From the NCBI GenBank assembly GCA_947305795.1, contig CAMZEK010000004.1:1-64000 (forward strand): a stretch of DNA of 64,000 nucleotides, written 5' to 3'. The notes below the pieces were generated by a model, which searched no databases, was not told the DNA's origin, and was given only the letters and a program-made list of their open reading frames with translations. The stretch comes from an uncultured Bacteroidales bacterium (GTDB lineage Bacteria > Bacteroidota > Bacteroidia > Bacteroidales > F082). The position numbers were made by a program, and so were the translations under genes. Below are positions 1-64,000 of this stretch, piece after piece. Each line of letters opens with the position of its first letter. The first letter of the stretch is position 1.

Positions 1-605
1 AACTGTGCCACGAGGTCGGTGGGGAATTGGGTGACGTTGAATACGAAGTCGTAGTTGCGGGCATCATAACGCGACACGCCAGCGACAGTCTGTGTGTAGG
101 TGTCGCGAGCTTCGTCGATTTTATCGATGCGCATGCTGGCAGCGTCCTCGTCCAAGGCATACTTTTCCATGACGCGTTTCACACGGGCTTTCCTGTTGGC
201 GATGAAGAAGATTCTCATGGCATAAGGATGGTCTCTGAAGACATGGAAGCCGGAACGCCCGATGATGACGCACGACTCTTGCGAGGCCAGGTCGCGGAGA
301 ATTTGCGACTCGGCAAGATAGATCTGTTGGGAGGTTACCTCACGGTCTTCTTGCGGTGTATATCCCCCCTGTCCAGCAGCACCGAACTGTTGATAGAACC
401 GGCAGAAGTCGTTCCACCAGTTGGGTTTAGCGGCTTTGATGCGCTGCATTTCCTCAACGGTCAGGTTGAATTTGGAGGTTAAGGTGTCGAGAATGGCCTT
501 GTCGTATACATTGACGCCAAGCAGCTCGCCAATCTTGTAGGCAATCTCTCTGCCACCCGAGCCGAACTCACGGTTGATGGCGATAACGAATTTCGGATTT
601 TCCAT
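1..605 (-). CDS. cytidylate kinase-like protein (partial, 3' end outside window)
   Basis: The start codon is the ATG at 605 and reading continues without a stop to the left edge, giving about 201 residues. The N-terminus contains the P-loop-like stretch NREFGSGGREIA, followed by a helical region and an IIGRSGF segment, typical of the cytidylate kinase-like family (nucleoside monophosphate kinase fold) common in Bacteroidota. True substrates of this family are not well established; CMP phosphorylation is only a family-name inference. A TAATTTTG promoter box lies 26 bases upstream. It is transcribed divergently from argS. Confidence 0.8.
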   Translation of the reverse strand, partial: MENPKFVIAINREFGSGGREIAYKIGELLGVNVYDKAILDTLTSKFNLTVEEMQRIKAAKPNWWNDFCRFYQQFGAAGQGGYTPQEDREVTSQQIYLAESQILRDLASQESCVIIGRSGFHVFRDHPYAMRIFFIANRKARVKRVMEKYALDEDAASMRIDKIDEARDTYTQTVAGVSRYDARNYDFVFNVTQFPTDLVAQ

Positions 606-630
606 GATGCTTCTATTTCTATTGAGGTGA

Positions 631-638
631 CAAAATTA
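631..638 (-). promoter_or_regulatory. Bacteroidota -7 promoter box for the kinase-like gene
   Basis: The minus strand reads TAATTTTG, matching the TAnnTTTG consensus of the Bacteroidota primary sigma factor, about 26 bases before the start codon. No convincing -33 TTTG was seen. Confidence 0.5.
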
Positions 639-721
639 CAAAATATTTGCTTATGGAAAGAGAATGCGTTTTAAGTCGCAAATTTTCCTTGATTTTTGTT
701 ACACATTTGGGGCTTATTTAC

Positions 722-729
722 TACTTTTG
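722..729 (+). promoter_or_regulatory. -7 promoter box of argS
   Basis: TACTTTTG matches TAnnTTTG and ends 21 bases before the argS ATG. A TTTG at 695-698 is a possible -33 element, though its 23-base spacing is slightly long. Confidence 0.6.
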
Positions 730-750
730 CACCAATGTAAATATTAGGTT

Positions 751-2562
751 ATGTTAGAACAAGTACTAAAAGATTTATTCATAAAGTCATTCAGCACTTT
801 ATACGGACAAGAACCGCCTTTGCAACAGGTGAATTTCCAGAAGACGCGCCCCGAGTTTGAGGGCGACATGACCATTGTGGTGTTCCCCTTCGGGAAGTTG
901 GCGGGTCGCAATCCTGAGCAATTGGCCAACGAAATGGGTGCCGAGATGATCAAGGAATCGGAGATGATTGCCAAGTTCAACGTGGTAAAAGGCTTCCTTA
1001 ATTTGTTGATTTCCGACAAGTTTTGGATGGATTTCTTCAAGGAGAACCACGAGAACCGTGCATTTGGCCGCAAACCAGTCTCGGGCAAGAACGTGGTCAT
1101 CGAGTATTCCTCGCCCAACACGAACAAGCCCTTGCATCTGGGCCATATCCGTAACAACCTCTTGGGTTGGAGTGTCTCCGAAATCATGAAGGCCAACGGC
1201 AAAAAGGTGGTACGCGTTAACTTGGTCAACGACCGCGGCATTCACATTTGCAAGAGTATGCTGGCTTGGCTGAAATGGGGCAACGGTTGCACGCCCGAGT
1301 CGACGGGCAAGAAGGGCGACCACCTCATCGGCGACTTCTATGTGCTGTTCGACAAGAAGTTCAAGGAGGAGGTGAAGTCCTTGCTGCCTGCTGATTATGA
1401 CACTTTGGACGAGAAAGCCAAGGAAGAGGCCAAGGCCAAGGCCGAAGCCGAGTCCACGCTGATGCAGGAAGCCCGCGAGATGTTGGTGAAATGGGAAGCC
1501 AACGACCCCGAGGTGCGCCACTTGTGGGAGACCATGAACCAATGGGTGTACGACGGTTTCGATGTGACTTACAAACGCATGGGTGTGGCCTTTGAGAAGA
1601 TTTACTACGAATCACAGACCTATCTGCTGGGTAAGGCATTGGTGCAAGAAGGCCTCGAAAAAGGCGTCCTGTATCGCCGCGAAGACAACTCCGTTTGGTG
1701 CGACCTCCGCGATGAAGGCTTGGACGAAAAACTCCTGCTCCGTCGCGATGGTACCTCTGTCTATATGACTCAAGACCTTGGTACCGCCCAACTGCGTGTC
1801 AACGAATATGACCCTGAGAAACTGATTTATGTGGTGGGCAATGAGCAAATCTACCACTTCGACGTGCTGAAACGTGTGTTGGTGCGTTTGGGCCGCGAGT
1901 GGGGCAACGATATTGAGCATCTTTCCTACGGCATGGTCGAGCTGCCCAACGGCAAGATGAAGTCGCGCGAGGGCACGGTGGTCGATGCTGACGACCTCAT
2001 GGACGAGATGGTGGCCACTGCCAAGGCTGTTTCCGACGAACTCGGCAAGGCCAAAGACCTGTCGCCCGAGGAAGCCAACAAACTGTATCATATCATCGGT
2101 TTGGGTGCCTTGAAGTATTTCATCCTCAAGGTTGACCCGAAGAAGACAATGCTTTTCAACCCCGAGGAGTCCATCGACTTCAACGGTAACACGGGTCCGT
2201 TTGTGCAATACACCCACGCCCGTATCTGTTCGGTGCTGCGCAAGGCCGAGGAGCAAGGCATCAAGCTGGAGAGTGAGGTGAAGGTCAGCGACCTGCAGCC
2301 CAAGGAGAAGGAAATCATCGTGATGATGTACGGCTGGCCGATGGTCTTGAACCAAGCTGCCGAGAACCGCAGCCCCGCGATGATTGCCAACTTCATCTTC
2401 GACTTGGCTAAGGAATTCAACCAGTTCTACCAAGAATGTAGCATCCTCAAGGAACCCGATGCTGACCGTCGCATGTTCCGTCTGCAGGTCTGCGACATGG
2501 TCGCGGCTTTGTTGCGCAATGCGTCTGAATTGTTGGGTATTGGAATGCCAAATAGAATGTAA
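751..2562 (+). CDS. argS: arginyl-tRNA synthetase
   Basis: A 603-residue class I aminoacyl-tRNA synthetase that charges tRNA-Arg in the cytoplasm. The order is an N-terminal Arg-tRNA-synthetase domain (about 1-90), the HIGH signature as HLGH at residues 129-132 preceded by SSPNTNKPL, a Rossmann catalytic core, the KMSKS equivalent as KMKSREG from residue 402, and a C-terminal anticodon-binding helical domain with NTGPFVQYTHAR and a final ALLRNASELLGI. Length is normal for bacterial ArgS. The ATG at 751 follows a good promoter box. Nothing looks damaged. Confidence 0.97.
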   Translation: MLEQVLKDLFIKSFSTLYGQEPPLQQVNFQKTRPEFEGDMTIVVFPFGKLAGRNPEQLANEMGAEMIKESEMIAKFNVVKGFLNLLISDKFWMDFFKENHENRAFGRKPVSGKNVVIEYSSPNTNKPLHLGHIRNNLLGWSVSEIMKANGKKVVRVNLVNDRGIHICKSMLAWLKWGNGCTPESTGKKGDHLIGDFYVLFDKKFKEEVKSLLPADYDTLDEKAKEEAKAKAEAESTLMQEAREMLVKWEANDPEVRHLWETMNQWVYDGFDVTYKRMGVAFEKIYYESQTYLLGKALVQEGLEKGVLYRREDNSVWCDLRDEGLDEKLLLRRDGTSVYMTQDLGTAQLRVNEYDPEKLIYVVGNEQIYHFDVLKRVLVRLGREWGNDIEHLSYGMVELPNGKMKSREGTVVDADDLMDEMVATAKAVSDELGKAKDLSPEEANKLYHIIGLGALKYFILKVDPKKTMLFNPEESIDFNGNTGPFVQYTHARICSVLRKAEEQGIKLESEVKVSDLQPKEKEIIVMMYGWPMVLNQAAENRSPAMIANFIFDLAKEFNQFYQECSILKEPDADRRMFRLQVCDMVAALLRNASELLGIGMPNRM

Positions 2563-2657
2563 TTCAAAATTCATAATTTAAAATTCAAAATTGCGCAAAG
2601 TCCCGCGAATCTTAAATCTTTAAATCTTAAATCTTGAATCTTTAAATCCTTAAATCC
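2563..2657. repeat. low-complexity AT-rich spacer (AAATCTT-type words)
   Basis: The spacer between argS and rsmE is built of near-repeats of TTCAAAATT and then AAATCTT/AAATCCTT words. Similar spacers occur at 13056-13120, 15550-15591 and 23874-23913, each immediately beside a gene end. No hairpin terminator or promoter is recognisable within it. Confidence 0.6.
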
Positions 2658-3365
2658 TTGAACGTCTTTTACATACCTGGAGCGAAAGAAGGCCTGACCA
2701 CTCTCCCCGAGGACGAGTCGAAGCACTGCGTCAAGGTGCTTCGCATGACCGAGGGCGAGCGGTTTTGCGTCACCAATGGCGAAGGCTTTCTTTTTGATGC
2801 CGAGTTGGTGGAGGCCTTGCCCAAGCGGGCTACTGTCAACTTGACGAACCAGCGCAAAGGGTATGACCATTGGGGCTTTAACCTCGAAATCGCCATCGCG
2901 CCGACCAAACTCAATGAGCGCACAGAGTGGTTTCTGGAGAAGGCTACGGAGATCGGCATCGACAAAGTAAGGTTGTTCACATCCTATCATTCCGAACGTC
3001 GCGCTGCCAATGTGGATCGTTTCCAGAAGGTGATGGTGGCGGCGATGAAGCAGAGCATCAAGTCGCGGCTACCGAAGGTGGAGGACTTGGTGCCGTTCGA
3101 CAAATTGGTGAAGCAACCCTTTGAAGGGCAGAAGTTCATCGCCTGGATTGACGATGACGTGAAAAATTGCCTCTGCGACCTTTATAAAAAAGGTGAAAAT
3201 GCCTTGGTGCTCATCGGTCCCGAGGGCGATTTCAGCCCAGAGGAAGTGGCTCTTGCCAAGGAGAACGGTTTCGTGCCGTGCAGTTTGGGCGAGGCACGCC
3301 TGCGTACCGAGACGGCGGCCATCGTGGCCTGTCATACCATTCAACTCATTAACCAAATGAAATGA
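2658..3365 (+). CDS. rsmE: 16S rRNA (uracil1498-N3)-methyltransferase RsmE
   Basis: A 235-residue SPOUT-family RNA methyltransferase that methylates U1498 of 16S rRNA using S-adenosylmethionine. Seen: the N-terminal PUA-like barrel with LPEDESKHCVKVLRM, then LNERTEWFLEKATEIGID, and the trefoil-knot SAM site LIGPEGDFSPEE with LGEARLRTETAAI. These are diagnostic for RsmE. The start is taken as TTG at 2658 because the family begins with MxxFY and no ATG is available upstream within the repeat-like spacer. Its stop overlaps the next gene by four bases (ATGA), indicating translational coupling. Confidence 0.93.
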   Translation: MNVFYIPGAKEGLTTLPEDESKHCVKVLRMTEGERFCVTNGEGFLFDAELVEALPKRATVNLTNQRKGYDHWGFNLEIAIAPTKLNERTEWFLEKATEIGIDKVRLFTSYHSERRAANVDRFQKVMVAAMKQSIKSRLPKVEDLVPFDKLVKQPFEGQKFIAWIDDDVKNCLCDLYKKGENALVLIGPEGDFSPEEVALAKENGFVPCSLGEARLRTETAAIVACHTIQLINQMK

Positions 3366-4009
3366 AGAAATTATTGATTGTCATATTGTTATCGGTATCT
3401 TTCGTTGCCTCGGCCCAGCAACTCAACATCGCTTTGCTTAAATACCGTGGTGGTGGCGACTGGTATGGCAACCCGACTTCTTTGCCCAATTTAGTGCGTT
3501 TCTGCAATCAGGAAATTGGCACGGATATTAATCCCAACGTGCCCACTGTGGAGCCATCGAGTCCCGACTTGTTCAACTATCCTTATGTCTACATGACGGG
3601 TCACGGCAACGTGGTTTTCGACGCCGCCGAGGCGCAAAACCTGCGCAACTACATGCTCGCAGGTGGCTTCCTCCATATTGACGACAACTACGGCATCCGG
3701 CAATATATCGAGCCTCAGATGAAAAAGGTGTTCCCTGAGCTGGATTTCGTGGAGCTGCCTTATACACATGAGATTTTCAAGCAGCCATATTCATTCCCGA
3801 ATGGCTTGCCAAAAATCCACGAACACGATAACAAGCCGCCCCAACTCTTTGCGTTGATATACGAGGGTAGGGTGGTGTGCATCTTCACCTATGAATGCGA
3901 CCTCGGCGACGGTTGGGAAGATCAGCGTGTGCACCACGACTCACAGGAGACGCGCGAAAAAGCCTTGCGGATGGGCGCGAACATCTTGCGTTATGTGTTT
4001 ACTAAATAA
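3362..4009 (+). CDS. DUF4159 domain exported protein
   Basis: A 215-residue protein with a clear signal peptide (KKLLIVILLSVSFVASA, cleavage near AQQ). The rest is a DUF4159 domain with the hallmark stretches LKYRGGGDWYGNP, YVYMTGHGN and GGFLHIDDNYG. The DUF4159 fold is related to glutamine amidotransferase-like flavodoxin folds, but no enzymatic activity is established. It overlaps rsmE by ATGA, so the two are probably cotranscribed. A periplasmic location is inferred from the signal peptide. Confidence 0.85.
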   Translation: MKKLLIVILLSVSFVASAQQLNIALLKYRGGGDWYGNPTSLPNLVRFCNQEIGTDINPNVPTVEPSSPDLFNYPYVYMTGHGNVVFDAAEAQNLRNYMLAGGFLHIDDNYGIRQYIEPQMKKVFPELDFVELPYTHEIFKQPYSFPNGLPKIHEHDNKPPQLFALIYEGRVVCIFTYECDLGDGWEDQRVHHDSQETREKALRMGANILRYVFTK

Positions 4010-4032
4010 TTGAAAATTAAATAAATCAAGAT

Positions 4033-4398
4033 ATGGAAGAGAAAAAGAAATGCCTCTATTGCGGTGAACCGATTTATGGTCGCGTCGACAAGAAGTTTTG
4101 CTGCGACTCGTGTCGCAATAGCTACAACTACGAGCGGACGCACAAGCAAACCAACCTTGTCAGGAACATCAATGCGATTCTGGCGCGCAATTATGCGATA
4201 CTTCAGGAACTGAATGCCTCGGGGAAGACCTTCATCACGCAGCGTCAATTGGCTGATAAGAATTTCGATTTCAGGTATTTCACCCATCTGTACAAGACGA
4301 AAACCGGCTCCGTGTATTACATCGTCTATGATCAGGCTTATCTGCCCAAGGAAGGCAGCAGCGATACGTATTTATTAGTGAAATTCGAGGAGAGATAG
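4033..4398 (+). CDS. small zinc-ribbon protein, function unknown
   Basis: A 121-residue protein whose first 30 residues hold a CxxC (CLYC) and a CCxxC (CCDSC), a likely four-cysteine zinc site, followed by a basic helical region and a beta-rich C-terminus. Homologues of this kind are frequent in Bacteroidota. It follows the DUF4159 gene by 23 bases and ends 8 bases from the convergent recN stop. No function is assigned; RNA or DNA binding is only a guess from the zinc ribbon. Confidence 0.75.
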   Translation: MEEKKKCLYCGEPIYGRVDKKFCCDSCRNSYNYERTHKQTNLVRNINAILARNYAILQELNASGKTFITQRQLADKNFDFRYFTHLYKTKTGSVYYIVYDQAYLPKEGSSDTYLLVKFEER

Positions 4399-4406
4399 TT
4401 TGAAGA

Positions 4407-6062
4407 TTATCCTTTCAGCAACACTTCGGCGGCTCGCAATGCTTCTGGAGTCACTTTGTCGTTGCTGAGCATCTTGGCGATTTCGGTGATACGCTCTTCG
4501 GAATCCAAAAGGCGGATGTGCGATTGCGTGCGTTCGCCTTCGTTGTCTTTGTAGATGAAGTAATGATGTGCGGCTTGGGAAGCCACTTGGGGCAAGTGAG
4601 TGATGGAAATGAGTTGCAGCGACTGCCCCATTTGCCACATGATGTTGCCGATTTTGGCAGCCACTTCACCGGAAACGCCCGTGTCGATTTCGTCGAAGAT
4701 GAGGGTGGGGATGTAGTTGTAGCTCGAAACGGCACTCTTGACGGAGAGCATCAGGCGTGACAACTCACCACCCGAGGCCACGCGCTCAAGGTCAGCGACG
4801 GCAATGCCCTTGTTGGCGGAAAAAAGGAAACGGATGCTGTCAGTGCCTTTGCTGCCAAAGCTTTCCTGAGGCTCCACCGCCACTTGGAACTGCGCGAACG
4901 GCATGGCCAATTGTTGCACCAAAACGGTCACTTTCTCGCCGAAGGCGATGGCGGCTTGGCAACGGCGGTCGTGCAATGTTTTAGCGAAGCTTGAAAGCTT
5001 TTTCTCACTGCCTTGCAGTTCTTTTTCGGCTTTGGCAATGGCCTCGTCGATGCTCTCGAAGGCGTTCACCTTTTCCCTTAGGCTGTCGCGCAAAGCCATC
5101 AGCACCTCGAAATCCTTGACGCGGTGCTTCATCATCAGGCGGTTGAGGAGGTCGTAGCGTTCTTGAAGGCTTTGCAGCTGTCCTTCGTCAAATTGGGTTT
5201 CGTCTTCCTTGCGGCGTAGGTCGTAGGCGATATCTTTTAGCTCAACTTTCAGGTTCTCAATGCGTTCTCCTAATTCTTCAGTGTCAGGCAGGAGATGTTT
5301 CAGTCGCGAAAGGGTGGAGGCCAACTCATTGAATTGTCCCAAAATGGCTGTTTCCGAGTCTTCCATCAGGCCATTGGCGGTCACCAAAAGTGTCTTGATT
5401 TCCTCAGCATTTTCCATCACGTTCAGCGTCTGCTCAATGTCGGCATATTCGCCTTCCTTCAGGTCGGCTTTGTCGAGTTCGTCCAATTGGAATTTCAGGT
5501 AGTCGTTCTCGGTGGTGTTCTTGGTCGCCATCTCTTTCAAGTCGTTGAGTTTCCGCTTGATGGCGTTGTATTCGTTGTATTCGGTTTGGTATTCGGCCAA
5601 AACGACGCTGTTTTGCGCGATTTCATCCAATAAGCGAAGTTGGAAATCAGCATCAGTGAGGAACAGTGAATCGTGTTGCGAATGGATGTCAACCAATTGG
5701 CTTCCAATTTCTTTCATGGTCTGCAAGGCCACGGGTGTGTCGTTAATGAAGGCGCGGCTTTTTTTCTGTGGACTGAGTTCGCGGCGGAAGATACATTCGG
5801 CCTCAAAATCGAGGTCGTTTTCCTCAAAAAGCTGCTGCAAAGTATTGTCTTTCAACTCAAAATGGGCCTCAACGACGCATTTCTTTTCTTTGTCGTAGAG
5901 TATGCCCGTGTCGGCACGGTCGCCCATGGCAAATCCCAAAGCACCGAGCAGGATGGATTTGCCCGCGCCAGTTTCGCCAGTAATGACGTTAAAGCCCCGA
6001 GTGAAACTGACTTCCAGTTGGTCAATCAGGGCGTAGTTGCTGATTTGCAGTTGCTTGAGCAT
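4407..6062 (-). CDS. recN: DNA repair protein RecN
   Basis: A 551-residue SMC-like ATPase for double-strand break repair. Walker A is GETGAGKS at residues 29-36, followed by the RecN-typical ILLGALGFAMGDRAD. A long coiled coil (about 150-370) follows, then the ABC signature ASGGELSRLMLS and Walker B TLIFDEIDTGVSG, with SITHLPQVAS at the D-loop/H-loop end. The reading frame stays open 59 codons further upstream, but the family start is MLKQLQISNYALI, so the ATG at 6062 is chosen. It lies 11 bases downstream of the DUF4835 gene, its usual neighbour in this phylum. Confidence 0.96.
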   Translation of the reverse strand: MLKQLQISNYALIDQLEVSFTRGFNVITGETGAGKSILLGALGFAMGDRADTGILYDKEKKCVVEAHFELKDNTLQQLFEENDLDFEAECIFRRELSPQKKSRAFINDTPVALQTMKEIGSQLVDIHSQHDSLFLTDADFQLRLLDEIAQNSVVLAEYQTEYNEYNAIKRKLNDLKEMATKNTTENDYLKFQLDELDKADLKEGEYADIEQTLNVMENAEEIKTLLVTANGLMEDSETAILGQFNELASTLSRLKHLLPDTEELGERIENLKVELKDIAYDLRRKEDETQFDEGQLQSLQERYDLLNRLMMKHRVKDFEVLMALRDSLREKVNAFESIDEAIAKAEKELQGSEKKLSSFAKTLHDRRCQAAIAFGEKVTVLVQQLAMPFAQFQVAVEPQESFGSKGTDSIRFLFSANKGIAVADLERVASGGELSRLMLSVKSAVSSYNYIPTLIFDEIDTGVSGEVAAKIGNIMWQMGQSLQLISITHLPQVASQAAHHYFIYKDNEGERTQSHIRLLDSEERITEIAKMLSNDKVTPEALRAAEVLLKG

Positions 6063-6073
6063 GGACGGAATGG

Positions 6074-6988
6074 TTACTTCCCGGAATTTTGCAGGATGGC
6101 GTCGTATCTCGACGACTGCGACGGGTCGATAGTCTTCATAATGTTGGCAGCGGTGGTCTTTTCTTTCTGGTTGCCTTGTGAGAAGACTTGAATGATTTCG
6201 TCGCGTTTGGCTTCGACGAGCAATTGGAGGAAGTAGCACATGGAGTTACGCTCGTACACCGATTGCAGGTAGCTGAGGGCGGTGAGAATGGCCTCGCGAC
6301 CTTGGTCAGGATTTTCCGACATCACATCCATGCCTAGACGATGGTATTCGTAAAGGAATTGGCGTAGTGGCTGATAGGTTTGGTTGTTGATTTCGGAGAT
6401 GATGGCGGTTCGGTTTTGACGACTGTTTGAGTTCCAACCGTTTTCAGAGTTGGCCTCTTGCGGTGCGGCTTTGGCGACTTGCTCAGCCATGGCAAAAAAG
6501 GGGTCGCCGCCATTGCGTGAGAATGAATCGAAATCAAGGCCCATGATGAGGTAGGCATAGAAACCCACGACGCTGGTCAGGTTCGAGATATAAGTGTTGG
6601 GGTTGAAGTCGAGCGTTTGACCGTCCATGTACTCGAAAAGGAATTTCTTGTCGATATAGTTGAACATGGGCGAGTTGTAGTTCGACTTGTAGATGGGTCT
6701 ATTGGAGGCCACGCTGATTTCAGCCGTGAAATACTCGCCTTCCCGACTTGTGACGTTGATCAGGATGGAGCACTCGATTTTTTCGGCCTGTTTGATGTTG
6801 ATGTCGGTGAACTTGGTGCTGTTCAAGAATTCATACAGCGCACTTTGCAAGTTTTGGAAGATGGTCTTGTCCGTGCCTTCCACTTTGGAGGAATTGACGC
6901 GGACATCACATTTCAATTCTTGTGCTCGTAACCCTAAGGGTAACAAGCAAATGAAGAACAAGAGCGCCGTGAGAAGGTTCTTTTTCAT
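6074..6988 (-). CDS. DUF4835 family exported protein
   Basis: A 304-residue protein with a signal peptide (LLTALLFFICLLPLGLRA, cleavage before QELKC). The region from about residue 25 matches DUF4835, with ELKCDVRVNSSKVEGTDKT at the start and FYAYLIMGLDFDSFSRNGG in the middle. The function is unknown; the gene is conserved beside recN across Bacteroidota. It lies between omega (8 bases upstream) and recN (11 bases downstream), so it is likely part of one bamD-omega-DUF4835-recN transcript. Confidence 0.88.
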   Translation of the reverse strand: MKKNLLTALLFFICLLPLGLRAQELKCDVRVNSSKVEGTDKTIFQNLQSALYEFLNSTKFTDINIKQAEKIECSILINVTSREGEYFTAEISVASNRPIYKSNYNSPMFNYIDKKFLFEYMDGQTLDFNPNTYISNLTSVVGFYAYLIMGLDFDSFSRNGGDPFFAMAEQVAKAAPQEANSENGWNSNSRQNRTAIISEINNQTYQPLRQFLYEYHRLGMDVMSENPDQGREAILTALSYLQSVYERNSMCYFLQLLVEAKRDEIIQVFSQGNQKEKTTAANIMKTIDPSQSSRYDAILQNSGK

Positions 6989-6996
6989 GGCAACGT

Positions 6997-7335
6997 TCAG
7001 AAGGCGTTTTCCGTTTCCTTCGCAGGATTGCGGAAATAGATTTGGTCGTGTAGAAACTCATGGACGGCGATAAGCGTGGGTTTGGGAAGGCGCTCGTAGA
7101 ATTTCGCTATCTCGATTTGTTCACGGTTTTCAAACACTTCCTCAAGGCTGTCATTGGTCGAGGAGGAGAAGGCTTCAATTTTTTCGTTCAGTTCCTCTTT
7201 CATCTGGCTGGCAATCTGGTTGGCCCTGATGGAGAGGATGGCTACTGTTTCGTAAATGTTGCCTGTACCCTTGTAGAACTGGTCTTTTTGACGGGTAACC
7301 ACCGTCGTTTCTGTTTTAATCTTCTTGAAATCCAT
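6997..7335 (-). CDS. rpoZ: RNA polymerase omega subunit family protein
   Basis: A 112-residue protein with the omega/Rpb6-like pattern: a basic N-terminus, then NIYETVAILSIRANQIASQM, the helix that in omega contacts the beta-prime C-terminus, and an acidic C-terminal half. This divergent omega type is standard in Bacteroidota and is found directly downstream of bamD. It is separated from bamD by a single base. In many relatives coaBC follows; here the next gene is DUF4835. Confidence 0.78.
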   Translation of the reverse strand: MDFKKIKTETTVVTRQKDQFYKGTGNIYETVAILSIRANQIASQMKEELNEKIEAFSSSTNDSLEEVFENREQIEIAKFYERLPKPTLIAVHEFLHDQIYFRNPAKETENAF

Positions 7336-7336
7336 T

Positions 7337-8134
7337 TTATTGTATGTTTTCTAATTTCTTTCTTGCCTTGGCCGCAACACTTTGTATGTCGCGCGAATAA
7401 CTGCTTTCGGGATAGAGGTATGAGAGTGTGTTGCACTGTTCGATGCACGACTCATAACGTTCACGCTGCTTTTCGGGAATGCTGTTCTCGGCATAGTCAT
7501 AATAGGTGGTAGCCATATTTAGCAGTATTTCCTCGCGGTGTTTGGTGTTGGGATATTTTTTCAGCAGGTTTTCGAACGAAGTGATGGCTGCACTATAGTT
7601 TTCCATACGGTAGAAGAGCAGGCATATATTGTAGTCTTTTTCTTCCAACTTCTCGTTCAGGTTGGTCATGAGTTGTTGCGCTCTGTAGAGACTGTCGCTT
7701 TGCGGATACCGTTCAATGAAGCTTTTCAGTTGTGAAATGGCGGTTTGTGTGTTGGTTTGGTCAAGACCTGCTTCGGGGGAGATGAGGTAACTGCAATAGG
7801 CGCTCATGAATGCGGCTTTCTCGGCGTCTTTTGAGAAAGCGTATGCTTGCGTGAAGCGATTAAAGTAATAGCCTGCAATTTCGTAATCCTTTTGATAGTA
7901 ATAGCAGAGAGCAGTCCTATAGGTGATAATTTCTCCTCGAGGCGTGTTGCGGAACGAGGCTTGGAGTAGGTCGAACAACTGGAGGGCATGGTTGTAGTCG
8001 CCTCTTTCGTAATAGTCCATTGCGACTTCATACTTCATATCGTTGTCGGTGCTCTTGATCATGCGGTTGAAATCATCGCAAGAAGCAAGGGCGACGAGAC
8101 CTATTAGTGCCAATATCAGTGTCCTTTTTTTCAT
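7337..8134 (-). CDS. bamD: outer membrane assembly lipoprotein BamD
   Basis: A 265-residue lipoprotein of the BAM complex, which folds beta-barrel proteins into the outer membrane. The lipobox LASC places the lipidated cysteine at residue 19. The mature part is a tandem array of TPR helices (YYERGDYNHALQLFDLL, YYFNRFTQAYAFSKDAEKA, FENLLKKYPNTKHREE), as in BamD. Length and gene order (bamD-omega) match the phylum. The promoter box sits only 7 bases before the ATG, implying a very short leader. Confidence 0.9.
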   Translation of the reverse strand: MKKRTLILALIGLVALASCDDFNRMIKSTDNDMKYEVAMDYYERGDYNHALQLFDLLQASFRNTPRGEIITYRTALCYYYQKDYEIAGYYFNRFTQAYAFSKDAEKAAFMSAYCSYLISPEAGLDQTNTQTAISQLKSFIERYPQSDSLYRAQQLMTNLNEKLEEKDYNICLLFYRMENYSAAITSFENLLKKYPNTKHREEILLNMATTYYDYAENSIPEKQRERYESCIEQCNTLSYLYPESSYSRDIQSVAAKARKKLENIQ

Positions 8135-8141
8135 CGGGCTG

Positions 8142-8149
8142 CAAAAATA
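8142..8149 (-). promoter_or_regulatory. -7 promoter box of the bamD operon
   Basis: The minus strand reads TATTTTTG, a full TAnnTTTG match, ending 7 bases before the bamD ATG. Transcription would start at or just before the start codon. Confidence 0.5.
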
Positions 8150-8184
8150 CTCATTTTTGGTTTACTAACGTGTTGTTTTCGTTT

Positions 8185-10491
8185 TTATTTTTTAATGACG
8201 AGCTTTTCAACCTTACTTCCTTTTTTTTCGTTGAGGTGTAGGAAATAGATGCCGTTGCTTAAGGTTTCAGCGTCGATTTGGATTCTGCCGTGGCAATGTC
8301 CTGAAAGGATGTGCTGCCCGAAACAGTTGTAAAGCGCATAATCGGTCTCTTCCTCGGTCTCAAGGGTGAAGTTGCCATTATTGGGATTGGGATAAACTTT
8401 CGTCAGTATGGAACTGCATTCTTCAGTAGAGACATTGCCAACGCAGGTCAATGTGGCAACCCAACCGTAATAGGTGATATAGGTGTTGGAGGTGAAGCTG
8501 AACGTTAAGGTGCCTTCGGAATTGGTGGCAGTGATAGTGTCAGGAATTTGCTGGCCGGAATAGTTACCGATGAGCGGGGCGTTGGTCGAACTGCCGTCGT
8601 AAATGCTGAGAATGTCTACATTGGGTTGGGTTTTGAAATGCAGGAAGTTGGCACGGATTTTTTGGCCTTCACCTTCGGGACGTACCGTCATTTCATAGAT
8701 TTCGTTGTTGCCGTAATGCCCGCAGTTGCCGCCAGAAGGGAAGAACAGGCCGCGGCAGTCGGGAACCACCACTTCGCCGTTCTGAATCGGGATGGCGTGG
8801 TACACGTCGATGAAATCTTCCTTGGTGAAACTGCTGGTTTGGCCGTTGACATCAGTGACGCTTAGGGTAACGCTAAAGCATCCTGGTGTTTCATAAATGA
8901 CGTTCGGATTTCGTTCAGTGGATGTGGATGGGGTTCCACCTTCAAACTGCCATTCCCAACCGACGATGCTCAACCCTTGGCTGAGATTGGTAAACTTGAC
9001 CGTCGACCCCACCGTGACCAGTTCCTTTTCAGCGTCGAAACCTACTTTCAAAGGTGTGCTGGGAATGGGAGTCAATTGCACATCTTGCACAACGGCTTCG
9101 CCATCGCTGATGCTGATGGTAATCGTCTGTGGCTCATAGCCGTATGCGGAATAAGTAATGCTATATGTGCCGCCCTTGATGGGTCTGTGATAGTCGCCGA
9201 CGGGCAAATGCGAGCTGACTTCCGAGCCGTGATGGTCGTGCCCCGCAATGCTGACGGTGGCCTCAATCGGTTCGCCCGTTTCGGCATCAGTGATGGTGCC
9301 GTGGATGCCGTTGAGGCACTGCTCCATGTAGCTTAACAGGCTGTTGTGGTTGAAGTTCCAAAACTTGGGCATTTGATTCGCCGGTGGGGTGTAGACTCGA
9401 GAAAGTTCGATAGTGACTTCCCTGCATTGCTGGTAATAGTTCATGTAGTCCTGTCGGCCTCCGCTAATCATATACCAATTGCAACCGCGCACGATGCCAT
9501 CGTTGAAGTTGGTCATGTAGATGCTGTCGATGGCGTAACAGGCTTCATGGACAAGGTCGGCGTATTGGCGGCAAACCATTTCCCACCAAGCGTCATCGGC
9601 TGAAAGTTGTGTGAGGTTGTCCCAAGGGTAGTTCACCACTTCAGAACCTGTATGGAAATTGGCGGCCATGGTGAATTTGTACTCTTGTGCAAGATTCATA
9701 AGCCATTGGGCTTCATCCTGATAACACCAGTCGCCATCGGGATGTGGACCTGCAACGAAGTCAGGATAATGGCGGTTGAGTTCCACATCGTTGGCGTTGT
9801 TGCGGCGTGCGCCGTCAATGGTGTGGTTGCCGCCATAATAGGTGCCGTCAGGGTTGGTGTTTGGACAGATGAAGATGTCCAAGTTGTTGACTAAGTTCAA
9901 AATACGTGCGTCATTGCTGGTGCAGAGTTCGTCGATGAGGTGGAGCATTAACATATAACCGGTCGTTTCATCGCCGTGCATAGTGGAGGTGTAGAGGAAC
10001 TTCGGTTTGCCGTCGGGCTGTCCGTTATTGATGCGACAAAACATGAGTTTGCGCCCGCTGGCCAAGGTGCCGAGTTCGAAATAGGTGCAGCGGTCGGGAT
10101 GCTCTGCGGCAAAAGCTTGCATCATGCTTTCGTAAGCCTCGTAGGTCGGATAGGCGTCCCAATCGTAGGCCTCGCGGTGGCTGCCATCCCACATGACGTG
10201 CGTTTCAAGCAGCGAAGGCGGCATGAGCAAATGGGGTTGATAGCCGCGCTCAATGAGGAGGTTGTATTGGTTGGAGTTGGCGTAGCAAACCACGGTCTTG
10301 CCATCGGTGCCGTCAACGGAGCAAAGGTCGCTGATAGATTGAATTTCAGTGGGTTGCTGAACGGTAAGGGTGAAGAAATACTCTCCACGGCTCCGCATAA
10401 GCTGTTCCAAGTCTTTTTGGCTGTTTTGAGCCAATAGACTGCTGCAAACCGTTACAGAAAGGATGAATAGGAAATGACGCAAGTGTCTCAT
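8185..10491 (-). CDS. secreted M14 zinc carboxypeptidase with T9SS sorting domain
   Basis: A 768-residue secreted metallopeptidase. Order: signal peptide (1-21), pro-region, M14 domain (about 115-385) with zinc ligands His172 and Glu175 in MHGDET, His280 in NFHTGSE, and the catalytic Glu362 in REVTIELS, a carboxypeptidase-regulatory-like beta domain (about 395-480), a PKD domain (about 490-570) with WEWQFEGG, a CUB-like domain (about 580-685) with SIYDGSS, and a C-terminal type A T9SS sorting domain ending in KVEKLVIKK. M14 enzymes remove C-terminal residues from peptides. It is followed 8 bases upstream by a paralogue. Substrate specificity cannot be read. Confidence 0.9.
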   Translation of the reverse strand: MRHLRHFLFILSVTVCSSLLAQNSQKDLEQLMRSRGEYFFTLTVQQPTEIQSISDLCSVDGTDGKTVVCYANSNQYNLLIERGYQPHLLMPPSLLETHVMWDGSHREAYDWDAYPTYEAYESMMQAFAAEHPDRCTYFELGTLASGRKLMFCRINNGQPDGKPKFLYTSTMHGDETTGYMLMLHLIDELCTSNDARILNLVNNLDIFICPNTNPDGTYYGGNHTIDGARRNNANDVELNRHYPDFVAGPHPDGDWCYQDEAQWLMNLAQEYKFTMAANFHTGSEVVNYPWDNLTQLSADDAWWEMVCRQYADLVHEACYAIDSIYMTNFNDGIVRGCNWYMISGGRQDYMNYYQQCREVTIELSRVYTPPANQMPKFWNFNHNSLLSYMEQCLNGIHGTITDAETGEPIEATVSIAGHDHHGSEVSSHLPVGDYHRPIKGGTYSITYSAYGYEPQTITISISDGEAVVQDVQLTPIPSTPLKVGFDAEKELVTVGSTVKFTNLSQGLSIVGWEWQFEGGTPSTSTERNPNVIYETPGCFSVTLSVTDVNGQTSSFTKEDFIDVYHAIPIQNGEVVVPDCRGLFFPSGGNCGHYGNNEIYEMTVRPEGEGQKIRANFLHFKTQPNVDILSIYDGSSTNAPLIGNYSGQQIPDTITATNSEGTLTFSFTSNTYITYYGWVATLTCVGNVSTEECSSILTKVYPNPNNGNFTLETEEETDYALYNCFGQHILSGHCHGRIQIDAETLSNGIYFLHLNEKKGSKVEKLVIKK

Positions 10492-10499
10492 TTTGAGCT

Positions 10500-13055
10500 T
10501 TATTCGATGGTGATTTTTTCAACTTTGCTTCCGCTTCCGCTGATGATGTGGAGGAAGTAGATGCCTTTTCCCTGTTGGGTTTGGATTTGGACGGAGCCTC
10601 CGTCTTTTTGGCCAGCGATGACGAGTTGTCCGAGGCTGTTGTATAGCTCGAAACGGAAGGGTTCGGCCACTTCGATGGTGAAACTGCCCTTGCTGGGATT
10701 GGGGTAGATCGAGAATGTGTGGCTTTCTTCCGGCACCGACATAGGTCTGACAGTGATAGTAACTTCGCCAGCCGCTGTGTTGCCGTCTGTGTCGGTAACG
10801 GTGACTTTATAAGTCGACTCAGGTTCAAGCTCGGGTGTGACGACAGGATTGGCTATGGTCGGGTCGCTGATGGTGCCTTCATTGGCGGAATCGGCAGGTT
10901 CCCAAAGGTAGTTGTACACACCTGTGCCGCCTGTGGTAAACACTGAAAGTTGGCTACTTTCACCTAACAGGATGGTTTCTGGGTCGGCGAAAACCTCTAA
11001 TTCAATCGGGTCATAGCCAATGCCGAGGCAATGAATCCGGGCAACCCAGCCGCTTTGGTTGACGCCGTAATCAGAAGTGAAGTAGAAGGTCAGTGCGCCT
11101 TCGGGGTTGGTGGCGGTCACGGTACCTGGCGAGTTGGCCCCCGTGTATTCGCCGATTTGGGAAGCATCGGTGGAAGTCCCGTCATAGATAGAAAGGAAGT
11201 CGTAGTTGTTTTCGAGCGAAAACTCCTCAAAGACAGCTTCCAACATTTCGCCGGGCGTGGCGGGCAGGAAGGTCATCGTGTAGTCTTTCCGGTCGCTGTA
11301 GTTGCCGATTGGACCGCCGTCGTCATAGAACATGGCGTTGCAGGTCTCGATAGTGCCGTTATGCATGTTGTAGGCCTCGCTCACGTGAATGTAGTTGTGC
11401 TTGGTGACGGTCTCGCTCTCGCCGTTGGCGTTGGTGACGGTCAGGGAAACGTCGTAATGGCCGATTTCATTATAGGTGATTCCCGTGGGATTCTGCACGT
11501 TGGAGGTGGCAGGTTCGCCGCCTTCGAAAGTCCATTCCCAACTGACCAAGTTGGCACCCCAAGTCTGGTCGGTGAAATTGACGCTGCCGTGAAGCGCGAC
11601 ATCGGTCATGTTGGCCGTGAAGTCGGGGATGATGCCCTCGCCAGCTTCGAGTTGCACGTTCAAGGTAACGGTCTCATAATCATCGACGGTAACGATTTCT
11701 TCATGCGGATAATAACCGCTGGCTGTGAAAGTTACAGTGTAAGTGCCGCCCTTGATGGGACGATGATAATCACCTGCCGGCAGATGGCTTTTTACGACGG
11801 AATACATGTCGTCGTGGCTCGTAATGGTGACGGTGGCTTCAATGGGAGTGCCCGTGGCCATGTCGGTCACGGTGCCGTGGATGCCGTAAATGCATTGGTT
11901 CATGTAGGCGAAAATCGAGTTCTTGTTGTAGTTCCAGAAGTTAGGAAGTTGGCTACCATAAGGCAGTTTGGTGTTCGAACATTCGATGGTCAACTCGCGG
12001 CATTGGGCGTAGCCGTTCATGTAGTCCTGACGGCCTCCGCCAATCATGTACCACTGTGCACCGTTGGTGATGCCGTTGTTGTATTCGGTCATGTAATTCG
12101 GGTTCACCTGATGGGTCAGGTCGGCGTATTCGTGGCTGATGAGCTGATACCAAGCATCATCGGCGTGGAGGGTATAGGTGTTGTCCCACGGATAGTTCAT
12201 CACCTCGGCACCACCGTGATAGTTGGCACCCATCACAAAGGCATTCTCATCTGCAAATTGCATGAACCATAAAGTCTCTTGTTGGTATTCCTCTCCGTCG
12301 GGATGTGCGCTGCCGTGGGGGTCGGCATAGTTGCGGTTCATGTCCACGCCGTTGGCGTTGTAGCGGGTGGCGCCGTTCACGTTGTTGTTGCCTGCATGAT
12401 AGGTGCCGTCGGGATTGGTATTGGGGCCAATATAAAGATCAATGTTCTCCATAATGGTCTGGACTTCAGGCTCGTTCGGGTTCTCAAGCAGGTAGTCGAT
12501 GAGGCGGAGCATGAGAATCCAGCCTGTGGTCTCATCGCCGTGTATCGTGCTGGTATAGAGAAACTTGGGTTTGCCTTCGCCCGAGCCGTTGTTGAGGTGG
12601 GCAATCAAAATTTTGCGGTTGCTTGGAAGTGTTCCAAGTTCGATGATTTCGCATTTGTCGGGGTGGTCGGTGGCGAACTGGAACATCATGTCCTCGTAGG
12701 CTTCGTAAGTCGGATAGCTGTCCCAATCGTATTCCGCACGATTGCTGCCGTCCCACATGGCGACTTCCTCAAGCAGCGATGGGGGAGTCTGAAGCGTTAT
12801 CTCGTATCCAAGTTTTAGGAAATTGGCGAAAGCTTTGTTGTTGGCATAGGCCGTGACCAAATTGCCGTCGATGTGGTCGACTGAAATGGTGCGGGCAATG
12901 GCGTTCAGGTCGTCGTTGCCGTTCAAATTAAAAGTGAAATAATACTCATTGCGCTCTTGCATGAGCTGGCTCAGTTCTTGTTGGCTCTTCTGAGCGAAAA
13001 TGCTGCCACAAATCAAAGTGGCCAAAAGGATTACAAAATAACGTAAAGTCTTCAT
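10500..13055 (-). CDS. secreted M14 zinc carboxypeptidase with T9SS sorting domain (paralogue)
   Basis: An 851-residue paralogue of the downstream gene. Signal peptide 1-22; M14 domain with His172/Glu175 (IHGDET), GVDMNRNY at about 236-243, His280 (NYHGGAE) and catalytic Glu358 (ELTIEC); regulatory-like domain from about 392; PKD domain with WEWTFEGG; CUB-like domain with SIYDGTS. An extra Ig/PKD-like domain (IELEVFADPETILLGES to TVRP, about 690-780) is absent from the paralogue. The T9SS sorting domain ends KVEKITIE. The tandem arrangement and identical spacing of the ligands indicate a local duplication. Nothing in the active site is missing. Confidence 0.9.
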   Translation of the reverse strand: MKTLRYFVILLATLICGSIFAQKSQQELSQLMQERNEYYFTFNLNGNDDLNAIARTISVDHIDGNLVTAYANNKAFANFLKLGYEITLQTPPSLLEEVAMWDGSNRAEYDWDSYPTYEAYEDMMFQFATDHPDKCEIIELGTLPSNRKILIAHLNNGSGEGKPKFLYTSTIHGDETTGWILMLRLIDYLLENPNEPEVQTIMENIDLYIGPNTNPDGTYHAGNNNVNGATRYNANGVDMNRNYADPHGSAHPDGEEYQQETLWFMQFADENAFVMGANYHGGAEVMNYPWDNTYTLHADDAWYQLISHEYADLTHQVNPNYMTEYNNGITNGAQWYMIGGGRQDYMNGYAQCRELTIECSNTKLPYGSQLPNFWNYNKNSIFAYMNQCIYGIHGTVTDMATGTPIEATVTITSHDDMYSVVKSHLPAGDYHRPIKGGTYTVTFTASGYYPHEEIVTVDDYETVTLNVQLEAGEGIIPDFTANMTDVALHGSVNFTDQTWGANLVSWEWTFEGGEPATSNVQNPTGITYNEIGHYDVSLTVTNANGESETVTKHNYIHVSEAYNMHNGTIETCNAMFYDDGGPIGNYSDRKDYTMTFLPATPGEMLEAVFEEFSLENNYDFLSIYDGTSTDASQIGEYTGANSPGTVTATNPEGALTFYFTSDYGVNQSGWVARIHCLGIGYDPIELEVFADPETILLGESSQLSVFTTGGTGVYNYLWEPADSANEGTISDPTIANPVVTPELEPESTYKVTVTDTDGNTAAGEVTITVRPMSVPEESHTFSIYPNPSKGSFTIEVAEPFRFELYNSLGQLVIAGQKDGGSVQIQTQQGKGIYFLHIISGSGSKVEKITIE

Positions 13056-13120
13056 TATTATGGATTTAATATTTAAAGATTCAAAATTTAAAGATTTCTA
13101 ATTTCAAGATTAACTTCAAA
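13056..13120. repeat. low-complexity spacer (TTTAAAGATT and CTACAAA words)
   Basis: Between the M14 gene and dapA the sequence is made of TTTAAAGATT-like words and then tandem CTACAAA units. The CTACAAA repeat runs into the dapA reading frame and supplies its last codons and stop. Confidence 0.55.
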
Positions 13121-14014
13121 CTACAAACTACAAACTTTCAACTGTTTCCATTCTTCAATAATCTCGGCTTCCACTTTTTCGTTCACGGGCACCAAAGGCA
13201 GACGCAATACGTTCTTGCACAGCCCGATATGGCTCATTAGGCACTTGATTCCAGCGGGGTTGCCGTCGGCGAAGATGAGTTGGTTCATGCGTAGCATGGC
13301 ATAATGCAGTCGTAGGGCTTCGTCGGTGCGACCTTCTTTCATGGCGTGCATCATGCGGCTGAAAGGCTTGGTGTAGGCGTTGGCCGCGACCGAAATCACG
13401 CCTGTGGCGCCAAGAGCCATCAGGGGTTGGGTGATGCCATCGTCGCCAGAAAGCAGGTCGAAATCGGCGGGCTTGTCGCGCAATATCTCCATGATTTGCT
13501 GCAAGTTGCCCGAGGCTTCCTTCACGGCGATGATGTTGGGATGTTGGGCCAATTCCACGCAGGTGGCGGCTTGCAGATTGACGCCCACGCGCCCCGGCAC
13601 GTTGTAAACCACCACGGGAACGGGACTGGCATCGGCGATGGCCTCGAAATGGGCCTTCATGCCGCGCTGGTTGGGCTTATTATAATAAGGTACGACGCTC
13701 AAAATGCCTTGGATGCCCGTAAAATCTTGGCTTTTAATGGCTTCGATGACGGCTTGCGTGTTGTTGCCACCCATGCCGAGCATGACGGGCAAGCGTTTGG
13801 CGTTGGTTTCAAGTATCGTGTTGATTACCAATTGTTTTTCTTGGCTTGAAAGGGTAGGGGCTTCGGAAGTGGTGCCCAAGACGACCAAAAAGTCCGCGCC
13901 GTTGTCGATGACATGATTCACGATACGTTTCAAGACTTCCACATCGACGGAAAAGTCGTTCTTGAAGGGGGTCACCAAGGCGATGCCTGTGCCTTTGAAG
14001 GGATTGTTTTTCAT
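13121..14014 (-). CDS. dapA: 4-hydroxy-tetrahydrodipicolinate synthase
   Basis: A 297-residue class I aldolase that condenses pyruvate with aspartate semialdehyde in lysine and diaminopimelate synthesis. Seen: GTTSEAPTLSSQEK, the catalytic Tyr137 in VVYNVPGRVGVN, and the Schiff-base Lys165 in IIAVKEASGN. The frame is open 47 codons further upstream, but MKNNPFKGTGIALVTPF is the family start, so the ATG at 14014 is used. The last residues (KVCSL) and stop are encoded by a CTACAAA repeat and probably replace the original terminus. It lies 11 bases downstream of the DUF6913 gene. Confidence 0.95.
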   Translation of the reverse strand: MKNNPFKGTGIALVTPFKNDFSVDVEVLKRIVNHVIDNGADFLVVLGTTSEAPTLSSQEKQLVINTILETNAKRLPVMLGMGGNNTQAVIEAIKSQDFTGIQGILSVVPYYNKPNQRGMKAHFEAIADASPVPVVVYNVPGRVGVNLQAATCVELAQHPNIIAVKEASGNLQQIMEILRDKPADFDLLSGDDGITQPLMALGATGVISVAANAYTKPFSRMMHAMKEGRTDEALRLHYAMLRMNQLIFADGNPAGIKCLMSHIGLCKNVLRLPLVPVNEKVEAEIIEEWKQLKVCSL

Positions 14015-14025
14015 GGTTTTAGGGT

Positions 14026-14571
14026 TTAAGGTTGCGGTCCGGAAAGGGCTTGAAGGTAGTTGTGCAGCACATGGATGTTCGAAACGGGGTCGGCAGCCCT
14101 GGCGTTTTCGATGACCAAGTCGTAGATTTTCAGGTGCTCGCTTTGGTGGAAGCACACCCTGAAATCCGATTTGGGCAAGGTGGAGATGTAGTCGCTGATG
14201 TCGCCGTTCTTGACGGCCATGTTCACTATCATGTTGCTTGACGGCAACTTTCTGATATACTCGTGTTTATCGGGTTTCAGCACGCTCATGAAACCGAAAT
14301 CCTTGGGCGTGATTTCATTGTAGAGGTCGCTCTGCAAGACGTTGTCCGACATCTGGTTGCATAGAATCAGGAACCCGCAGCGGGTGGTGCCGAACAAGGC
14401 TTTCACGCTGCTTTCGATGCTTCTCACGATGCTTCGGTCGCTTTCGTCAAGAATAATCAAAACGGAGCCAATGCGCTGAGGATTAGGCATTTTGCCAGTC
14501 TTTTTCTCCGCAAGGTATTGGCCCAACGCACGGCGCAAAGCCCTGTTTCTGATGTTGGACAAAAAATTCAT
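14026..14571 (-). CDS. DUF6913 family protein
   Basis: A 181-residue cytoplasmic protein without a signal peptide, resembling the Bacteroidota DUF6913 family usually encoded next to dapA. Visible are a basic N-terminal helix, the strand IGSVLIILDESD, a conserved-looking PKDFGFMSVLKPDKHEYI segment and a C-terminal HNYLQALS. Function unknown. The promoter box TACCTTTG is only 4 bases from the chosen ATG, so either the message is leaderless or translation starts slightly later. Confidence 0.75.
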   Translation of the reverse strand: MNFLSNIRNRALRRALGQYLAEKKTGKMPNPQRIGSVLIILDESDRSIVRSIESSVKALFGTTRCGFLILCNQMSDNVLQSDLYNEITPKDFGFMSVLKPDKHEYIRKLPSSNMIVNMAVKNGDISDYISTLPKSDFRVCFHQSEHLKIYDLVIENARAADPVSNIHVLHNYLQALSGPQP

Positions 14572-14575
14572 GCTG

Positions 14576-14583
14576 CAAAGGTA
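14576..14583 (-). promoter_or_regulatory. -7 promoter box of the DUF6913-dapA operon
   Basis: The minus strand reads TACCTTTG, a TAnnTTTG match, 4 bases upstream of the annotated ATG at 14571. Confidence 0.5.
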
Positions 14584-14625
14584 GTTTATTTATGCGAAAT
14601 GGAACGCAATTTCCTTGAAAAACCT

Positions 14626-14633
14626 TATTTTTG
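14626..14633 (+). promoter_or_regulatory. -7 promoter box of the MBL-fold gene
   Basis: TATTTTTG matches TAnnTTTG, divergent from the DUF6913 box 43 bases away. The resulting leader to the ATG at 14694 would be about 55 bases. Confidence 0.5.
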
Positions 14634-14693
14634 CATTCCGTTTTCGCGGGCTGACGAAAGCTCCGATTATCAAATTGTTTGAATTAGAAATAT

Positions 14694-15461
14694 ATGATTA
14701 TCACTGTTTTGGGTAGCGGAACTTCACAAGGTGTGCCAGTTATCGGCTGCACATGTCCCGTGTGCCGCTCGAACGACCCGCGCGATAAGCGGCTGCGCAC
14801 CTCTATCCTGATTCAGACCGATGAGGTGACGGTGGCTGTGGATGCCGGTCCCGACTTCCGCCAGCAGATGTTGCGCGAGAACGTCACCAAGCTCGACGCG
14901 GTGCTGATTTCGCACGAGCACAAGGACCACATCGGCGGTCTCGACGACTTGCGACCTTATATTTTCAAGCAGCAGAAGCCCATGACGCTTTATGTGGCCG
15001 ACACTGCGCTGCCTGAAATTAAGCGGGAGTATTCCTACGCCTTTGACGCGCATCCTTATCCGGGTGCCCCGACCTACGACATACGCCGTTTGGACGAAAC
15101 GCCTTTCGATTTCGGCGACCTGCACATCATCCCGATAAAACTGAAGCATTTCACCTTGACTTGCTATGCCTTCCGCATCGGCAATTTCGCCTATGTCACC
15201 GACCTGAGCGAGATTTCCGAAGAGGCGATTGAAAAGCTGCAAGGTGTTGAATACCTGATTATTGAAGCGCTTCAAAAGAAGAAACACTATTCACATCTCA
15301 CCTTGGACGAGGCGATTGAAATTTCCCGAAGGGTGGGCGCGAAAAAGACCTGGTTCACGCATTGCAGCCACAGCATGGGTCTCGCCGCCGATGTCAACCA
15401 CGAACTCCCCGAAGGCATGATGCTCGCCTATGATGGACTGAAAATCCAGATTAAAACCTGA
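14694..15461 (+). CDS. MBL-fold metal-dependent hydrolase (PhnP-like)
   Basis: A 255-residue metallo-beta-lactamase-fold hydrolase. The N-terminus has GSGTSQGVPVIGCTCPVC, whose cysteines are typical of the PhnP-like branch. The metal motif is SHEHKDHIGGLDDLRP (HxHxDH), with a further aspartate in VTDLSE and a distal histidine in FTHCSH. PhnP itself cleaves cyclic ribose phosphates; in Bacteroidota this protein is a general conserved hydrolase of unproven substrate. It stands alone between divergent and repeat-bearing spacers. Confidence 0.85.
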   Translation: MIITVLGSGTSQGVPVIGCTCPVCRSNDPRDKRLRTSILIQTDEVTVAVDAGPDFRQQMLRENVTKLDAVLISHEHKDHIGGLDDLRPYIFKQQKPMTLYVADTALPEIKREYSYAFDAHPYPGAPTYDIRRLDETPFDFGDLHIIPIKLKHFTLTCYAFRIGNFAYVTDLSEISEEAIEKLQGVEYLIIEALQKKKHYSHLTLDEAIEISRRVGAKKTWFTHCSHSMGLAADVNHELPEGMMLAYDGLKIQIKT

Positions 15462-15476
15462 ATATGAACGCTTTGC

Positions 15477-15543
15477 GTCGTTGCGAGGAGCGTAGCGACG
15501 AAGCAATCTAGACAATAGATTGCCACGCTTCGCTCGCAATGAC
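15477..15543. repeat. palindromic REP-like element, GC subtype
   Basis: The sequence starts GTCGTTGCGAG and ends CTCGCAATGAC, with an inner perfect 8-base inverted repeat GCAATCTA (15503-15510) and TAGATTGC (15516-15523). It can fold into a long imperfect hairpin and lies just downstream of the MBL gene. Its right half (15517-15543) resembles the copy at 16067-16093 and has the same layout, AGATT to AATGAC, as the elements at 17.4-21.4 kb. Confidence 0.75.
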
Positions 15544-15549
15544 AGAAAC

Positions 15550-15591
15550 GGAAATTAAACAACTAAACAACTGAAAACTAAACAACTAAAT
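15550..15591. repeat. low-complexity AACAACT repeat before a start codon
   Basis: Tandem-like AAACAACTAAACAACTG words fill the 42 bases directly before the thioesterase ATG. The same words precede the aminotransferase at 23914. Confidence 0.55.
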
Positions 15592-16050
15592 ATGAAATCC
15601 ACTTATTCCCAAAGACTCATCAAACTCGCCGACCTCAACCATCATCAGACCTTTTTTGCAGGTCGTTGCTCCGAGTATTTCTTGGAAAGTTCCTATTTCG
15701 CTGTGGCGCAGTACGTTGACACGAAGGATACCGTCCTTTTGGTGCTCCACGGCATCGACTTCAAGTTTCCTATTTTCGCGGGCGACATCGTCACTTTCGA
15801 GAGCAAGGTAATCGCCGCCGGCCGCAGCACCCTGACGGTTTACACAAAAATGTACCGCAGTCGCGAGCCTGAAAAAATCGCTGCCGACGGCTTCGCCACC
15901 TTCTCCTATTTGGATGAGAACCATCATTCCAGACCGCATGGCATTACCATCGAACCCGAAACTGAAGAAGAAAAATTCTTGCAACAGCAGGCTTTGGAGG
16001 TGATGGAGGACTCGAAAAAGCGGGCTAAGGCAATGAATCAGAGGCTTTAA
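15592..16050 (+). CDS. acyl-CoA thioesterase, hotdog fold
   Basis: A 152-residue hotdog-fold protein resembling acyl-CoA hydrolases: FFAGRCSEYFLESSYFAVAQY contains the position of the conserved helix, followed by HGIDFKFPIFAGDIVTFESKV and RSTLTVYTKMY strands, and FATFSYLDEN. Such enzymes cleave acyl-CoA to the free acid and CoA. The C-terminal 25 residues are charged and probably helical. The gene is flanked on both sides by elements of the same REP-like family. Confidence 0.75.
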   Translation: MKSTYSQRLIKLADLNHHQTFFAGRCSEYFLESSYFAVAQYVDTKDTVLLVLHGIDFKFPIFAGDIVTFESKVIAAGRSTLTVYTKMYRSREPEKIAADGFATFSYLDENHHSRPHGITIEPETEEEKFLQQQALEVMEDSKKRAKAMNQRL

Positions 16051-16066
16051 AGCCTTTTAGCACAAG

Positions 16067-16093
16067 AGATTGCGGGTCTTCGCCCACAATGAC
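16067..16093. repeat. half-size REP-like element, GC subtype
   Basis: AGATTGCGGG, TCTTCG, then CCCACAATGAC forms a short hairpin. It aligns over its whole 27 bases with the right half of the element at 15477-15543. Confidence 0.6.
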
Positions 16094-16159
16094 TCCTATA
16101 GTGTTAAGGTTGTCGTATAGGTAAATGTTGGGTGATAATTAGGACATTAGGACCTTTTG

Positions 16160-17398
16160 TCATAGCAGCAACTCCTTCGGATAGCAAATAAAATGCTTCA
16201 CCACAGGCTGCGAGAGCACCGAAATATTGAGTTGGTCGGAGGCCTCGCTGATGTCCTTCATCGTGCCGTCTTTGTATAAGATGTTGATGGCAGGCTTCTT
16301 GGGGTGGTAGGCGTGGTTCGACGAAACGCCCTGCAATAGCGCGAAATCCGCTTCCTCCAAAGACCAACCATAGTATTTGGCAATCTTCTTCCGAATGTCC
16401 TTGATATAGTTTGGGTCAAATTCACTATCGCGCATCTCAATTCTGAATAAATGTCTGTCCGTCAACCTTCTGCAAAGCTCTGAGAGCACACGGTCTGGGT
16501 CGTTGCGCCAGGCTTTCACAGCGGTCATCACGTCATAGTCGTCTAATTGGCAGAACTGGTCGAGGACGAAATCGCGGTCGTGGCTGCCGTCAAAAGCGTT
16601 TTGATTTTTCAGGAAGAACGACAGGGCGGGGGTGGCAAACAAATCGCGTTCTTGGCTGAGCATCTTGGCGCGTTTCAGCACCTTCATCAGTGTGTATTCC
16701 GCGCTCAACACGGCCTTGTGCATATACACCTGCCAATACATGATGCGCCGCGCCACCAAGAAACTCTCCACGGAATAGATGCCCTTCGCCTCGATAGCCA
16801 ATTCATTGCCAACGACTTCCATCATCTCCAACAATCTTTCCGCGTTCACGCTGCCCTCGGCTACACCAGTGAAAAAACTATCGCGCTTCAGGTAATCGAT
16901 TCTGTCCACATCCAACTGACTGGAAATCAGTTTGCTGAGAAAACCTTTGGGGTGTTTTCCCGTGAAAATATCGATGGCCTTGTCTAAACGTCCGCCGTGG
17001 ATTTCGTTGAACTTTTGCATTACCATCAGCGAAAGTTCCTCGTGCGAGACGCCCTGCACGATGCTGTTTTCCAAAGTGTGCGAGAACGGCCCGTGACCGC
17101 TGTCGTGGAGCAAAATGGCCAACGAAGCTGCTTCAAGTTCCTCATCTGTAATCTCATAGCCTTTGCCGCGCAGCAGTTGGATGGCGCGCCGCATGAGGTG
17201 CATGGTGCCGAGGCTGTGGGCAAAACGGGTGTGGTTCGCGCCTGGATACACCAAATTGGTCATGCTGACCTGCTTGATGCGCCTAAGTCGTTGGAAATAA
17301 GGGTGTTCGATGATGTCGAAATGTAGTTCGTCGGGGATGCTGACGAAGCCGTAAATCGGGTCGTTGAAGATTTTCTTTTTGTTGGAGGAAGTGGCCAT
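16160..17398 (-). CDS. HD domain phosphohydrolase
   Basis: A 412-residue HD-superfamily protein of the dGTPase-like type. Signatures are FNDPIYGFVSIP, HPYFQRLRRIKQVSM, the metal-binding histidine in TRFAHSLGTMHL, and the HD pair in LLHDSGHGPFSHTLE, with a later DVDRIDYLKRD. These proteins hydrolyse (d)NTPs or related nucleotides, but the specificity here is unknown. The frame is open 7 codons upstream to a TTG, but that TTG is part of the promoter box, so the ATG at 17398 is used. Confidence 0.88.
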   Translation of the reverse strand: MATSSNKKKIFNDPIYGFVSIPDELHFDIIEHPYFQRLRRIKQVSMTNLVYPGANHTRFAHSLGTMHLMRRAIQLLRGKGYEITDEELEAASLAILLHDSGHGPFSHTLENSIVQGVSHEELSLMVMQKFNEIHGGRLDKAIDIFTGKHPKGFLSKLISSQLDVDRIDYLKRDSFFTGVAEGSVNAERLLEMMEVVGNELAIEAKGIYSVESFLVARRIMYWQVYMHKAVLSAEYTLMKVLKRAKMLSQERDLFATPALSFFLKNQNAFDGSHDRDFVLDQFCQLDDYDVMTAVKAWRNDPDRVLSELCRRLTDRHLFRIEMRDSEFDPNYIKDIRKKIAKYYGWSLEEADFALLQGVSSNHAYHPKKPAINILYKDGTMKDISEASDQLNISVLSQPVVKHFICYPKELLL

Positions 17399-17416
17399 GG
17401 ACTTCAAAATTTGCTG

Positions 17417-17424
17417 CAAAGGTA
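17417..17424 (-). promoter_or_regulatory. -7 promoter box of the HD-domain gene
   Basis: The minus strand reads TACCTTTG, 18 bases before the ATG at 17398. It excludes the upstream in-frame TTG as a start codon. Confidence 0.6.
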
Positions 17425-17439
17425 ATGCTTTTTTCCGTT

Positions 17440-17834
17440 CAATCAGCTTCCAGAAAGCATGTCATTTCTGCGGAAGGCTGTGCGAAGGCATTGAATCTAT
17501 GCTTTGAAAGCATATTATCGATTGTCGACCTCCAATAGATTCCCTCTATCGCACACGCCAACGTCGGAATGACATCGGAGGTCGGGTGATGTAGAGTGTA
17601 CAATCAGGCTTCCGAGAGCATGTCATTCCTGCGGAAGGCTATGCGAAGGCATGGAATCTGTGCTTTGAAAGCATATTATCGATTGTCGACCTCCAATAGA
17701 TTCCCTCTATCGCACACGCCAACGTCGGAATGACATCGGAGGTCGTGTAATGTAGAGTGTACAATCAGGCTTCAGAAAGCATGTCATTCCCACGCAGGCT
17801 TGTGTGTGAGCGGGAATCTATGCTTTCTGAAGCC
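17440..17834. repeat. tandem array of palindromic elements (161-bp unit, two copies plus a partial)
   Basis: This fills most of the 507-base gene-free stretch between the HD gene and porX. Unit A is 17440-17600 and unit B is 17601-17761; they differ at only a handful of positions. A third partial copy runs 17762-17834. Each full unit contains one forward core (ATGTCATT to GAATCT) and one inverted core (ATAGATTCCC to GGAATGACAT) separated by a linker with GATTGTCGACCTCC. No promoter or reading frame of interest was seen inside. The unit is much longer than a CRISPR repeat and has no unique spacers. Confidence 0.85.
17768..17834. repeat. 67-bp palindromic element, intergenic copy
   Basis: The perfect 15-base inverted repeat is GGCTTCAGAAAGCAT at 17768-17782 and ATGCTTTCTGAAGCC at 17820-17834. 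Between them lie GTCATTCC, 22 variable bases and GGAATCT. The element at 20171-20237 inside aroB has the same length, and its arms differ by one base. Confidence 0.85.
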
Positions 17835-17846
17835 AACCCAAAAAAG

Positions 17847-17878
17847 TTTATTCTAATAAAACAAAAATCTAATCTTTG
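17847..17878 (+). promoter_or_regulatory. probable porX promoter
   Basis: TTTA at 17847-17850, a 20-base spacer and AATCTTTG at 17871-17878 approximate the TTTG/TAnnTTTG pattern, with one mismatch in each element. The porX ATG lies 27 bases downstream. Confidence 0.4.
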
Positions 17879-17905
17879 CGTTACCTCAATATAAATACAC
17901 AAACT

Positions 17906-19462
17906 ATGGACAAAACGACAATCCTTTGGGCCGACGACGAGATAGATCTTCTCAAGCCCCATATCATGTTTCTGGAACAAAAAGGCTATGAGGTAGTTAC
18001 GGCCAATAGCGGCTCCGACGCCATTGACCTCGTGCGCCAGCGCCATTTCGACATTGTATTCCTTGACGAGCAGATGCCGGGCATTTCAGGCATCGAGGCG
18101 CTTGAAGTCATCAAGCGCGAATATCCCAACTTGCCTGTGGTAATGATTACCAAGAGCGAGGAGGAACGCATCATGGAGGATGCCATCGGTTCCAACATAG
18201 CGGATTACCTCATCAAGCCCGTTAATCCGAATCAGATTCTGCTTTCGCTGAAACGCAACCTCGAAAACAAGAAACTCCGCGACGAGAAATCAACGATGAG
18301 CTACCAGCAGGAGTTCCGCAAAATCAGCATGGACCTCAACAACAACCTCAACTTCGACGAGTGGGTTGATTTGTATAAGAACTTGGTGCGCTGGGAGTTG
18401 GAACTGCAAAAATCCACCGACGAAGGCATCAAGGGCATCCTCGCTGACCAAAAACAGGAGGCCAACACGCAATTTACACGCTACATCGAGCGAAACTACA
18501 TCGACTGGATTCAAGGTCGCTCGGAGAAGCCGGTCATGTCGCATACAGTGGTGCGCGACAAGGTGATTCCGCGCCTTGACGACAACGACAAACCGCTGTT
18601 TCTCATCGTGATAGACAATCTGCGCTACGATCAATGGAAGGCCATCCAACCGCTGATTGAGAACTACTTCCGCGTGGAGGCCGACGACATTTATTACAGC
18701 ATCCTGCCTACCACTACGCAATACGCCCGAAATTCCCTTTTCGCCGGACTGATGCCCCTTGAAATCCGCCGCCGCTATCCCAAATGGTGGGTTGATGAGG
18801 AGGACGAAGGCACCAAAAACCAGTTTGAGGGCGAACTCTTGGGTGAACAACTGAAGCGCTTCGGCAAGAACATCAAATACTCTTATAATAAGGTGTTGAA
18901 CTTGCAGGCAGGCAAGAAACTTTATGAGCAGATGGCCAACCTGATGCCTAACAAGCTGAATGTCATCGTTTACAACTTCGTCGATATGCTCTCGCATGCC
19001 CGTACGGAAATGGAAATCATTCGCGAACTGGCCGACGACGAGGAAGCCTATCGCTCACTGATGTACTCCTGGTTTGAGCATTCCAGCCTCTTCGACATGA
19101 TGCGCTTCATCGCCGAGAAGGGCTGCGATATGGTCATCACCACCGACCACGGATCGACCTACGTCGAAAAGCCCGTTCGTATCTTGGGCGATAGGGAAGT
19201 GAACACCAACCTGCGCTACAAGTATGGTAAAAACCTGAAATACAATCCGAAAGAGGTCTTCGAGGTAAAAGATCCCGAGAAGATTTTCCTGCCCAAGGTC
19301 AACTTGAGCACGACATACGTCTTCGCTGGTGAGAGCGACTTCTTCGCCTACCCGAACAACTACAACTATTACGTCAGTTATTACCGCAACACCTTCCAGC
19401 ACGGCGGCATATCGATGAGCGAAATGCTGATTCCCGTGACGCATTTGACTGCTAAGCGTTGA
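17906..19462 (+). CDS. porX: PorX, T9SS response regulator with PglZ/phosphatase domain
   Basis: A 518-residue protein with a CheY-like receiver (about 1-125) carrying the acidic pair ADDE and phospho-acceptor Asp54 in VFLDEQMPG, a helical linker, and a C-terminal PglZ/alkaline-phosphatase-like domain (about 200-515) with VIDNLRYDQW, LPTTTQYARNSLFAGLMP and ITTDHGSTYVEKP. In Porphyromonas gingivalis PorX controls T9SS and associated genes together with PorY and SigP. The open frame extends 10 codons upstream to a TTG inside the promoter; the ATG at 17906 is used. It is followed by tsaE, a common arrangement. Confidence 0.93.
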   Translation: MDKTTILWADDEIDLLKPHIMFLEQKGYEVVTANSGSDAIDLVRQRHFDIVFLDEQMPGISGIEALEVIKREYPNLPVVMITKSEEERIMEDAIGSNIADYLIKPVNPNQILLSLKRNLENKKLRDEKSTMSYQQEFRKISMDLNNNLNFDEWVDLYKNLVRWELELQKSTDEGIKGILADQKQEANTQFTRYIERNYIDWIQGRSEKPVMSHTVVRDKVIPRLDDNDKPLFLIVIDNLRYDQWKAIQPLIENYFRVEADDIYYSILPTTTQYARNSLFAGLMPLEIRRRYPKWWVDEEDEGTKNQFEGELLGEQLKRFGKNIKYSYNKVLNLQAGKKLYEQMANLMPNKLNVIVYNFVDMLSHARTEMEIIRELADDEEAYRSLMYSWFEHSSLFDMMRFIAEKGCDMVITTDHGSTYVEKPVRILGDREVNTNLRYKYGKNLKYNPKEVFEVKDPEKIFLPKVNLSTTYVFAGESDFFAYPNNYNYYVSYYRNTFQHGGISMSEMLIPVTHLTAKR

Positions 19463-19535
19463 TTCTTTGTCACAAAACTCTCAAAACCTACAAAACTTTT
19501 TTATTATTAGGGCGGCTTCGCAACCGCTTGTCATT

Positions 19536-19562
19536 GGAAAGCCGCCAGTTGGCAGGCTTTCC
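19536..19562 (+). terminator. hairpin after porX
   Basis: GGAAAGCCGCCA and TGGCAGGCTTTCC form a strong stem with a two-base loop, followed by TTCTTTT. It sits between the porX stop and the tsaE promoter box, consistent with a Rho-independent terminator. Its flanks (TCATTG / CAATGA) extend the inverted repeat, so it could also be a repeat element. Confidence 0.6.
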
Positions 19563-19616
19563 TTCTTTTACAATGATGTTTTGCAAGTTTTGCAGGTTTT
19601 GTGATGAAATAAAGGC

Positions 19617-19624
19617 TATCTTTG
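19617..19624 (+). promoter_or_regulatory. -7 promoter box of the tsaE-aroB-aroA operon
   Basis: TATCTTTG matches TAnnTTTG and ends 18 bases before the tsaE ATG at 19643. The in-frame TTG at 19622 overlaps the box and is therefore not the start. Confidence 0.6.
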
Positions 19625-19642
19625 CAGCGAAAATCACTTGCA

Positions 19643-20086
19643 ATGAAGGATAAACAGTTCAAAATAAACAATGTAGAAGTCCTAACCGAGGTTTCTGATT
19701 ACCTGATTTCCCTGCGTGAGGAGGCTGATGTCATAGCTTTTTATGGCTCAATGGGCGCAGGCAAGACTACGCTAATCAAGAATCTATGTCACCGAATGGG
19801 AGTCACCGATGAGGTGAACAGCCCGACATTTGCCATAGTCAACGAGTATGTTACTGAGGAAGGAGAATCGGTCTATCACTTTGATTTTTACCGTATTAAG
19901 AAACTGGAAGAAGCTTACGACATCGGCTACGAGAACTATTTCTACAGCGGCAATCTCTGCCTCATCGAGTGGCCTGAAATGATTGAACCTTTGCTGCCCG
20001 AAAAATACATCCGTGTGGAGATTCAGCACGGCGAGACGGACGATGAACGTGTGATTACCTGTAGATTGTTGACTGAAAATGAGTGA
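19643..20086 (+). CDS. tsaE: tRNA threonylcarbamoyladenosine ATPase TsaE
   Basis: A 147-residue P-loop ATPase that supports t6A37 modification of tRNAs with TsaB and TsaD. Seen: Walker A GSMGAGKTTLIK, the switch-like SPTFAIVNEY, and HFDFYRIKKLEEAYDIGYENYF ending in LCLIEWPE, which are all diagnostic. The start at 19643 is set by the promoter position. Its 3' end overlaps aroB by 8 bases. Confidence 0.93.
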   Translation: MKDKQFKINNVEVLTEVSDYLISLREEADVIAFYGSMGAGKTTLIKNLCHRMGVTDEVNSPTFAIVNEYVTEEGESVYHFDFYRIKKLEEAYDIGYENYFYSGNLCLIEWPEMIEPLLPEKYIRVEIQHGETDDERVITCRLLTENE

Positions 20087-21206
20087 TTTGAGAATAAACA
20101 TAAACCAAGCCTTAGAACGCATAGATTCCCGCCAGCGCACAGCCCAACCTTGGAATGACATGCATACTGAGGCTTCTGAAAGCATGTCATTCCAGCGTGG
20201 GATGGCGCGAGGCATGGAATCTATGCTTTCTGAAGCCTCTCAAGTTTTCATCTTGACTGATGAAAATGTAGCTCCATTCTGGTTGCCCGAAGTGGCCTAT
20301 TGGTTGCATTGCGATTCGGCAACCGACATCGTCATCAAGGCGGGAGAGCAGTACAAAAACCTGCAAACTGTTCAGCGGATTTGGAAAACCTTGATGAAGC
20401 ATCATGCCGACCGTAACGCCTTGCTAATCAATCTCGGAGGAGGTGTAATCACCGACTTGGGCGGTTTCGCGGCTTCGACTTACAAACGTGGCATCAAGTT
20501 TATCAATGTTCCAACAACTTTGCTTGCGATGGTGGATGCAGCGATAGGGGGGAAGACGGGCATCGATTTTGGCGGCGCGAAAAACCAACTCGGCACTTTC
20601 GCCGAAGCAGAGGAAGTGCGGATTAAGCCTGTCTTTCTGACGACACTGCCCGAAAGGGAACTGCGTTCAGGTTTGGCCGAAATGCTGAAATACGGCTTTA
20701 TCGCTGATTCCAAGTTGTTGGAAATCAATTTGGAAAACTATCAAGATTTCATTTTGCGTTGTGATGAAATCAAGCGTGAAATCGTGAAGCAAGACCCGAC
20801 CGAAAAAGGTTTGCGAAAGATTTTGAACTTCGGTCATACCATCGGTCATATCATTGAAAGTCATTGTCTTACAACGGATTATCCATTGCTTCATGGCGAG
20901 ACGGTGGCTTTGGGAATTTGCGCGGCTTTGTGGATTTCAGTGCAGCAATGCGGCCTTGATGAAAAAGTGCTGCAAACCTTTGAAAATCAGTTGCCTATGT
21001 TGCTTTCGGAGGCCGAAATTAGACTTTCAGATGCTGACATTGAATCGATTTTGACCTATCTCGTTCATGACAAGAAAAACAAAGGTGATAAACCGCAATT
21101 CGTTCTGCTTGAAGCGGTTGGGAAACCCGTTTGGGATGTGGATGTGAAGCCTGAAATAGTGAAACAATCTTTGTTATATATTATTAATAAGGTGTCGCGC
21201 CAATGA
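20079..21206 (+). CDS. aroB: 3-dehydroquinate synthase with an in-frame palindromic-repeat insertion
   Basis: A 375-residue NAD- and metal-dependent enzyme that cyclises DAHP to 3-dehydroquinate in the shikimate pathway. Core motifs are intact: NLGGGVITDLGGFAAS, NVPTTLLAMVDAAIGGKTGID, GGAKNQLGTF, LNFGHTIGHIIES and LLHGETVALG. Residues about 14-53 are foreign: they are encoded by two inverted copies of a palindromic element and sit between the N-terminal helix (ININQALE) and the first core strand (VFILTDENV). Removing about 40 codons restores a normal N-terminus. An ATG in the repeat (Met48) could be an alternative start, but the overlap with tsaE favours 20079. It overlaps aroA by ATGA. Confidence 0.94.
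   Translation: MSDLRININQALERIDSRQRTAQPWNDMHTEASESMSFQRGMARGMESMLSEASQVFILTDENVAPFWLPEVAYWLHCDSATDIVIKAGEQYKNLQTVQRIWKTLMKHHADRNALLINLGGGVITDLGGFAASTYKRGIKFINVPTTLLAMVDAAIGGKTGIDFGGAKNQLGTFAEAEEVRIKPVFLTTLPERELRSGLAEMLKYGFIADSKLLEINLENYQDFILRCDEIKREIVKQDPTEKGLRKILNFGHTIGHIIESHCLTTDYPLLHGETVALGICAALWISVQQCGLDEKVLQTFENQLPMLLSEAEIRLSDADIESILTYLVHDKKNKGDKPQFVLLEAVGKPVWDVDVKPEIVKQSLLYIINKVSRQ
20119..20237. repeat. two inverted palindromic elements inside aroB
   Basis: The first copy, reversed, is 20119-20164 (GCATAGATTCC, 22 bases, GGAATGACATGC). The second, forward, is 20171-20237, with arms GGCTTCTGAAAGCAT and ATGCTTTCTGAAGCC around ATGTCATTCC, 22 bases, GGAATCT. Together they add about 40 codons without a stop or frameshift. 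The forward copy is read as MSFQRG...ESM. The pair matches the forward/inverted composition of the 161-bp intergenic units. Confidence 0.88.
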
Positions 21207-22468
21207 AACTGTACTGCGACATCCAACTGCCCGCCAGTAAGAGCGAAAGCAACCGCGCTCTGATGATTGCAGCCTATGGTGGCTTTGCTCCTGATTTCCA
21301 AGATCTTTCTGATTCCAATGATACACTGGTTTTGGCTGAAGCCTTGAGCAGTTTGCCTTTTATGTCATTCCAGCGTGGCATTGTGCGTCGGAGGGAATCT
21401 ATAAAAGTCAGCTCTTCGATTATCAACATCGCCGATTGCGGCACGGCAGCGCGTTTCCTGACCACTTTTTTGGCTTGTCATTCAGGCCGTTGGCTCCTGA
21501 CGGGCACGGAGCGCATGAAACAGCGCCCTTTCAGGCCGTTGGTGGAAGCATTGAGAAATTTGGGAGCAAGCATACAATATGCTGAAAAAGAGGGCTTTCT
21601 GCCCTTGCAAATCGAAGGGAAAGCGATTTCGGGCGGTCAAGTCCGAATCGACATGAGCCAGAGCAGCCAGTTTGCATCGTCTTTGCTGTTGGCAGCTCCG
21701 ATGTGGGCGCAGGGCCTTGAAATAGAGTTGCTTGGCATTCTCAGTTCCTTGCCTTATTTGAACATGACTATGTCCATAATGCGGCATTTTGGAGCTGAGG
21801 TAGAGCAAAAAGGGCAAACAATTATTGTCAAACCAAAGCCATATCAACCGAGAAGGTTCAAGGTTTCTTCTGATTGGAGTGCAGCCTCGTATTGGTACGA
21901 AATGGCGGCGTTGAGCGAGGATTGTGAGATAAAACTGAGGTCCCTGAGCTTGTCGAAGGGCCGTCCTAATCTGCAAGGCGATGCTGTCGTTGCGGAATGG
22001 ATGAAGTCGTTGGGTGTCAATACTATAGAAACAGAAGATTCGCTCATTTTGCGGAAAATTCCCTTCGAAAAACGTCCTCTTTCCTTTGATTTTTCCGCCC
22101 ATCCCGACTTATTCCCGACGATGGCTGCCACCTGCGCCGGATTGCGACTTGAAGCGCGTTTTTCGGGTGTCGCCAACCTGGTTTTGAAAGAGTCTAATAG
22201 GGTGGAAGCAATGCAATCGGAGTTGGATAAAATCGGTGCAAAGTTTAAGTATCAATCTGAAAATGAGCTTGTTTTGATACCTTCAAGTCGGCTTCCTTTT
22301 TTCGAAAAGCCCTATCCTTTGCGTTTTGAATCGCATGGCGACCATCGCATTGTGATGGCGTTGGCGCCTTTGGCCGAAAAAGTCGGTAGCCTTATCTTTG
22401 ACCATCCTGAAGTGGTCGAAAAATCGTATCCTAACTTTTGGACAGAAGCCTCATTTTTGCTCTTCTAG
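21203..22468 (+). CDS. aroA: 3-phosphoshikimate 1-carboxyvinyltransferase with in-frame repeat insertions
   Basis: A 421-residue EPSP synthase that joins shikimate-3-phosphate and PEP. Family motifs are present: LPASKSESNRALMIA, ADCGTAARFLTTF, LTGTERMKQRPFRPLVEAL, SSQFASSLLLAAP, LQGD, DLFPTMAATCAG and HGDHRIVMALAPLA. Two segments look inserted: residues about 52-69 (repeat 21357-21407), just before the IADCGTA motif, and residues 246-254 (repeat 21939-21962), just before LQGD. Both keep the frame. The intact catalytic residues argue that the protein still works. It is the third gene of tsaE-aroB-aroA. Confidence 0.94.
   Translation: MKLYCDIQLPASKSESNRALMIAAYGGFAPDFQDLSDSNDTLVLAEALSSLPFMSFQRGIVRRRESIKVSSSIINIADCGTAARFLTTFLACHSGRWLLTGTERMKQRPFRPLVEALRNLGASIQYAEKEGFLPLQIEGKAISGGQVRIDMSQSSQFASSLLLAAPMWAQGLEIELLGILSSLPYLNMTMSIMRHFGAEVEQKGQTIIVKPKPYQPRRFKVSSDWSAASYWYEMAALSEDCEIKLRSLSLSKGRPNLQGDAVVAEWMKSLGVNTIETEDSLILRKIPFEKRPLSFDFSAHPDLFPTMAATCAGLRLEARFSGVANLVLKESNRVEAMQSELDKIGAKFKYQSENELVLIPSSRLPFFEKPYPLRFESHGDHRIVMALAPLAEKVGSLIFDHPEVVEKSYPNFWTEASFLLF
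21357..21407. repeat. palindromic element inside aroA
   Basis: Perfect 7-base arms CTTTTAT (21357-21363) and ATAAAAG (21401-21407) enclose GTCATTCC, 22 bases and GGAATCT. The total is 51 bases, exactly 17 codons. It is read as MSFQRGIVRRRES, the same frame as in aroB, although the outer arms differ from the aroB and intergenic copies. Confidence 0.85.
21939..21962. repeat. short CCTGAGCTTGTCGAAGG-type repeat inside aroA
   Basis: The 24 bases from 21939 contain CCCTGAGCTTGTCGAAGGG, a dispersed repeat word I know from many bacterial genomes, with near-complementary ends (GGTCCCT / AAGGGCC). It encodes RSLSLSKGR within aroA and is a different family from the MSFQRG element. Confidence 0.65.
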
Positions 22469-22498
22469 AAACGGGAAATGTGCAAAATCGAGGCTTTC

Positions 22499-22531
22499 TT
22501 TGCGGTTGAAAGAAAAAAATTCCTACTTTTG
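22499..22531 (+). promoter_or_regulatory. promoter of the Fe-S protein and first polysaccharide genes
   Basis: TTTG at 22499-22502, a 21-base spacer and TACTTTTG at 22524-22531 form the best complete -33/-7 pair in the window. The ATG at 22552 follows 20 bases later. Confidence 0.7.
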
Positions 22532-22551
22532 CAAAATTAATCAAAAAAGCC

Positions 22552-23274
22552 ATGACTGTTGAGCTGTTTGTTCCTTGTGTCATTGACCAGTTTTTCCCCG
22601 AAGTGGCGGTCAGCACCATGAAAGTGCTTGAACGTGCCGGGGTGGAAGTGGATTACAATCCAGAACAGACCTGTTGCGGAAGATTCGCTTATAATGCTGG
22701 TTTTGTGGAAGATGCAAAGGATTTGGGCGACAAGTTCCTCAACGATTTCTCGAATGCCAATCCGATGGTCGCACCTTCGGCGGCTTGTGTGCATTACATC
22801 AAGAAACGCTTCCCAGAATTGTTTTTCAATACTGCCAATCATTTGAATTTCAAGAAGATGGTAAACAATATCTTTGAGTTGACTGATTTCTTGGTGAACC
22901 AGTTGCATTTCGATGATTTTGGGGCTGAGTTTCCGCATAAGGTAACGTTTCACGATAGTTGCAGTGCCTTGCGTGGATTGGGTCTGGGCAAGGAAGCGCG
23001 ACAGCTTTTGTCGAAGGTTAAGGGTTTGGAACTCATTGAGATGAAGCAGACAGATATGTGTTGCGGCGCTGACCTTTCACTGCAAATGAACCACGAACCG
23101 ATTGCCGTGGGTATGGCCAACCATAAGGTCAAGAACGCATTGAATACTGGGGCGGAGTATATCGTCTCCACGGATATGACTTGCCTGATGCATCAAAAGT
23201 CATTCATCGAGAAAGAGGGACTTCCCATCAAAGTGATTCATATCGCGGATGTGCTTGCATCAGGTTGGGAATGA
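22552..23274 (+). CDS. LutA/YkgE-like (Fe-S)-binding protein
   Basis: A 240-residue protein with two CCG domains: PEQTCCGRFAYNAGF near residue 40 and QTDMCCGADLSLQ near residue 165, the cysteine motifs of the LutA/GlpC/HdrB family. LutA takes part in lactate oxidation with LutB and LutC, but neither is present next to it here. The stop overlaps the following acetyltransferase by ATGA, so it is cotranslated with polysaccharide genes. Its role in that context is unknown; an electron-transfer function is inferred from the family. Confidence 0.82.
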   Translation: MTVELFVPCVIDQFFPEVAVSTMKVLERAGVEVDYNPEQTCCGRFAYNAGFVEDAKDLGDKFLNDFSNANPMVAPSAACVHYIKKRFPELFFNTANHLNFKKMVNNIFELTDFLVNQLHFDDFGAEFPHKVTFHDSCSALRGLGLGKEARQLLSKVKGLELIEMKQTDMCCGADLSLQMNHEPIAVGMANHKVKNALNTGAEYIVSTDMTCLMHQKSFIEKEGLPIKVIHIADVLASGWE

Positions 23275-23873
23275 AAAAATTAGAGTACATGAAGTGTGAT
23301 CAGAGTGACAAATACTATATCCACGAGAGTAGCTACGTCGATGACAATGTGAGCATCGGCGAAGGCACCAAAATTTGGCATTTTTGTCACATTCAATCGG
23401 GTGCGGTGATTGGCGAAAAATGCTCGTTTGGGCAGAACGTGAACGTGGGCAACAATGTGAAAATCGGCAACGGCGTTCGTGTGCAGAACAACGTTTCGAT
23501 TTACGAAGGCGTTGAAATTGAGGATAATGTGTTTTGCGGACCGAGTTGCGTCTTCACCAATGTGACCACGCCGCGCGCGCATTTTCCCGTCCATGGTGTG
23601 TATGCCAAGACCAAAATTTGCGAGGGAGCTTCCTTGGGAGCCAATTGCACGGTGGTATGTGGCCATACCGTCGGCAAAAGCGCCCTCATCGCGGCGGGTG
23701 CCGTGGTGACCAAGGACGTGAAGCCCTACGCGCTGATGGTCGGTGTTCCTGCGAAGCAAATTGGCTGGGTGTGCGAATGCGGCCAACGCTTGGATGCCAC
23801 GTTGCAGTGCTCTTGTGGACGTAAATACAAGGAAATCAATGGGCAACTGGAAGAGGAGAGGAATGTGGAATAA
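23271..23873 (+). CDS. WbpD/WlbB-like UDP-sugar N-acetyltransferase
   Basis: A 200-residue left-handed beta-helix protein. Hexapeptide coils run from VDDNVSIGEGTKIWHFCHI through VGNNVKIGNGVRVQNNVSIYEGVEIEDNVF to GASLGANCTVVCGHTVGKSALIAAGAVVTKDV, ending with VGVPAKQIGWVCECG and a CxC...CxC tail. This layout is typical of UDP-2-acetamido-3-amino-dideoxyglucuronate N-acetyltransferases (WbpD, WlbB). The ATG at 23271 overlaps the upstream stop. It pairs with the next gene, the matching aminotransferase; the two act consecutively in making 2,3-diacetamido uronic acids. Confidence 0.85.
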   Translation: MKKLEYMKCDQSDKYYIHESSYVDDNVSIGEGTKIWHFCHIQSGAVIGEKCSFGQNVNVGNNVKIGNGVRVQNNVSIYEGVEIEDNVFCGPSCVFTNVTTPRAHFPVHGVYAKTKICEGASLGANCTVVCGHTVGKSALIAAGAVVTKDVKPYALMVGVPAKQIGWVCECGQRLDATLQCSCGRKYKEINGQLEEERNVE

Positions 23874-23913
23874 CTGAATAACTAAACAACTGAACAACTT
23901 TCAACTAACGAAG
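23874..23913. repeat. low-complexity AACAACT spacer
   Basis: CTGAATAACTAAACAACTG words directly precede the aminotransferase ATG, like those at 15550-15591. Confidence 0.5.
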
Positions 23914-25044
23914 ATGCAATTCAGAGATTTAAAAGCTCAATATACCGCCCTGAAAGACGAGATGGACAAGGCCATTTTGGAAGTAGTCGCGTCGAGTGCC
24001 TATGTCATGGGGCCGAAAATCAAGGAGATGGAAACCGCTTTCGCCGACTATGTTGGTGTGAAGCATTGCGTGGCTTGCAACAGCGGCACCGATGCCCTTT
24101 TGCTCGCACTGAAGGCGTGGGACGTGACGGCCGGCGACGCTGTTTTCGTGCCGAGTTTCACTTTCTTCGCTTCAGCGGAAGTGATTGCCATGCAAGGCGC
24201 TACGCCTGTTTTCGTTGATGTGGACAAGGACACGTTCAACATGGATGTGGCCGACCTTGAGCACAAAATAGAGCAGACCAAAAAGGCTGGAAAACTGACG
24301 CCTCGCGTTATTATTGCTGTAGACCTATTCGGTCTGCCAGCTGACTTCATGGCTGTCCGAAAAGTGGCTGAAAAACATGGGCTCTACGTGCTTGAAGATG
24401 GTGCCCAAGGTTTCGGCGGTCGCATCGGCGAGCAAAAAGCCTGCACCTTCGGTGACATTTCCACCACCTCGTTTTTCCCGGCCAAGCCTGTGGGTTGCTA
24501 CGGCGATGGTGGCGCAGTGTTCACTAACAACGATAAGTGGGCCGAACTCATGGATTCTTATCACATCCATGGCAAAGGCAGCGACCGTTACGACAACATC
24601 CGCATCGGTATGAACTCGCGCATGGACAGCATTCAGGCAGCCATTCTGTTGGTCAAATTGAAGGCTTTCAAGGAATACGAGTTGGCTGATGTCAACAAGG
24701 TGGCGGCTCGTTACACTGAAAAGCTGAAAGATGTAGTGAAGACTCCAATCGTGCCCGAGGGTTTTTATTCCAGTTGGGCGCAATACACCATTCAGGTTGG
24801 AAACAAGGAAATTAGAACGGGTTTGCAGGCCGCTTTGAAAGCTTTGGACATTCCGACGGCCATTTATTATCCCATTCCAATGCACCGTCAGACGGCCTTC
24901 AACTATTTGAATCCCAACGAGAACCAATGCCCTGTTTCTGACAAGTTGGCTGATACAGTGCTTTCATTACCGATTCATCCATATCTTTCTGAGAAAGAGC
25001 AGGATATGATTTGTGAAACGGTTTGTAGTTTTCTGCGTAAATAA
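23914..25044 (+). CDS. DegT/DnrJ/EryC1 aminotransferase (WbpE/PorR-like)
   Basis: A 376-residue PLP-dependent sugar aminotransferase. The PLP Lys191 lies in SFFPAKPVGCYGDGGA, with NSGTDALLLAL, VFVPSFTFFASAEVI and EDGAQGFGG upstream and NIRIGMNSRMDSIQAAIL downstream, all standard for the family. Next to a WbpD-like acetyltransferase it most likely adds the 3-amino group to a UDP-3-keto uronic acid. In P. gingivalis the corresponding enzyme PorR is needed for A-LPS, the anchor of T9SS cargo. Whether this protein is the PorR orthologue is inferred. Confidence 0.88.
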   Translation: MQFRDLKAQYTALKDEMDKAILEVVASSAYVMGPKIKEMETAFADYVGVKHCVACNSGTDALLLALKAWDVTAGDAVFVPSFTFFASAEVIAMQGATPVFVDVDKDTFNMDVADLEHKIEQTKKAGKLTPRVIIAVDLFGLPADFMAVRKVAEKHGLYVLEDGAQGFGGRIGEQKACTFGDISTTSFFPAKPVGCYGDGGAVFTNNDKWAELMDSYHIHGKGSDRYDNIRIGMNSRMDSIQAAILLVKLKAFKEYELADVNKVAARYTEKLKDVVKTPIVPEGFYSSWAQYTIQVGNKEIRTGLQAALKALDIPTAIYYPIPMHRQTAFNYLNPNENQCPVSDKLADTVLSLPIHPYLSEKEQDMICETVCSFLRK

Positions 25045-25055
25045 CGGAAAAATGT

Positions 25056-26177
25056 ATGGTCGATAAAGAGTTTTACAACGGTAAATCACGCAGATACAAT
25101 TACGACAAGATGATGAAACATCTCATCGTGTCGGAAACGCGTCATGCACCGACGTTTGACTTCGACCATGCGCCAGACGAACTTCAGGAGTTGATACAGG
25201 TAGCCAAGCAACCTCGTGGCCCGGAACGATCAAAATGGTTGAACGATTTTGCGGCTAATTCATGGAAAGTGCCTGACGGTGAGGCGAATGTGCTTTTTGC
25301 TGAAGACCATTTGAATGCCATCCGTTACTTGAATCGGTATTTACGTGAAGCCAATAAAAAACTAAAACAGGATGGCTATTTTCTATGTGCCTTTGACACA
25401 GCGCAAAAACATAGGGCGCAAATTTTTAGCAGGCATGGCCGCGTTTTTGCTTATTTCATCTATTTCTTTGATTTTCTGTGGCATAGAGTGTTCCCCAAAG
25501 TTTTCCTAACCCGACGTTTCTATTATTTTTGCACAAAAGGTGTGAAAAAGGTATATCCTCGACCAGAGGTGCTGGGAAGATTATATTATTGTGGTTTTGA
25601 GGTGGTTGGTGAACAGTACATTCACGACCGCTATTGTGTAATTGCACAGAAGAAAAGACCGCCTTTAAGCGAACCATATACGTATGGACTATTTGTAAAG
25701 CTCCCGAGGGTAGGCAAGGACGGTAAGATTTTCAATGTGTTCAAATTCAGAACGATGTATGCCTATTCTGAATTTTTACAGAAGTACGTCTATGTGAACA
25801 ATGATCTTGATTTGGGTGGAAAATTCAAGGATGACTACCGCATCACGGAATGGGGTCGTGTGATGAGAAAGTTTTGGATTGACGAGATTCCCATGTTTGT
25901 CAACATCATGGCTGGTCAAATGAAATTGGTGGGGGTGCGGCCGCTAAGCCAACAGTATTTTGATTTGTACACGCCTGATATGCAGCAACTTCGCATAAAG
26001 ACAAAACCTGGATTGTTGCCGCCTTATTATGTAGACTTGCCTGAAACTTTGGAGGAGATTCAAGCGAGCGAGAAACGCTACATTGATGCCTATCTCGAGC
26101 ATCCTTTCCGTACCGACTGGAAGTATTTCTGGAAAATCATCAACAATATCGTTTTCAAAGGGAAACGGTCGAGATAA
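25056..26177 (+). CDS. bacterial sugar transferase (initiating glycosyl-phosphate transferase)
   Basis: A 373-residue protein. The C-terminal half (about 215-365) is the bacterial sugar transferase catalytic domain, with FNVFKFRTMYAYSE, ITEWGRVMRKFWIDEIPMFVNIM and KLVGVRPLSQQYFDLY. It moves a sugar-1-phosphate onto undecaprenyl phosphate. The N-terminal half lacks the usual four membrane helices; instead there is a cytoplasmic domain with LKQDGYFLCAFDTAQKHRAQ and VLGRLYYCGFEVVGEQYI, reminiscent of the C-terminal part of SAM methyltransferases, and one hydrophobic segment (VFAYFIYFFDFLWHRVF). This layout is known in Bacteroidota. Confidence 0.87.
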   Translation: MVDKEFYNGKSRRYNYDKMMKHLIVSETRHAPTFDFDHAPDELQELIQVAKQPRGPERSKWLNDFAANSWKVPDGEANVLFAEDHLNAIRYLNRYLREANKKLKQDGYFLCAFDTAQKHRAQIFSRHGRVFAYFIYFFDFLWHRVFPKVFLTRRFYYFCTKGVKKVYPRPEVLGRLYYCGFEVVGEQYIHDRYCVIAQKKRPPLSEPYTYGLFVKLPRVGKDGKIFNVFKFRTMYAYSEFLQKYVYVNNDLDLGGKFKDDYRITEWGRVMRKFWIDEIPMFVNIMAGQMKLVGVRPLSQQYFDLYTPDMQQLRIKTKPGLLPPYYVDLPETLEEIQASEKRYIDAYLEHPFRTDWKYFWKIINNIVFKGKRSR

Positions 26178-26203
26178 CAACTAAGATTTTCTTCACATTC
26201 ATG

Positions 26204-26232
26204 TTGTTTTATTAAAATAATGTCTATCTTTG
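26204..26232 (+). promoter_or_regulatory. promoter of the main polysaccharide operon
   Basis: TTG at 26204-26206, an 18-base spacer and TATCTTTG at 26225-26232. It precedes the wzm ATG by about 150 bases and would drive a transcript that may extend to 51 kb or 55 kb. Confidence 0.6.
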
Positions 26233-26383
26233 CACATGTTTTACCAGCTCAAGGATAGAGTTGGACTTATTGGTTACTGCTGAGATTGTCGGCTTGCTGC
26301 TAAAACGTTGAATCATGGATAATTATGCGCGTTGAATGTGAGTCAGAAAGCGGAGCTATACCAAAAAATCAATATTATTGTAG
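26233..26383 (+). other. untranslated leader of the polysaccharide operon
   Basis: About 145 bases of predicted leader lie between the promoter box and wzm. No long hairpin, riboswitch or terminator could be identified by eye, and no UpxY-type antiterminator gene lies upstream, although such proteins act on leaders of Bacteroides capsule operons. The segment includes the stop-rich remains of short frames only. Confidence 0.4.
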
Positions 26384-27259
26384 ATGAATCAAACGAATGA
26401 AAACTGGACTACGGTCATCAAGCCTCAAAACAAGTTGCTTGAGGTCGACCTTAGGGAATTGTGGAACTATAGAGATTTGATTTCCCTTTTCATCAAGCGA
26501 AACATCATTACCCAGTACAAGCAGACCATTTTGGGCCCGCTATGGTTTGTGGTGCAACCCGCCTTGACGGTGATCATGTACATGATTGTGTTCGGTGGTA
26601 TTGCTGGCATCCCTACTGATGGCGTACCGAGGCCGTTGTTTTATTTGGCGGGTACATGCTTGTGGAATTATTTTTCCGAGTGCCTCACAAAGACTTCCAA
26701 CACTTTTGTGAATAATGCTGGTATTTTTGGTAAAGTCTATTTCCCAAGGTTGTCGATGCCTATAGCCGATGTGTTGTCAAACCTGTTGCGTTTTGGTATC
26801 CAATTTGGTTTCTTTATGATTATCTATATCATTTATGCCATCATTGGGGATTCGGGAGCACATTTCAACTGGTATGCCATGCTGTTCCCCGTGCTGGTCA
26901 TCATGTTGGCAGGGTTGGCTTTGGGTTTCGGCATCCTGATTTCCTCGATGACTACCAAATACCGTGACTTGCAGGTGCTGTTCTCTTTCATCGTCCAGTT
27001 GTGGATGTACGCGACACCTATCGTTTATCCCTTGTCGCAGACTAAAGGCATGTATTGGAGCGGTATCCCAGTTCACAAACTGATGTGCTTGAATCCTGTG
27101 ACGCCTGTGATCGAGACTTTCAAATACGGTTTCTTGGGTTGTGGCGACTTTGTGGGTTGGCGTTGGCTGATCTATAGTTTCGTTTTCATGGTGATCTTGC
27201 TTGGATTAGGCGTCGTTGTCTTCAACAAGGTTCAGAAGAGTTTTATGGATACAGTGTAA
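26384..27259 (+). CDS. wzm: ABC-2 type polysaccharide export permease (Wzm)
   Basis: A 291-residue inner-membrane protein with six predicted membrane segments, an amphipathic N-terminus with LRELWNYRDLISLFIKRNI, and ITQYKQTILGPLWFVVQP before the first helix, the signature of the O-antigen/teichoic-acid ABC-2 permeases. The C-terminal loop WMYATPIVYPLS is also typical. With the ATPase 53 bases downstream it exports an undecaprenyl-linked polymer to the periplasm. Confidence 0.93.
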   Translation: MNQTNENWTTVIKPQNKLLEVDLRELWNYRDLISLFIKRNIITQYKQTILGPLWFVVQPALTVIMYMIVFGGIAGIPTDGVPRPLFYLAGTCLWNYFSECLTKTSNTFVNNAGIFGKVYFPRLSMPIADVLSNLLRFGIQFGFFMIIYIIYAIIGDSGAHFNWYAMLFPVLVIMLAGLALGFGILISSMTTKYRDLQVLFSFIVQLWMYATPIVYPLSQTKGMYWSGIPVHKLMCLNPVTPVIETFKYGFLGCGDFVGWRWLIYSFVFMVILLGLGVVVFNKVQKSFMDTV

Positions 27260-27312
27260 GTTAGTTGGAAGTTGATAGTTAGTAATTTTTAGTTTGAAGT
27301 TAGAGTAAAAAT

Positions 27313-28563
27313 ATGTCAACAGCAATAGAATTTAATAATATTAGCAAATTATACCGCTTAGGTTTGGTTTCGACTGGTACCTTGGCCCACGACTTGAAAC
27401 GTTGGTGGACCATAAACATTCGACGACAGGAAGACCCGTATTTAATCATCGGTGAGACCAACGACCGTAGCACAAGAGGCGGAAGTGATTATGTGTGGGC
27501 TTTGAAAGACATCGATTTCAAAGTAGAGCAAGGCGATGTAGTGGGTATCATTGGGAAGAATGGTGCTGGTAAGAGTACTTTGCTGAAGCTTTTGAGCAAG
27601 GTGACAGCGCCGACTACTGGTGAGATTCGAGCCAAAGGCCGCATTGGCTCTTTGTTGGAGGTTGGCACAGGCTTCCACCCAGAAATGACAGGTCGAGAAA
27701 ACATTTATCTCAATGGAGCCATTCTTGGCATGACCAAACAGGAAATTGCTAAGAAACTTGACGAAATAGTGGATTTCAGCGGTTGTGAGCGTTACATTGA
27801 CACGCCCGTGAAGCGCTACTCCAGTGGTATGATGGTGCGGCTCGGTTTCGCTGTTGCAGCTCATCTCGACCCTGAAATTCTCGTTGTGGACGAAGTGTTG
27901 GCCGTTGGCGATGCCGAGTTCCAGAAGAAAGCCATTGGAAAGATGCAGGATGTGAGTAGAGGCGAAGGAAGGACGGTGTTGTTTGTGAGTCATAATATGG
28001 CGAGTGTTAGGGCCTTGTGCCGATATGGCCTTTTGCTGAAAAATGGCCATATTGATTGCTTTGGTAATATTTACGATGTGATAGATAAGTATTCAAATGA
28101 AGCTCTGACAAAGGATGGGAGTATACTTTCTTTAGTTGAATGTCATAACAACAATTTGATTATTGATAGCATTATTGTTAATGGAAGTCCTAATAGAGGT
28201 GTTTATTTGCATGGGGAAGATAGGGATTTATTAATTGAAGTGAATGGCGAGTTAATGAAGGCTCTTCCTTTGTCAATGGAATTGATAATCACTGATTTGA
28301 ATTCCTTCCCTTTAATGACATATTCTACTTCCTATGGCAATTCACCTTTGTTTTCGAAGGGAAGGTTTTCTCTTTATGAAACAGTTCATCTGCCATCCAA
28401 TATGAATGGAGGAACTTTTCTTGTGAATATTTATTTCACTAATTCGGGGAAAGAGGGATATATAGATATTCCTCGTGGTCTTTTTTTGGAAGTGGAAGGT
28501 CAGGCTACCTCTACAGGTAATGTGTTGATGTATTCTTCAGGATTAGGGTTACTGCATTTATGA
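27313..28563 (+). CDS. wzt: polysaccharide ABC transporter ATPase with C-terminal carbohydrate-binding domain (Wzt)
   Basis: A 416-residue protein. The N-terminal ATPase (1 to about 240) has Walker A GKNGAGKSTLLK, the Wzt-type EVGTGFHPEMTGRENIYLNG, signature VKRYSSGMMVRLGFA, and Walker B ILVVDEVLAVGD. The C-terminal domain (about 265-416) is beta-rich, as in Wzt proteins that recognise the capped polymer end. Base composition shifts sharply to AT-rich near 28050, the junction between the two domains, suggesting the C-terminal module was exchanged together with the following AT-rich genes. Confidence 0.92.
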   Translation: MSTAIEFNNISKLYRLGLVSTGTLAHDLKRWWTINIRRQEDPYLIIGETNDRSTRGGSDYVWALKDIDFKVEQGDVVGIIGKNGAGKSTLLKLLSKVTAPTTGEIRAKGRIGSLLEVGTGFHPEMTGRENIYLNGAILGMTKQEIAKKLDEIVDFSGCERYIDTPVKRYSSGMMVRLGFAVAAHLDPEILVVDEVLAVGDAEFQKKAIGKMQDVSRGEGRTVLFVSHNMASVRALCRYGLLLKNGHIDCFGNIYDVIDKYSNEALTKDGSILSLVECHNNNLIIDSIIVNGSPNRGVYLHGEDRDLLIEVNGELMKALPLSMELIITDLNSFPLMTYSTSYGNSPLFSKGRFSLYETVHLPSNMNGGTFLVNIYFTNSGKEGYIDIPRGLFLEVEGQATSTGNVLMYSSGLGLLHL

Positions 28564-29222
28564 AAAACAACATACGATATTTGATACATGCTTTTTACTT
28601 TCTATTGAGATTGATAAAGTCAAAAATAGGGGGAAGACTAAATAAACTGAGAGGATATGCAATATTCGGGAGAAAAAACGTGATAGTGTATCCTCATGTT
28701 GAGATGCCTAATAAGGGCGTGGTATGTGAAGGAAACAATGTGATTATTCATGCCAATGTTCGTCTTGAGTGTTCAGAACAATCTCTGATTCGTATTTCCA
28801 ATAATGTTGAGATATTTGACCATTCTGTAATCCAATCATTAGGCGGAGAGATTAGTATAGGACAGAATGTAATTATTGGAGAATACACAACAATTCAGGC
28901 TCAAGCGAGTGTGATAATTGAAGATGATGTTCTTCTGGCATCTAAGATTCAAATAATAAGCAATTGTCATGTGTATGAGGATATTAGAATACCCATCAAA
29001 TACCAGCAAAATATTTCAAAACCGATTATTATAAAAAAAGGAGCTTGGATTGGAATAAATACCACTTTGTTGTCAGGAGTTACCATAGGTAGGAACTCCG
29101 TGATAGGTGCAGGGTCTGTAGTGAACAGGGATGTTCCGGATTATACTGTTGTTGGTGGAACCCCCGCCCGTGTGTTAAAAAAATACAATATTTATTCTGG
29201 TGTTTGGGAAACTTATAAATAA
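28560..29222 (+). CDS. hexapeptide-repeat acyltransferase
   Basis: A 220-residue left-handed beta-helix transferase. After a hydrophobic/basic N-terminal helix (IRYLIHAFYFLLRLIKSKIGG) come hexapeptide coils: ISIGQNVIIGEYTTIQAQASVI, then KGAWIGINTTLLSGVTIG and RNSVIGAGSVVNRDVPDY with GGTPARVLKKY. It probably O- or N-acetylates a sugar of the polymer. It overlaps wzt by ATGA and is strongly AT-rich compared with the flanking housekeeping genes. Confidence 0.85.
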   Translation: MKNNIRYLIHAFYFLLRLIKSKIGGRLNKLRGYAIFGRKNVIVYPHVEMPNKGVVCEGNNVIIHANVRLECSEQSLIRISNNVEIFDHSVIQSLGGEISIGQNVIIGEYTTIQAQASVIIEDDVLLASKIQIISNCHVYEDIRIPIKYQQNISKPIIIKKGAWIGINTTLLSGVTIGRNSVIGAGSVVNRDVPDYTVVGGTPARVLKKYNIYSGVWETYK

Positions 29223-29225
29223 AAC

Positions 29226-30212
29226 ATGTTGTCAAAAAAAATAGTTGTATTAACCCCTGTTAAAAACGAAGCATGGATTTTGCCATTGTTTTGTAAATCG
29301 GCCAGCATATGGGCTGATTATATCGTAATTGCTGATCAAGGCTCAACGGATAGTTCGCGTGAGATTGTAAAAGAGTTTTCAAAAGTCGCGCTGATTGAAA
29401 ACGATTCACTTGACTTGGATGAGAATTACCGCGACAAAATACTATTAGAAAAAGCTCGCGAAATAGCTGGCACTAATGCCATCTTGTTTCGTTTGGATGC
29501 AGATGAAATCCTTACACCAAACTTTGAATCCACTGAATGGGATGAGATAAAACAATCACCCGCAGGAACCTTTTGGCGTTTCAAATGGTTGCAGTTATAT
29601 CCTGGTTTTGCCTATTATTGGGAAAACAATACCGCCTTTGGGGTATTTGTTGATGATGGTAGGGAATATAATGGACATGGCATCATTCATTCTAGGGAAA
29701 TATTTCCACGCACTGAGGAGGATGAGGAACATATTGCCTCAGAAATCCAATTACTTCATTTTCAATTTGTCGATTGGGCACGTATGCAAAGCAAGCATCG
29801 CTACTATCAATGTTTTGAACATATTACATTCCCAACGAAGAGTGCGATAGAAATATTTCGAAAATATCATTGGATGTATAATTCCGACTTGCCTCATACA
29901 TCTGTTCTAAATAGTTGGATGGAGGGTTACGATAGATTGGGTATTGATTTGAAAGATATTTCTTTTGAAGAAGAATTTTGGTGGGACAAAAAAGTTGATG
30001 AATACCTTGCGACGTATTCTCCAAAGTGTTTTCGCCATTTTGAAACATACAAGCCTAGTAAACTTCTGTTTGCAAAGGGGAAAAATGTTTTCGACGTTTT
30101 GTTGTTGGCATACCTTGAATCCACTAAACGTATTTATAACAGGAAGAAAGGAATTCTGCGGAAAATTGTTCGGAAGATTGACCATGTCCTTCAATTCAAG
30201 TTTCACATTTAG
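29226..30212 (+). CDS. family 2-like glycosyltransferase
   Basis: A 328-residue GT-A fold protein. The start KKIVVLTPVKNEAWILPLF and the DQGSTDSS segment match the nucleotide-binding strand, and RLDADEIL gives a DxD metal site. The remaining part is rich in aromatic residues (TFWRFKWLQLYPGFAYYW) and lacks a membrane helix. The donor and acceptor cannot be read. It ends immediately before the gmd-fcl remnant. Confidence 0.82.
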   Translation: MLSKKIVVLTPVKNEAWILPLFCKSASIWADYIVIADQGSTDSSREIVKEFSKVALIENDSLDLDENYRDKILLEKAREIAGTNAILFRLDADEILTPNFESTEWDEIKQSPAGTFWRFKWLQLYPGFAYYWENNTAFGVFVDDGREYNGHGIIHSREIFPRTEEDEEHIASEIQLLHFQFVDWARMQSKHRYYQCFEHITFPTKSAIEIFRKYHWMYNSDLPHTSVLNSWMEGYDRLGIDLKDISFEEEFWWDKKVDEYLATYSPKCFRHFETYKPSKLLFAKGKNVFDVLLLAYLESTKRIYNRKKGILRKIVRKIDHVLQFKFHI

Positions 30213-30214
30213 TT

Positions 30215-30365
30215 ATGAAAAACCGCATTAATCACCGATATTACTGGCCAAGACGGTTGCTATTTGTCGGAGTTTTTGCTTGAAAAATGATAAGTGGAGT
30301 TAGAGGAAGTGATAAAGCTGGTTTATGAGGATTTTTTGAATAATGACATGAGGGCGGAGAAATGA
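30215..30365 (+). pseudogene. deletion scar of a gmd-fcl pair (GDP-fucose synthesis)
   Basis: From 30215 an ATG begins the remains of GDP-mannose 4,6-dehydratase; one extra A in the A-run puts it out of frame. In the shifted frame the sequence reads TALITDITGQDGCYLSEFL, the NAD-binding start of Gmd (normally TALITGITGQDGSYLAEFL). After two stop codons the same frame continues as VELEEVIKLVYEDFLNNDM and ends at TGA 30363-30365, resembling the C-terminus of GDP-fucose synthase (Fcl). Everything between, roughly 2 kb if both genes were normal, is gone. The stop overlaps the next ATG, as in an intact operon. Confidence 0.75.
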
Positions 30366-31186
30366 GACTATCCATCATTACTGTAAACCTGAACAACAAG
30401 GATGGTCTTCGGAAGACCATTGATAGTGTTGTATCCCAAACCTTTCAGGATTTTGAATGGATTGTGATCGATGGTGGCTCCACAGATGGCAGTAAGGAAT
30501 TACTGGAGCAGTATGCCGACCACTTTTCCTATTGGGTGAGCGAACCTGACAAGGGGATTTATAATGCCATGAATAAAGGCATCAAAAAGGCCCAAGGAGA
30601 ATACCTGCAATTTTTGAACAGCGGTGACTGGCTGGTGGATAAAACGGCCTTGGAGCGGTGTTTCGCACACAACTTTTCGGCGGATATTGCGTATGGGGAT
30701 TTATATTTCTGTAATGGTGCAGAGAAAGAGGTGTGCCATTATCCTCAATCTGTAAGTTTTAGGTTTTTTTATTTGTCATCAATAGGACATCCCACTTCGT
30801 TTATAAAGCGGAGCATCCTGCGGGAAACATTATATGATGAGGGATTAAAGATAGTGTCGGATTGGAAGTTCTTTTTGGTGCAAGCCATGAGGAGTAAACG
30901 GTTTGAACACATTGATGAGATAGTTTGTTGTTTTGATACCAAAGGAATTAGTTCGGTTAATCCAGACTTGGCGAATCAGGAAAGACAAAGGGTAATAAGA
31001 GAGATAGTTCCTGAATTGATTGAGAAAGATTATATTAGAATGGATGAAATGGATGCTTTGTTGGGGGATCCTCGTGTTAAAAAAGTGCTTGAATACAGCA
31101 AGAAGAAAGTGCTGTATCGCAAAATGATTACTGCCAGTTTGAGCGTGATTGGTTTTATTGACCGTAGTTTTGGAAAAAAACGATAA
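30362..31186 (+). CDS. family 2 glycosyltransferase
   Basis: A 274-residue GT2 enzyme beginning RLSIITVNLNNKDGLRKTI, with WIVIDGGSTDGSKELL, the acceptor-site SEPDKGIYNAMNKGI and FLNSGDWL in place of DxD. This subtype is common in O-antigen and colanic-acid-like clusters. The start codon overlaps the stop of the fcl remnant. Confidence 0.88.
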   Translation: MRLSIITVNLNNKDGLRKTIDSVVSQTFQDFEWIVIDGGSTDGSKELLEQYADHFSYWVSEPDKGIYNAMNKGIKKAQGEYLQFLNSGDWLVDKTALERCFAHNFSADIAYGDLYFCNGAEKEVCHYPQSVSFRFFYLSSIGHPTSFIKRSILRETLYDEGLKIVSDWKFFLVQAMRSKRFEHIDEIVCCFDTKGISSVNPDLANQERQRVIREIVPELIEKDYIRMDEMDALLGDPRVKKVLEYSKKKVLYRKMITASLSVIGFIDRSFGKKR

Positions 31187-31190
31187 TGAT

Positions 31191-32030
31191 ATGCAGAAGC
31201 CGATAGTTTCTATTGTCGTGCCATGTTTTAAGAAAGCACAGTATTTGCCCGAGGCGCTGGATTCTATTCTGGCACAGACCTATCCAAACTGGGAATGTGT
31301 CGTTGTTAATGATGGATCGCCTGATTATACGGAGGATGTGGCTAGGGAATATTGCAAAAAGGATTCTCGTTTCCACTATTTAAGTCAATCGAATAAGGGA
31401 GTTTCGGCAGCGCGAAACAATGGGATTAGACAAATGGACGGAAAATACATCTTAGCTTTGGATGCTGACGATTGGATTTCTGATTCGTATTTAGAAAAGG
31501 CGGTTAATTATTTGGAAGCACATCCTGATGTTAGATTGGTGTATTCTAAGTATGAGTGCTTCGATGCGTCTCAGCGTATGGTTTGGAACCAAAAAGAATA
31601 CACTTATGATGATTTTGTTATGGGAGATGTCGTGATAGTTTGTTCAGCAGTGTATCGACGAGATGATTTTAATAAAGTAGGTGGTTATGACGAGTCTATG
31701 CAAGGATTTGAAGATTGGGATTTTTGGCTGAGTCTGATAGCTCCAAATGATGTAGTATATAGAATTGAAGAATTGTTGTTTCATTATAGAAAAGATAGCT
31801 CTATTGTTGGTGAACAAGTAACTGAGAACGAAAGGTTTTATCGAAATCGTATTTGCGAGAAACATGAGAATATATATAAATCCCGATATGCTGACATCCT
31901 ATTCTATTATAAGGCATATCAGGAATTGCATTATTTGAGAGGTGTGGAAAAAGTTTATTCTTCTCACGCATACCGTCTTGGGAAATTTTTGCTAAGGCCA
32001 TTTTCCTGGATCAAAAGCAAGTTGGCATGA
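31191..32030 (+). CDS. family 2 glycosyltransferase
   Basis: A 279-residue GT2 enzyme: IVSIVVPCFKKAQYLPEAL, VVNDGSPDYTED, KGVSAARNNGI and LALDADDWI with the DxD motif. The open frame starts 14 codons earlier, but the ATG at 31191, just after the upstream stop, fits the family. The C-terminal tail AYRLGKFLLRPFSWIKSK is repeated in the next gene and may be a membrane-surface helix. It overlaps the next gene by four bases. Confidence 0.88.
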   Translation: MQKPIVSIVVPCFKKAQYLPEALDSILAQTYPNWECVVVNDGSPDYTEDVAREYCKKDSRFHYLSQSNKGVSAARNNGIRQMDGKYILALDADDWISDSYLEKAVNYLEAHPDVRLVYSKYECFDASQRMVWNQKEYTYDDFVMGDVVIVCSAVYRRDDFNKVGGYDESMQGFEDWDFWLSLIAPNDVVYRIEELLFHYRKDSSIVGEQVTENERFYRNRICEKHENIYKSRYADILFYYKAYQELHYLRGVEKVYSSHAYRLGKFLLRPFSWIKSKLA

Positions 32031-32863
32031 TGTTTTCCATTATCACATGTTCCAGAAAACAGGGAATACTACTCGAGTTGAAGCAAAACATCGCTGAAAC
32101 TATCGACTGTGACAATGAGTTGGTGGTCATCGACAATTCCGAGAATAGGTATAGCATTTTCGAAGCCTATAATGAAGGCATCCGCCGTGCCAACGGCGAG
32201 ATTCTTTGTTTTATGCATGATGACGTGCTGTTCCGCTCGACTGGCTGGGGAAATGCAATAATCAACCATTTTAATGAAGATGAGCGAATCGGTTTGATCG
32301 GTTTTGCTGGAACGCACTTCCTGCCCGATACCCCTATGTATTGGTACAGCTCACCATTCGTATCGCAACGCAATCTGAACAATGACCAAGGGTGCGTAGA
32401 GGAACATTTCCATGAAGATTGGTTTGGCGAGCGCAACATCATTGACGTGGTTGCAGTTGACGGATTCTGCTTTTTTGCGAGAAAAAGTCTGTTCGAACAA
32501 ATCGTTTTTGATGAAAAGACATTCCAAGGATTCCATCTTTATGATATGGACATCTGCATGCAGGTGATTCAGTCTGGGTATAAGGTTTGCGTATGCAGGG
32601 ATGTGTTGGCTGAGCATGCTTGGTCAGAGAGTAAGCAATTTTCCAAACAGGGTGCTGGTCTTTTTATGGAAAATTTAGAGCATTTTACAAAAAAATGGCG
32701 AGGGACGTTGCCTGTCTATAAAGGTTTAAACTTGCCACCAGAAGTGTTTGAAAGGGTGAATGTGTTATTTGGTCAACTGTATGAAGCTAAACGAGTTCGA
32801 AATTCAAAAGCCTACCATTTGGGTAAAACTTTGCTCTCTCCTTTTGGATGGATAAAGAAATAA
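32027..32863 (+). CDS. glycosyltransferase, GT-A fold
   Basis: A 278-residue protein starting MFSIITCSRKQG, with VVIDNSENRYSIFEAYNEGI and CFMHDDVLF, where HDD takes the place of DxD, then VDGFCFFARKSLFE and HLYDMDICMQV. These are features of the GT2-like group sometimes listed as Glyco_tranf_2_5. The C-terminal AYHLGKTLLSPFGWIK closely resembles the end of the preceding glycosyltransferase. Confidence 0.82.
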   Translation: MMFSIITCSRKQGILLELKQNIAETIDCDNELVVIDNSENRYSIFEAYNEGIRRANGEILCFMHDDVLFRSTGWGNAIINHFNEDERIGLIGFAGTHFLPDTPMYWYSSPFVSQRNLNNDQGCVEEHFHEDWFGERNIIDVVAVDGFCFFARKSLFEQIVFDEKTFQGFHLYDMDICMQVIQSGYKVCVCRDVLAEHAWSESKQFSKQGAGLFMENLEHFTKKWRGTLPVYKGLNLPPEVFERVNVLFGQLYEAKRVRNSKAYHLGKTLLSPFGWIKK

Positions 32864-32869
32864 TTGATT

Positions 32870-33691
32870 ATGATTCCGAAGATTATCCACTACTGCTGGT
32901 TCGGTAAGGGTTTGATGCCCAAGTCGCAGAAAGACTGCATCAAAGGCTGGAAGAAACTGATGCCTGATTACCAGTTTATGCGCTGGGATGAGACCAATTT
33001 CGACTACACAAAGTATGAGGCATCAAAATACGCCTACGAGGTGAAGAAATACGCCCTTGTTTCCGATGTGTGTCGATACAATGTGCTGGCCGAGTATGGC
33101 GGCATCTATTTGGATACTGATGTTGAAGTGTTTCAGAGCTTTGATCGTTTCCTGGACTGTAATTTTTTCTCGGGCATCGAACTCTATAATGAGTTTGAAT
33201 CCGAGCATATCGCTGAAAACTATTTGAATGAAGATGGAACAGCGAAGGTGTTTGATACCGATGTGCCGAGAATGGAAATCCTGACCTCTTCTATGGCGTG
33301 CAACCCAGGCAATGAGATGATATGCAAGATTCGGGATTATTACAACACGGTCGAGGTGGATGCTGACAAGGCTTTACATTACCGTGATTGGGTGAACAAT
33401 GACCGTCTGGTTGCTCGTCATCTCACGCACTATGGTTTCCGATACAAAAACGAAACACAGCGGCTTGAAAACAATATGGTGGTATACGGTACAGGCATTT
33501 TTGGACATGCTTTCTGCCCAGACAAACGATTCGAGGTTTCTTATCATCATAATGCGGCAACATGGGAATCGGAAAAATGGAATCGGTCGCAAAGAGAGGC
33601 CTTTTTTTTCGACAAAATCGGGCTGCTGCCACTTTACAAAAGATATAAAAAGTTGAAGAAAAGTATCAAAAGAGCATTCGTGAAGGCATGA
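32870..33691 (+). CDS. GT32-like capsular glycosyltransferase (DXD sugar-binding)
   Basis: A 273-residue protein with IPKIIHYCWFGKG, WDETNFDYTKY, ALVSDVCRYNVLAEYGGIYLDTDVEVF; the last contains the DXD of the GT32/Gly_transf_sug family. The frame is open two codons upstream to a TTG, but the ATG at 32870 gives the usual MIPKxIH start. A paralogue lies at 41437-42156. It overlaps the deacetylase gene by ATGA. Confidence 0.88.
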   Translation: MIPKIIHYCWFGKGLMPKSQKDCIKGWKKLMPDYQFMRWDETNFDYTKYEASKYAYEVKKYALVSDVCRYNVLAEYGGIYLDTDVEVFQSFDRFLDCNFFSGIELYNEFESEHIAENYLNEDGTAKVFDTDVPRMEILTSSMACNPGNEMICKIRDYYNTVEVDADKALHYRDWVNNDRLVARHLTHYGFRYKNETQRLENNMVVYGTGIFGHAFCPDKRFEVSYHHNAATWESEKWNRSQREAFFFDKIGLLPLYKRYKKLKKSIKRAFVKA

Positions 33692-34512
33692 TGGGCAGAA
33701 TGAAAAGAAAGGTTTCGCATCTTATGCATCCTGTTCAAGGGGAGATTTGGTGTTTGCATCGGGTGGTTCCAATTAGAAGCATTTATCCTAGCAATAGGGA
33801 TTTGGAAATCACGCCAGACTATCTTGAACGGCAGGTGGTGGAATATAAAAGGAATGGGTTTTCGTTTGTGACATTGGAGCAAATCCTGGACCATCAATCC
33901 TTTTTGCTGCCTCAAAAAAGAGTGAATGTTTCTTTCGACGATGGGTTTAAGGATGTTTATGGAGAGGCGTTTCCGATTTTGAGGAAATATAATGTGCCTT
34001 TCACGCTTTATTTGACAACGGATTTCCCGAAGGGCAAGGCGGATCTTTGGTGGATCCAATTGGAAAAAGATAAATCGGTTGACGAATATGAGAGGATTAT
34101 AAAGGCCGTTTATGAAAGCGGGAAGCCTATGGCGGAAGAAATGCATCGTTTGACCCAAACGGTTCCGGACCGGAGCCTTTGCTTTGATTTGGCTTTGAAT
34201 TGGGTTGAGATAAAAGAGATGGTGGATAGTGGCTTGTGTACGATAGGTTCTCATACGGTTTCTCATCCAGGGCTTGTTCGGATTGATGCGAAAGAGGTCT
34301 TCTTTGAATTGCATGAATCAAAACGTCTCCTTGAAGAAAAACTAGGCATTGAGGTTGCCCATCTTTCGTATCCGCACAGTATGCAAGGCGAATGTGTTCA
34401 AAGAATGGCTGCTGAGGCTGGCTATAAGTCGGCAACCCTTGGATACGGTGGTGTCGTTAGGAAAGGCGATAATAAGTATTGCTTAAATAGGAAACACATA
34501 ATACAAGACTAA
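33688..34512 (+). CDS. polysaccharide deacetylase family protein
   Basis: A 274-residue NodB-like protein: WCLHRVVP near the N-terminus, the metal-binding VSFDDGFKDVY with the catalytic aspartate pair, and IGSHTVSHPGL with the two histidines. It should remove N-acetyl (or O-acetyl) groups from a sugar of the polymer or its lipid-linked precursor. The protein has no signal peptide, so it probably acts in the cytoplasm. The next gene, an acetyltransferase, begins two bases after the stop. Confidence 0.85.
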   Translation: MMGRMKRKVSHLMHPVQGEIWCLHRVVPIRSIYPSNRDLEITPDYLERQVVEYKRNGFSFVTLEQILDHQSFLLPQKRVNVSFDDGFKDVYGEAFPILRKYNVPFTLYLTTDFPKGKADLWWIQLEKDKSVDEYERIIKAVYESGKPMAEEMHRLTQTVPDRSLCFDLALNWVEIKEMVDSGLCTIGSHTVSHPGLVRIDAKEVFFELHESKRLLEEKLGIEVAHLSYPHSMQGECVQRMAAEAGYKSATLGYGGVVRKGDNKYCLNRKHIIQD

Positions 34513-34514
34513 AA

Positions 34515-35057
34515 ATGGTTCCAAAGATTGTATTTGGTGATTTGTTTAGAAGCAATGGCAAGACGGGGCTTTGGAACTTGTTGTGTACTGCTGCTCGCAA
34601 GCTGGATTTCAGGTGGATTGTGCTGTTCCGATGGTATCAAAGCAAGCGAAAACCATTCGTGTCTAGGCTGTTGTTGAGACATTGTTCTAGAAAGACAGGA
34701 ATACAAATAGGGTGGCACACTAAAATTGGCGAAGGACTTGTGCTAGTGCATTGTGGTGATATCGCTGTCAACAACGAGGTGGAAATCGGAAAGAATTGTA
34801 CGTTGTATCAGGGTGTCACCATAGGTATGGAGTTTAGAGGGAAAAGACAAGGGAATCCAATGATTGGCAACAATGTGTGGATTGGTAGTAATGCTTGCGT
34901 GGTTGGCAATATTACGATAGGTGATGATGTTTTGATTGCTCCTTTGGCCTTTGTGAATTTTGATGTGCCTTCTCACTCCATTATCGTTGGTAATCCGGGA
35001 AAAATAATTTCTCGAGAAAACGCAACGGAAGGTTATATTTGTAACAAGTTGGAATAG
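34515..35057 (+). CDS. serine acetyltransferase-like hexapeptide acyltransferase
   Basis: A 180-residue protein. The C-terminal two thirds form CysE-like hexapeptide coils: IQIGWHTKIGEGLVLVHCGDI, VEIGKNCTLYQGVTIGMEF, GNNVWIGSNACVVGNITIG and DDVLIAPLAFVNFDVP. The HCGDI segment matches the position of the CysE active-site histidine. Within this locus it more probably acetylates a sugar than serine, because the CysE N-terminal helical domain is replaced by a short basic region. Confidence 0.82.
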   Translation: MVPKIVFGDLFRSNGKTGLWNLLCTAARKLDFRWIVLFRWYQSKRKPFVSRLLLRHCSRKTGIQIGWHTKIGEGLVLVHCGDIAVNNEVEIGKNCTLYQGVTIGMEFRGKRQGNPMIGNNVWIGSNACVVGNITIGDDVLIAPLAFVNFDVPSHSIIVGNPGKIISRENATEGYICNKLE

Positions 35058-35069
35058 CTGGACAGGAAG

Positions 35070-36047
35070 ATGCAACAACGCGACGTGACCTTTGACATCA
35101 TGAAGGGTGTCGGTATATTGCTGGTGATTGTGTGTCATCTTCTCGGATGGAATCATCCATGGCTGGATCGTGTTATTTCATCCTTTCACATGCCATTGTT
35201 TTTTATAATTGCTGGTCTTTTCTCAAAACCTTATGTGGATAAGTTCACGACCAAGTCGAGCGTGAAACGTTATTTCAGGCGTTTGTGTCGACCTATGGCG
35301 ATAACCCAGTTGGTGATTGTGGTATGGGCGGTGTTGATGGCGCTGGCAAAGCATGAGAGCTGGAATCCGGTAATTAGAGAATTGCTGTCACTTGTTTGGG
35401 CTGACGTGGACGGACCAATGACACCGTGGGGGAAGCTGAGTCTTGGCGTGATTTGGTTTTTGTTGGCGCTATTTGTCGCTAAAGTGTTGCTGATACCGTT
35501 GTCAAGGTTGGAAAATTGGGCTATCCCCGTTTCCCTTATCGTTGCTTTTGCCACGTTGTTGTTACATAAAATTTTTCCCTATTCCATCTGGTGTCTTTCA
35601 TTAGGCTTGATGGCGTTACCATTTGTGACTATTGGATGGTGGGTGAAAGAGCATCCGGTTCCTCTGTGGCTGAAGATAGTTGTTACGGTCGGTTGGATAG
35701 TTGCTATCTGCTTCTCGAGGCTGGACATGTATTCTTTCACATGGAATTGTTATCCCTTGGATGTCGTGGGTGCTTGTGGAGGTACGTGTATGGTATATTT
35801 GGTGAGCCTGGGAATTAAGAAATACATGAAAATTACAACAAAAGTATTATCGGCGCTCGGCGTATGGTCATTGGCCATCATGTGTATGCATTGCTTTGAA
35901 ATGTATGCACATTTGGGTAATCACATTAAGGCTGTGGTTGGTGTGGAGTTGGGCGAGTGGCCAATGTTTGCATGGCGATTGGCGTTGACTTTGGGTTTGG
36001 CTATTGCTTTGGTTCATATACCAAAAGTGAAAAAGGTATTTGTTTGA
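35070..36047 (+). CDS. acyltransferase 3 family membrane protein
   Basis: A 325-residue integral membrane protein with about ten hydrophobic segments. The N-terminal pattern RDVTFDIMKGVGILLVIVCHLLG and FFIIAGLFSKPY carry the conserved acidic residue and the histidine of the OafA/acyltransferase-3 family, which O-acylates surface glycans. A second member lies at 36681-37706. Confidence 0.85.
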   Translation: MQQRDVTFDIMKGVGILLVIVCHLLGWNHPWLDRVISSFHMPLFFIIAGLFSKPYVDKFTTKSSVKRYFRRLCRPMAITQLVIVVWAVLMALAKHESWNPVIRELLSLVWADVDGPMTPWGKLSLGVIWFLLALFVAKVLLIPLSRLENWAIPVSLIVAFATLLLHKIFPYSIWCLSLGLMALPFVTIGWWVKEHPVPLWLKIVVTVGWIVAICFSRLDMYSFTWNCYPLDVVGACGGTCMVYLVSLGIKKYMKITTKVLSALGVWSLAIMCMHCFEMYAHLGNHIKAVVGVELGEWPMFAWRLALTLGLAIALVHIPKVKKVFV

Positions 36048-36048
36048 G

Positions 36049-36690
36049 ATGAGAAAGAGTACGGACAAGCTAATTCGTTTCTTGTGCACGAAACGTTTTA
36101 TGCCGAAAAAGCTTCGCGTTTTCAAGCCGTCCATGTGTTTCGTAGATTCTGGGGCCCATGTGAAGATAGATAAGTATCTGAATTTTAACAAGCAGTGGGA
36201 TAACCAAAGGATGCTGCGAAATAAAATGGCCGGTTCATTGTACGTGGGCAATGGCGCAACATTGGAGGTTGATGCTTTTGATGTGTATGCGGGCAGTAGG
36301 ATTAATGTGAACCAGATCGCAAAACTGTCGTTGGGCAGCGGCTATATGAACTATGAGTGCGTCATAGATTGCTTCTCTTCCATCACCATTGGTCATGACG
36401 TTGTGATTTCGGAGCGCGTGGTCATCAGGGATTCGGACAATCATACTATTCAATCCATTGCCACAGAAACCGAGAATGAGCAGTTAAGTGATGAAAAACT
36501 ATCTATGGCTCCTATTGTGATACAAGACCATGTTTGGATCGGAATGAATGTGATTGTGTTGAAAGGTGTAACGATAGGGGAAGGTGCTATCGTAGCGGCA
36601 GGTAGTTTGGTGAATAAGGATGTGCCCCCGCATAGTTTAGTGGCAGGTGTGCCTGCCAAAGTGATGAAGACGGATGTTTCATGGAGTTGA
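36049..36690 (+). CDS. hexapeptide acyltransferase
   Basis: A 213-residue beta-helix transferase with coils LYVGNGATLEVDAFDVYAG, TIGHDVVISERVVIRDSDNH (the catalytic histidine), DHVWIGMNVIVLKGVTIG and EGAIVAAGSLVNKDVPPHSLVAGVPAKV. This is the pattern of the WcaF/Maa group of sugar O-acetyltransferases. The ATG at 36049 follows the upstream stop; a TTG at 36040 is also in frame but less likely. The 3' end overlaps the next gene by ten bases. Confidence 0.85.
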   Translation: MRKSTDKLIRFLCTKRFMPKKLRVFKPSMCFVDSGAHVKIDKYLNFNKQWDNQRMLRNKMAGSLYVGNGATLEVDAFDVYAGSRINVNQIAKLSLGSGYMNYECVIDCFSSITIGHDVVISERVVIRDSDNHTIQSIATETENEQLSDEKLSMAPIVIQDHVWIGMNVIVLKGVTIGEGAIVAAGSLVNKDVPPHSLVAGVPAKVMKTDVSWS

Positions 36691-37706
36691 GCAAGACCGA
36701 TACTGCTGCGATTAAAGGAATAGCGATTATCCTGATGCTATGGCATCATTTGTTCTTGAACACGATGGCCTATGGGAATCTCACGAATTCTTTGGCGGTT
36801 GTTTTTAAGGTTTGCGTGGCTTTATTCCTGTTCGTCAGCGGATATGGTTTGACGAAGCAGTATTCTCAACTTGATAAGCCGTATTTTAAAAACACGCTTA
36901 AATTTTTGTTGCGGAGATATGTCAATTTCTTTCTGCCCTACTGGTTCTGCTTCGTGTTAGTGGTTGTCGTGGGCAATATCTGCGGTTATTCCTTCTCGGA
37001 GGCTTATCCTTCAAGTCGTAATACATTAAAATGTGTATTGTTGGATATAGCAGGGCAGATGGGCTATAATTCATATTTGAATCCCTGGTGGTTCAATAAG
37101 ATGATTATCCAATTGTATTTGGTTTTTCCCATCCTGTTCTTAATCATATGTAATAAGTATTTGTCATGGGTCGGCTTGGCCTTGATTATTGTTGCGCAAT
37201 TGTACGCCAAAAACATTTTGGGCCATGTGTTTTTTATCGTAGAAGGCGGGCTTCCCGCGTTTTATCTCGGCATGTTATGTGCTCGTTGTCGGTTGGTCCC
37301 CGAGGCGAACGACGGGAAGTGGAGACCGTTACTGTTTTTTGAGGGTTTGTTTGTGTGCATTGGTTTGGCAGTCCTGCATTTAATGGTAGTGAAAGACCCT
37401 TATGTGGCTGTATTGATTCGGGCTTTGATGGCACTGTGCATCATAGGGGTATATAAGTCATTCGGGAATCAACAGACTTTCGCCCTTGAGTTTGTTGGTA
37501 AGTATGCTACCTTTATGTATTTAATCCATATGTTGTTTATTAAGCTGATTCCAGGTGTGATATACGGCGTGAAGTATTCGGTGCTGGTTTTTATGTTGTT
37601 TGTGGCGGTCTGTTTAGTGGCCGCCATGCTGATTGATGCATTGGAAAAATTGTCCCGTTACGATAGATTGCGTGTTGGAGTCGTAAAATTAATCGATAAA
37701 TGGTAA
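36681..37706 (+). CDS. acyltransferase 3 family membrane protein
   Basis: A 341-residue membrane protein with about ten hydrophobic segments. DTAAIKGIAIILMLWHHLFLN holds the family's histidine pair, and FLFVSGYGLTKQY follows. It probably O-acylates the same polymer at another position. The 3' end overlaps the following glycosyltransferase by seven bases. Confidence 0.83.
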   Translation: MELSKTDTAAIKGIAIILMLWHHLFLNTMAYGNLTNSLAVVFKVCVALFLFVSGYGLTKQYSQLDKPYFKNTLKFLLRRYVNFFLPYWFCFVLVVVVGNICGYSFSEAYPSSRNTLKCVLLDIAGQMGYNSYLNPWWFNKMIIQLYLVFPILFLIICNKYLSWVGLALIIVAQLYAKNILGHVFFIVEGGLPAFYLGMLCARCRLVPEANDGKWRPLLFFEGLFVCIGLAVLHLMVVKDPYVAVLIRALMALCIIGVYKSFGNQQTFALEFVGKYATFMYLIHMLFIKLIPGVIYGVKYSVLVFMLFVAVCLVAAMLIDALEKLSRYDRLRVGVVKLIDKW

Positions 37707-38536
37707 TGGCTCCTCGTGTTTCCATTCTCATTCCCGTCTACAAGACGGCTCCTTATCTCCGCGAGGCGATGGACAGCATGCTGTCTCAAACCTTTACGGA
37801 TTTCGAACTGATTGTGCTGAACGATTTCTCACCTGACAATGCTGAGGAGATTTTGGATACATACGACGATCCTCGGATTGTACGATATAAAGGTGAAAAG
37901 AACGTCGGTTTGTCGAATGTGCTAAATGTCGGCATAAGGATGGCAAAAGGGAAGTACATAGCTCGCATGGACAGTGACGACATTTCCTTGCCGAATCGAT
38001 TACAGACCCAATTTGATTATTTGGAATCTCATCCTGATATTGATTTGTGCTCGTGTGGTATGCAGTTATTTGGAGCCAAGGAGGATGTCTGGCTTCGTGA
38101 AAGCAATCCAGAAAAGGTAAAAATTACGGCTTTGTTTTTTTCACCAGTGTTGCATGCTTCGAGTATGTGGCGCAAGGATTCTTTTGAGAAACAAGGATTA
38201 TTCTTTCGGCAGGAAATGGTTCCGGCTGAGGATTATGACTTGTGGACGAGGGCATTGGTGAAAGGCCTGAGACTGGTCAATTTGCCAGAAGTGCTATATA
38301 GGTATAGGCTGCATCCTAATCAAGCCACCCTACAAACCGACAAGACCAAAATAAAAAGCCGAGAGGTACAAAAGGCCTATTTGAAAGCAGCCTTACCCTC
38401 GTTGTCGGAAAAAACGATTGGGTCTTTTCCCGAAAAATTATGGCCGGTGTTCTTCTCTAACTTGCGTAAAGGTTTTTTTGATAAAAGATTGTTGGCGAAA
38501 CGTCTATATAAAATGAGCAAAGTCAAGAATAACTGA
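37700..38536 (+). CDS. family 2 glycosyltransferase
   Basis: A 278-residue GT2: PRVSILIPVYKTAPYLREAM, FELIVLNDFSPDNAEEIL, KNVGLSNVLNVGI, YIARMDSDDIS with DxD, and later EDYDLWTRAL with the catalytic base ED. The protein is soluble. It is the first of three consecutive GT2 genes. Confidence 0.88.
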   Translation: MVMAPRVSILIPVYKTAPYLREAMDSMLSQTFTDFELIVLNDFSPDNAEEILDTYDDPRIVRYKGEKNVGLSNVLNVGIRMAKGKYIARMDSDDISLPNRLQTQFDYLESHPDIDLCSCGMQLFGAKEDVWLRESNPEKVKITALFFSPVLHASSMWRKDSFEKQGLFFRQEMVPAEDYDLWTRALVKGLRLVNLPEVLYRYRLHPNQATLQTDKTKIKSREVQKAYLKAALPSLSEKTIGSFPEKLWPVFFSNLRKGFFDKRLLAKRLYKMSKVKNN

Positions 38537-38542
38537 TTGATA

Positions 38543-39448
38543 ATGTTTTTTTCCGTCATCATTCCTGTTTATAACGTTGAGCCATATTTACGCGACTGCC
38601 TCGACAGCGTTGTTAACCAGACTTTTCCCGATTGGGAAGCCATCTGTGTGAACGACGGCTCTACTGACGGTTCTGCGGCTATTCTTAATGGATTTGCAGA
38701 AAAAGATAATCGGATAAAAATTGTTACTCAAGCTAATGGCGGTCTTTCTGCGGCACGAAACGCTGGATTAGATATCGCAAAAGGAGATTATATTCTGTTT
38801 TTGGATAGTGACGATTGGCTGGAACAGAATGCGTTGGAAATTTTGTCAAGGAATTTGAATGGTGAGGACATGCTTTGCTTTTCAGGGCGGCGTTACTTCG
38901 AGAGCGGGAAAGAATACCATAATGCAGACCAACTGAAGACGCAATCTTATGCTTCGGGCATGGACTATTACAACGCTAATGCCCTTTTGCATCGCGATTT
39001 CGCTTTTGTTTGTGTGGTGCTGAGAGCCTATAAACGGTCATTCCTTTTGGAAAACAACCTTCGATTCAAAGAAGGCATTTATCATGAGGATAATCTGTTC
39101 ACACCGTTGGCTTGTTACTATGCGAAGAAAGTAAAGGCCGTTAATGAATGTTTGTATGATTACAGGGTGCGCGTCAATAGCATCACCACAACGAGTAATG
39201 TCAAGCGGCATAGCGACTTGTTGGGACTATCCAATGCATTGGCAGCATTCTTCATCCCGAAACAGGGTTTTGACAAGACCGTTATTTATCGAGCCATCAC
39301 GCATCATTATCAGGTGGTGTTCGTGAGTGCAGCAAGGGAGGAAAAAAGGAAATTGAGGCCATTGTGTGATTGGAATTTATATCACAAGGTGAGTCATACC
39401 AAATTGCGTCATCGGTGGAATTATTGGAGGAATAAGATTGGATTATGA
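38543..39448 (+). CDS. family 2 glycosyltransferase
   Basis: A 301-residue GT2: FFSVIIPVYNVEPYLRDCL, WEAICVNDGSTDGSAAIL, GLSAARNAGLDIA, YILFLDSDDWLE with DxD, and IYHEDNLFTPL carrying the ED base. An in-frame TTG two codons upstream exists; the ATG at 38543 is preferred. It overlaps the next gene by four bases. Confidence 0.88.
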   Translation: MFFSVIIPVYNVEPYLRDCLDSVVNQTFPDWEAICVNDGSTDGSAAILNGFAEKDNRIKIVTQANGGLSAARNAGLDIAKGDYILFLDSDDWLEQNALEILSRNLNGEDMLCFSGRRYFESGKEYHNADQLKTQSYASGMDYYNANALLHRDFAFVCVVLRAYKRSFLLENNLRFKEGIYHEDNLFTPLACYYAKKVKAVNECLYDYRVRVNSITTTSNVKRHSDLLGLSNALAAFFIPKQGFDKTVIYRAITHHYQVVFVSAAREEKRKLRPLCDWNLYHKVSHTKLRHRWNYWRNKIGL

Positions 39449-40392
39449 GGTTCTCTGTCATCATACCCCTCTATAATAAAGCACCCTACGTGGCCAAGGC
39501 CATCGGAAGCGTATTGTCGCAGACTTTCTTTGACTACGAGTTAATCATCGTTGATGACGGCAGTAAGGATAACTCTGCTGAAATTGCTGCGCACGCCATT
39601 AAGAAACAAGGGAATTGCCGTCTGCTAAAACAGGAGAACGCCGGAGTAAGTGTAGCTCGTAATAACGGCGTGGCTGCTTCTCATGGCGATTACCTATGCT
39701 TCCTTGATGCTGACGATTGGTGGAATCCACACTTTTTAGAAGAAATGTCTAAGCTAATTATAGAATTTCCCGAAGCTGGCATTTATGGAACGAGCTATAC
39801 TATTGTAAACGAGACCAAGCATAAAACCAGAGTAGCGCCGATTGGCGTTGAGCCAGGCTTCGAGAAAGGCTATATTAATTATTGTCAAGTGTATGCAAAA
39901 ACCTTGGCCATGCCGCTGACCTCAATTTCAGTGGCGATTCCAAGACTTGTTTTTGATGAGATGCATGGTTTCCCGAAGGGCGTCAAATTGGGAGAGGATT
40001 TCTTGCTATGGATACGGATTGCGCTGAAGTATAAGGTGGCATTTCTGAACAAGCCCATGGCCTTTTACAATCAAGATGTGGATGTGGCCAATCGGAGCGT
40101 GGGGAGGTTGCATAAGCCTGACGAGCATATGCTGTGGAATTTGGACTTTTTGGCAACTGAAGAGGAGACCAACCCTGATTACAAGCAACTGGTTGATAAT
40201 CTCAGGACATACGGACTATATCCCTATTACCTTTCCAAAGAGTATCATGGCGCAGCGAAGAAAGAATTGGAAAAAGTGGATTGGCAAAGACAAACAGAAA
40301 GGACTAGGAAACAGTATAACAGGTCTCTTTTATGGTCACGAGCTGTGTTTAATATAAAAAAGCTGCTTTTGCCTATTAAGCACGCAATATGA
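39445..40392 (+). CDS. family 2 glycosyltransferase
   Basis: A 315-residue GT2: RFSVIIPLYNKAPYVAKAI, YELIIVDDGSKDNSAEIA, AGVSVARNNGVAAS, YLCFLDADDWWNP with DxD and KLGEDFLLWIRIAL with the ED base. No membrane segment. A short AT-rich gap of 16 bases separates it from the next gene. Confidence 0.88.
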   Translation: MRFSVIIPLYNKAPYVAKAIGSVLSQTFFDYELIIVDDGSKDNSAEIAAHAIKKQGNCRLLKQENAGVSVARNNGVAASHGDYLCFLDADDWWNPHFLEEMSKLIIEFPEAGIYGTSYTIVNETKHKTRVAPIGVEPGFEKGYINYCQVYAKTLAMPLTSISVAIPRLVFDEMHGFPKGVKLGEDFLLWIRIALKYKVAFLNKPMAFYNQDVDVANRSVGRLHKPDEHMLWNLDFLATEEETNPDYKQLVDNLRTYGLYPYYLSKEYHGAAKKELEKVDWQRQTERTRKQYNRSLLWSRAVFNIKKLLLPIKHAI

Positions 40393-40408
40393 TATTCCAC
40401 CAAAAAGA

Positions 40409-41440
40409 ATGGGAAACATGAAAGTGATAATTGATACTGCGGATGATATCCTATACAAGAGTTTTTATGTTTACGGATTAGTAGAATTGTTTGGGCGAAA
40501 CTCGGTTGGTTTCTCTTCACGCCCTTTTGTGGAATTAACGAAACGTGCCAGAAACACGAAATCAATGAGGTTTCTGCTGCAGAGTTCAGGAGCATCTCGG
40601 CGTTATGTCATTGAATGTAATGATTCCTATGAGATAGATGAAGAGCTCTATAATTGGTGTGATGTATATGGTAGTGTAAATGCCAATTTTTCCAAGACCC
40701 CAGAGAAATATCACGAGAAACTGATTTCATTATGTCCCTCGTTTGGTGTTCGTTGTTGGAATACGCCTCAAACCGTTTTTCACGCCTTGTGTGATTGGCC
40801 TGCATCTAAGTCTTCGATGAGGAAATTTTTTGGGAAGCATAAACGTCTCCTTTTCAGACCAGCCTATGGGAATTATATGAATGTTGAGAATAAGGGTGGT
40901 TTGGACGATAACTATGTTTTTTTTCTATCCACGCTTTGGTATAGTGATGAATGGAATCGTAATGACGAAGGCGTGAATGCGCGTCGGGCGAATTTCATTA
41001 GAGCTTGCAAGGAATTGGAGGATGTGAACTTTGAGGGAGGGCTGGTTTCACAAGGCAAGGACAGAAGCTCGGAAGGATCGTTTTCCGATTGCTTGTGTAG
41101 AGGTATTCCAATGAAGGAGTGGATGGAGAAGACCAAACGTTCCGTTTTGGTGTTCAACACGCCTGCGTTTTGGGACTGCCATGGATGGAAATTAGGTGAG
41201 TATTTAGCCATGGGGAAATGTATCGTTTCAACAGCCTTGTCGAATGATCTGCCAGCTCCTTTGGTACATGGCAGGCATATCCATTTTGTGGAAAACTCGC
41301 AAGAATCCATGCGCGATGCGGTGGATTATATTGTGAAGCATCCTGAGTACAGAAAACATTTGGAAAAAGAGGCAAGGGACTATTGGGAACAATACGGGTC
41401 TCCTGTTGCCTCATTGAAACTATTGGGTTTAGAGCAATGA
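40409..41440 (+). CDS. glycosyltransferase, GT-B-like
   Basis: A 343-residue protein of less clear family. The C-terminal half has VLVFNTPAFWDCHGWKLGEYLAMGKCIVST, which corresponds to the donor-binding E..A.G..iv pattern of GT-B glycosyltransferases, and NDLPAPLVHGRHIHFVEN. The N-terminal half has no strong motif. It is called a glycosyltransferase on this C-terminal pattern and on context. Met at 40409 or 40418 could be the start. The stop overlaps the next gene's ATG. Confidence 0.68.
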   Translation: MGNMKVIIDTADDILYKSFYVYGLVELFGRNSVGFSSRPFVELTKRARNTKSMRFLLQSSGASRRYVIECNDSYEIDEELYNWCDVYGSVNANFSKTPEKYHEKLISLCPSFGVRCWNTPQTVFHALCDWPASKSSMRKFFGKHKRLLFRPAYGNYMNVENKGGLDDNYVFFLSTLWYSDEWNRNDEGVNARRANFIRACKELEDVNFEGGLVSQGKDRSSEGSFSDCLCRGIPMKEWMEKTKRSVLVFNTPAFWDCHGWKLGEYLAMGKCIVSTALSNDLPAPLVHGRHIHFVENSQESMRDAVDYIVKHPEYRKHLEKEARDYWEQYGSPVASLKLLGLEQ

Positions 41441-42156
41441 TCCCCAAAACAATCCATTATTGTTGGTTCGGTCGAAGTGAAATGCCTGAATTGGCGCAAA
41501 AGTGCATTGCCTCATGGCATAGGTATATGCCTGATTGGGAATACAAGCTTTGGGACGAGGACAATTTTGACGTGAACAGTGTTACATACACTAAAGAGGC
41601 ATACGAGGCAAAAAAGTATGCCTTCGTGAGCGATTATGTTCGTCTGTGGGCTTTGTGCAAGGAAGGTGGCATTTATTTGGATACCGATGTGGAGGTGTTC
41701 AAACCTTTTGACGAATTGTTGAGCAACAAAGCTTTTGCCGGTTTTGAGGGGAGCAAACATGTCCCGATGGGCACGTGTGTGTTGGCAAGCGAAGCAGATG
41801 GGATTTGGGTAAAAGAACAGTTGGATTATTATAAAAAAAGGCATTTTATCAATTCTGATGGGTCTTTTGATTTGACAACAAATGTTCAATTCATGTCTTA
41901 CAATATGCGAGAGCAAGGCTTTGTTCAAGATGGCAAGGAACAGGATTACAAGGATTTGCATGTCTTCCCAGTGGATTATTTCTGCCCAAGGCAAACGACA
42001 GGTGAATACCTTCGGACAGAAAACACTTATTGCGACCACCTCGGTTTAGGCTCGTGGGCGGAGCATGATGGCAGCTGGAAAGCTAAGATAGGAAGTCTCG
42101 TCGGGGCAAAAAACACGACAAGGTTGATTAAGTTGAAGCGTAAGTTGTTCGGGTAA
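41437..42156 (+). CDS. GT32-like capsular glycosyltransferase (DXD sugar-binding)
   Basis: A 239-residue paralogue of the protein at 32870: MIPKTIHYCWFGRSEMPE, WDEDNFDVNSVTY, AFVSDYVRLWALCKEGGIYLDTDVEVF. The open frame extends 18 codons upstream into the previous gene, but the ATG at 41437 overlaps its stop (ATGA) and gives the family start. It is shorter than its paralogue at the C-terminus. Confidence 0.88.
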   Translation: MIPKTIHYCWFGRSEMPELAQKCIASWHRYMPDWEYKLWDEDNFDVNSVTYTKEAYEAKKYAFVSDYVRLWALCKEGGIYLDTDVEVFKPFDELLSNKAFAGFEGSKHVPMGTCVLASEADGIWVKEQLDYYKKRHFINSDGSFDLTTNVQFMSYNMREQGFVQDGKEQDYKDLHVFPVDYFCPRQTTGEYLRTENTYCDHLGLGSWAEHDGSWKAKIGSLVGAKNTTRLIKLKRKLFG

Positions 42157-42178
42157 GCCAAAACATGGAGGAATCTGT

Positions 42179-43582
42179 ATGCTGACCTATTTTCCTAATC
42201 TCATATCCCGCAAGTCGATGACGTATTATTTCATCACCTTGGCTGTGGTGTCGGTGCTTTTCATAAGTCGTATCTTGCCTTTTGTTTGGATATTGTTTGG
42301 TGCAGCGGAAGTGTGCCTGTTCTTTTATTTCAGCAACGACCTGACGAAGCGGTGGCGAACACTGTATCCGAAGGCTTTTGTGAAGAAACTCTTTTGGACA
42401 GCCTTGGCTATTCGGTTGGTTTACATGATATTTGCCTATTTCTTCTATGACATTATGACGGGACAGCCTTTTACATTTCATACTGCCGATGAGCAAGTAT
42501 ACTATAAGGTGAGCTTGATATGGAGTAAGGAAGGTTTTGAAGCGTTCAGGAATGAGATGAAGTGGATAGACCTGAGCGATTCAGGAGAGATGTACTTGAC
42601 GGCATTGGCATGCAAAATATTTGGGCCGTATGTGCTGACGGCGAGGGTCTTGCATAGCTTGGCGAGTGCCTTAACCTGTGTGCTTATCTATCGGATTGCA
42701 CAACGTCATTTCGGTGAGAGTACGGCACGCATGGCGGCCATCTTCTGCATGTTGATGCCCAACTTGGTTTATTATTGCGGACTTCACCTAAAGGAGGCGG
42801 ATATGGTGTTTTTCACCGTTTTGCTTATTGATTGTGTTGATAAGTTACTGCTTGATAGGAAATTCGATTGGGCATGTTTTGTCATGGCCTTGGTTTCTGC
42901 TTTTGCCATGTTTACTTTTCGTACGCCTTTAGGTGCAGTCGGTCTGTTGGCAGTATTTGTGGCCATTGTGATGACAAGGGGAAGATTGGGTAACTGGTGG
43001 AAGCGCGGGCTGATGATTATGGCTGTTGTTATAGGTTTGTCGGCCACCACGATAGGCGATAGGATTTTACGTGAGGTGGGTGATGTTTGGGATGGTAGGG
43101 AAGAAAATCAACGTGTAGGAATGGAATGGCGATCACTACGTGTGGGCGGAAACGAATTTGCAAGGTATGCTTCCAAGTCGGTGTTTGCGCCGTTGATTTT
43201 CACCATCCCGTTTCCTACGATGGTCAATACCGAAGGACAGGAAAACCAACAAATGATTCATGGTGGGAATTATGTGAAGAACATCATGTCGGGTTTCACG
43301 ATTTTCGCCCTTGTGATGCTTTTGCTGAATGGCGAGTGGCGAAAACACACATTGCCAATGGCCATGATGGTGGGTTATCTTGCTGTGATTGCTTTAAGCA
43401 ATTTCGCCCATTCCGAGCGGTTCCACCAGCCTGCATTACCATTTGAGTTGATGTTTGCAGCCTACGGCATATCCCAGTTGCAGAAGAAGCATATCAGGTG
43501 GATTGACTATTGGATGCTCATCATTTTGGTGGCCAATGTGGGCTGGGCATGGTTCAAGTTGGCAGGAAGAGGACTTGCGTGA
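42179..43582 (+). CDS. multi-pass membrane protein, ArnT/PMT-like glycosyltransferase candidate
   Basis: A 467-residue membrane protein with roughly eleven hydrophobic segments. The large loop after the second segment (TFHTADEQVYYKVSLIWSKEG) and ARVLHSLASALTCVLIYRIA with FGESTARMAAIFCMLMPNLVYY resemble family 39-type glycosyltransferases that use polyprenyl-linked sugars. The classical DE motif of the first loop is not obvious, apart from ADEQ. A polymerase role (Wzy-like) is an alternative, but an ABC-exported polymer would not need one. Confidence 0.6.
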   Translation: MLTYFPNLISRKSMTYYFITLAVVSVLFISRILPFVWILFGAAEVCLFFYFSNDLTKRWRTLYPKAFVKKLFWTALAIRLVYMIFAYFFYDIMTGQPFTFHTADEQVYYKVSLIWSKEGFEAFRNEMKWIDLSDSGEMYLTALACKIFGPYVLTARVLHSLASALTCVLIYRIAQRHFGESTARMAAIFCMLMPNLVYYCGLHLKEADMVFFTVLLIDCVDKLLLDRKFDWACFVMALVSAFAMFTFRTPLGAVGLLAVFVAIVMTRGRLGNWWKRGLMIMAVVIGLSATTIGDRILREVGDVWDGREENQRVGMEWRSLRVGGNEFARYASKSVFAPLIFTIPFPTMVNTEGQENQQMIHGGNYVKNIMSGFTIFALVMLLLNGEWRKHTLPMAMMVGYLAVIALSNFAHSERFHQPALPFELMFAAYGISQLQKKHIRWIDYWMLIILVANVGWAWFKLAGRGLA

Positions 43583-44517
43583 TGAAAACACTCGTGGTTT
43601 GCAGTTTTAAGGAGAATCAGTGTGAACACATGGCTCCTTTCATTAAGGAACAGGTTGAGGCCTTACGAGCCATGGGCGTTGAATGTGATTGCTTCTTGGT
43701 CAAAGGGAAGGGAATCTTGGGCTATTTGAGGCAACTTAAGCCATTGAAAAACAAGATTTCGGAGTTTTGTCCCGAAGTAATCCATGCACATTTTGGTTTG
43801 TGTGGATTGTTAGCCAATTTGCAACGGAAAGTGCCTGTCGTGACCACTTATCATGGCTCTGATATTAATGATAGAAAGGTGTTGCCTTTTTCCAAGGTGG
43901 CGATGCGACTGTCGTCATGGAATGTTTTCGTGTCTAAAAAAACATTGGAAATTGCAAAATCTAAGCGAAAATACGCGTTATTGCCTTGCGGAATCGATTT
44001 GTCCAGCTTGCAACTTACGGAAAGAGTCGAGGCGCGGCAAAGGATGTGTATGGATGAAAACAAAAAGTATGTTCTTTTTGCAGGAGCATTTGACAATGCT
44101 GTAAAGAATGTGCACTTGGCCAAGGAAGCCTTCGCATTATTGCACGATGAAAATGCGGAATTAATAGAATTGAAGGGTTATACCCGTGAAGAAGTGACCT
44201 TGCTCATGTGTGCAGTTGATGCCTTCCTGATGACCTCATTTTCAGAAGGCTCTCCTCAAGTAATTAAAGAGGCCATGGCTTGCGGTTGCCCGATTGTGAG
44301 TGTGGATGTTGGCGATGTGAAGGAAAGAGTGGTAGGCGTAAAAGGCTGCTTCGTCGCGAGAATCCGTGAACCGAAAGAATTGGCTGATTTGCTTGGTGAG
44401 GCGTTGTCTTTTGATGGTAAAACCAAAGGAAGAGAAAGACTTCTTACTGATGGTTTGGACAATCGACAGGTAACGCAAAGACTAATGGAAATATACGGTT
44501 TGGTTTTGAATAAATAG
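43582..44517 (+). CDS. family 4 glycosyltransferase
   Basis: A 311-residue GT-B enzyme: N-terminal KTLVVCSFKENQCEHMAPFIKEQVEAL, VIHAHFGLCGLLA and TTYHGSDIND; C-terminal LFAGAFDNAVKN and the donor-site FLMTSFSEGSPQVIKEAMACGCPIV with the E-x7-E pattern typical of GT4. The open frame begins 24 codons earlier inside the previous gene; the ATG at 43582 shares one base with its stop. Confidence 0.9.
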   Translation: MKTLVVCSFKENQCEHMAPFIKEQVEALRAMGVECDCFLVKGKGILGYLRQLKPLKNKISEFCPEVIHAHFGLCGLLANLQRKVPVVTTYHGSDINDRKVLPFSKVAMRLSSWNVFVSKKTLEIAKSKRKYALLPCGIDLSSLQLTERVEARQRMCMDENKKYVLFAGAFDNAVKNVHLAKEAFALLHDENAELIELKGYTREEVTLLMCAVDAFLMTSFSEGSPQVIKEAMACGCPIVSVDVGDVKERVVGVKGCFVARIREPKELADLLGEALSFDGKTKGRERLLTDGLDNRQVTQRLMEIYGLVLNK

Positions 44518-44524
44518 TTTTCTG

Positions 44525-45148
44525 ATGAAAGCATATCTTGAAATAAAAAAGCAACCTGTCCCCAATTATGAGGCCAATGGCTTATGGAAGACCATGAGAC
44601 TATCGGCTAAGGAACATGGTTATAAGTCGGCTTTGGTGTTTGGTTTAGTTCGCTGCAAAGACCACATGCTTAACGTGTGGGCACAGACTTTTCCATGGAA
44701 TAAAGCGCGTATCAAGATGCAACGATGGCGTGGAGTGAAAATTGGAAAGAATGTCCATGTGGGCACATATGTCAATATGGACTTGCCTTATCCTTATTTT
44801 ATTACTGTTGAAGATGGGGTGTCTTTGGCGGGAAGCATTACAATTCTCACGCATAACAAACCCTTGGAATATCATAGGAATTGTAGCGAATCCTACATTG
44901 CACCTGTCACGGTGCATAAAAACGCTTGGGTGGCGGTCAATGTGACCATTCTTCCAGGTGTGGAGATAGGTGAGGGCGCTATTGTAGCTTCAAACAGTTT
45001 GGTAAACAAGGATGTGCCACCATTGACTTTTTGTGGCGGCATTCCAGCCAAGGTGATTAAGGATTTGTCGGACAAATTGAAAGACAATTATACTCTGGAA
45101 GAATTTGAACGGATTTTGAAGGAGCGCAAAGAGAAATATGGTATTTGA
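44525..45148 (+). CDS. hexapeptide acyltransferase
   Basis: A 207-residue beta-helix transferase. After a helical N-terminus, the coils begin MQRWRGVKIGKNVHVGTYVNM, followed by ITVEDGVSLAGSITILTHNKP (catalytic histidine), KNAWVAVNVTILPGVEIG and EGAIVASNSLVNKDVPP with GGIPAKVIKDL. The MQRWRGVKIGK segment is shared with the protein at 49689, so the two are paralogues. It overlaps the MaoC-like gene by one base. Confidence 0.85.
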   Translation: MKAYLEIKKQPVPNYEANGLWKTMRLSAKEHGYKSALVFGLVRCKDHMLNVWAQTFPWNKARIKMQRWRGVKIGKNVHVGTYVNMDLPYPYFITVEDGVSLAGSITILTHNKPLEYHRNCSESYIAPVTVHKNAWVAVNVTILPGVEIGEGAIVASNSLVNKDVPPLTFCGGIPAKVIKDLSDKLKDNYTLEEFERILKERKEKYGI

Positions 45149-45552
45149 TGAGATTTGAAGACTTGAAAATAGGCCAGTCGTATCAGATGAAACGTATTTT
45201 CACGCAGGATGAAGTGATGAGATTCGCGGATTTGTCGTTCGATACCAACCCTTTGCATACTAATTTGGAATATGCGAAGACGTCCCAATTTGGGCAATTG
45301 ATAGTGCCTGGTTTCCTGACGGCTTCTTTGTTTAGTGCCATCATCGGGACTAAATTTCCTGGGTTTGGTACAATTTATTTGAACCAAAACATGAGCTTCC
45401 GTAAGCCGGTGTTTCTCAATCAATCTGTAACGGCAATGGTTCGGGTGAAAGAATTGTATCCTGAAAAACATAGGGCGTTGCTCGAAACATGCTGTTTTGA
45501 CGAAAACAAGGAGTTGCTGATAGATGGAACTGCATTAGTGAAATTGCCATGA
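45148..45552 (+). CDS. MaoC-like hotdog dehydratase
   Basis: A 134-residue hotdog protein: IGQSYQMKRIFTQDEVMRFADLSFDTNPLHTN holds the catalytic D-x4-H pair of MaoC/R-specific enoyl hydratases, and GQLIVPGFLTASLFSAIIG is the next conserved block. The family hydrates or dehydrates (R)-3-hydroxyacyl thioesters. In a sugar-polymer locus with an FkbH-like gene nearby, it may help make an acyl group for the polymer; this is inference. It overlaps the neighbouring DUF354 gene by four bases. Confidence 0.82.
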   Translation: MRFEDLKIGQSYQMKRIFTQDEVMRFADLSFDTNPLHTNLEYAKTSQFGQLIVPGFLTASLFSAIIGTKFPGFGTIYLNQNMSFRKPVFLNQSVTAMVRVKELYPEKHRALLETCCFDENKELLIDGTALVKLP

Positions 45553-46652
45553 ACATACTAATCCAACTGAGCCATCCCGCTCATTTTCATTTGTATAAGA
45601 ATGTGGCTAAGAACTTGATGAGTGAAGGCCATAAGGTTTTCATTCTTATCAAGACCAAGGACATTCTTGAAGACTTGCTACAACAGTCTGGATTGCCTTA
45701 TTACAACATATTGAAGGAAGCACATCGAAAGAGCAAATTAGGCATCCTTTGGGACATGTTCGTGCGTGATTGGCGTATGTTGCGTTTCGTTAGGAAGAAC
45801 AAAATCGACTTGTTGACAGGTTCCACAGTTGAGGTGGCTCAAGTGGGCTGGCTGACAAAGAAATATAGGGTGAATACAGGCGAGGACGATATGAATGTAG
45901 TACCGCTGTTCCCGAAAATGGCAGGGCCGTTTATGGGTACTATTTTGTCGCCTCGTGTATGCAACAATTATAGTTTGGAGCCATATTCGGTAAAATACGA
46001 ATCTTACCACGAGCTGGCTTACTTGCATCCAAATCAATTTGTTGCGAACAAGGAAGTGGTAGAAAAGTATTTTTCTGCAGAAACGCCCTATTTTATCCTG
46101 CGGTTCTCGAGTTTGAATGCCTATCATGACAACGGTATTAAAGGCATCAACACCGAAATAGCTCAACGATTGATAGACATCTTAAAGCCTCATGGAAGAA
46201 TTTATATTACTTCCGAGCGTGAACTTGAGTCTCAATTTGAGCCGTATCGTATCAAAATTAACACTTTGGACATGCATCATGTAATGGCCTTCGCTACCTT
46301 GTATATCGGCGACAGCCAGACGATGGCTGCTGAAGCGGGGGTATTGGGGGTGCCTTTTGTGCGGTATAATGATTTTGTGGGACGCATCGGCTACCTTAAT
46401 GAATTGGAGAATGACTATCATTTGGGTTATGGTATCAAAGCTTCAGAAACGGGTTCCGCCGATAGGATGTATAAGGTTGTGGAAGATATTCTTGCTATGC
46501 CAAACTTAAAAGAAGAATGGCAGACACGGCGCCAAAAAATGCTTTCCGAAAAAATCGACTATGCCCAATTCCTGACTTGGTTTATTGAGAATTATCCCGA
46601 GAGCCGTGAAATCATGAAAAAGGATCCGAATTATCAGTTTAGGTTTAAGTAA
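45549..46652 (+). CDS. DUF354 family protein (GT-B/epimerase-like)
   Basis: A 367-residue DUF354 protein: NILIQLSHPAHFHLYKNVAKNL at the N-terminus, DLLTGSTVEVAQVGWL, and in the C-terminal domain MAFATLYIGDSQTMAAEAGVLGVP, the nucleotide-binding S-x-M-x2-E-A pattern shared with UDP-GlcNAc 2-epimerases and GT-B enzymes. Its biochemical role is not established; a glycosyltransferase or sugar-nucleotide enzyme is most likely. Confidence 0.82.
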   Translation: MNILIQLSHPAHFHLYKNVAKNLMSEGHKVFILIKTKDILEDLLQQSGLPYYNILKEAHRKSKLGILWDMFVRDWRMLRFVRKNKIDLLTGSTVEVAQVGWLTKKYRVNTGEDDMNVVPLFPKMAGPFMGTILSPRVCNNYSLEPYSVKYESYHELAYLHPNQFVANKEVVEKYFSAETPYFILRFSSLNAYHDNGIKGINTEIAQRLIDILKPHGRIYITSERELESQFEPYRIKINTLDMHHVMAFATLYIGDSQTMAAEAGVLGVPFVRYNDFVGRIGYLNELENDYHLGYGIKASETGSADRMYKVVEDILAMPNLKEEWQTRRQKMLSEKIDYAQFLTWFIENYPESREIMKKDPNYQFRFK

Positions 46653-46662
46653 TAAGGAAAAA

Positions 46663-48528
46663 ATGATTGATCTTAAAACCATAAAGCTGGTCGTTTGGGA
46701 CTTGGATGACACTTTTTGGGAAGGAACGCTTTCCGAAGGAGGGGCAAAATTGCCAGAACAGAATGCCCGGTTGGTAAAAGACCTTACCGATTGCGGCATT
46801 ATCAATTCGATTTGCTCGAAAAACGAGTTTGAACCTACAAAGAAGCATTTGGAGGAATTGGGCGTTTGGGACTATTTTGTCTTTCCATCCATCAATTGGG
46901 AGAGTAAAGGGCCTCAACTGAAAGACAAGCTGGATAAAATGGCGTTGCGTTCTGTCAATACGCTTTTCCTTGACGACAATCCTTCAAATTTGGGGGAAGC
47001 CAAGCACTTTTTGCAGGATATTCAAGTTGGCGGGCCTGAGGTGATAAAAGAGTTGATAGACCAAGTCGCTGCAACTGAGAAAAAAGACACGTCACACAAG
47101 CGACTGAAACAATATAAGATTCTGGAAGAAAAGGATACGGCTTCCAAGACTTATTCCAGCAATGAGGATTTTTTATATGACAGTGACATCAAAGTTGAAA
47201 TCTGTCGTGATTGCAATAGCCAAATCCAAAGGATTCATGAATTGCTAATGCGTAGCAACCAGTTGAATTACACTAAGAAGCGCATTAATATTGAAGAGTT
47301 GGAGTCGGTCGTGAACAGTAAGGATTTTGATTGTGGCTATGTCAAAGTAAAAGACCGTTTCGGCGATTATGGAATTGTCGGGTTTTATGCAAAGAAAGGC
47401 GATCATTTGGAGCATTTCTTGTTTTCGTGCCGCACAATGGGGCAAAAGATAGAACAATGGGTATATGCACAAATCGGTTTTCCCGAGTTGGATGTGGTTG
47501 GAGAGGTGCGTACTCAACTCAATAAAACAGAATGTCCTGGATGGATTAACCACAAAGGTTCGCAAGTTCATGGTGGAGAAGAGGAAACGAATAACGAAAA
47601 CCTTCATTGCCGTATCTTGCTGAAAGGTCCTTGCGATTTGTCACATTCTCAAGTTTACATCAAGGGGACGGATTTATTCCACACGGAATTCACGTATGTG
47701 AGCAATGCAGAAGGTCAAATCATAGATGCCTATAACCACTCGGTTCATATTGAAGGTCTGCATACCTTCTCGGAACAGGATAAACAGCACATTATTGAGG
47801 ATTGTATTTTTGTGGATCCTGCAATGTTGGAAGGCAGTTTTTTCACTAAAAATTACGATGTGATTTTTCTGAGCACGCTTATAGAGTCTACGTATTATAT
47901 TTATCGGAAAAAAGGAACTCATATCAAGGTCGTTTTTGGAGGATGCGACCTGACTGATTCGGCAAATTGGGAGGGTTATTGCAATGGGAGTCGTTACACG
48001 GGAGGCAACAAGTTTACGTTGGAATATTTGAAGTCCTTTGCTGAAAAATATGAGTGTTTGGGCAAGACAACTCCCGCATTGTATATAGAGTTTTTGCGTA
48101 AATGTCTTCAATGGCTGCCAGAACATACCAATTTATGCCTGATTTTAGGCGCCACAAAAATATTCGCAGGTGATAATGATACGAAACAAGATCATTTGAA
48201 ACTGAATAAAGCTATCATTGAGTTTTCTAAAGGACATCAACGAATTCATTATATCGAAATAGATGATTGCGTTCATGATGTATCTGATTTTGCAGGCGGA
48301 ATCAATCATTTTTCGACGCGAGTATACTATGAAATTGCCCAAGCAATGATAAAAGTAATTAAAACAGTGACGGGTGAACAAGTAGATACTTATTCATCAA
48401 AGATGATAGGCATTGACCGGATTATCTTGAGGATTCGTGGGGGATTGAAGAAAGTGCTTTACCCCGAAGGGGTGTTGTACAAATCGATGAAAGGTGTATA
48501 CAATAAGATTTATAAAAACAGAAAATGA
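46663..48528 (+). CDS. FkbH-like HAD-IIIC protein with a C-terminal SGNH-like domain
   Basis: A 621-residue protein. The N-terminal HAD-IIIC domain has VVWDLDDTFWEGTL with the catalytic Asp13/Asp15 and TLFLDDNPSNLGEA. A GNAT-like FkbH domain follows (about 185-315), with RIHELLMRSNQLNYTKKRI, DRFGDYGIVGFY and FLFSCRTMGQKIEQWVY. The last 300 residues are unusual: RILLKGPCDLSHSQ at their start and GGINHFSTRVYYEIAQAM at their end resemble blocks I and V of SGNH hydrolases, a weak assignment. FkbH proteins load a glyceryl unit from 1,3-bisphosphoglycerate onto an acyl carrier protein; no carrier protein gene was seen here. Its stop overlaps the epimerase remnant. Confidence 0.82.
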   Translation: MIDLKTIKLVVWDLDDTFWEGTLSEGGAKLPEQNARLVKDLTDCGIINSICSKNEFEPTKKHLEELGVWDYFVFPSINWESKGPQLKDKLDKMALRSVNTLFLDDNPSNLGEAKHFLQDIQVGGPEVIKELIDQVAATEKKDTSHKRLKQYKILEEKDTASKTYSSNEDFLYDSDIKVEICRDCNSQIQRIHELLMRSNQLNYTKKRINIEELESVVNSKDFDCGYVKVKDRFGDYGIVGFYAKKGDHLEHFLFSCRTMGQKIEQWVYAQIGFPELDVVGEVRTQLNKTECPGWINHKGSQVHGGEEETNNENLHCRILLKGPCDLSHSQVYIKGTDLFHTEFTYVSNAEGQIIDAYNHSVHIEGLHTFSEQDKQHIIEDCIFVDPAMLEGSFFTKNYDVIFLSTLIESTYYIYRKKGTHIKVVFGGCDLTDSANWEGYCNGSRYTGGNKFTLEYLKSFAEKYECLGKTTPALYIEFLRKCLQWLPEHTNLCLILGATKIFAGDNDTKQDHLKLNKAIIEFSKGHQRIHYIEIDDCVHDVSDFAGGINHFSTRVYYEIAQAMIKVIKTVTGEQVDTYSSKMIGIDRIILRIRGGLKKVLYPEGVLYKSMKGVYNKIYKNRK

Positions 48529-48762
48529 ATATCACCCTCATAGCGGACGCACGCCTCAATTTCATGAGAATTGGCCCTTTGATTCACGGAACGTCCAGAG
48601 ACCTGCACCATCGGTACCAATGAGCTGATTGGAACGAATCCCGATAATATCAAGCCAGCTTTGGGCAAACTCTTTTCTGGCCAATGGAAGAAAGGTGGCA
48701 TTCCGCCGCATTGGGATGGGCACGCGGCTGAACGTATTGTGGAGGTTCTGGTAGAACTGTAA
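48525..48762 (+). pseudogene. internal-deletion remnant of a UDP-GlcNAc 2-epimerase (WecB family)
   Basis: The ATG at 48525 overlaps the FkbH stop (ATGA) and reads MNITLIADARLNFMRIGPLIH, the WecB-type N-terminus, then runs out of frame to a stop. In the +1 frame the sequence directly continues as ERPETCTIGTNELIGTNP, then ALGKLFSGQWKKGGIPPHWD and GHAAERIVEVLVEL, ending at the TAA at 48760-48762; this is the WecB C-terminus. About 280 central codons are missing. Both ends are well preserved, so the deletion looks fairly recent. Confidence 0.9.
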
Positions 48763-48768
48763 AGAAGT

Positions 48769-49692
48769 ATGTCAAAGGAACGTATTTGTCTCATCACTAA
48801 TGATGTGGAAACCACATCAATCCTGAATCACAAACTCCGTGACAAGACAGGCGAGTATGTGCTCGACCAAGGTATGCCTCGTTTACTTGACTTGTATGAA
48901 AAGTATGGTGTTAAGGCTACGTTTTTCTATACAGGTCACATTGCAAGATTGTATCCCGAAGTAGTGAAAATGGCCTATTGTCGCGGTCATGAGGTTGGCT
49001 CGCATGGCCTGACCCATGAGGTAAGCAAGGCTTTCGATGTGCTGTCACCCAAGGAACAACTGTCGCATCTGCAGCAATCAAAGCAGATACTTGAGGATAT
49101 TATTGGCGGTGAGGTGGTTTCATTTCGCGCTCCAGCGGCCAGGGTCGATAAAGGCTTTCCGCAGATTCTTGCCGAAGCGGGCTTCAAGGTCGACAGTTCG
49201 GTGTCGTCACAGCGTTTGGATATGATGTTCTCGTTTGGCATGTTGAAAAAGCTTCATTGGCTCACAGCACCGCGTAAAGCCTATTTCACACAAAGCGACA
49301 ACATCTTCAAAAAAGGGGATTCGATGGTGCTGGAAGCACCCATCTCGGCCATGGGCTTCCCCTACATCGGAACATTTATGCGCATTGCTCCCGCTTTGAA
49401 TCGTTGTACGAGGAACATGCTGTATTGGGAAACCCTATGCAATGGCCGCCAATTCGTATTTCTAACTCATCCCAATGAGTTCATTGACGAAGAAAGGGAG
49501 ACCACGAATATTGAACGTCGTGCGAGCAACTACATTTCCTACTTGTTGGGGGATGTACTTCGTCATAAATTGAAGGTAAAGAACTTAGGAGAGAAGGCCT
49601 TGCCCATATATGAACGGGAATTGACGTTCTTTCAAGAGAAAGGCTTTACGTTTATGACATGTAAGGAATTGTATAATAGTAAAATCAAGTGA
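48769..49692 (+). CDS. polysaccharide deacetylase family protein
   Basis: A 307-residue NodB-like protein: ICLITNDVETTSI with the metal-binding DxE variant, VKATFFYTGHIARLYPEVV, GHEVGSHGLTHEVSKAF with the SHxxxH histidines, and FRAPAARVDKGF with the arginine motif. No signal peptide. It begins 6 bases after the epimerase remnant and has DVE where most NodB proteins have DDG. Confidence 0.85.
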   Translation: MSKERICLITNDVETTSILNHKLRDKTGEYVLDQGMPRLLDLYEKYGVKATFFYTGHIARLYPEVVKMAYCRGHEVGSHGLTHEVSKAFDVLSPKEQLSHLQQSKQILEDIIGGEVVSFRAPAARVDKGFPQILAEAGFKVDSSVSSQRLDMMFSFGMLKKLHWLTAPRKAYFTQSDNIFKKGDSMVLEAPISAMGFPYIGTFMRIAPALNRCTRNMLYWETLCNGRQFVFLTHPNEFIDEERETTNIERRASNYISYLLGDVLRHKLKVKNLGEKALPIYERELTFFQEKGFTFMTCKELYNSKIK

Positions 49693-50216
49693 ATATGCCC
49701 GCAAAAGAAGTACTTCAGTTTTATGGCTTGGATAGTTTTTTTGGAAAGATTTGGTATGGAATTAAATTCCTTTGGAGATTTTTCCTTGACAAGTTGATTT
49801 TTATTACTCCAATAAAATCATGGCGGACAATGATGCAGCGTTGGCGGGGTGTGAAAATAGGGAAGGGGGTTTATATTGGCCATGAAGTGATTTTTGACCG
49901 TGTTTTTACTGACCAAATCAGCATTGGTGATTACTCTTCCATTGGCGATAGGGCCATCATTACAGCTCATGCTAACATTCCTTCGGAAACTAAGCTGAAA
50001 AACATTTATCCACGTAGCATCAAGAAGACCGTGATTGGTAAGGGGGTGTGGATTATGCCCAATGTGACGATTATCCCAGGCGTAACTATAGGTGATGAGG
50101 CTGTGGTGGCGACTGGATCTGTAGTGACCAAAGATGTACCACCGAGGGTGCTTGTGGCGGGTGTGCCGGCAAAAGTGGTAAAAGATTTGAATCCTTTATT
50201 GGAGCCATATGACTAG
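49689..50216 (+). CDS. hexapeptide acyltransferase
   Basis: A 175-residue beta-helix transferase with an N-terminal membrane-proximal region (FFGKIWYGIKFLWRFFLDKLIF), MQRWRGVKIGKGVYIGHEVIF, ISIGDYSSIGDRAIITAHANI with the catalytic histidine, GKGVWIMPNVTIIPGVTIG and DEAVVATGSVVTKDVPP with AGVPAKVVKDL. A GTG at 49689 overlaps the upstream stop; the ATG at 49695 is the alternative start. It is a paralogue of the protein at 44525. Confidence 0.85.
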   Translation: MNMPAKEVLQFYGLDSFFGKIWYGIKFLWRFFLDKLIFITPIKSWRTMMQRWRGVKIGKGVYIGHEVIFDRVFTDQISIGDYSSIGDRAIITAHANIPSETKLKNIYPRSIKKTVIGKGVWIMPNVTIIPGVTIGDEAVVATGSVVTKDVPPRVLVAGVPAKVVKDLNPLLEPYD

Positions 50217-50224
50217 GCTGTAAT

Positions 50225-51031
50225 ATGCGCGACTTTACTCTGAAAACATACAAGTCTTTGATTGTCGCTTTTCAGGAAGCCGGCTATCAGTTCCAGACGT
50301 TTGAGGAGATGATGACGGTTCCTGTTATGGGTAAAAGCGTTGTCATGCGCCATGATGTGGATGAAAAAGCTTGGAACGCCCTAAAAATGGCCCAACTTGA
50401 AAATAAGCTCGGGATTCGTGCAACCTATTTTTTCCGTATTGTCAAGCAAAGCAATGTGCCGGAAGTGATAAGGCAAATTGTGGCTTTGGGTCACGAGGTG
50501 GGGTATCATTACGAAGATTTGGCCATAGCTGAGGGCGAAGATGCCTTGGCTATCAAGTCTTTCGAAGAAAATCTGGACTATTTTCGAGGCTACTATCCAG
50601 TAAAGTCTGTCTGTATGCATGGCAGCTCGACTTCAAAATACGACAATCGTTTACTATGGAAAAACCATACGCTGTCGGATTTTGGTTTGGTGGGGGAACC
50701 CTATTTGTCTGTTGATTTCGACAAGGTATATTATCTCACAGACACAGGTTATGCATGGGACGGCGGTAAGTTCGCTACACGCGATGTCGTCGTGAATGAT
50801 TTCGGTCTGATATTTCATACCACACAACAGATTGTGGTGTGCATTCAAGAAGGACGTTTTCCCGAGAAGGCAATGGTTCTTGCCCATACACTTTGGACTG
50901 ATAGTTTCTCACAATGGATGACACTGCATTTGAGGGAGTTTTTGCGTAATCATCTGAAATTAGCAGCTCGGAATAGCCGTTTTCTTGGCAAACTATATGA
51001 AAATATGGTTGAGATGTATTGGAAAAAGTGA
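50225..51031 (+). CDS. polysaccharide deacetylase-like protein
   Basis: A 268-residue protein with VVMRHDVDEKAWNALKMAQ, RATYFFRIVK and GHEVGYHYEDLA, the three spaced blocks of the NodB fold, but with HDVD for the metal site and YHYE in place of SHxxxH. Such divergent members are frequent in Bacteroidota glycan loci. Catalytic competence is uncertain. It is the last gene before the separate wza promoter. Confidence 0.72.
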   Translation: MRDFTLKTYKSLIVAFQEAGYQFQTFEEMMTVPVMGKSVVMRHDVDEKAWNALKMAQLENKLGIRATYFFRIVKQSNVPEVIRQIVALGHEVGYHYEDLAIAEGEDALAIKSFEENLDYFRGYYPVKSVCMHGSSTSKYDNRLLWKNHTLSDFGLVGEPYLSVDFDKVYYLTDTGYAWDGGKFATRDVVVNDFGLIFHTTQQIVVCIQEGRFPEKAMVLAHTLWTDSFSQWMTLHLREFLRNHLKLAARNSRFLGKLYENMVEMYWKK

Positions 51032-51049
51032 AAATAGCTGAAAAAAGTG

Positions 51050-51057
51050 TATTTTTG
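51050..51057 (+). promoter_or_regulatory. -7 promoter box of wza
   Basis: TATTTTTG matches TAnnTTTG and ends 25 bases before the wza ATG at 51083. It suggests wza-wzc and the phosphatase can be transcribed separately from the biosynthesis genes. Confidence 0.55.
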
Positions 51058-51082
51058 CAATTTCAGAATAAATGTATTTACT

Positions 51083-51838
51083 ATGAAAAGTAGATTTTGT
51101 TTTGTTTTGTATTTGTCGGCACTAATTCTTGTGGCGACTTCCTGTGTCACGGCAAAGAAAGTTCGTTATCTGAGTGACATGCCCAAGGAGGGAATGCCGA
51201 TTAATGAGAACTTTGAGGTTACGGTTAGCCCTTACGATGAGTTGGCTATCAGCGTGTTGAGCAATGGCAACGAAGAAGAGCTGCTCAAGCCTTTCAATGC
51301 ATTTAGCGGCGTGACCTATCTCGTAGACGGCAATGGCAACATACAATTTCCCGTGTTAGGAGAACTTCATGTGGAAGGCTTGACGCGTTTGCAACTACAG
51401 GACACGCTTTGCACCCGTCTCGTCAAAGAGGGACATCTCAAGAGTCCAATGGCGCAGGTTAAATTTATGAATTTTAGGGTCTTTTTCTTAAATAGCAGTG
51501 GGGGATATGTGGTTAATGTGGAGAATGAGCGTTGCACATTTCTCGAAGCTTTGGCCATGTCAGGAGGATTGGACTACTACACCCGCCGCGATCGCATTGG
51601 TGTGATGCGCGAGGTGAATGGCAAACGAATTGTCCATTACCTCGATCCGCGCTCAACGGCTATCTTTGACGACGAATTTTTCCTGTTACAACAGAATGAC
51701 ATCATTTTCACGGAAGAATCACGCTTCTCTTTCTTCAAGGAAAACATGAGCAGTTGGGCATTGGTTCTTTCTTTTTTGACGTCATTGACCTCTTTGGGTA
51801 TGGTATATGTAATGGCTAAATCACTGTCGACGAAATAA
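51083..51838 (+). CDS. wza: polysaccharide export lipoprotein (Wza family)
   Basis: A 251-residue outer-membrane lipoprotein; the lipobox ATSC puts the lipidated cysteine at residue 21. The poly-export domain spans about 40-135 (VSPYDELAISVLS and TYLVDGNGNIQFPVLGELHVEGLT), followed by a SLBB-like domain with TFLEALAMSGGLDYYTRR. A hydrophobic segment (WALVLSFLTSLTSLGMVYVMA) closes the protein, as is usual in Bacteroidota Wza. The upstream GTG at 51047 lies in the promoter, so the ATG at 51083 is used. It forms the exit channel with Wzc. Confidence 0.9.
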   Translation: MKSRFCFVLYLSALILVATSCVTAKKVRYLSDMPKEGMPINENFEVTVSPYDELAISVLSNGNEEELLKPFNAFSGVTYLVDGNGNIQFPVLGELHVEGLTRLQLQDTLCTRLVKEGHLKSPMAQVKFMNFRVFFLNSSGGYVVNVENERCTFLEALAMSGGLDYYTRRDRIGVMREVNGKRIVHYLDPRSTAIFDDEFFLLQQNDIIFTEESRFSFFKENMSSWALVLSFLTSLTSLGMVYVMAKSLSTK

Positions 51839-51882
51839 TGATGATTCATTAGTTGGTTTTGGCTGAATTAAAAACGTGAGCA

Positions 51883-54420
51883 ATGGCAAATAACAACAAT
51901 CTTAATACAGCTTCGAACGACTCGATGGCATTCGAAGACGATGCTAATAGTGGCTTCAAGTTCAAGGATATGGTCTTCCTTGTGCTTCGCAACTTGCATT
52001 GGTTCATTCTCTGCATGGCTGCTGGAGCAGTGGTCGCGTACTACAATGTCAGAGGCCAGCAGCGGGAATATGCTAGTTCAGCTACAATGTTGATAAAAAC
52101 CACGTCTAGCGGAGGCACCGAGTCCTTGCGAGGCTCTTCGACCATCAGCTCAATCACGGGGTCAGGTTTGATGATTAGTACAATCAATAATGAAATGATG
52201 ATATTACGATCGCAGACCAACATGGAAAACATGGCGCGTCGGTTGCATCTGAATGTCATGTATTCCTATACCACTAGAATAGCCAAGCGTAACACCGACT
52301 TATATAAGGATGCTCCCGTTGATGTTTTTTTCCTTGACTTGGATGAGCAATCGTCGGTTTCCTTCACTGTGAAACCATTGGACAGCGAGATAGTGCTTGT
52401 CAATGATATGGGGCAGGATCTTCCTTCCATGAAGGTAAGACTGAACGATACGGTGGCGATGCCTTGCGGACGAGTGGTGATTCAGCCAACATGGCGTTAT
52501 TCCAGTTTTATTGAGACGCCGATTCTCGTTCGTCATGTCCCATTGATGGCCGTGGCCTCTTCTTATCGTGGGCGTATTGCCGTGGAGAGAGATAACGAAA
52601 AGAACTCTGTCTTGAGGCTCTCATTACGCGACACTTCGCCACTGCGTGCCGCCGACGTGCTGAACACTCTTATTGAGGTCTACAACGAAGAATCCATTGA
52701 GGACCAGAAACGCATCCTTACTTATACCGAGAAATTCATCAATGAACGCATCGATTTCTTGATGAGTGATATTCATGATTATGAGAAGGTGTCGGTTAGT
52801 TTTAAGCAAACTCATAACATCATCGACACGAAAAGTTATGGCCAAACCTATGTAGCGACGAGTGCGTCAATGACCGAGGAAGCGAAACAACTGACGGCGC
52901 AAAAGGGCATGATTAGCTATCTGATTGGTTTCATCAGCGAAAATGAGGAGCAAATCATCCCAACGGGTGTGGTCGACCTTACGACGGATGCTGCCAACGC
53001 CATCACCGTCTATAACGACAACCTGATTAAGTTGGAAAAATACAAGGCGGATGGCGTTACTAATAACCCAACCGTTCAGAATCTTCTTGAAAATCAGACT
53101 ACCTTGAGGGCTTCCATCATCACCTTGCTGGAGACCAACCTTATCAGCATCGAAGAACGTATTGCAGCGGTCAACCGCGACAGGAACATTGCCAACTCGC
53201 AAATCCAGTCTGTTCCGCTTGCCCAATTGCGGCTCGACTCGGTGCAGCGTATGCAAGGCATCAAAGAGCAGTTGTATTTGCAATTGCTCAGCAAGCGCGA
53301 GGAACTGCTCATTACCACTCCGCAAATAGAGGCATCTTCAAAAGTGATTGACCAAGCCTATCCCAATTATAATCCCGTTGCGCCCAACGAAAAGAAATCG
53401 ATCATGTCGGGTTTACTCATTGGTCTCCTCGTCCCCGTTGGTGTTCTGGTGCTTCGTAGAATGTTGGATACGGCTATTCATGAGAGGGCAGATGTACAGA
53501 AGGCTTCGAATGTACCTTTCCTTGGTGATGTTCCGTATCAAGCTGATTTAGCAAGTCATGCTGTCAGCGTGAGGGAAAATGGCCGCGATTCGCTCTCAGA
53601 GTCATTCCGCCTTATTCGGTCTAACCTTGAATATATGAAGGATAGGAAGGAAGGCGCCCATGTCATTATGTTCACCTCTTTCATGGTCTCTTCGGGCAAG
53701 ACTTTCGTCTCCACCAACTTGGCAACGAGTTTCGCCTTGGCATCGCGCAAGACCGTTATTGTTGACTTGGATGTACGCAAGGGTACTTTGTTCAAGGTGT
53801 ATGGAACGAGTACACGAGCGGGTGTTTCCAATTACCTTTCGGGTAAAATTGACAGTATAGACGATATCATTCATTCTGATGGAAAGGTGTCTAATTTGGA
53901 CATCATCTTCTCAGGTCCTGTGCCGCCCAATCCCGCTGAATTATTGATGAACAATAGGTTGGATACTTTGGTTGAGGAGTTGCGCAAACGTTATGACTAC
54001 ATCTTCTTGGATAACGTGCCGTTAGGCATGGTGGCCGATGCCGACATTGTGAAGCGTGTGGCTGACACCACCATTTTGGTGCTTCGTGCTGGCAAGACCG
54101 ACAAGCGCCTGCTCTTTGATGTGGACAAATTCTACAAGGAAGGCAAATTCCCGAACTTATGTGTGGTGCTCAATTCGGTCAACAAGAAGAGACGCGGTTA
54201 CGGGTATGGAGGTTATGGCTACGGCTATGGTTACGGATATGGTTATGGTTACGGATATGGTTATGGTTACGGATATGGTTATGGTTACGGATACGGCAAC
54301 GAGGAAGAAGAAAAAAAGAAACGCTTCAAGCTGTTCCGCAAACACCACCACCATCATAAACATGATCATTCAAATAAGCATAGCATTGATGGTGAGAATG
54401 CAGATGATGGGAAGGAATGA
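51883..54420 (+). CDS. wzc: Wzc-type tyrosine autokinase, polysaccharide co-polymerase
   Basis: An 845-residue inner-membrane protein: a Wzz-type chain-length domain with membrane helices near residues 35-55 and 510-525, a periplasmic coiled coil, and a cytoplasmic BY-kinase domain with the Walker A-like VSSGKTF (Lys606), Walker A' VIVDLDVRKG and Walker B YIFLDNVPLGMV. The tyrosine cluster is very unusual: residues 772-805 are a Gly-Tyr repeat encoded by an 18-bp tandem repeat, followed by an acidic/basic stretch and a histidine-rich tail. Such tyrosines are the autophosphorylation sites that regulate chain length and export, and are dephosphorylated by the PHP enzyme encoded 6 bases downstream. 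Confidence 0.92.
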   Translation: MANNNNLNTASNDSMAFEDDANSGFKFKDMVFLVLRNLHWFILCMAAGAVVAYYNVRGQQREYASSATMLIKTTSSGGTESLRGSSTISSITGSGLMISTINNEMMILRSQTNMENMARRLHLNVMYSYTTRIAKRNTDLYKDAPVDVFFLDLDEQSSVSFTVKPLDSEIVLVNDMGQDLPSMKVRLNDTVAMPCGRVVIQPTWRYSSFIETPILVRHVPLMAVASSYRGRIAVERDNEKNSVLRLSLRDTSPLRAADVLNTLIEVYNEESIEDQKRILTYTEKFINERIDFLMSDIHDYEKVSVSFKQTHNIIDTKSYGQTYVATSASMTEEAKQLTAQKGMISYLIGFISENEEQIIPTGVVDLTTDAANAITVYNDNLIKLEKYKADGVTNNPTVQNLLENQTTLRASIITLLETNLISIEERIAAVNRDRNIANSQIQSVPLAQLRLDSVQRMQGIKEQLYLQLLSKREELLITTPQIEASSKVIDQAYPNYNPVAPNEKKSIMSGLLIGLLVPVGVLVLRRMLDTAIHERADVQKASNVPFLGDVPYQADLASHAVSVRENGRDSLSESFRLIRSNLEYMKDRKEGAHVIMFTSFMVSSGKTFVSTNLATSFALASRKTVIVDLDVRKGTLFKVYGTSTRAGVSNYLSGKIDSIDDIIHSDGKVSNLDIIFSGPVPPNPAELLMNNRLDTLVEELRKRYDYIFLDNVPLGMVADADIVKRVADTTILVLRAGKTDKRLLFDVDKFYKEGKFPNLCVVLNSVNKKRRGYGYGGYGYGYGYGYGYGYGYGYGYGYGYGYGYGNEEEEKKKRFKLFRKHHHHHKHDHSNKHSIDGENADDGKE
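54196..54297 (+). repeat. 18-bp tandem repeat encoding the Wzc Gly-Tyr tail
   Basis: Three perfect copies of GGTTACGGATATGGTTAT (54229-54282) and degenerate flanking copies code for alternating Gly and Tyr. Unit lengths of 6 and 18 bases keep the frame, so slippage would change the number of tyrosines without a frameshift. Confidence 0.9.
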
Positions 54421-54426
54421 TAGGCC

Positions 54427-55155
54427 ATGTTGGGAATGAAGCATAAATTGCCGGAGGGCTTTTTCCAAGGAGCTTGTGACATGCATTGTCATTTGTTGCC
54501 GGGTGTGGATGACGGTTTCCCCACTTCGGAGCTGTCGTTACAGACCTTACAAAAGCTCGAGCAGCAAGGCGTGATGAAAATGATTTTCACGCCCCATTTC
54601 ATGAAGGAGTATCCTGACAACAATCGGGAGAACATGATGGCCAAGTTTGAGCCGTTCAAGGCGGAGGCGAAAAGCCATAGCAAAATAGAATTGCGCCTCG
54701 CGGCAGAATACATGTTGGATGCCTGCTTCATGGAGCATTTTAAGCAGGGTTTCCTGACTTTGGACAAACAGGGTACACACGTGCTTTGCGAGACATCTTA
54801 CATGATGTATGAACACAACGTCCCCGAAATGCTGTATGAGATCATGTTGGACGGTTTTCAACCTGTGATCGCGCACCCCGAAAGGTATGAGTATGCGTCG
54901 AAAGGGCATTATTTCAAGTGGAGGGACAAGCGGTACAAGTTCCAGTTGAACTTGCTTTCGTTGGGAGGAGCTTATGGCGGTCCCGCAGCGGCCAAGGCAC
55001 ATTTCTTATTGAAAGAGGGGATGTATGATTATGTAGGCTCCGATTTGCACAAATGGGATACTTTTGTGCGCTTTTCATCCCAAATCAAGCTGGGCAAGAA
55101 GGACATTGACAGAGTAGCACAACTTTTGGAGAACAACAAGGAACTTTTCGGCTGA
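54427..55155 (+). CDS. PHP-type protein tyrosine phosphatase (CpsB/YwqE family)
   Basis: A 242-residue PHP-domain enzyme: CDMHCHLLPGVDDGFPT (HxH metal site), IFTPHFMKEYPDN, AAEYMLDACF, VIAHPERYEYAS and YVGSDLHKWD supply the metal ligands of the CpsB/YwqE group. It should dephosphorylate the tyrosine tail of Wzc. It ends directly before a strong terminator that closes the polysaccharide locus. Confidence 0.9.
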   Translation: MLGMKHKLPEGFFQGACDMHCHLLPGVDDGFPTSELSLQTLQKLEQQGVMKMIFTPHFMKEYPDNNRENMMAKFEPFKAEAKSHSKIELRLAAEYMLDACFMEHFKQGFLTLDKQGTHVLCETSYMMYEHNVPEMLYEIMLDGFQPVIAHPERYEYASKGHYFKWRDKRYKFQLNLLSLGGAYGGPAAAKAHFLLKEGMYDYVGSDLHKWDTFVRFSSQIKLGKKDIDRVAQLLENNKELFG

Positions 55156-55176
55156 GCCGATTGGGTTTTTAGGCAT

Positions 55177-55222
55177 AAAACAAGCCATCCTGATGAGATT
55201 TTTCGTCGGGATGGCTTGTTTT
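55177..55222. terminator. bidirectional Rho-independent terminator
   Basis: AAAACAAGCCATCC (55177-55190) and GGATGGCTTGTTTT (55209-55222) are perfectly complementary around an 18-base loop. Both strands end in a T-run, so it can stop the polysaccharide operon and the convergent patatin gene. Confidence 0.9.
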
Positions 55223-55229
55223 GTGTTTC

Positions 55230-57551
55230 TTAGAAATTGTAGCCGAGCGAAAAATACATGCTAAACTCGCGGGTGCAGTTCGACCATTGTGCGGTCAGGG
55301 CAATCGGTCCGATGGGGCTGTTGTAGGCGTAGCGCAAGCCAACACCAGAATAGTGCTCCAAGTCAAGAGTACCTCTGTCGTAATTGTATTTGTTGTAACC
55401 CAAGAGGATGTTGTATGTTGCTGTAAGATAATGCTTCCCATAGAAATTGTAGCGCAAGTCGCAACGTGCGATGGCCGACCTGTCACTGGTTTCGTTGAGG
55501 TGGCTCACGCCGATGAAAGGCATTTGTTGGTCGACGTGACGCCCAGGGATGTCGCCGCCAATGGCGTTCCAAAGGTTGGCGTACAGCGGTTTGCCGAACA
55601 CCATGCGGCCGTAGAATTGTGGAATGATGGTAAACTTGCCGTTTTTCGGGGTGATGTATCCCTCGAAGGAAATGGCAAGGTCTTGCACGGCGCTTCTAGG
55701 ATTCGCTGGGTCTAAGTAGAGGCGTGTGTTGAGACTGGCATTGATGCCGTTTCGGGCGAAATAGCTGTGGTCCATGTTGTCGAAATTGAGGTTGAGGTAA
55801 GGCCCGAACAGTTTATTGTCGTCGAAATCGGAGGTTTGCGTCATGACGATGCCGAGGGTGTCGGAGATGTTGATGCCCAAAAAGGTTTGATCGAAGTGGG
55901 TGGCGGTGTAAGCGAAGCCCAAAGAAGTGTTGATGTTGAACAGTTGGAATTGTGATATGTAGGAACTGACTTGGCTCTGCACGTAGTGCAAATTGGTGTT
56001 TCTGTGGATGTCTTGTACCATCACCTTGAAGTGTTGGCTGCGGAAGTCGTAGGCGAGATTGAAGTTGGCTACGGGAATCAGCGAATAGGTGGCGGTCACG
56101 TTGAGGCGGGGGTTGTAACTCAGTCTGCCTGTCAAGTTGAGCTTGAATCCCGAAAGGCGTTTCTCGTTGATACCGAGATTGATGAGCATGGCGGCGCCTT
56201 CTTCGGTGTCGTAGCGTGTGCCGATGCCCACTACATGGGGCTGGGTTGGCTTGAAGTTAAGGATAAGTTTGTAGGTTTGGATAGTGTCAGTAGGGAGCTC
56301 GAAGTGATTTTCATAAATGTTATAAGTGATGTCGTTGAAGGCTCCTGTGCCTCGGAAGATGCTCACGGCCCGGTCGATGTCTTTTGCTGAAACAGGCTCG
56401 CCCATCTTGAGCCCGCCTTTTTTGGACAACCATTTGCTTTGTTCTATGTTGCTTTGGTTCATGGTGATGGAACTGATGATGATAGGCTCGTCCTTGAGGT
56501 TCCTCGCCCTGGGCGCATGAAGTTCCTTGCTGACGGGATGTCCTGCTATTGAGTCGAGGTGTTGCTTGATGCTGAGTAATTGGTCGTGGTGTTCAGTGGC
56601 TTCCTTGTAGCCACGCCTGACCAAAGAATCGATGGCACTAGGCGTGAAACTGAGCATTCCATAGCCTGTGATGTCTGGACACAAATGCACATTGCAAAGT
56701 TTCCGGTTTTCTTCTCGTTTTGAGTTTGTGGCATTATTTATCAAATAATTCAACACAAGTGGCAAGGCGGGAATTTCGTTAAGCTCGTTCTCTTGCTTGT
56801 CGGATACTTCCACTCCGATGATGATGTCAGCCCCCATCTCTCGAAGTACGTCGGCGGGGAAATTGTTGACGAGCCCACCGTCCACAAGCACCTTGTGGTC
56901 CATTAGGACGGGCGAAAATACCCCTGGGATGGCCATGCTGGCGCGCATGGCTGTAGGAACGCTGCCTTGGCGAATGATGACTTCCTTGCCCGTGGCGATG
57001 TTGGTGGCCACACAAGCAAAGGGGATGGGGAGGTCGTTGAAGTCCATTTCTTCCTGATAGCCAATGCACAGATCGTTGAACAGGTTGATGAGCTCGGTGT
57101 TGTTGACGTAGGCGCTGGGCAAAAAACTGACGGGCAGTTGCCTCTCCATTTTTTTCTTGAAGATGCCGCCGACACTGAAAGGGATGTTGATGATGTAAGT
57201 GCCGTTGCGGTAACGCATTTCTGGTGACATCACCAGGCGGTCAATCCTATTGCCCACGTATTCTGACCAGTTCATGTTGGCAATCAAATTCCCCAGCTCA
57301 TCGGGAGAATAGCCCATGGCATAAAGTCCGCCGATGATGGAGCCCATGCTGGTGCCAGCCACATAATCGACAGGAACCCCTATCTCTTCGAGGTATTTCA
57401 GCACGCCAATGTGAGATGCACCTTTGGCGCCGCCACCGCTGAGGACTACGCCGACTTTCGGGCGTGGTGGCTGGATTTGGACGGAATGCTGTTGGGCATG
57501 TGTGCCCAAAGAGAATAGAAATGCTGTGAGAATCAATGCAAAGCGCTTCAT
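55230..57551 (-). CDS. patatin-like phospholipase with outer-membrane barrel
   Basis: A 773-residue protein: signal peptide (1-19), patatin domain (about 32-240) with oxyanion motif GGGAKG (39-44), nucleophile Ser68 in GTSMG and catalytic Asp224 in DGG, a POTRA-like region (about 355-430), and a C-terminal Omp85-type 16-strand barrel ending in FSLGYNF, a BAM recognition terminus. This resembles the PlpD/type Vd architecture and should display or release a phospholipase/acyl hydrolase. It is a tandem paralogue of the gene at 57567, 15 bases away. Confidence 0.9.
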   Translation of the reverse strand: MKRFALILTAFLFSLGTHAQQHSVQIQPPRPKVGVVLSGGGAKGASHIGVLKYLEEIGVPVDYVAGTSMGSIIGGLYAMGYSPDELGNLIANMNWSEYVGNRIDRLVMSPEMRYRNGTYIINIPFSVGGIFKKKMERQLPVSFLPSAYVNNTELINLFNDLCIGYQEEMDFNDLPIPFACVATNIATGKEVIIRQGSVPTAMRASMAIPGVFSPVLMDHKVLVDGGLVNNFPADVLREMGADIIIGVEVSDKQENELNEIPALPLVLNYLINNATNSKREENRKLCNVHLCPDITGYGMLSFTPSAIDSLVRRGYKEATEHHDQLLSIKQHLDSIAGHPVSKELHAPRARNLKDEPIIISSITMNQSNIEQSKWLSKKGGLKMGEPVSAKDIDRAVSIFRGTGAFNDITYNIYENHFELPTDTIQTYKLILNFKPTQPHVVGIGTRYDTEEGAAMLINLGINEKRLSGFKLNLTGRLSYNPRLNVTATYSLIPVANFNLAYDFRSQHFKVMVQDIHRNTNLHYVQSQVSSYISQFQLFNINTSLGFAYTATHFDQTFLGINISDTLGIVMTQTSDFDDNKLFGPYLNLNFDNMDHSYFARNGINASLNTRLYLDPANPRSAVQDLAISFEGYITPKNGKFTIIPQFYGRMVFGKPLYANLWNAIGGDIPGRHVDQQMPFIGVSHLNETSDRSAIARCDLRYNFYGKHYLTATYNILLGYNKYNYDRGTLDLEHYSGVGLRYAYNSPIGPIALTAQWSNCTREFSMYFSLGYNF

Positions 57552-57566
57552 ATCAATCTTATTTTG

Positions 57567-59864
57567 TCAGAAAGTGTAACCTAATGAGAAATAAACTCCC
57601 ACCTGTTTCGTGAAGTCGGAGTAATGTCCCGTCAAGCTGATGGGGCCAATGGGACTCTTAAAGGCGTATTTGAGGCCAAAGCCTGAATATTTCGCCTCAA
57701 ACTCGCTTTTCGAGGGTCGAAAAGGTGAATCGAGGCAGAAGGCATAGTTGTAAATGGCAGTGATATAGTTGTTTTTGAAGAAGTTATAACGCAAGTCGAT
57801 GCGGAGGACGGTGGTCAGGTCAGCGGTGGCCACAACGTGGTTGATGCCTACAAAAGGCAGGTGCCTTTCAGAATAGCGTCCGGGCACTTCTCCGCCAATC
57901 ATGTTCCAAAGGCTGGCGTTATCGATGTCGTTGAAGGCGTAATGGCCGTAGATTTGAGGGATGAGCGTCACCTTGTCCTGCCAGGGGGTGAGGTAGCTTT
58001 GGAACGAGAAGCCTATGTCTTTCATCGTATTGCCGATGTTGTTGGCATCGAAATAGAAATGGCCGCTAATTGTAGTGTTGATGCCTCGGCGCGCAAAATA
58101 GCTGTCGTCGAGGTTGTCGTAGCCGATGATGAAATTGGGGCCGAACAGGTACTGGTTGTTGAAGAGCGAAGAGGAAAGCAACGACAACGCTGTCGAGTCG
58201 TTGGAGAGGTTGTTCAGGCCCACTTGGGTGAAGGCTGTCGAGACGACGGAGAAACCCACGACAGCGTTAAGGTTCAGGATTTGGTATTGGGAAACGTACC
58301 CTTTGAATTCATGCTTCTGCAAACGAATGTTGAGGTTCCCGTTGTCGGGCACCGACAATCTCATGAGGTCGTTGCGGTATTCGTAGGCCAAGCTGAAATT
58401 GGCCAAGGGGAAAAACGAATAAGTGACCGTGGCGTTGACTTTGGGATTGAAGCTGAGTTTTCCCATGAGGTTGAGCTTGAAACCCGAAAGGCGCTTCTCG
58501 TTGTAGCCAAGATTGAACAGCAGCGCGGCACCTTCTTCGGTGTCGTAACGCGCTCCAAAACCGAAGATGTCAGGGCTTTTGGGGTGCATCCGGAACGAAA
58601 GCTCGTATTCCGTTTGGGCAGAGTCCAAAGGAATGAGGTTGTAGGAGATGGCGTCGAAGGTGCCCGTGCCACGGTAGCGCTTGATGGCATATTCGATTTC
58701 CTCCGTCGTGATGAGGCTGTTCTCATGTAACCTGCCTTCGCGTTTCAACCATTTGGCTTGTCTTTCGGTTGGGCTGTCCATCGTAATGGATTTGACGAAG
58801 ACGGAGCTTTTGTAGAAGCCCGTGGCCTTGGGCGCTTGGAGCTTTTTCCCTACAGGATGGCCAGCGATGGAATCGACGCGTTGCTTGATGCGGGAAAGGG
58901 CTTCATGATGCTTTTGCGCTTCTTTGTAACCCCTGACGATAAGCGTGTCAATGGCTTGTTGGTTGAAAGTGAGCGGCCCGAATTCCGAGGTATTGGGTTT
59001 GATGAGCACGTCGCAGAGTTTCTTGTTTTCCTCACGCTTGACGTGGATGGCGAAGTTGTACATGTAGTCGACGAGCTTCGCGACGGAAGGGATCTTGTCG
59101 CCGATGAAGTACCGCTCGTTGGTAAACTCGATGCCGATGATGATGTCGGCGCCCATTTCGCGGAGTACGTCAGAAGGGAAGATGTTGACCATGCCGCCGT
59201 CGTAGAGCAGCTTGCCGTCAATGACGACAGGGGAGAAGATGGCGGGGAAGGCCATGCTCGCCCGCATGGCTTTGGAAAGGCTTCCGCTGCGTAATACCAC
59301 CTCTTCACCCGCGACGATGTCGGTGGCGATGCAGGCGAAGGGGATGGGCAAGTCGTTGAAACTTATGGAGTCTTGGTAACCTTGGCAAAGCGCATTGAAC
59401 AAGTTGTCTACGTCGTTATTGTTCACATAGGCACTCGGTAGTTCGCTGAGGAACGACTCAATGAGGCCGTTGCGCAAGATGCCTCTGATATTGAACGGGA
59501 CGTCGAGGAGGTGCGTGCTGTAGCGGTTGCGTTGCTCTGTCGACAACAGTGAGCGGTCGAGTCTGTTGCCAATGTAGTTTTTCCACTGCACGGATGTGAT
59601 GATGTCGGCCAGTTCGTCGGGAGAGTAGCCCATGGCATACACGCCCCCGATAATGGATCCCATGCTAGTGCCGATGACATAGTCGATGGGGATGTCAAGT
59701 TCCTCAAGGTATTTCAGCACACCGATGAACGAGGCACCACGTGCGCCGCCACCGGCCAACACCAACCCGACCTTGGGCCGGGTTGGCTGGCTGATGGTGT
59801 CGTTGGCCCCTTGTGTCCAGGGTATGATGAGGCCAACCAATAGGATGAGGAACAGACGTCTCAT
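57567..59864 (-). CDS. patatin-like phospholipase with outer-membrane barrel (paralogue)
   Basis: A 765-residue protein with the same order as the downstream paralogue: signal peptide (1-19), GGGARG (38-43), Ser67 in GTSMG, Asp222 in DGG, a POTRA-like segment (TFDAISYNL), and a barrel with the duplicated block FGFGARYDTEEGAALLFNLGYN and terminal FSLGYTF. The catalytic dyad is intact. It ends 6 bases after the M3 peptidase region upstream, suggesting one transcript of peptidase, patatin and patatin. Confidence 0.9.
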   Translation of the reverse strand: MRRLFLILLVGLIIPWTQGANDTISQPTRPKVGLVLAGGGARGASFIGVLKYLEELDIPIDYVIGTSMGSIIGGVYAMGYSPDELADIITSVQWKNYIGNRLDRSLLSTEQRNRYSTHLLDVPFNIRGILRNGLIESFLSELPSAYVNNNDVDNLFNALCQGYQDSISFNDLPIPFACIATDIVAGEEVVLRSGSLSKAMRASMAFPAIFSPVVIDGKLLYDGGMVNIFPSDVLREMGADIIIGIEFTNERYFIGDKIPSVAKLVDYMYNFAIHVKREENKKLCDVLIKPNTSEFGPLTFNQQAIDTLIVRGYKEAQKHHEALSRIKQRVDSIAGHPVGKKLQAPKATGFYKSSVFVKSITMDSPTERQAKWLKREGRLHENSLITTEEIEYAIKRYRGTGTFDAISYNLIPLDSAQTEYELSFRMHPKSPDIFGFGARYDTEEGAALLFNLGYNEKRLSGFKLNLMGKLSFNPKVNATVTYSFFPLANFSLAYEYRNDLMRLSVPDNGNLNIRLQKHEFKGYVSQYQILNLNAVVGFSVVSTAFTQVGLNNLSNDSTALSLLSSSLFNNQYLFGPNFIIGYDNLDDSYFARRGINTTISGHFYFDANNIGNTMKDIGFSFQSYLTPWQDKVTLIPQIYGHYAFNDIDNASLWNMIGGEVPGRYSERHLPFVGINHVVATADLTTVLRIDLRYNFFKNNYITAIYNYAFCLDSPFRPSKSEFEAKYSGFGLKYAFKSPIGPISLTGHYSDFTKQVGVYFSLGYTF

Positions 59865-59870
59865 AAAAGC

Positions 59871-61997
59871 TTATTTCAGTCCACGAGCCTTCAGATAAGG
59901 CTCGTAATCAGGATCTTGACCACGGAATTTACGGTATTGCACCATGCCTTCGTCGTTGCCGCACTCTTGCAGACAGTTCTTGCGGAACGAGGCGGCTAGT
60001 TCAGGATTGAAGAGGTTGCCAGAGGTCTTGAAGTAGTTGAAGGCATCCTTGTCCAACACTTCGGCCCAGGTGTAAGCGTAATAACCCGCGCTGTAGCCAC
60101 CGTTGAAAATGTGGGCGAAGTTGGTGCTGCGATAACGGGGCAGGATTTCTTGCATCAAGCCGATGGCATCCATCTGCTCTTTTTCGAAGGCATCCACATC
60201 AAGGTCTTTTATCTCGGTCAGCTCGTGGAACTTCATGTCGAGAATGGAGGCGGCGATGAGTTCGGTAGTCATGAAGCCTTGGTTGAACAAAGCACTGTTC
60301 TCAATCTTATTGATGAGGCTGTCGGGCATGACTTCGCCCGTCTTGTAGTGCTTGGCGTACATGCGGATGACCTCAGGCTCGGCAACCCAGTTCTCCATGA
60401 TTTGAGAAGGCAGTTCCACATAGTCGTGAGGCACGTTGCCGCAGGTGCGGGTGTAAAGGCCATCGGAGAAGAAAGCGTGCAGCGAGTGGCCGAACTCGTG
60501 CCACATGGTTTCGGTCTCGTCCCAAGTGAGCAGGGCAGGCGTGTCGCCCGAGGCGGGGGTGAAATTCATCACCAATGAGACCACAGGATAGATTTTCTTA
60601 CCGTTGATGTCGTGGCCGCTCTCGCGGAAACTGGTGCACCAAGCGCCGCCGCTCTTCGACTCGCGCGGATAGTAGTCGAGATAGAGGATGCCGAGGAAGT
60701 CACCATTAGCTTCCTTCACCTCGTATGTCTCCACGCCAGGATAATACACTGGCAAGTTGGTGTTTTGCGTGAAAGTCACACCATAAAGTTTGTTGGCAGC
60801 CTCAAACATGCCGTTGCGCACATTGTTGACGGTAAGGTAGGGCTTGATGTAGTTCTCGTCAAAGTCGTATTTGGCCTTGCGGAGTTTCTCTGCATAATAC
60901 CACCAATCCCAGCCTTCCAGCTTGATGTTGGCGCCTTCGGCATCGGCTATGGCTTGCATCTCAGCGAGTTCCTTCTTAGCTAACTGCTGTGCAGGATTGA
61001 AGATGTCGATGAGGAACTTGTCCACCGTTTTGGAGTCTTGAGCCATGTTGACTGCCAGCACATAGTCGGCATAATTCTCATAACCAAACAACTTGGCTTT
61101 TTGCACGCGCAACTTACACATCTCGTTGACGAGGCTCTTGTTGTCGAACTCGTTGTTGTTATCGCCACGGTTGTAGTAGGCCCTGTACATCTGTTCGCGC
61201 AGCTCGCGCTTGTCGGCGAATTGCAGGAAGGGGATGAGGCTGGGCTTGCTGAGGGTGAACACCCATTTGCCTTCCATGCCTTCGGTCTTGGCTTGCTCAG
61301 CGGCGGCATCGATGCTAGTTTGTGGGAGTCCGGCGAGGTCGGCCTCATTGTCGATGACAAGCTTGTAGTTGGCGTTTTCCTTCAAAAGATTGTTGCCGAA
61401 TTGCAGGCTCAAGGTCGAGAGTTGCTCGTTGATTTGGCTCAATTCGGCTTGCTTGTCGGCAGGAAGGGCGGCACCGCTGCGCACAAAATCCTGATGGTAT
61501 TTCTCCACCACGCGGATTTGTTGGTCGTCCAAACCCATCTCGTTACGGTGTTGATACACATAGTCGATGCGCTCGAAAAGTTTCGGGTTCATCATGATGG
61601 CATCGCTGTGCTTCGAGAGCATGGGCAATACTTGCTCGGCGATGGCAATCATCTCGTCGTTGGTGAGGCATTCGTTGAGGTTGAAGAACACATTGCTGAC
61701 GCGGTCCATTATCTCGCCAGACTTGTCGTAAGGCAGAATGGTGTTCTTGAAATCAGGTGTTTCAGCATTGTTGACAATAGCCTCCACCTCAGCCTGCTGC
61801 TCGGCGATGCCGGCTTTAAAGGCGGGCATGTAGTGTTCGTTCTTGATTTGGTCGAACGGCGGCACTTGGAAGGGTGTCGCGTATTCGGTCAGGAAGGGAT
61901 TTGGAGTTTCGGTCTCGGTTTTAGGCTCGTTTTTCGAGGTGCACGAGGCCAAGGTGATTACGCTTAATGCGATCATGTTGATAAGTTTTTTTGCCAT
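59871..61997 (-). CDS. M3 family metallopeptidase lipoprotein (peptidyl-dipeptidase Dcp-like)
   Basis: A 708-residue zinc peptidase with the HExxH motif as HEFGH at residues 500-504 in ETMWHEFGHSLHAFF. The start is the ATG at 61997, giving a signal with lipobox LASC, so the enzyme is a lipoprotein, probably facing the periplasm; the frame is open further upstream but that part includes the promoter box. The remainder is the helical M3 fold, with the Dcp-type YYPRESKSGGAWCTSF and YTWAEVLDKDAF. It cleaves dipeptides from peptide C-termini. Confidence 0.93.
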   Translation of the reverse strand: MAKKLINMIALSVITLASCTSKNEPKTETETPNPFLTEYATPFQVPPFDQIKNEHYMPAFKAGIAEQQAEVEAIVNNAETPDFKNTILPYDKSGEIMDRVSNVFFNLNECLTNDEMIAIAEQVLPMLSKHSDAIMMNPKLFERIDYVYQHRNEMGLDDQQIRVVEKYHQDFVRSGAALPADKQAELSQINEQLSTLSLQFGNNLLKENANYKLVIDNEADLAGLPQTSIDAAAEQAKTEGMEGKWVFTLSKPSLIPFLQFADKRELREQMYRAYYNRGDNNNEFDNKSLVNEMCKLRVQKAKLFGYENYADYVLAVNMAQDSKTVDKFLIDIFNPAQQLAKKELAEMQAIADAEGANIKLEGWDWWYYAEKLRKAKYDFDENYIKPYLTVNNVRNGMFEAANKLYGVTFTQNTNLPVYYPGVETYEVKEANGDFLGILYLDYYPRESKSGGAWCTSFRESGHDINGKKIYPVVSLVMNFTPASGDTPALLTWDETETMWHEFGHSLHAFFSDGLYTRTCGNVPHDYVELPSQIMENWVAEPEVIRMYAKHYKTGEVMPDSLINKIENSALFNQGFMTTELIAASILDMKFHELTEIKDLDVDAFEKEQMDAIGLMQEILPRYRSTNFAHIFNGGYSAGYYAYTWAEVLDKDAFNYFKTSGNLFNPELAASFRKNCLQECGNDEGMVQYRKFRGQDPDYEPYLKARGLK

Positions 61998-62030
61998 ATT
62001 GTTGAATATTTGATGATTCTTTTGTCGCTG

Positions 62031-62038
62031 CAAAGATA
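62031..62038 (-). promoter_or_regulatory. -7 promoter box of the M3 peptidase gene
   Basis: The minus strand reads TATCTTTG, 33 bases before the chosen ATG at 61997. Confidence 0.55.
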
Positions 62039-62075
62039 AAAAATGTTGTTTTTTCTTTCGTGTGAAAAAAAACAT

Positions 62076-62083
62076 TATTTTTG
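62076..62083 (+). promoter_or_regulatory. -7 promoter box of the debranching enzyme gene
   Basis: TATTTTTG, 40 bases before the ATG at 62124 and divergent from the M3 peptidase box. Confidence 0.5.
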
Positions 62084-62123
62084 TAGTCAATTTTATGTGA
62101 GAAAAACAAGAACGAGATATATT

Positions 62124-64000
62124 ATGAGTTACATTTCCTGGGATAAGAAAAAACTAGTCAATTTGGAGTTTACACTCAACCGTGAAGTATTGCGTTCCAA
62201 CGCTTTAGGCGCATTCCTCGCCACCACGGTGATTGGCTGCAACACGAGAAAATACCACGGTTTGTTGGTGGTGCCGCAGCCGCAATTGGATAACAACAAC
62301 CATGTTTTGCTGTCGAGCCTCGACGAGACCATCATTGAGAACAAGGAGGAATTCCACCTCGGCGTGCACATGTACCCTGATGGCATTTTTGCCCCGCGTG
62401 GTCACAAATACCTCCGCGACTTCACCGCCGACCCGATGCCGAAACTGACATATCGCATTGGCAATGTGGTGCTTGACAAGGAGCTGATTTTCTCCTCGAC
62501 TGAGGCACGGCTTTTTGTGCGTTATACCTTACAAGATTCAGCGGTGCCGATTACTTTGCGTGTGCTGCCGTTTTTGGCTTTCCGCAACGTCCACATGCTG
62601 ACGCATGAGAACCATGAGGCCAGCCGAAAGGTGGAACTGGTGAAGAATGGCGCTTCGTGGCAGCTTTACAAAGACTATTCGAGGCTGTATTTGCAGTTCT
62701 CGAAGGCGGTGGAATACACCCATGTGCCGCATTGGTACTATAATATGTTCTATATCCGAGAACAGGAACGTGGCTACGAAGCTGCTGAGGATCAGTTTGT
62801 CCCGGGTTTCTTTGAATTGCAGATGAAGAAGGGCGACACGGTCATTCTTTCCGTCAGTCTTGAGGATCAGAATCCTGCAGCCATCAAGCGGCAGTGTGAG
62901 GCCGAGGTGAAGCGCTTGTTGCCCCAGACAAGTTATGAAGACTGTCTGCTGAAGGCCGCCCAACAGTTTATCATCCATGATGCAAAGGGAACGCGCCTTT
63001 GGGCAGGTTTCCCGTGGTTCGGCTCTTGCAGTCGCGATACCTTCCTGTCGTTGCCTGGCATCACTATGGCTCAAGGCGACGAAAAGACCTTTACTGCGGC
63101 TTTGGATTACCTTGTTTCGAGAATGCAAGGCCCCTTCTTCCCGCACCGTTACTACCAGAAGAGTTTGTATTTCACCGCGGTAGACTCGCCCTTGTGGTTC
63201 TTCTATGTGTTGCAACTCTACGAAAAGATGCTGGGCAAGGACAAGAAAGACATTTGGAAGAAATACAAGAAGCCGATGACGACCATCTTGGAGAGCTTCA
63301 TCGCGGGCACGGACTTCAACGTGCATACTTTGGACAACGGTCTGCTCTATGCAGGCAACCGCGACTTGGCCCTCACGTGGATGAACGTCTTCGCACAAGG
63401 CAAACCTTGGACGCCGCGTACGGGCTTGGCCATCGAGGTCAATGCGCTATGGTATAACGCCCTGTGTTATGGTGTGGAACTGCTGAAAGCCGCTGAGCCA
63501 AAGAGCACACTGCTCAAGAAATGGTCGGATTTGGCTGACAGGGTGAAAGTCTCTTTTGCCGACACCTTTTATAATAAGGCGACCAACAACTTCTATGACT
63601 ATGTGAATAGCAACGAGAAAAATGAGCAGGTGCGACCCAATATGATGCTGGCCGCCGCTTTGCCATATAGCCCGATGAGCGACGAGATGCAGAAACGCGC
63701 TTTCGACATCGCCCACTCCGAGCTGCTGACGACACGTGGCATTCGCTCTCTGTCGCCTAACGACGAGAATTATAAGGGCATTAGCATTGGAAATCACAGC
63801 GAGCGTGAACGCGCCTACCACAACGGCACAGCCTTCCCTTGGCTGATAGCTTTCTATGCCGACCTCTCAGTGAAATTGTTTGGAAAGACTTCACTGCCCT
63901 ATCTGGAAGATTTGTATAATGGCTTTGAGGAGGCTATTAAAGACAACGGCATCGGCACGGTGTCTGAGATCTACGATGGCAACCCGCCCTTCGAGGCAAG
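62124..64000 (+). CDS. glycogen debranching enzyme (amylo-alpha-1,6-glucosidase), 3' end outside window
   Basis: The open frame starts at ATG 62124 and has no stop to the right edge (over 620 residues). The N-terminal domain has ATTVIGCNTRKYHGLLVV, typical of the GDE N-terminal domain; the (alpha/alpha)6 catalytic domain begins near residue 270, with GTRLWAGFPWFGSCSRDTFLSLPG (catalytic acid in the SRD segment) and WMNVFAQGKPWTPRTGLAIEVNALWYN. Family GH133-type debranching enzymes cut alpha-1,6 branches of glycogen. The following gene, often a glycosyltransferase (glycogen synthase), is out of view. Confidence 0.93.
   Translation, partial: MSYISWDKKKLVNLEFTLNREVLRSNALGAFLATTVIGCNTRKYHGLLVVPQPQLDNNNHVLLSSLDETIIENKEEFHLGVHMYPDGIFAPRGHKYLRDFTADPMPKLTYRIGNVVLDKELIFSSTEARLFVRYTLQDSAVPITLRVLPFLAFRNVHMLTHENHEASRKVELVKNGASWQLYKDYSRLYLQFSKAVEYTHVPHWYYNMFYIREQERGYEAAEDQFVPGFFELQMKKGDTVILSVSLEDQNPAAIKRQCEAEVKRLLPQTSYEDCLLKAAQQFIIHDAKGTRLWAGFPWFGSCSRDTFLSLPGITMAQGDEKTFTAALDYLVSRMQGPFFPHRYYQKSLYFTAVDSPLWFFYVLQLYEKMLGKDKKDIWKKYKKPMTTILESFIAGTDFNVHTLDNGLLYAGNRDLALTWMNVFAQGKPWTPRTGLAIEVNALWYNALCYGVELLKAAEPKSTLLKKWSDLADRVKVSFADTFYNKATNNFYDYVNSNEKNEQVRPNMMLAAALPYSPMSDEMQKRAFDIAHSELLTTRGIRSLSPNDENYKGISIGNHSERERAYHNGTAFPWLIAFYADLSVKLFGKTSLPYLEDLYNGFEEAIKDNGIGTVSEIYDGNPPFEA

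Follow-up and report, generated by a model that had tools for sequence, protein, structure and literature searches.

In a group of gut bacteria not yet cultured, a short DNA hairpin is present in dozens of copies, and some of these sit in frame within basic enzyme genes. In the stretch considered here (the window, i.e., the whole 64,000 nucleotides that were analysed of contig CAMZEK010000004.1, from a Bacteroidales bacterium), two adjacent genes, aroB and aroA, are so interrupted. We think it fairly likely that this element is a TGTC-tagged dispersed palindrome, resembling both REPs and RPEs, which is tolerated within protein loops and which then has been rewritten in place, probably via template switching during replication. 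Most known protein-coding palindromes come from Rickettsia and Wolbachia, and in the open-licence PMC literature no paper was found on these Bacteroidales elements. Their sites in the genes for EPSP synthase, a radical SAM protein, and topoisomerase I can be followed through roughly 10 to 25 related species, in states which may be empty, forward, reverse, nested, or compound. Such multi-state sites make the fate of repeats in essential genes, and the role of template switching in protein sequence as well, directly testable. The elements offer in addition a view of repeats building new protein segments, along with a warning, that is, that a covarying stem need not imply a selected RNA.

The window holds eight copies of the element, consisting of an inverted pair in aroB, one copy in aroA, and a cluster of five at 17443-17835. 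A first-pass annotation of this DNA had described a core of the form ATGTCATTCC-N22-GGAATCT, and that pattern indeed is seen at 20123-20161 (minus strand) and 20184-20222 (plus strand) in aroB, at 21362-21400 (plus strand) in aroA, and in three further copies within 17537-17819, i.e., in the cluster, with 0 matches over 100 shuffles of the window. ORF translation likewise agrees with the claim that both forward coding copies share a frame (MSFQRG..ES). The three coding copies were thought also to have an identical 22-base middle, which is correct as to length but not as to sequence.

Described more generally, the element is about 51-75 nt long and possesses a conserved, asymmetric internal loop, AT[GTC]AT...AT[CT]AT, with ATTCC/GGAAT within and then approximately 22 further bases. 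The inner stem is of 5 bp, begins with AT, encloses those ~22 bases, and is accompanied by the tail CT, with the tag lying inside a longer outer stem, one which is free in sequence but complementary between its two sides. ATTCC is preceded by ATGTC in 18 of 18 aligned copies. The cluster, which is upstream of the two genes, begins with a degenerate copy (17443..17514, plus strand, 40.3 bits by covariance model), followed by copies at 17521..17589 (minus, 70.3 bits), 17606..17675 (plus, 53.5 bits), 17682..17750 (minus, 68.8 bits), and 17767..17835 (plus, 76.7 bits), the last of these with perfect 15-bp arms. The copy at 17682..17750 is a tandem duplicate of that at 17521-17589, within a 161-nt tandem duplication (17437-17597 and 17598-17758, 93%).

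A genome-wide search for the pattern, as had been proposed along with it, yields 19 exact cores versus 0 for a reversed-pattern control, and of 43 covariance-model matches at E<=1, 40 also pass E<=3e-5. Eight copies are in frame, across six genes: aroB (two copies), aroA, and, outside of the window, genes for a GH20 and a PMT-type protein, a radical SAM gene, and topA (two copies). A 41-nt form of the core is found in 8 of 8 coding copies versus 11 of 22 others (Fisher p 0.014). Both AT ends of this 41-nt core are in the same codon phase, and both orientations therefore share one phase, such that a flip can occur without compensating changes wherever neither reading has a stop. The suggestion that the family has been selected for a stop-free frame gains no support here: among the 22 copies outside long ORFs, the forward coding frame is open in 17 and the reverse in 13.

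The aroA gene (21203..22468, plus strand; an ORF of 421 aa, Pfam EPSP_synthase) has its element at 21357..21407 (plus strand), as recognized from sequence, pattern, and covariance model. Just as first described, this element is of 51 bases, with perfect 7-base arms, and occupies codons 52-69. Those arms, CTTTTAT/ATAAAAG, flank a 37-base core, GTCATTCC..GGAATCT (21364-21400), with the 41-nt core, ATGTC..CTAT, extending over 21362-21402. The forward reading is MSFQRGIVRRRES and the reverse reading, IDSLRRTMPRWND, is open as well. Alignment with insert-free relatives had been suggested, and at the DNA level the site is empty in 10 of 24 orthologs, with a length there of 63-66 nt, while inserts in the other 14 add 39-186 nt, always as multiples of 3. 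The empty sites and these insert lengths together bear out the original reading, namely in-frame insertion of a dispersed palindrome. Relative to the profile, solved EPSP synthases are longer by 17 residues at the position of the element, and the spot therefore is one which varies in length within the family. That the aroA segment is simply an ordinary family loop, an alternative which had been named early on, is rejected, since the site is shorter in the closest relatives. The element peptides may occupy surface loops. A second, unrelated palindrome, GGTCCCTGAGCTTGTCGAAGGGCC, read as LSLSKGR, is found at 21939..21962 (plus strand), with other repeats present at the same place in relatives.

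The aroB gene (20079..21206, plus strand; a 375-aa ORF with Pfam DHQ_synthase and DHQS_C), for 3-dehydroquinate synthase, carries its inverted pair near the N-terminus, and has orthologs both with and without that pair. Element 1 (20107..20175, minus strand, 70.9 bits by covariance model) contains the core at 20123-20161 and supplies the reverse reading IDSRQRTAQPWND. Element 2 (20170..20238, plus strand, 72.9 bits), with its core at 20184-20222, supplies the forward reading MSFQRGMARGMES, with the arms of the two elements overlapping. Viewed as a pair, the arms at 20109-20170 and 20175-20236 are 71% complementary and span codons ~11-53, consistent with the palindromic codons ~14-53 of the first-pass annotation.

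It could be argued that AroB translation instead begins internally, at Met46 or Met49, both of which are within element 2, in which case the pair would be a leader rather than protein, and N-terminal REPs do carry this risk (Di Nocera 2013, PMC3733652, section 15). We judge this to be unlikely. The upstream start codon overlaps the tsaE stop, and comparison with insert-free relatives, as had also been suggested, indicates that the AroB of one genome (G024) starts with MSDKLK just as does that of the insert-free G049, with the insert coming only afterwards, and that another (G003) keeps MRKVMD upstream. As G024 retains MSDKLK ahead of its insert, a start inside the element is disfavoured, and it would have no bearing on aroA, GH20, radical SAM, or topA. 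The short AroB N-terminus of G003 ends in CTTTCTAAAGCCTCC, which is the arm found after the second element in G029, and this looks like a deletion scar of the element.

Signs of inversion, arm rewriting, nesting, and loss of the element would be invisible in a single window and emerge from comparison of relatives. The aroA, topA, and radical SAM genes each have a site where the core points one way in some relatives and the opposite way in others, and element states recur among many independently numbered genomes, compound and nested copies included. With topA, G044 and G064 have a forward core and 9 others a reverse one, between similar arms. With aroA, when the forward core of G000 is compared with 67 other cores, the closest (18/22) is the reversed aroA core of G021, and the two are near neighbours of each other and lie between the same arms. 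The radical SAM site is empty in 9 of 25 parsed cases (of 26), and the 82-nt nested block of G024 compares with those of G003, G071, and G028 at 0.91 identity if reverse-complemented but only 0.61-0.63 directly.

The stem outside of the conserved core differs between copies yet remains complementary, also among orthologs of one site. Across the 19 copies less the tandem duplicate, with the structure derived from those same 18 sequences and kinship ignored, stem covariation scores 0.511 versus 0.167 after shuffling, with 0 of 500 shuffles reaching 0.511 and slid structures scoring at most 0.161. Arms also pair better within species than between them, i.e., 10.20 versus 7.60 of 12 for aroA (p 0.00015, 10 rows) and 11.30 versus 9.23 for radical SAM (p 0.00025, 10 rows), kinship being ignored here too. 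In the aroA of G029, one arm repeats 16 nt of the gene's own flank exactly and in inverted form, the copied stretch being the conserved codons NEALV and neighbours. Flanks are repeated in the radical SAM gene (QALE..KALE) and in aroB, a possible target-site duplication, although the arms of the element share sequence with the target.

As we envisage it, a copy of the core would land in a gene segment tolerant of extra residues, with only in-frame events surviving. The hairpin afterwards would be rewritten in place during replication, with the polymerase switching template between arms. Such a switch would turn one arm into the complement of the other, could copy host codons into the far arm, and could invert the enclosed core, and the element might later be deleted with arm codons left behind. 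As described in the parts of two papers drawn upon here, template-switch inversions in coding DNA are of spacers with 2-5 substitutions and arms >9 bp (PMC8604942), and inverted loops are ~4-8 nt (PMC8794818). Arm homogenisation, compensatory multi-base change, and spacer or loop inversion are described for those systems, and the matched arms and opposite orientations seen at the element sites resemble the outcome of such changes. There, however, the repeats are native and the spacers short, whereas here the repeat is inserted, the spacers are 37 to 82 nt, and the genes are core genes. The mechanism thus is stretched, as flips of 37-82 nt between ~7-13 bp arms go beyond the cases in those papers. 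A stronger version, which we regard as rather doubtful, is that these are invertible, self-repairing protein-loop cassettes, ones whose flipping, nesting, and exchange of arms with host codons would be frequent enough to give the same core enzyme different loops in nearly every species with no dedicated recombinase, and with flips occurring within living populations.

From a different perspective, elements may have inserted repeatedly and independently at the same tolerant spots, in either orientation and with no in-place inversion, the arms either arriving with the element or being matched to the target upon insertion. The AroA+AroB tree does show at least 5 changes of insert presence, and GH20 and AroA site 2 each hold several unrelated repeats at one place. 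In addition, 3 of 10 aroA cores (G042, G044, G029) have a best match other than an aroA core of the set used, with the first aroA core ranking 8th for G042 and 2nd for G044 and G029, so that replacement or new insertion fits these as well. Nonetheless, the whole inversion of the nested radical SAM block, along with the close match of the oppositely oriented G000 and G021 cores between the same arms, leaves independent insertion improbable.

That the hairpin is retained by selection because its RNA or DNA structure serves a function such as mRNA stability, termination, or replication, with covariation then being ordinary compensatory substitution, we consider quite improbable. The strong stem covariation would be expected of it, and some copies do fold stably as DNA hairpins (z of -6.05 for aroB element 2 and -7.84 for another), but aroB element 1 is no better than shuffles (z -0.79) and the aroA copy is modest (z -2.16). 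Furthermore, Rfam gives zero matches up to E 1 across 17000-22600, the genes are intact in orthologs without the element, and the exact 16-nt inverted copy of host codons is unexpected from single substitutions. Phase-variable invertons are flipped by a site-specific recombinase acting on recombination sites of fixed arm sequence. The presence of both orientations at the aroA, topA, and radical SAM sites is reminiscent of these, but element arms differ between copies and sites, and flipping of cores by such a recombinase consequently appears very improbable indeed.

As a TGTC-tagged palindrome, the element may be compared with known families. It had initially been likened to RPEs of alphaproteobacteria, with no equivalent known in Bacteroidota; the likeness is apt, but CGTC repeats have been described in five phyla including Bacteroidetes, and REPs within ORFs of several species (Di Nocera 2013, PMC3733652). 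In the sections of that paper relied on here, CGTC often becomes TGTC, stems nearly always open with complementary AT, inverted dimers occur, and a dedicated transposase apparently is lacking. The element similarly displays (A)TGTC-AT..AT-CT, inverted pairs, intragenic copies, and no linked transposase found, and it has TGTC at one end beside the stem, where such REPs carry CGTC, TGTC, or CCTC (section 6). It departs from their stems of 8-9 bp, loops of 4-5 bases, and short unpaired, mostly CCA tail in having a 5-bp inner stem, a ~22-base middle, a second, variable stem outside the tag, and the tail CT. RPEs, per the portions used of a review (PMC2229807), are found in 19 reading frames, with guanylate kinase active despite its insert, and are 105-146 bp in length. 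Like them, the element is a dispersed palindrome that sits in frame within conserved genes, is tolerated by their proteins, and is missing from the same sites in some relatives, but it is of ~51-75 nt, is from another phylum, and has opposite orientations and arm rewriting documented at one orthologous site.

The GTAG REPs associated with RAYTs also are small palindromes, with inverted pairs and Y1 transposases in the genome. The element, though, is tagged with TGTC rather than GTAG, no core is near either of the two Y1 transposase genes of its own genome, and no copy is within ~1 kb of 22 Y1 genes (0 model matches over 51,549 bases at E<=0.1). RAYT mobilisation thus looks unlikely, and carriage by phages is rejected, the exact pattern being absent from viral_contigs. 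Over a sample of 72 genomes, element and Y1 copy numbers are uncorrelated (rho 0.12), and one genome (G059) has 14 element copies with no Y1 gene found. Among genomes with 5 or more copies, 23 of 24 do have a Y1 gene, versus 28 of 48 others (Fisher p 0.0008, kinship not corrected).

The core ATGTCATTCC-N22-GGAATCT lies in the window where the first-pass annotation had placed it. A covariance model built on 18 of 19 exact copies recovers eight copies of this dispersed palindrome from the window and 43 matches at E<=1 from the whole genome (40 of them at E<=3e-5), the assembly being a 2.56-Mb draft of 88 contigs, 80% complete. Inverted pairs are frequent, at spacings of about 50-90 nt. There is as well, at 17437-17758, a tandem duplication of 161 nt (93% identical) holding two facing elements. 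With up to 42 candidates scored per genome, matches at E<=1e-5 turn up in 31 genomes out of the 119 searched; these 31 belong without exception to the window's genus, and the genomes sampled from 47 other genera have none. The closest AroA in a named collection, that of the uncultured Bacteroidia bacterium MAG RUG14786, is 72% identical, and the source habitat is presumably rumen or gut.

All 18 aligned copies have in common ATGTCATTCC and GGAATCT, with ATTCC pairing with GGAAT and with GTC opposite CT, both unpaired. Beyond these come AT-AT pairing and then an outer stem which is copy-specific in sequence, its complementarity kept, i.e., 81.9% of outer-helix cells are paired and both sides have changed in 13 of 15 pairs. 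Stem covariation, uncorrected for kinship and scored on a structure derived from these same 18 sequences, is 0.511 versus 0.167 shuffled (0 of 500 reach it), with slid structures scoring at most 0.161. Folded as DNA, some copies are much better than shuffles (z -7.84 and -6.05), the aroA copy modestly so (z -2.16), and aroB element 1 no better (z -0.79). Seven of the numbered genomes compared here (G015, G017, G032, G035, G039, G053 and G068) and some genomes of other families carry a symmetric family that is related to this one, GTCATTCCGAG-[variable hairpin]-CGAGGAATCT, whose inner stem varies.

Neighbourhoods were checked for 30 of the 43 matches and, as judged from open frames rather than annotation, eight copies lie within long ORFs of six genes and 22 outside. 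The in-frame copies are two in aroB, one each in aroA and in the GH20 hexosaminidase, PMT_2-type membrane protein and radical SAM protein genes, and two in the topoisomerase I gene, there in the linker preceding the C-terminal segment. All eight have a 41-nt core, which puts the two AT ends in the same codon phase, versus 11 of the 22 others (p 0.014), the remaining cores being of 42 nt (nine), 44 nt (one) and 29 nt (one). Forward copies encode MSF..ES and reverse copies IDS..ND. The aroA element is open in both readings, MSFQRGIVRRRES and IDSLRRTMPRWND, and the alternative frames VIP and CHS are seen in aroA of G033 and G003. In PMT-type locus L064, RPFDRLRD..VVEPVE beside the element (residues ~125-150) resembles another in-frame palindrome.

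AroA was detected in 63 of 72 genus genomes, one match (G052) having an internal stop; 36 loci were fetched, and site DNA was read in 23 of these plus the window. Of these 24 sites, ten lack an insert, with a length of 66 nt in eight of them and 63 nt in two, and 14 are filled, by +48 nt in nine and by +39, +84, +96, +120 and +186 nt once each. Protein alignment of the remaining 13 fetched loci, which are more distant, revealed no such element. The radical SAM, topA and GH20 sites were parsed from translated frames, which broken frames would escape. For radical SAM (25 of 26 loci) there are nine empty sites (36 nt), 11 single reverse elements, three nested blocks, one inverted nested block and one compound; for topA (24 of 26), nine single reverse, two single forward, two pairs, one remnant, two with another domain at the place and eight without the element; and for GH20 (23 of 30), six intact reverse, one decayed, one interrupted and 15 without this element. 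On a 26-row AroA+AroB tree, in which 8 of the 23 inner branches have good support, 7 are open and the outgroup is split, insert presence requires at least five changes and orientation at least four.

Single aroA cores are forward in five orthologs and reverse in five. The inner arm CCTTTTAT/ATAAAAG of forward G000 is also that of reverse G016, G042 and G019, and the nearest of 67 other cores to the G000 22-base middle is the reversed aroA core of G021 (18/22), followed by G016 and G019 (17/22). Middles of G071 (forward) and G044 (reverse) likewise agree at 17/22, tied with others. For seven of ten aroA cores the best or joint best match is another aroA core of the set, the exceptions being G042, G044 and G029. 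G029 (forward) and G042 (reverse) are fully supported sisters, and their arms differ. An 82-nt nested radical SAM block in G024 matches those of G003, G071 and G028 at 0.91 reverse-complemented versus 0.61-0.63 direct, with G003 and G071 matching at 0.94. Composites of one element inside another's loop are seen at aroA (L101 of G003, L103 of G024) and radical SAM (L236, L238, L240, L244), and the nested composite thus sits at different genes, as if moving as one unit.

Arms match better within species than between them. At a given site, a species' own left and right arms pair at 10.20 of 12 positions in aroA versus 7.60 between species (p 0.00015), and at 11.30 versus 9.23 in radical SAM (p 0.00025), using ten rows per gene and omitting four compound aroA sites and the G070 radical SAM, near-identical to G021. 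Perfect 13-nt arms occur in G042 aroA and G064 topA, those of relatives being shorter. In G029 aroA, 16 nt of the right arm repeat, exactly and in inverted form, codons that lie upstream in this same gene and belong to the family's conserved D-T-x-V-L-x-x-A-L stretch; 20,000 random 30-mer pairs gave no match of >=12 nt. The short G003 aroB N-terminus, MRKVMDMLSKAS, suggests a deletion with a scar, since it ends in the sequence following the second element of G029.

What is observed is that the element is dispersed and inserted in frame, that relatives have empty sites, that cores lie in either orientation, that arms match and that copies nest. The rewriting of elements would most likely be effected by a polymerase switching template between arms during replication. 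In yeast genes, according to portions of PMC8604942, template switching makes arms alike and flips the spacers, and in RNA genes, according to portions of PMC8794818, stems arise and are kept up by it. Spacers here are 37-82 nt, versus 2-5 substitutions and loops of ~4-8 nt in those same portions, respectively, and this length is the main weakness of the mechanism. As to Y1 transposases, 51 of the 72 genus genomes have such genes, and element-rich genomes have them more often (23 of 24) than the others (28 of 48). None of 22 Y1 loci searched holds an element, however, element and Y1 copy numbers are uncorrelated, and G059 has 14 element copies with no Y1 gene detected.

The element is a variant of known palindrome kinds, as features of CGTC REPs match in part and in-frame tolerance is RPE-like. 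With CGTC REPs, as covered in parts of PMC3733652, it shares the tag, AT-initial stem, inverted dimers, intragenic copies and lack of a linked transposase, but differs from that account in its short inner stem, long middle and variable outer stem. As with RPE, in what PMC2229807 says in part, conserved enzymes tolerate the in-frame element. Solved EPSP synthases are 17 residues longer at the aroA insert position than the Bacteroidales profile, and the place, a putative surface loop, is thus tolerant of length within the family.

Short stretches of native codons are repeated either side of inserts (QAFE..KALE; QASE..KAS) in radical SAM L228-L244 and aroB L088 and L103, perhaps as target duplication. 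The TopA linkers of L270 (G031) and L273 (G021) contain a CPFHDDKSGTFNV..FKCFSCGKGGD segment, its pattern being reminiscent of the DnaG primase zinc-binding domain. The GH20 loop between RKSLP and CG.IRDW (L118-L147) holds other in-frame repeats in other species, of PLKGGQGG and tandem SQLSTLNSQL types. A second AroA place (21939-21962; residue ~248-260 in L082-L117) holds several unrelated, species-dependent in-frame repeats, i.e., LSLSKGR, VPELVEGP, GPSTSSG and nested HRYxPxxxHVMPTDEG, which are absent from other species.
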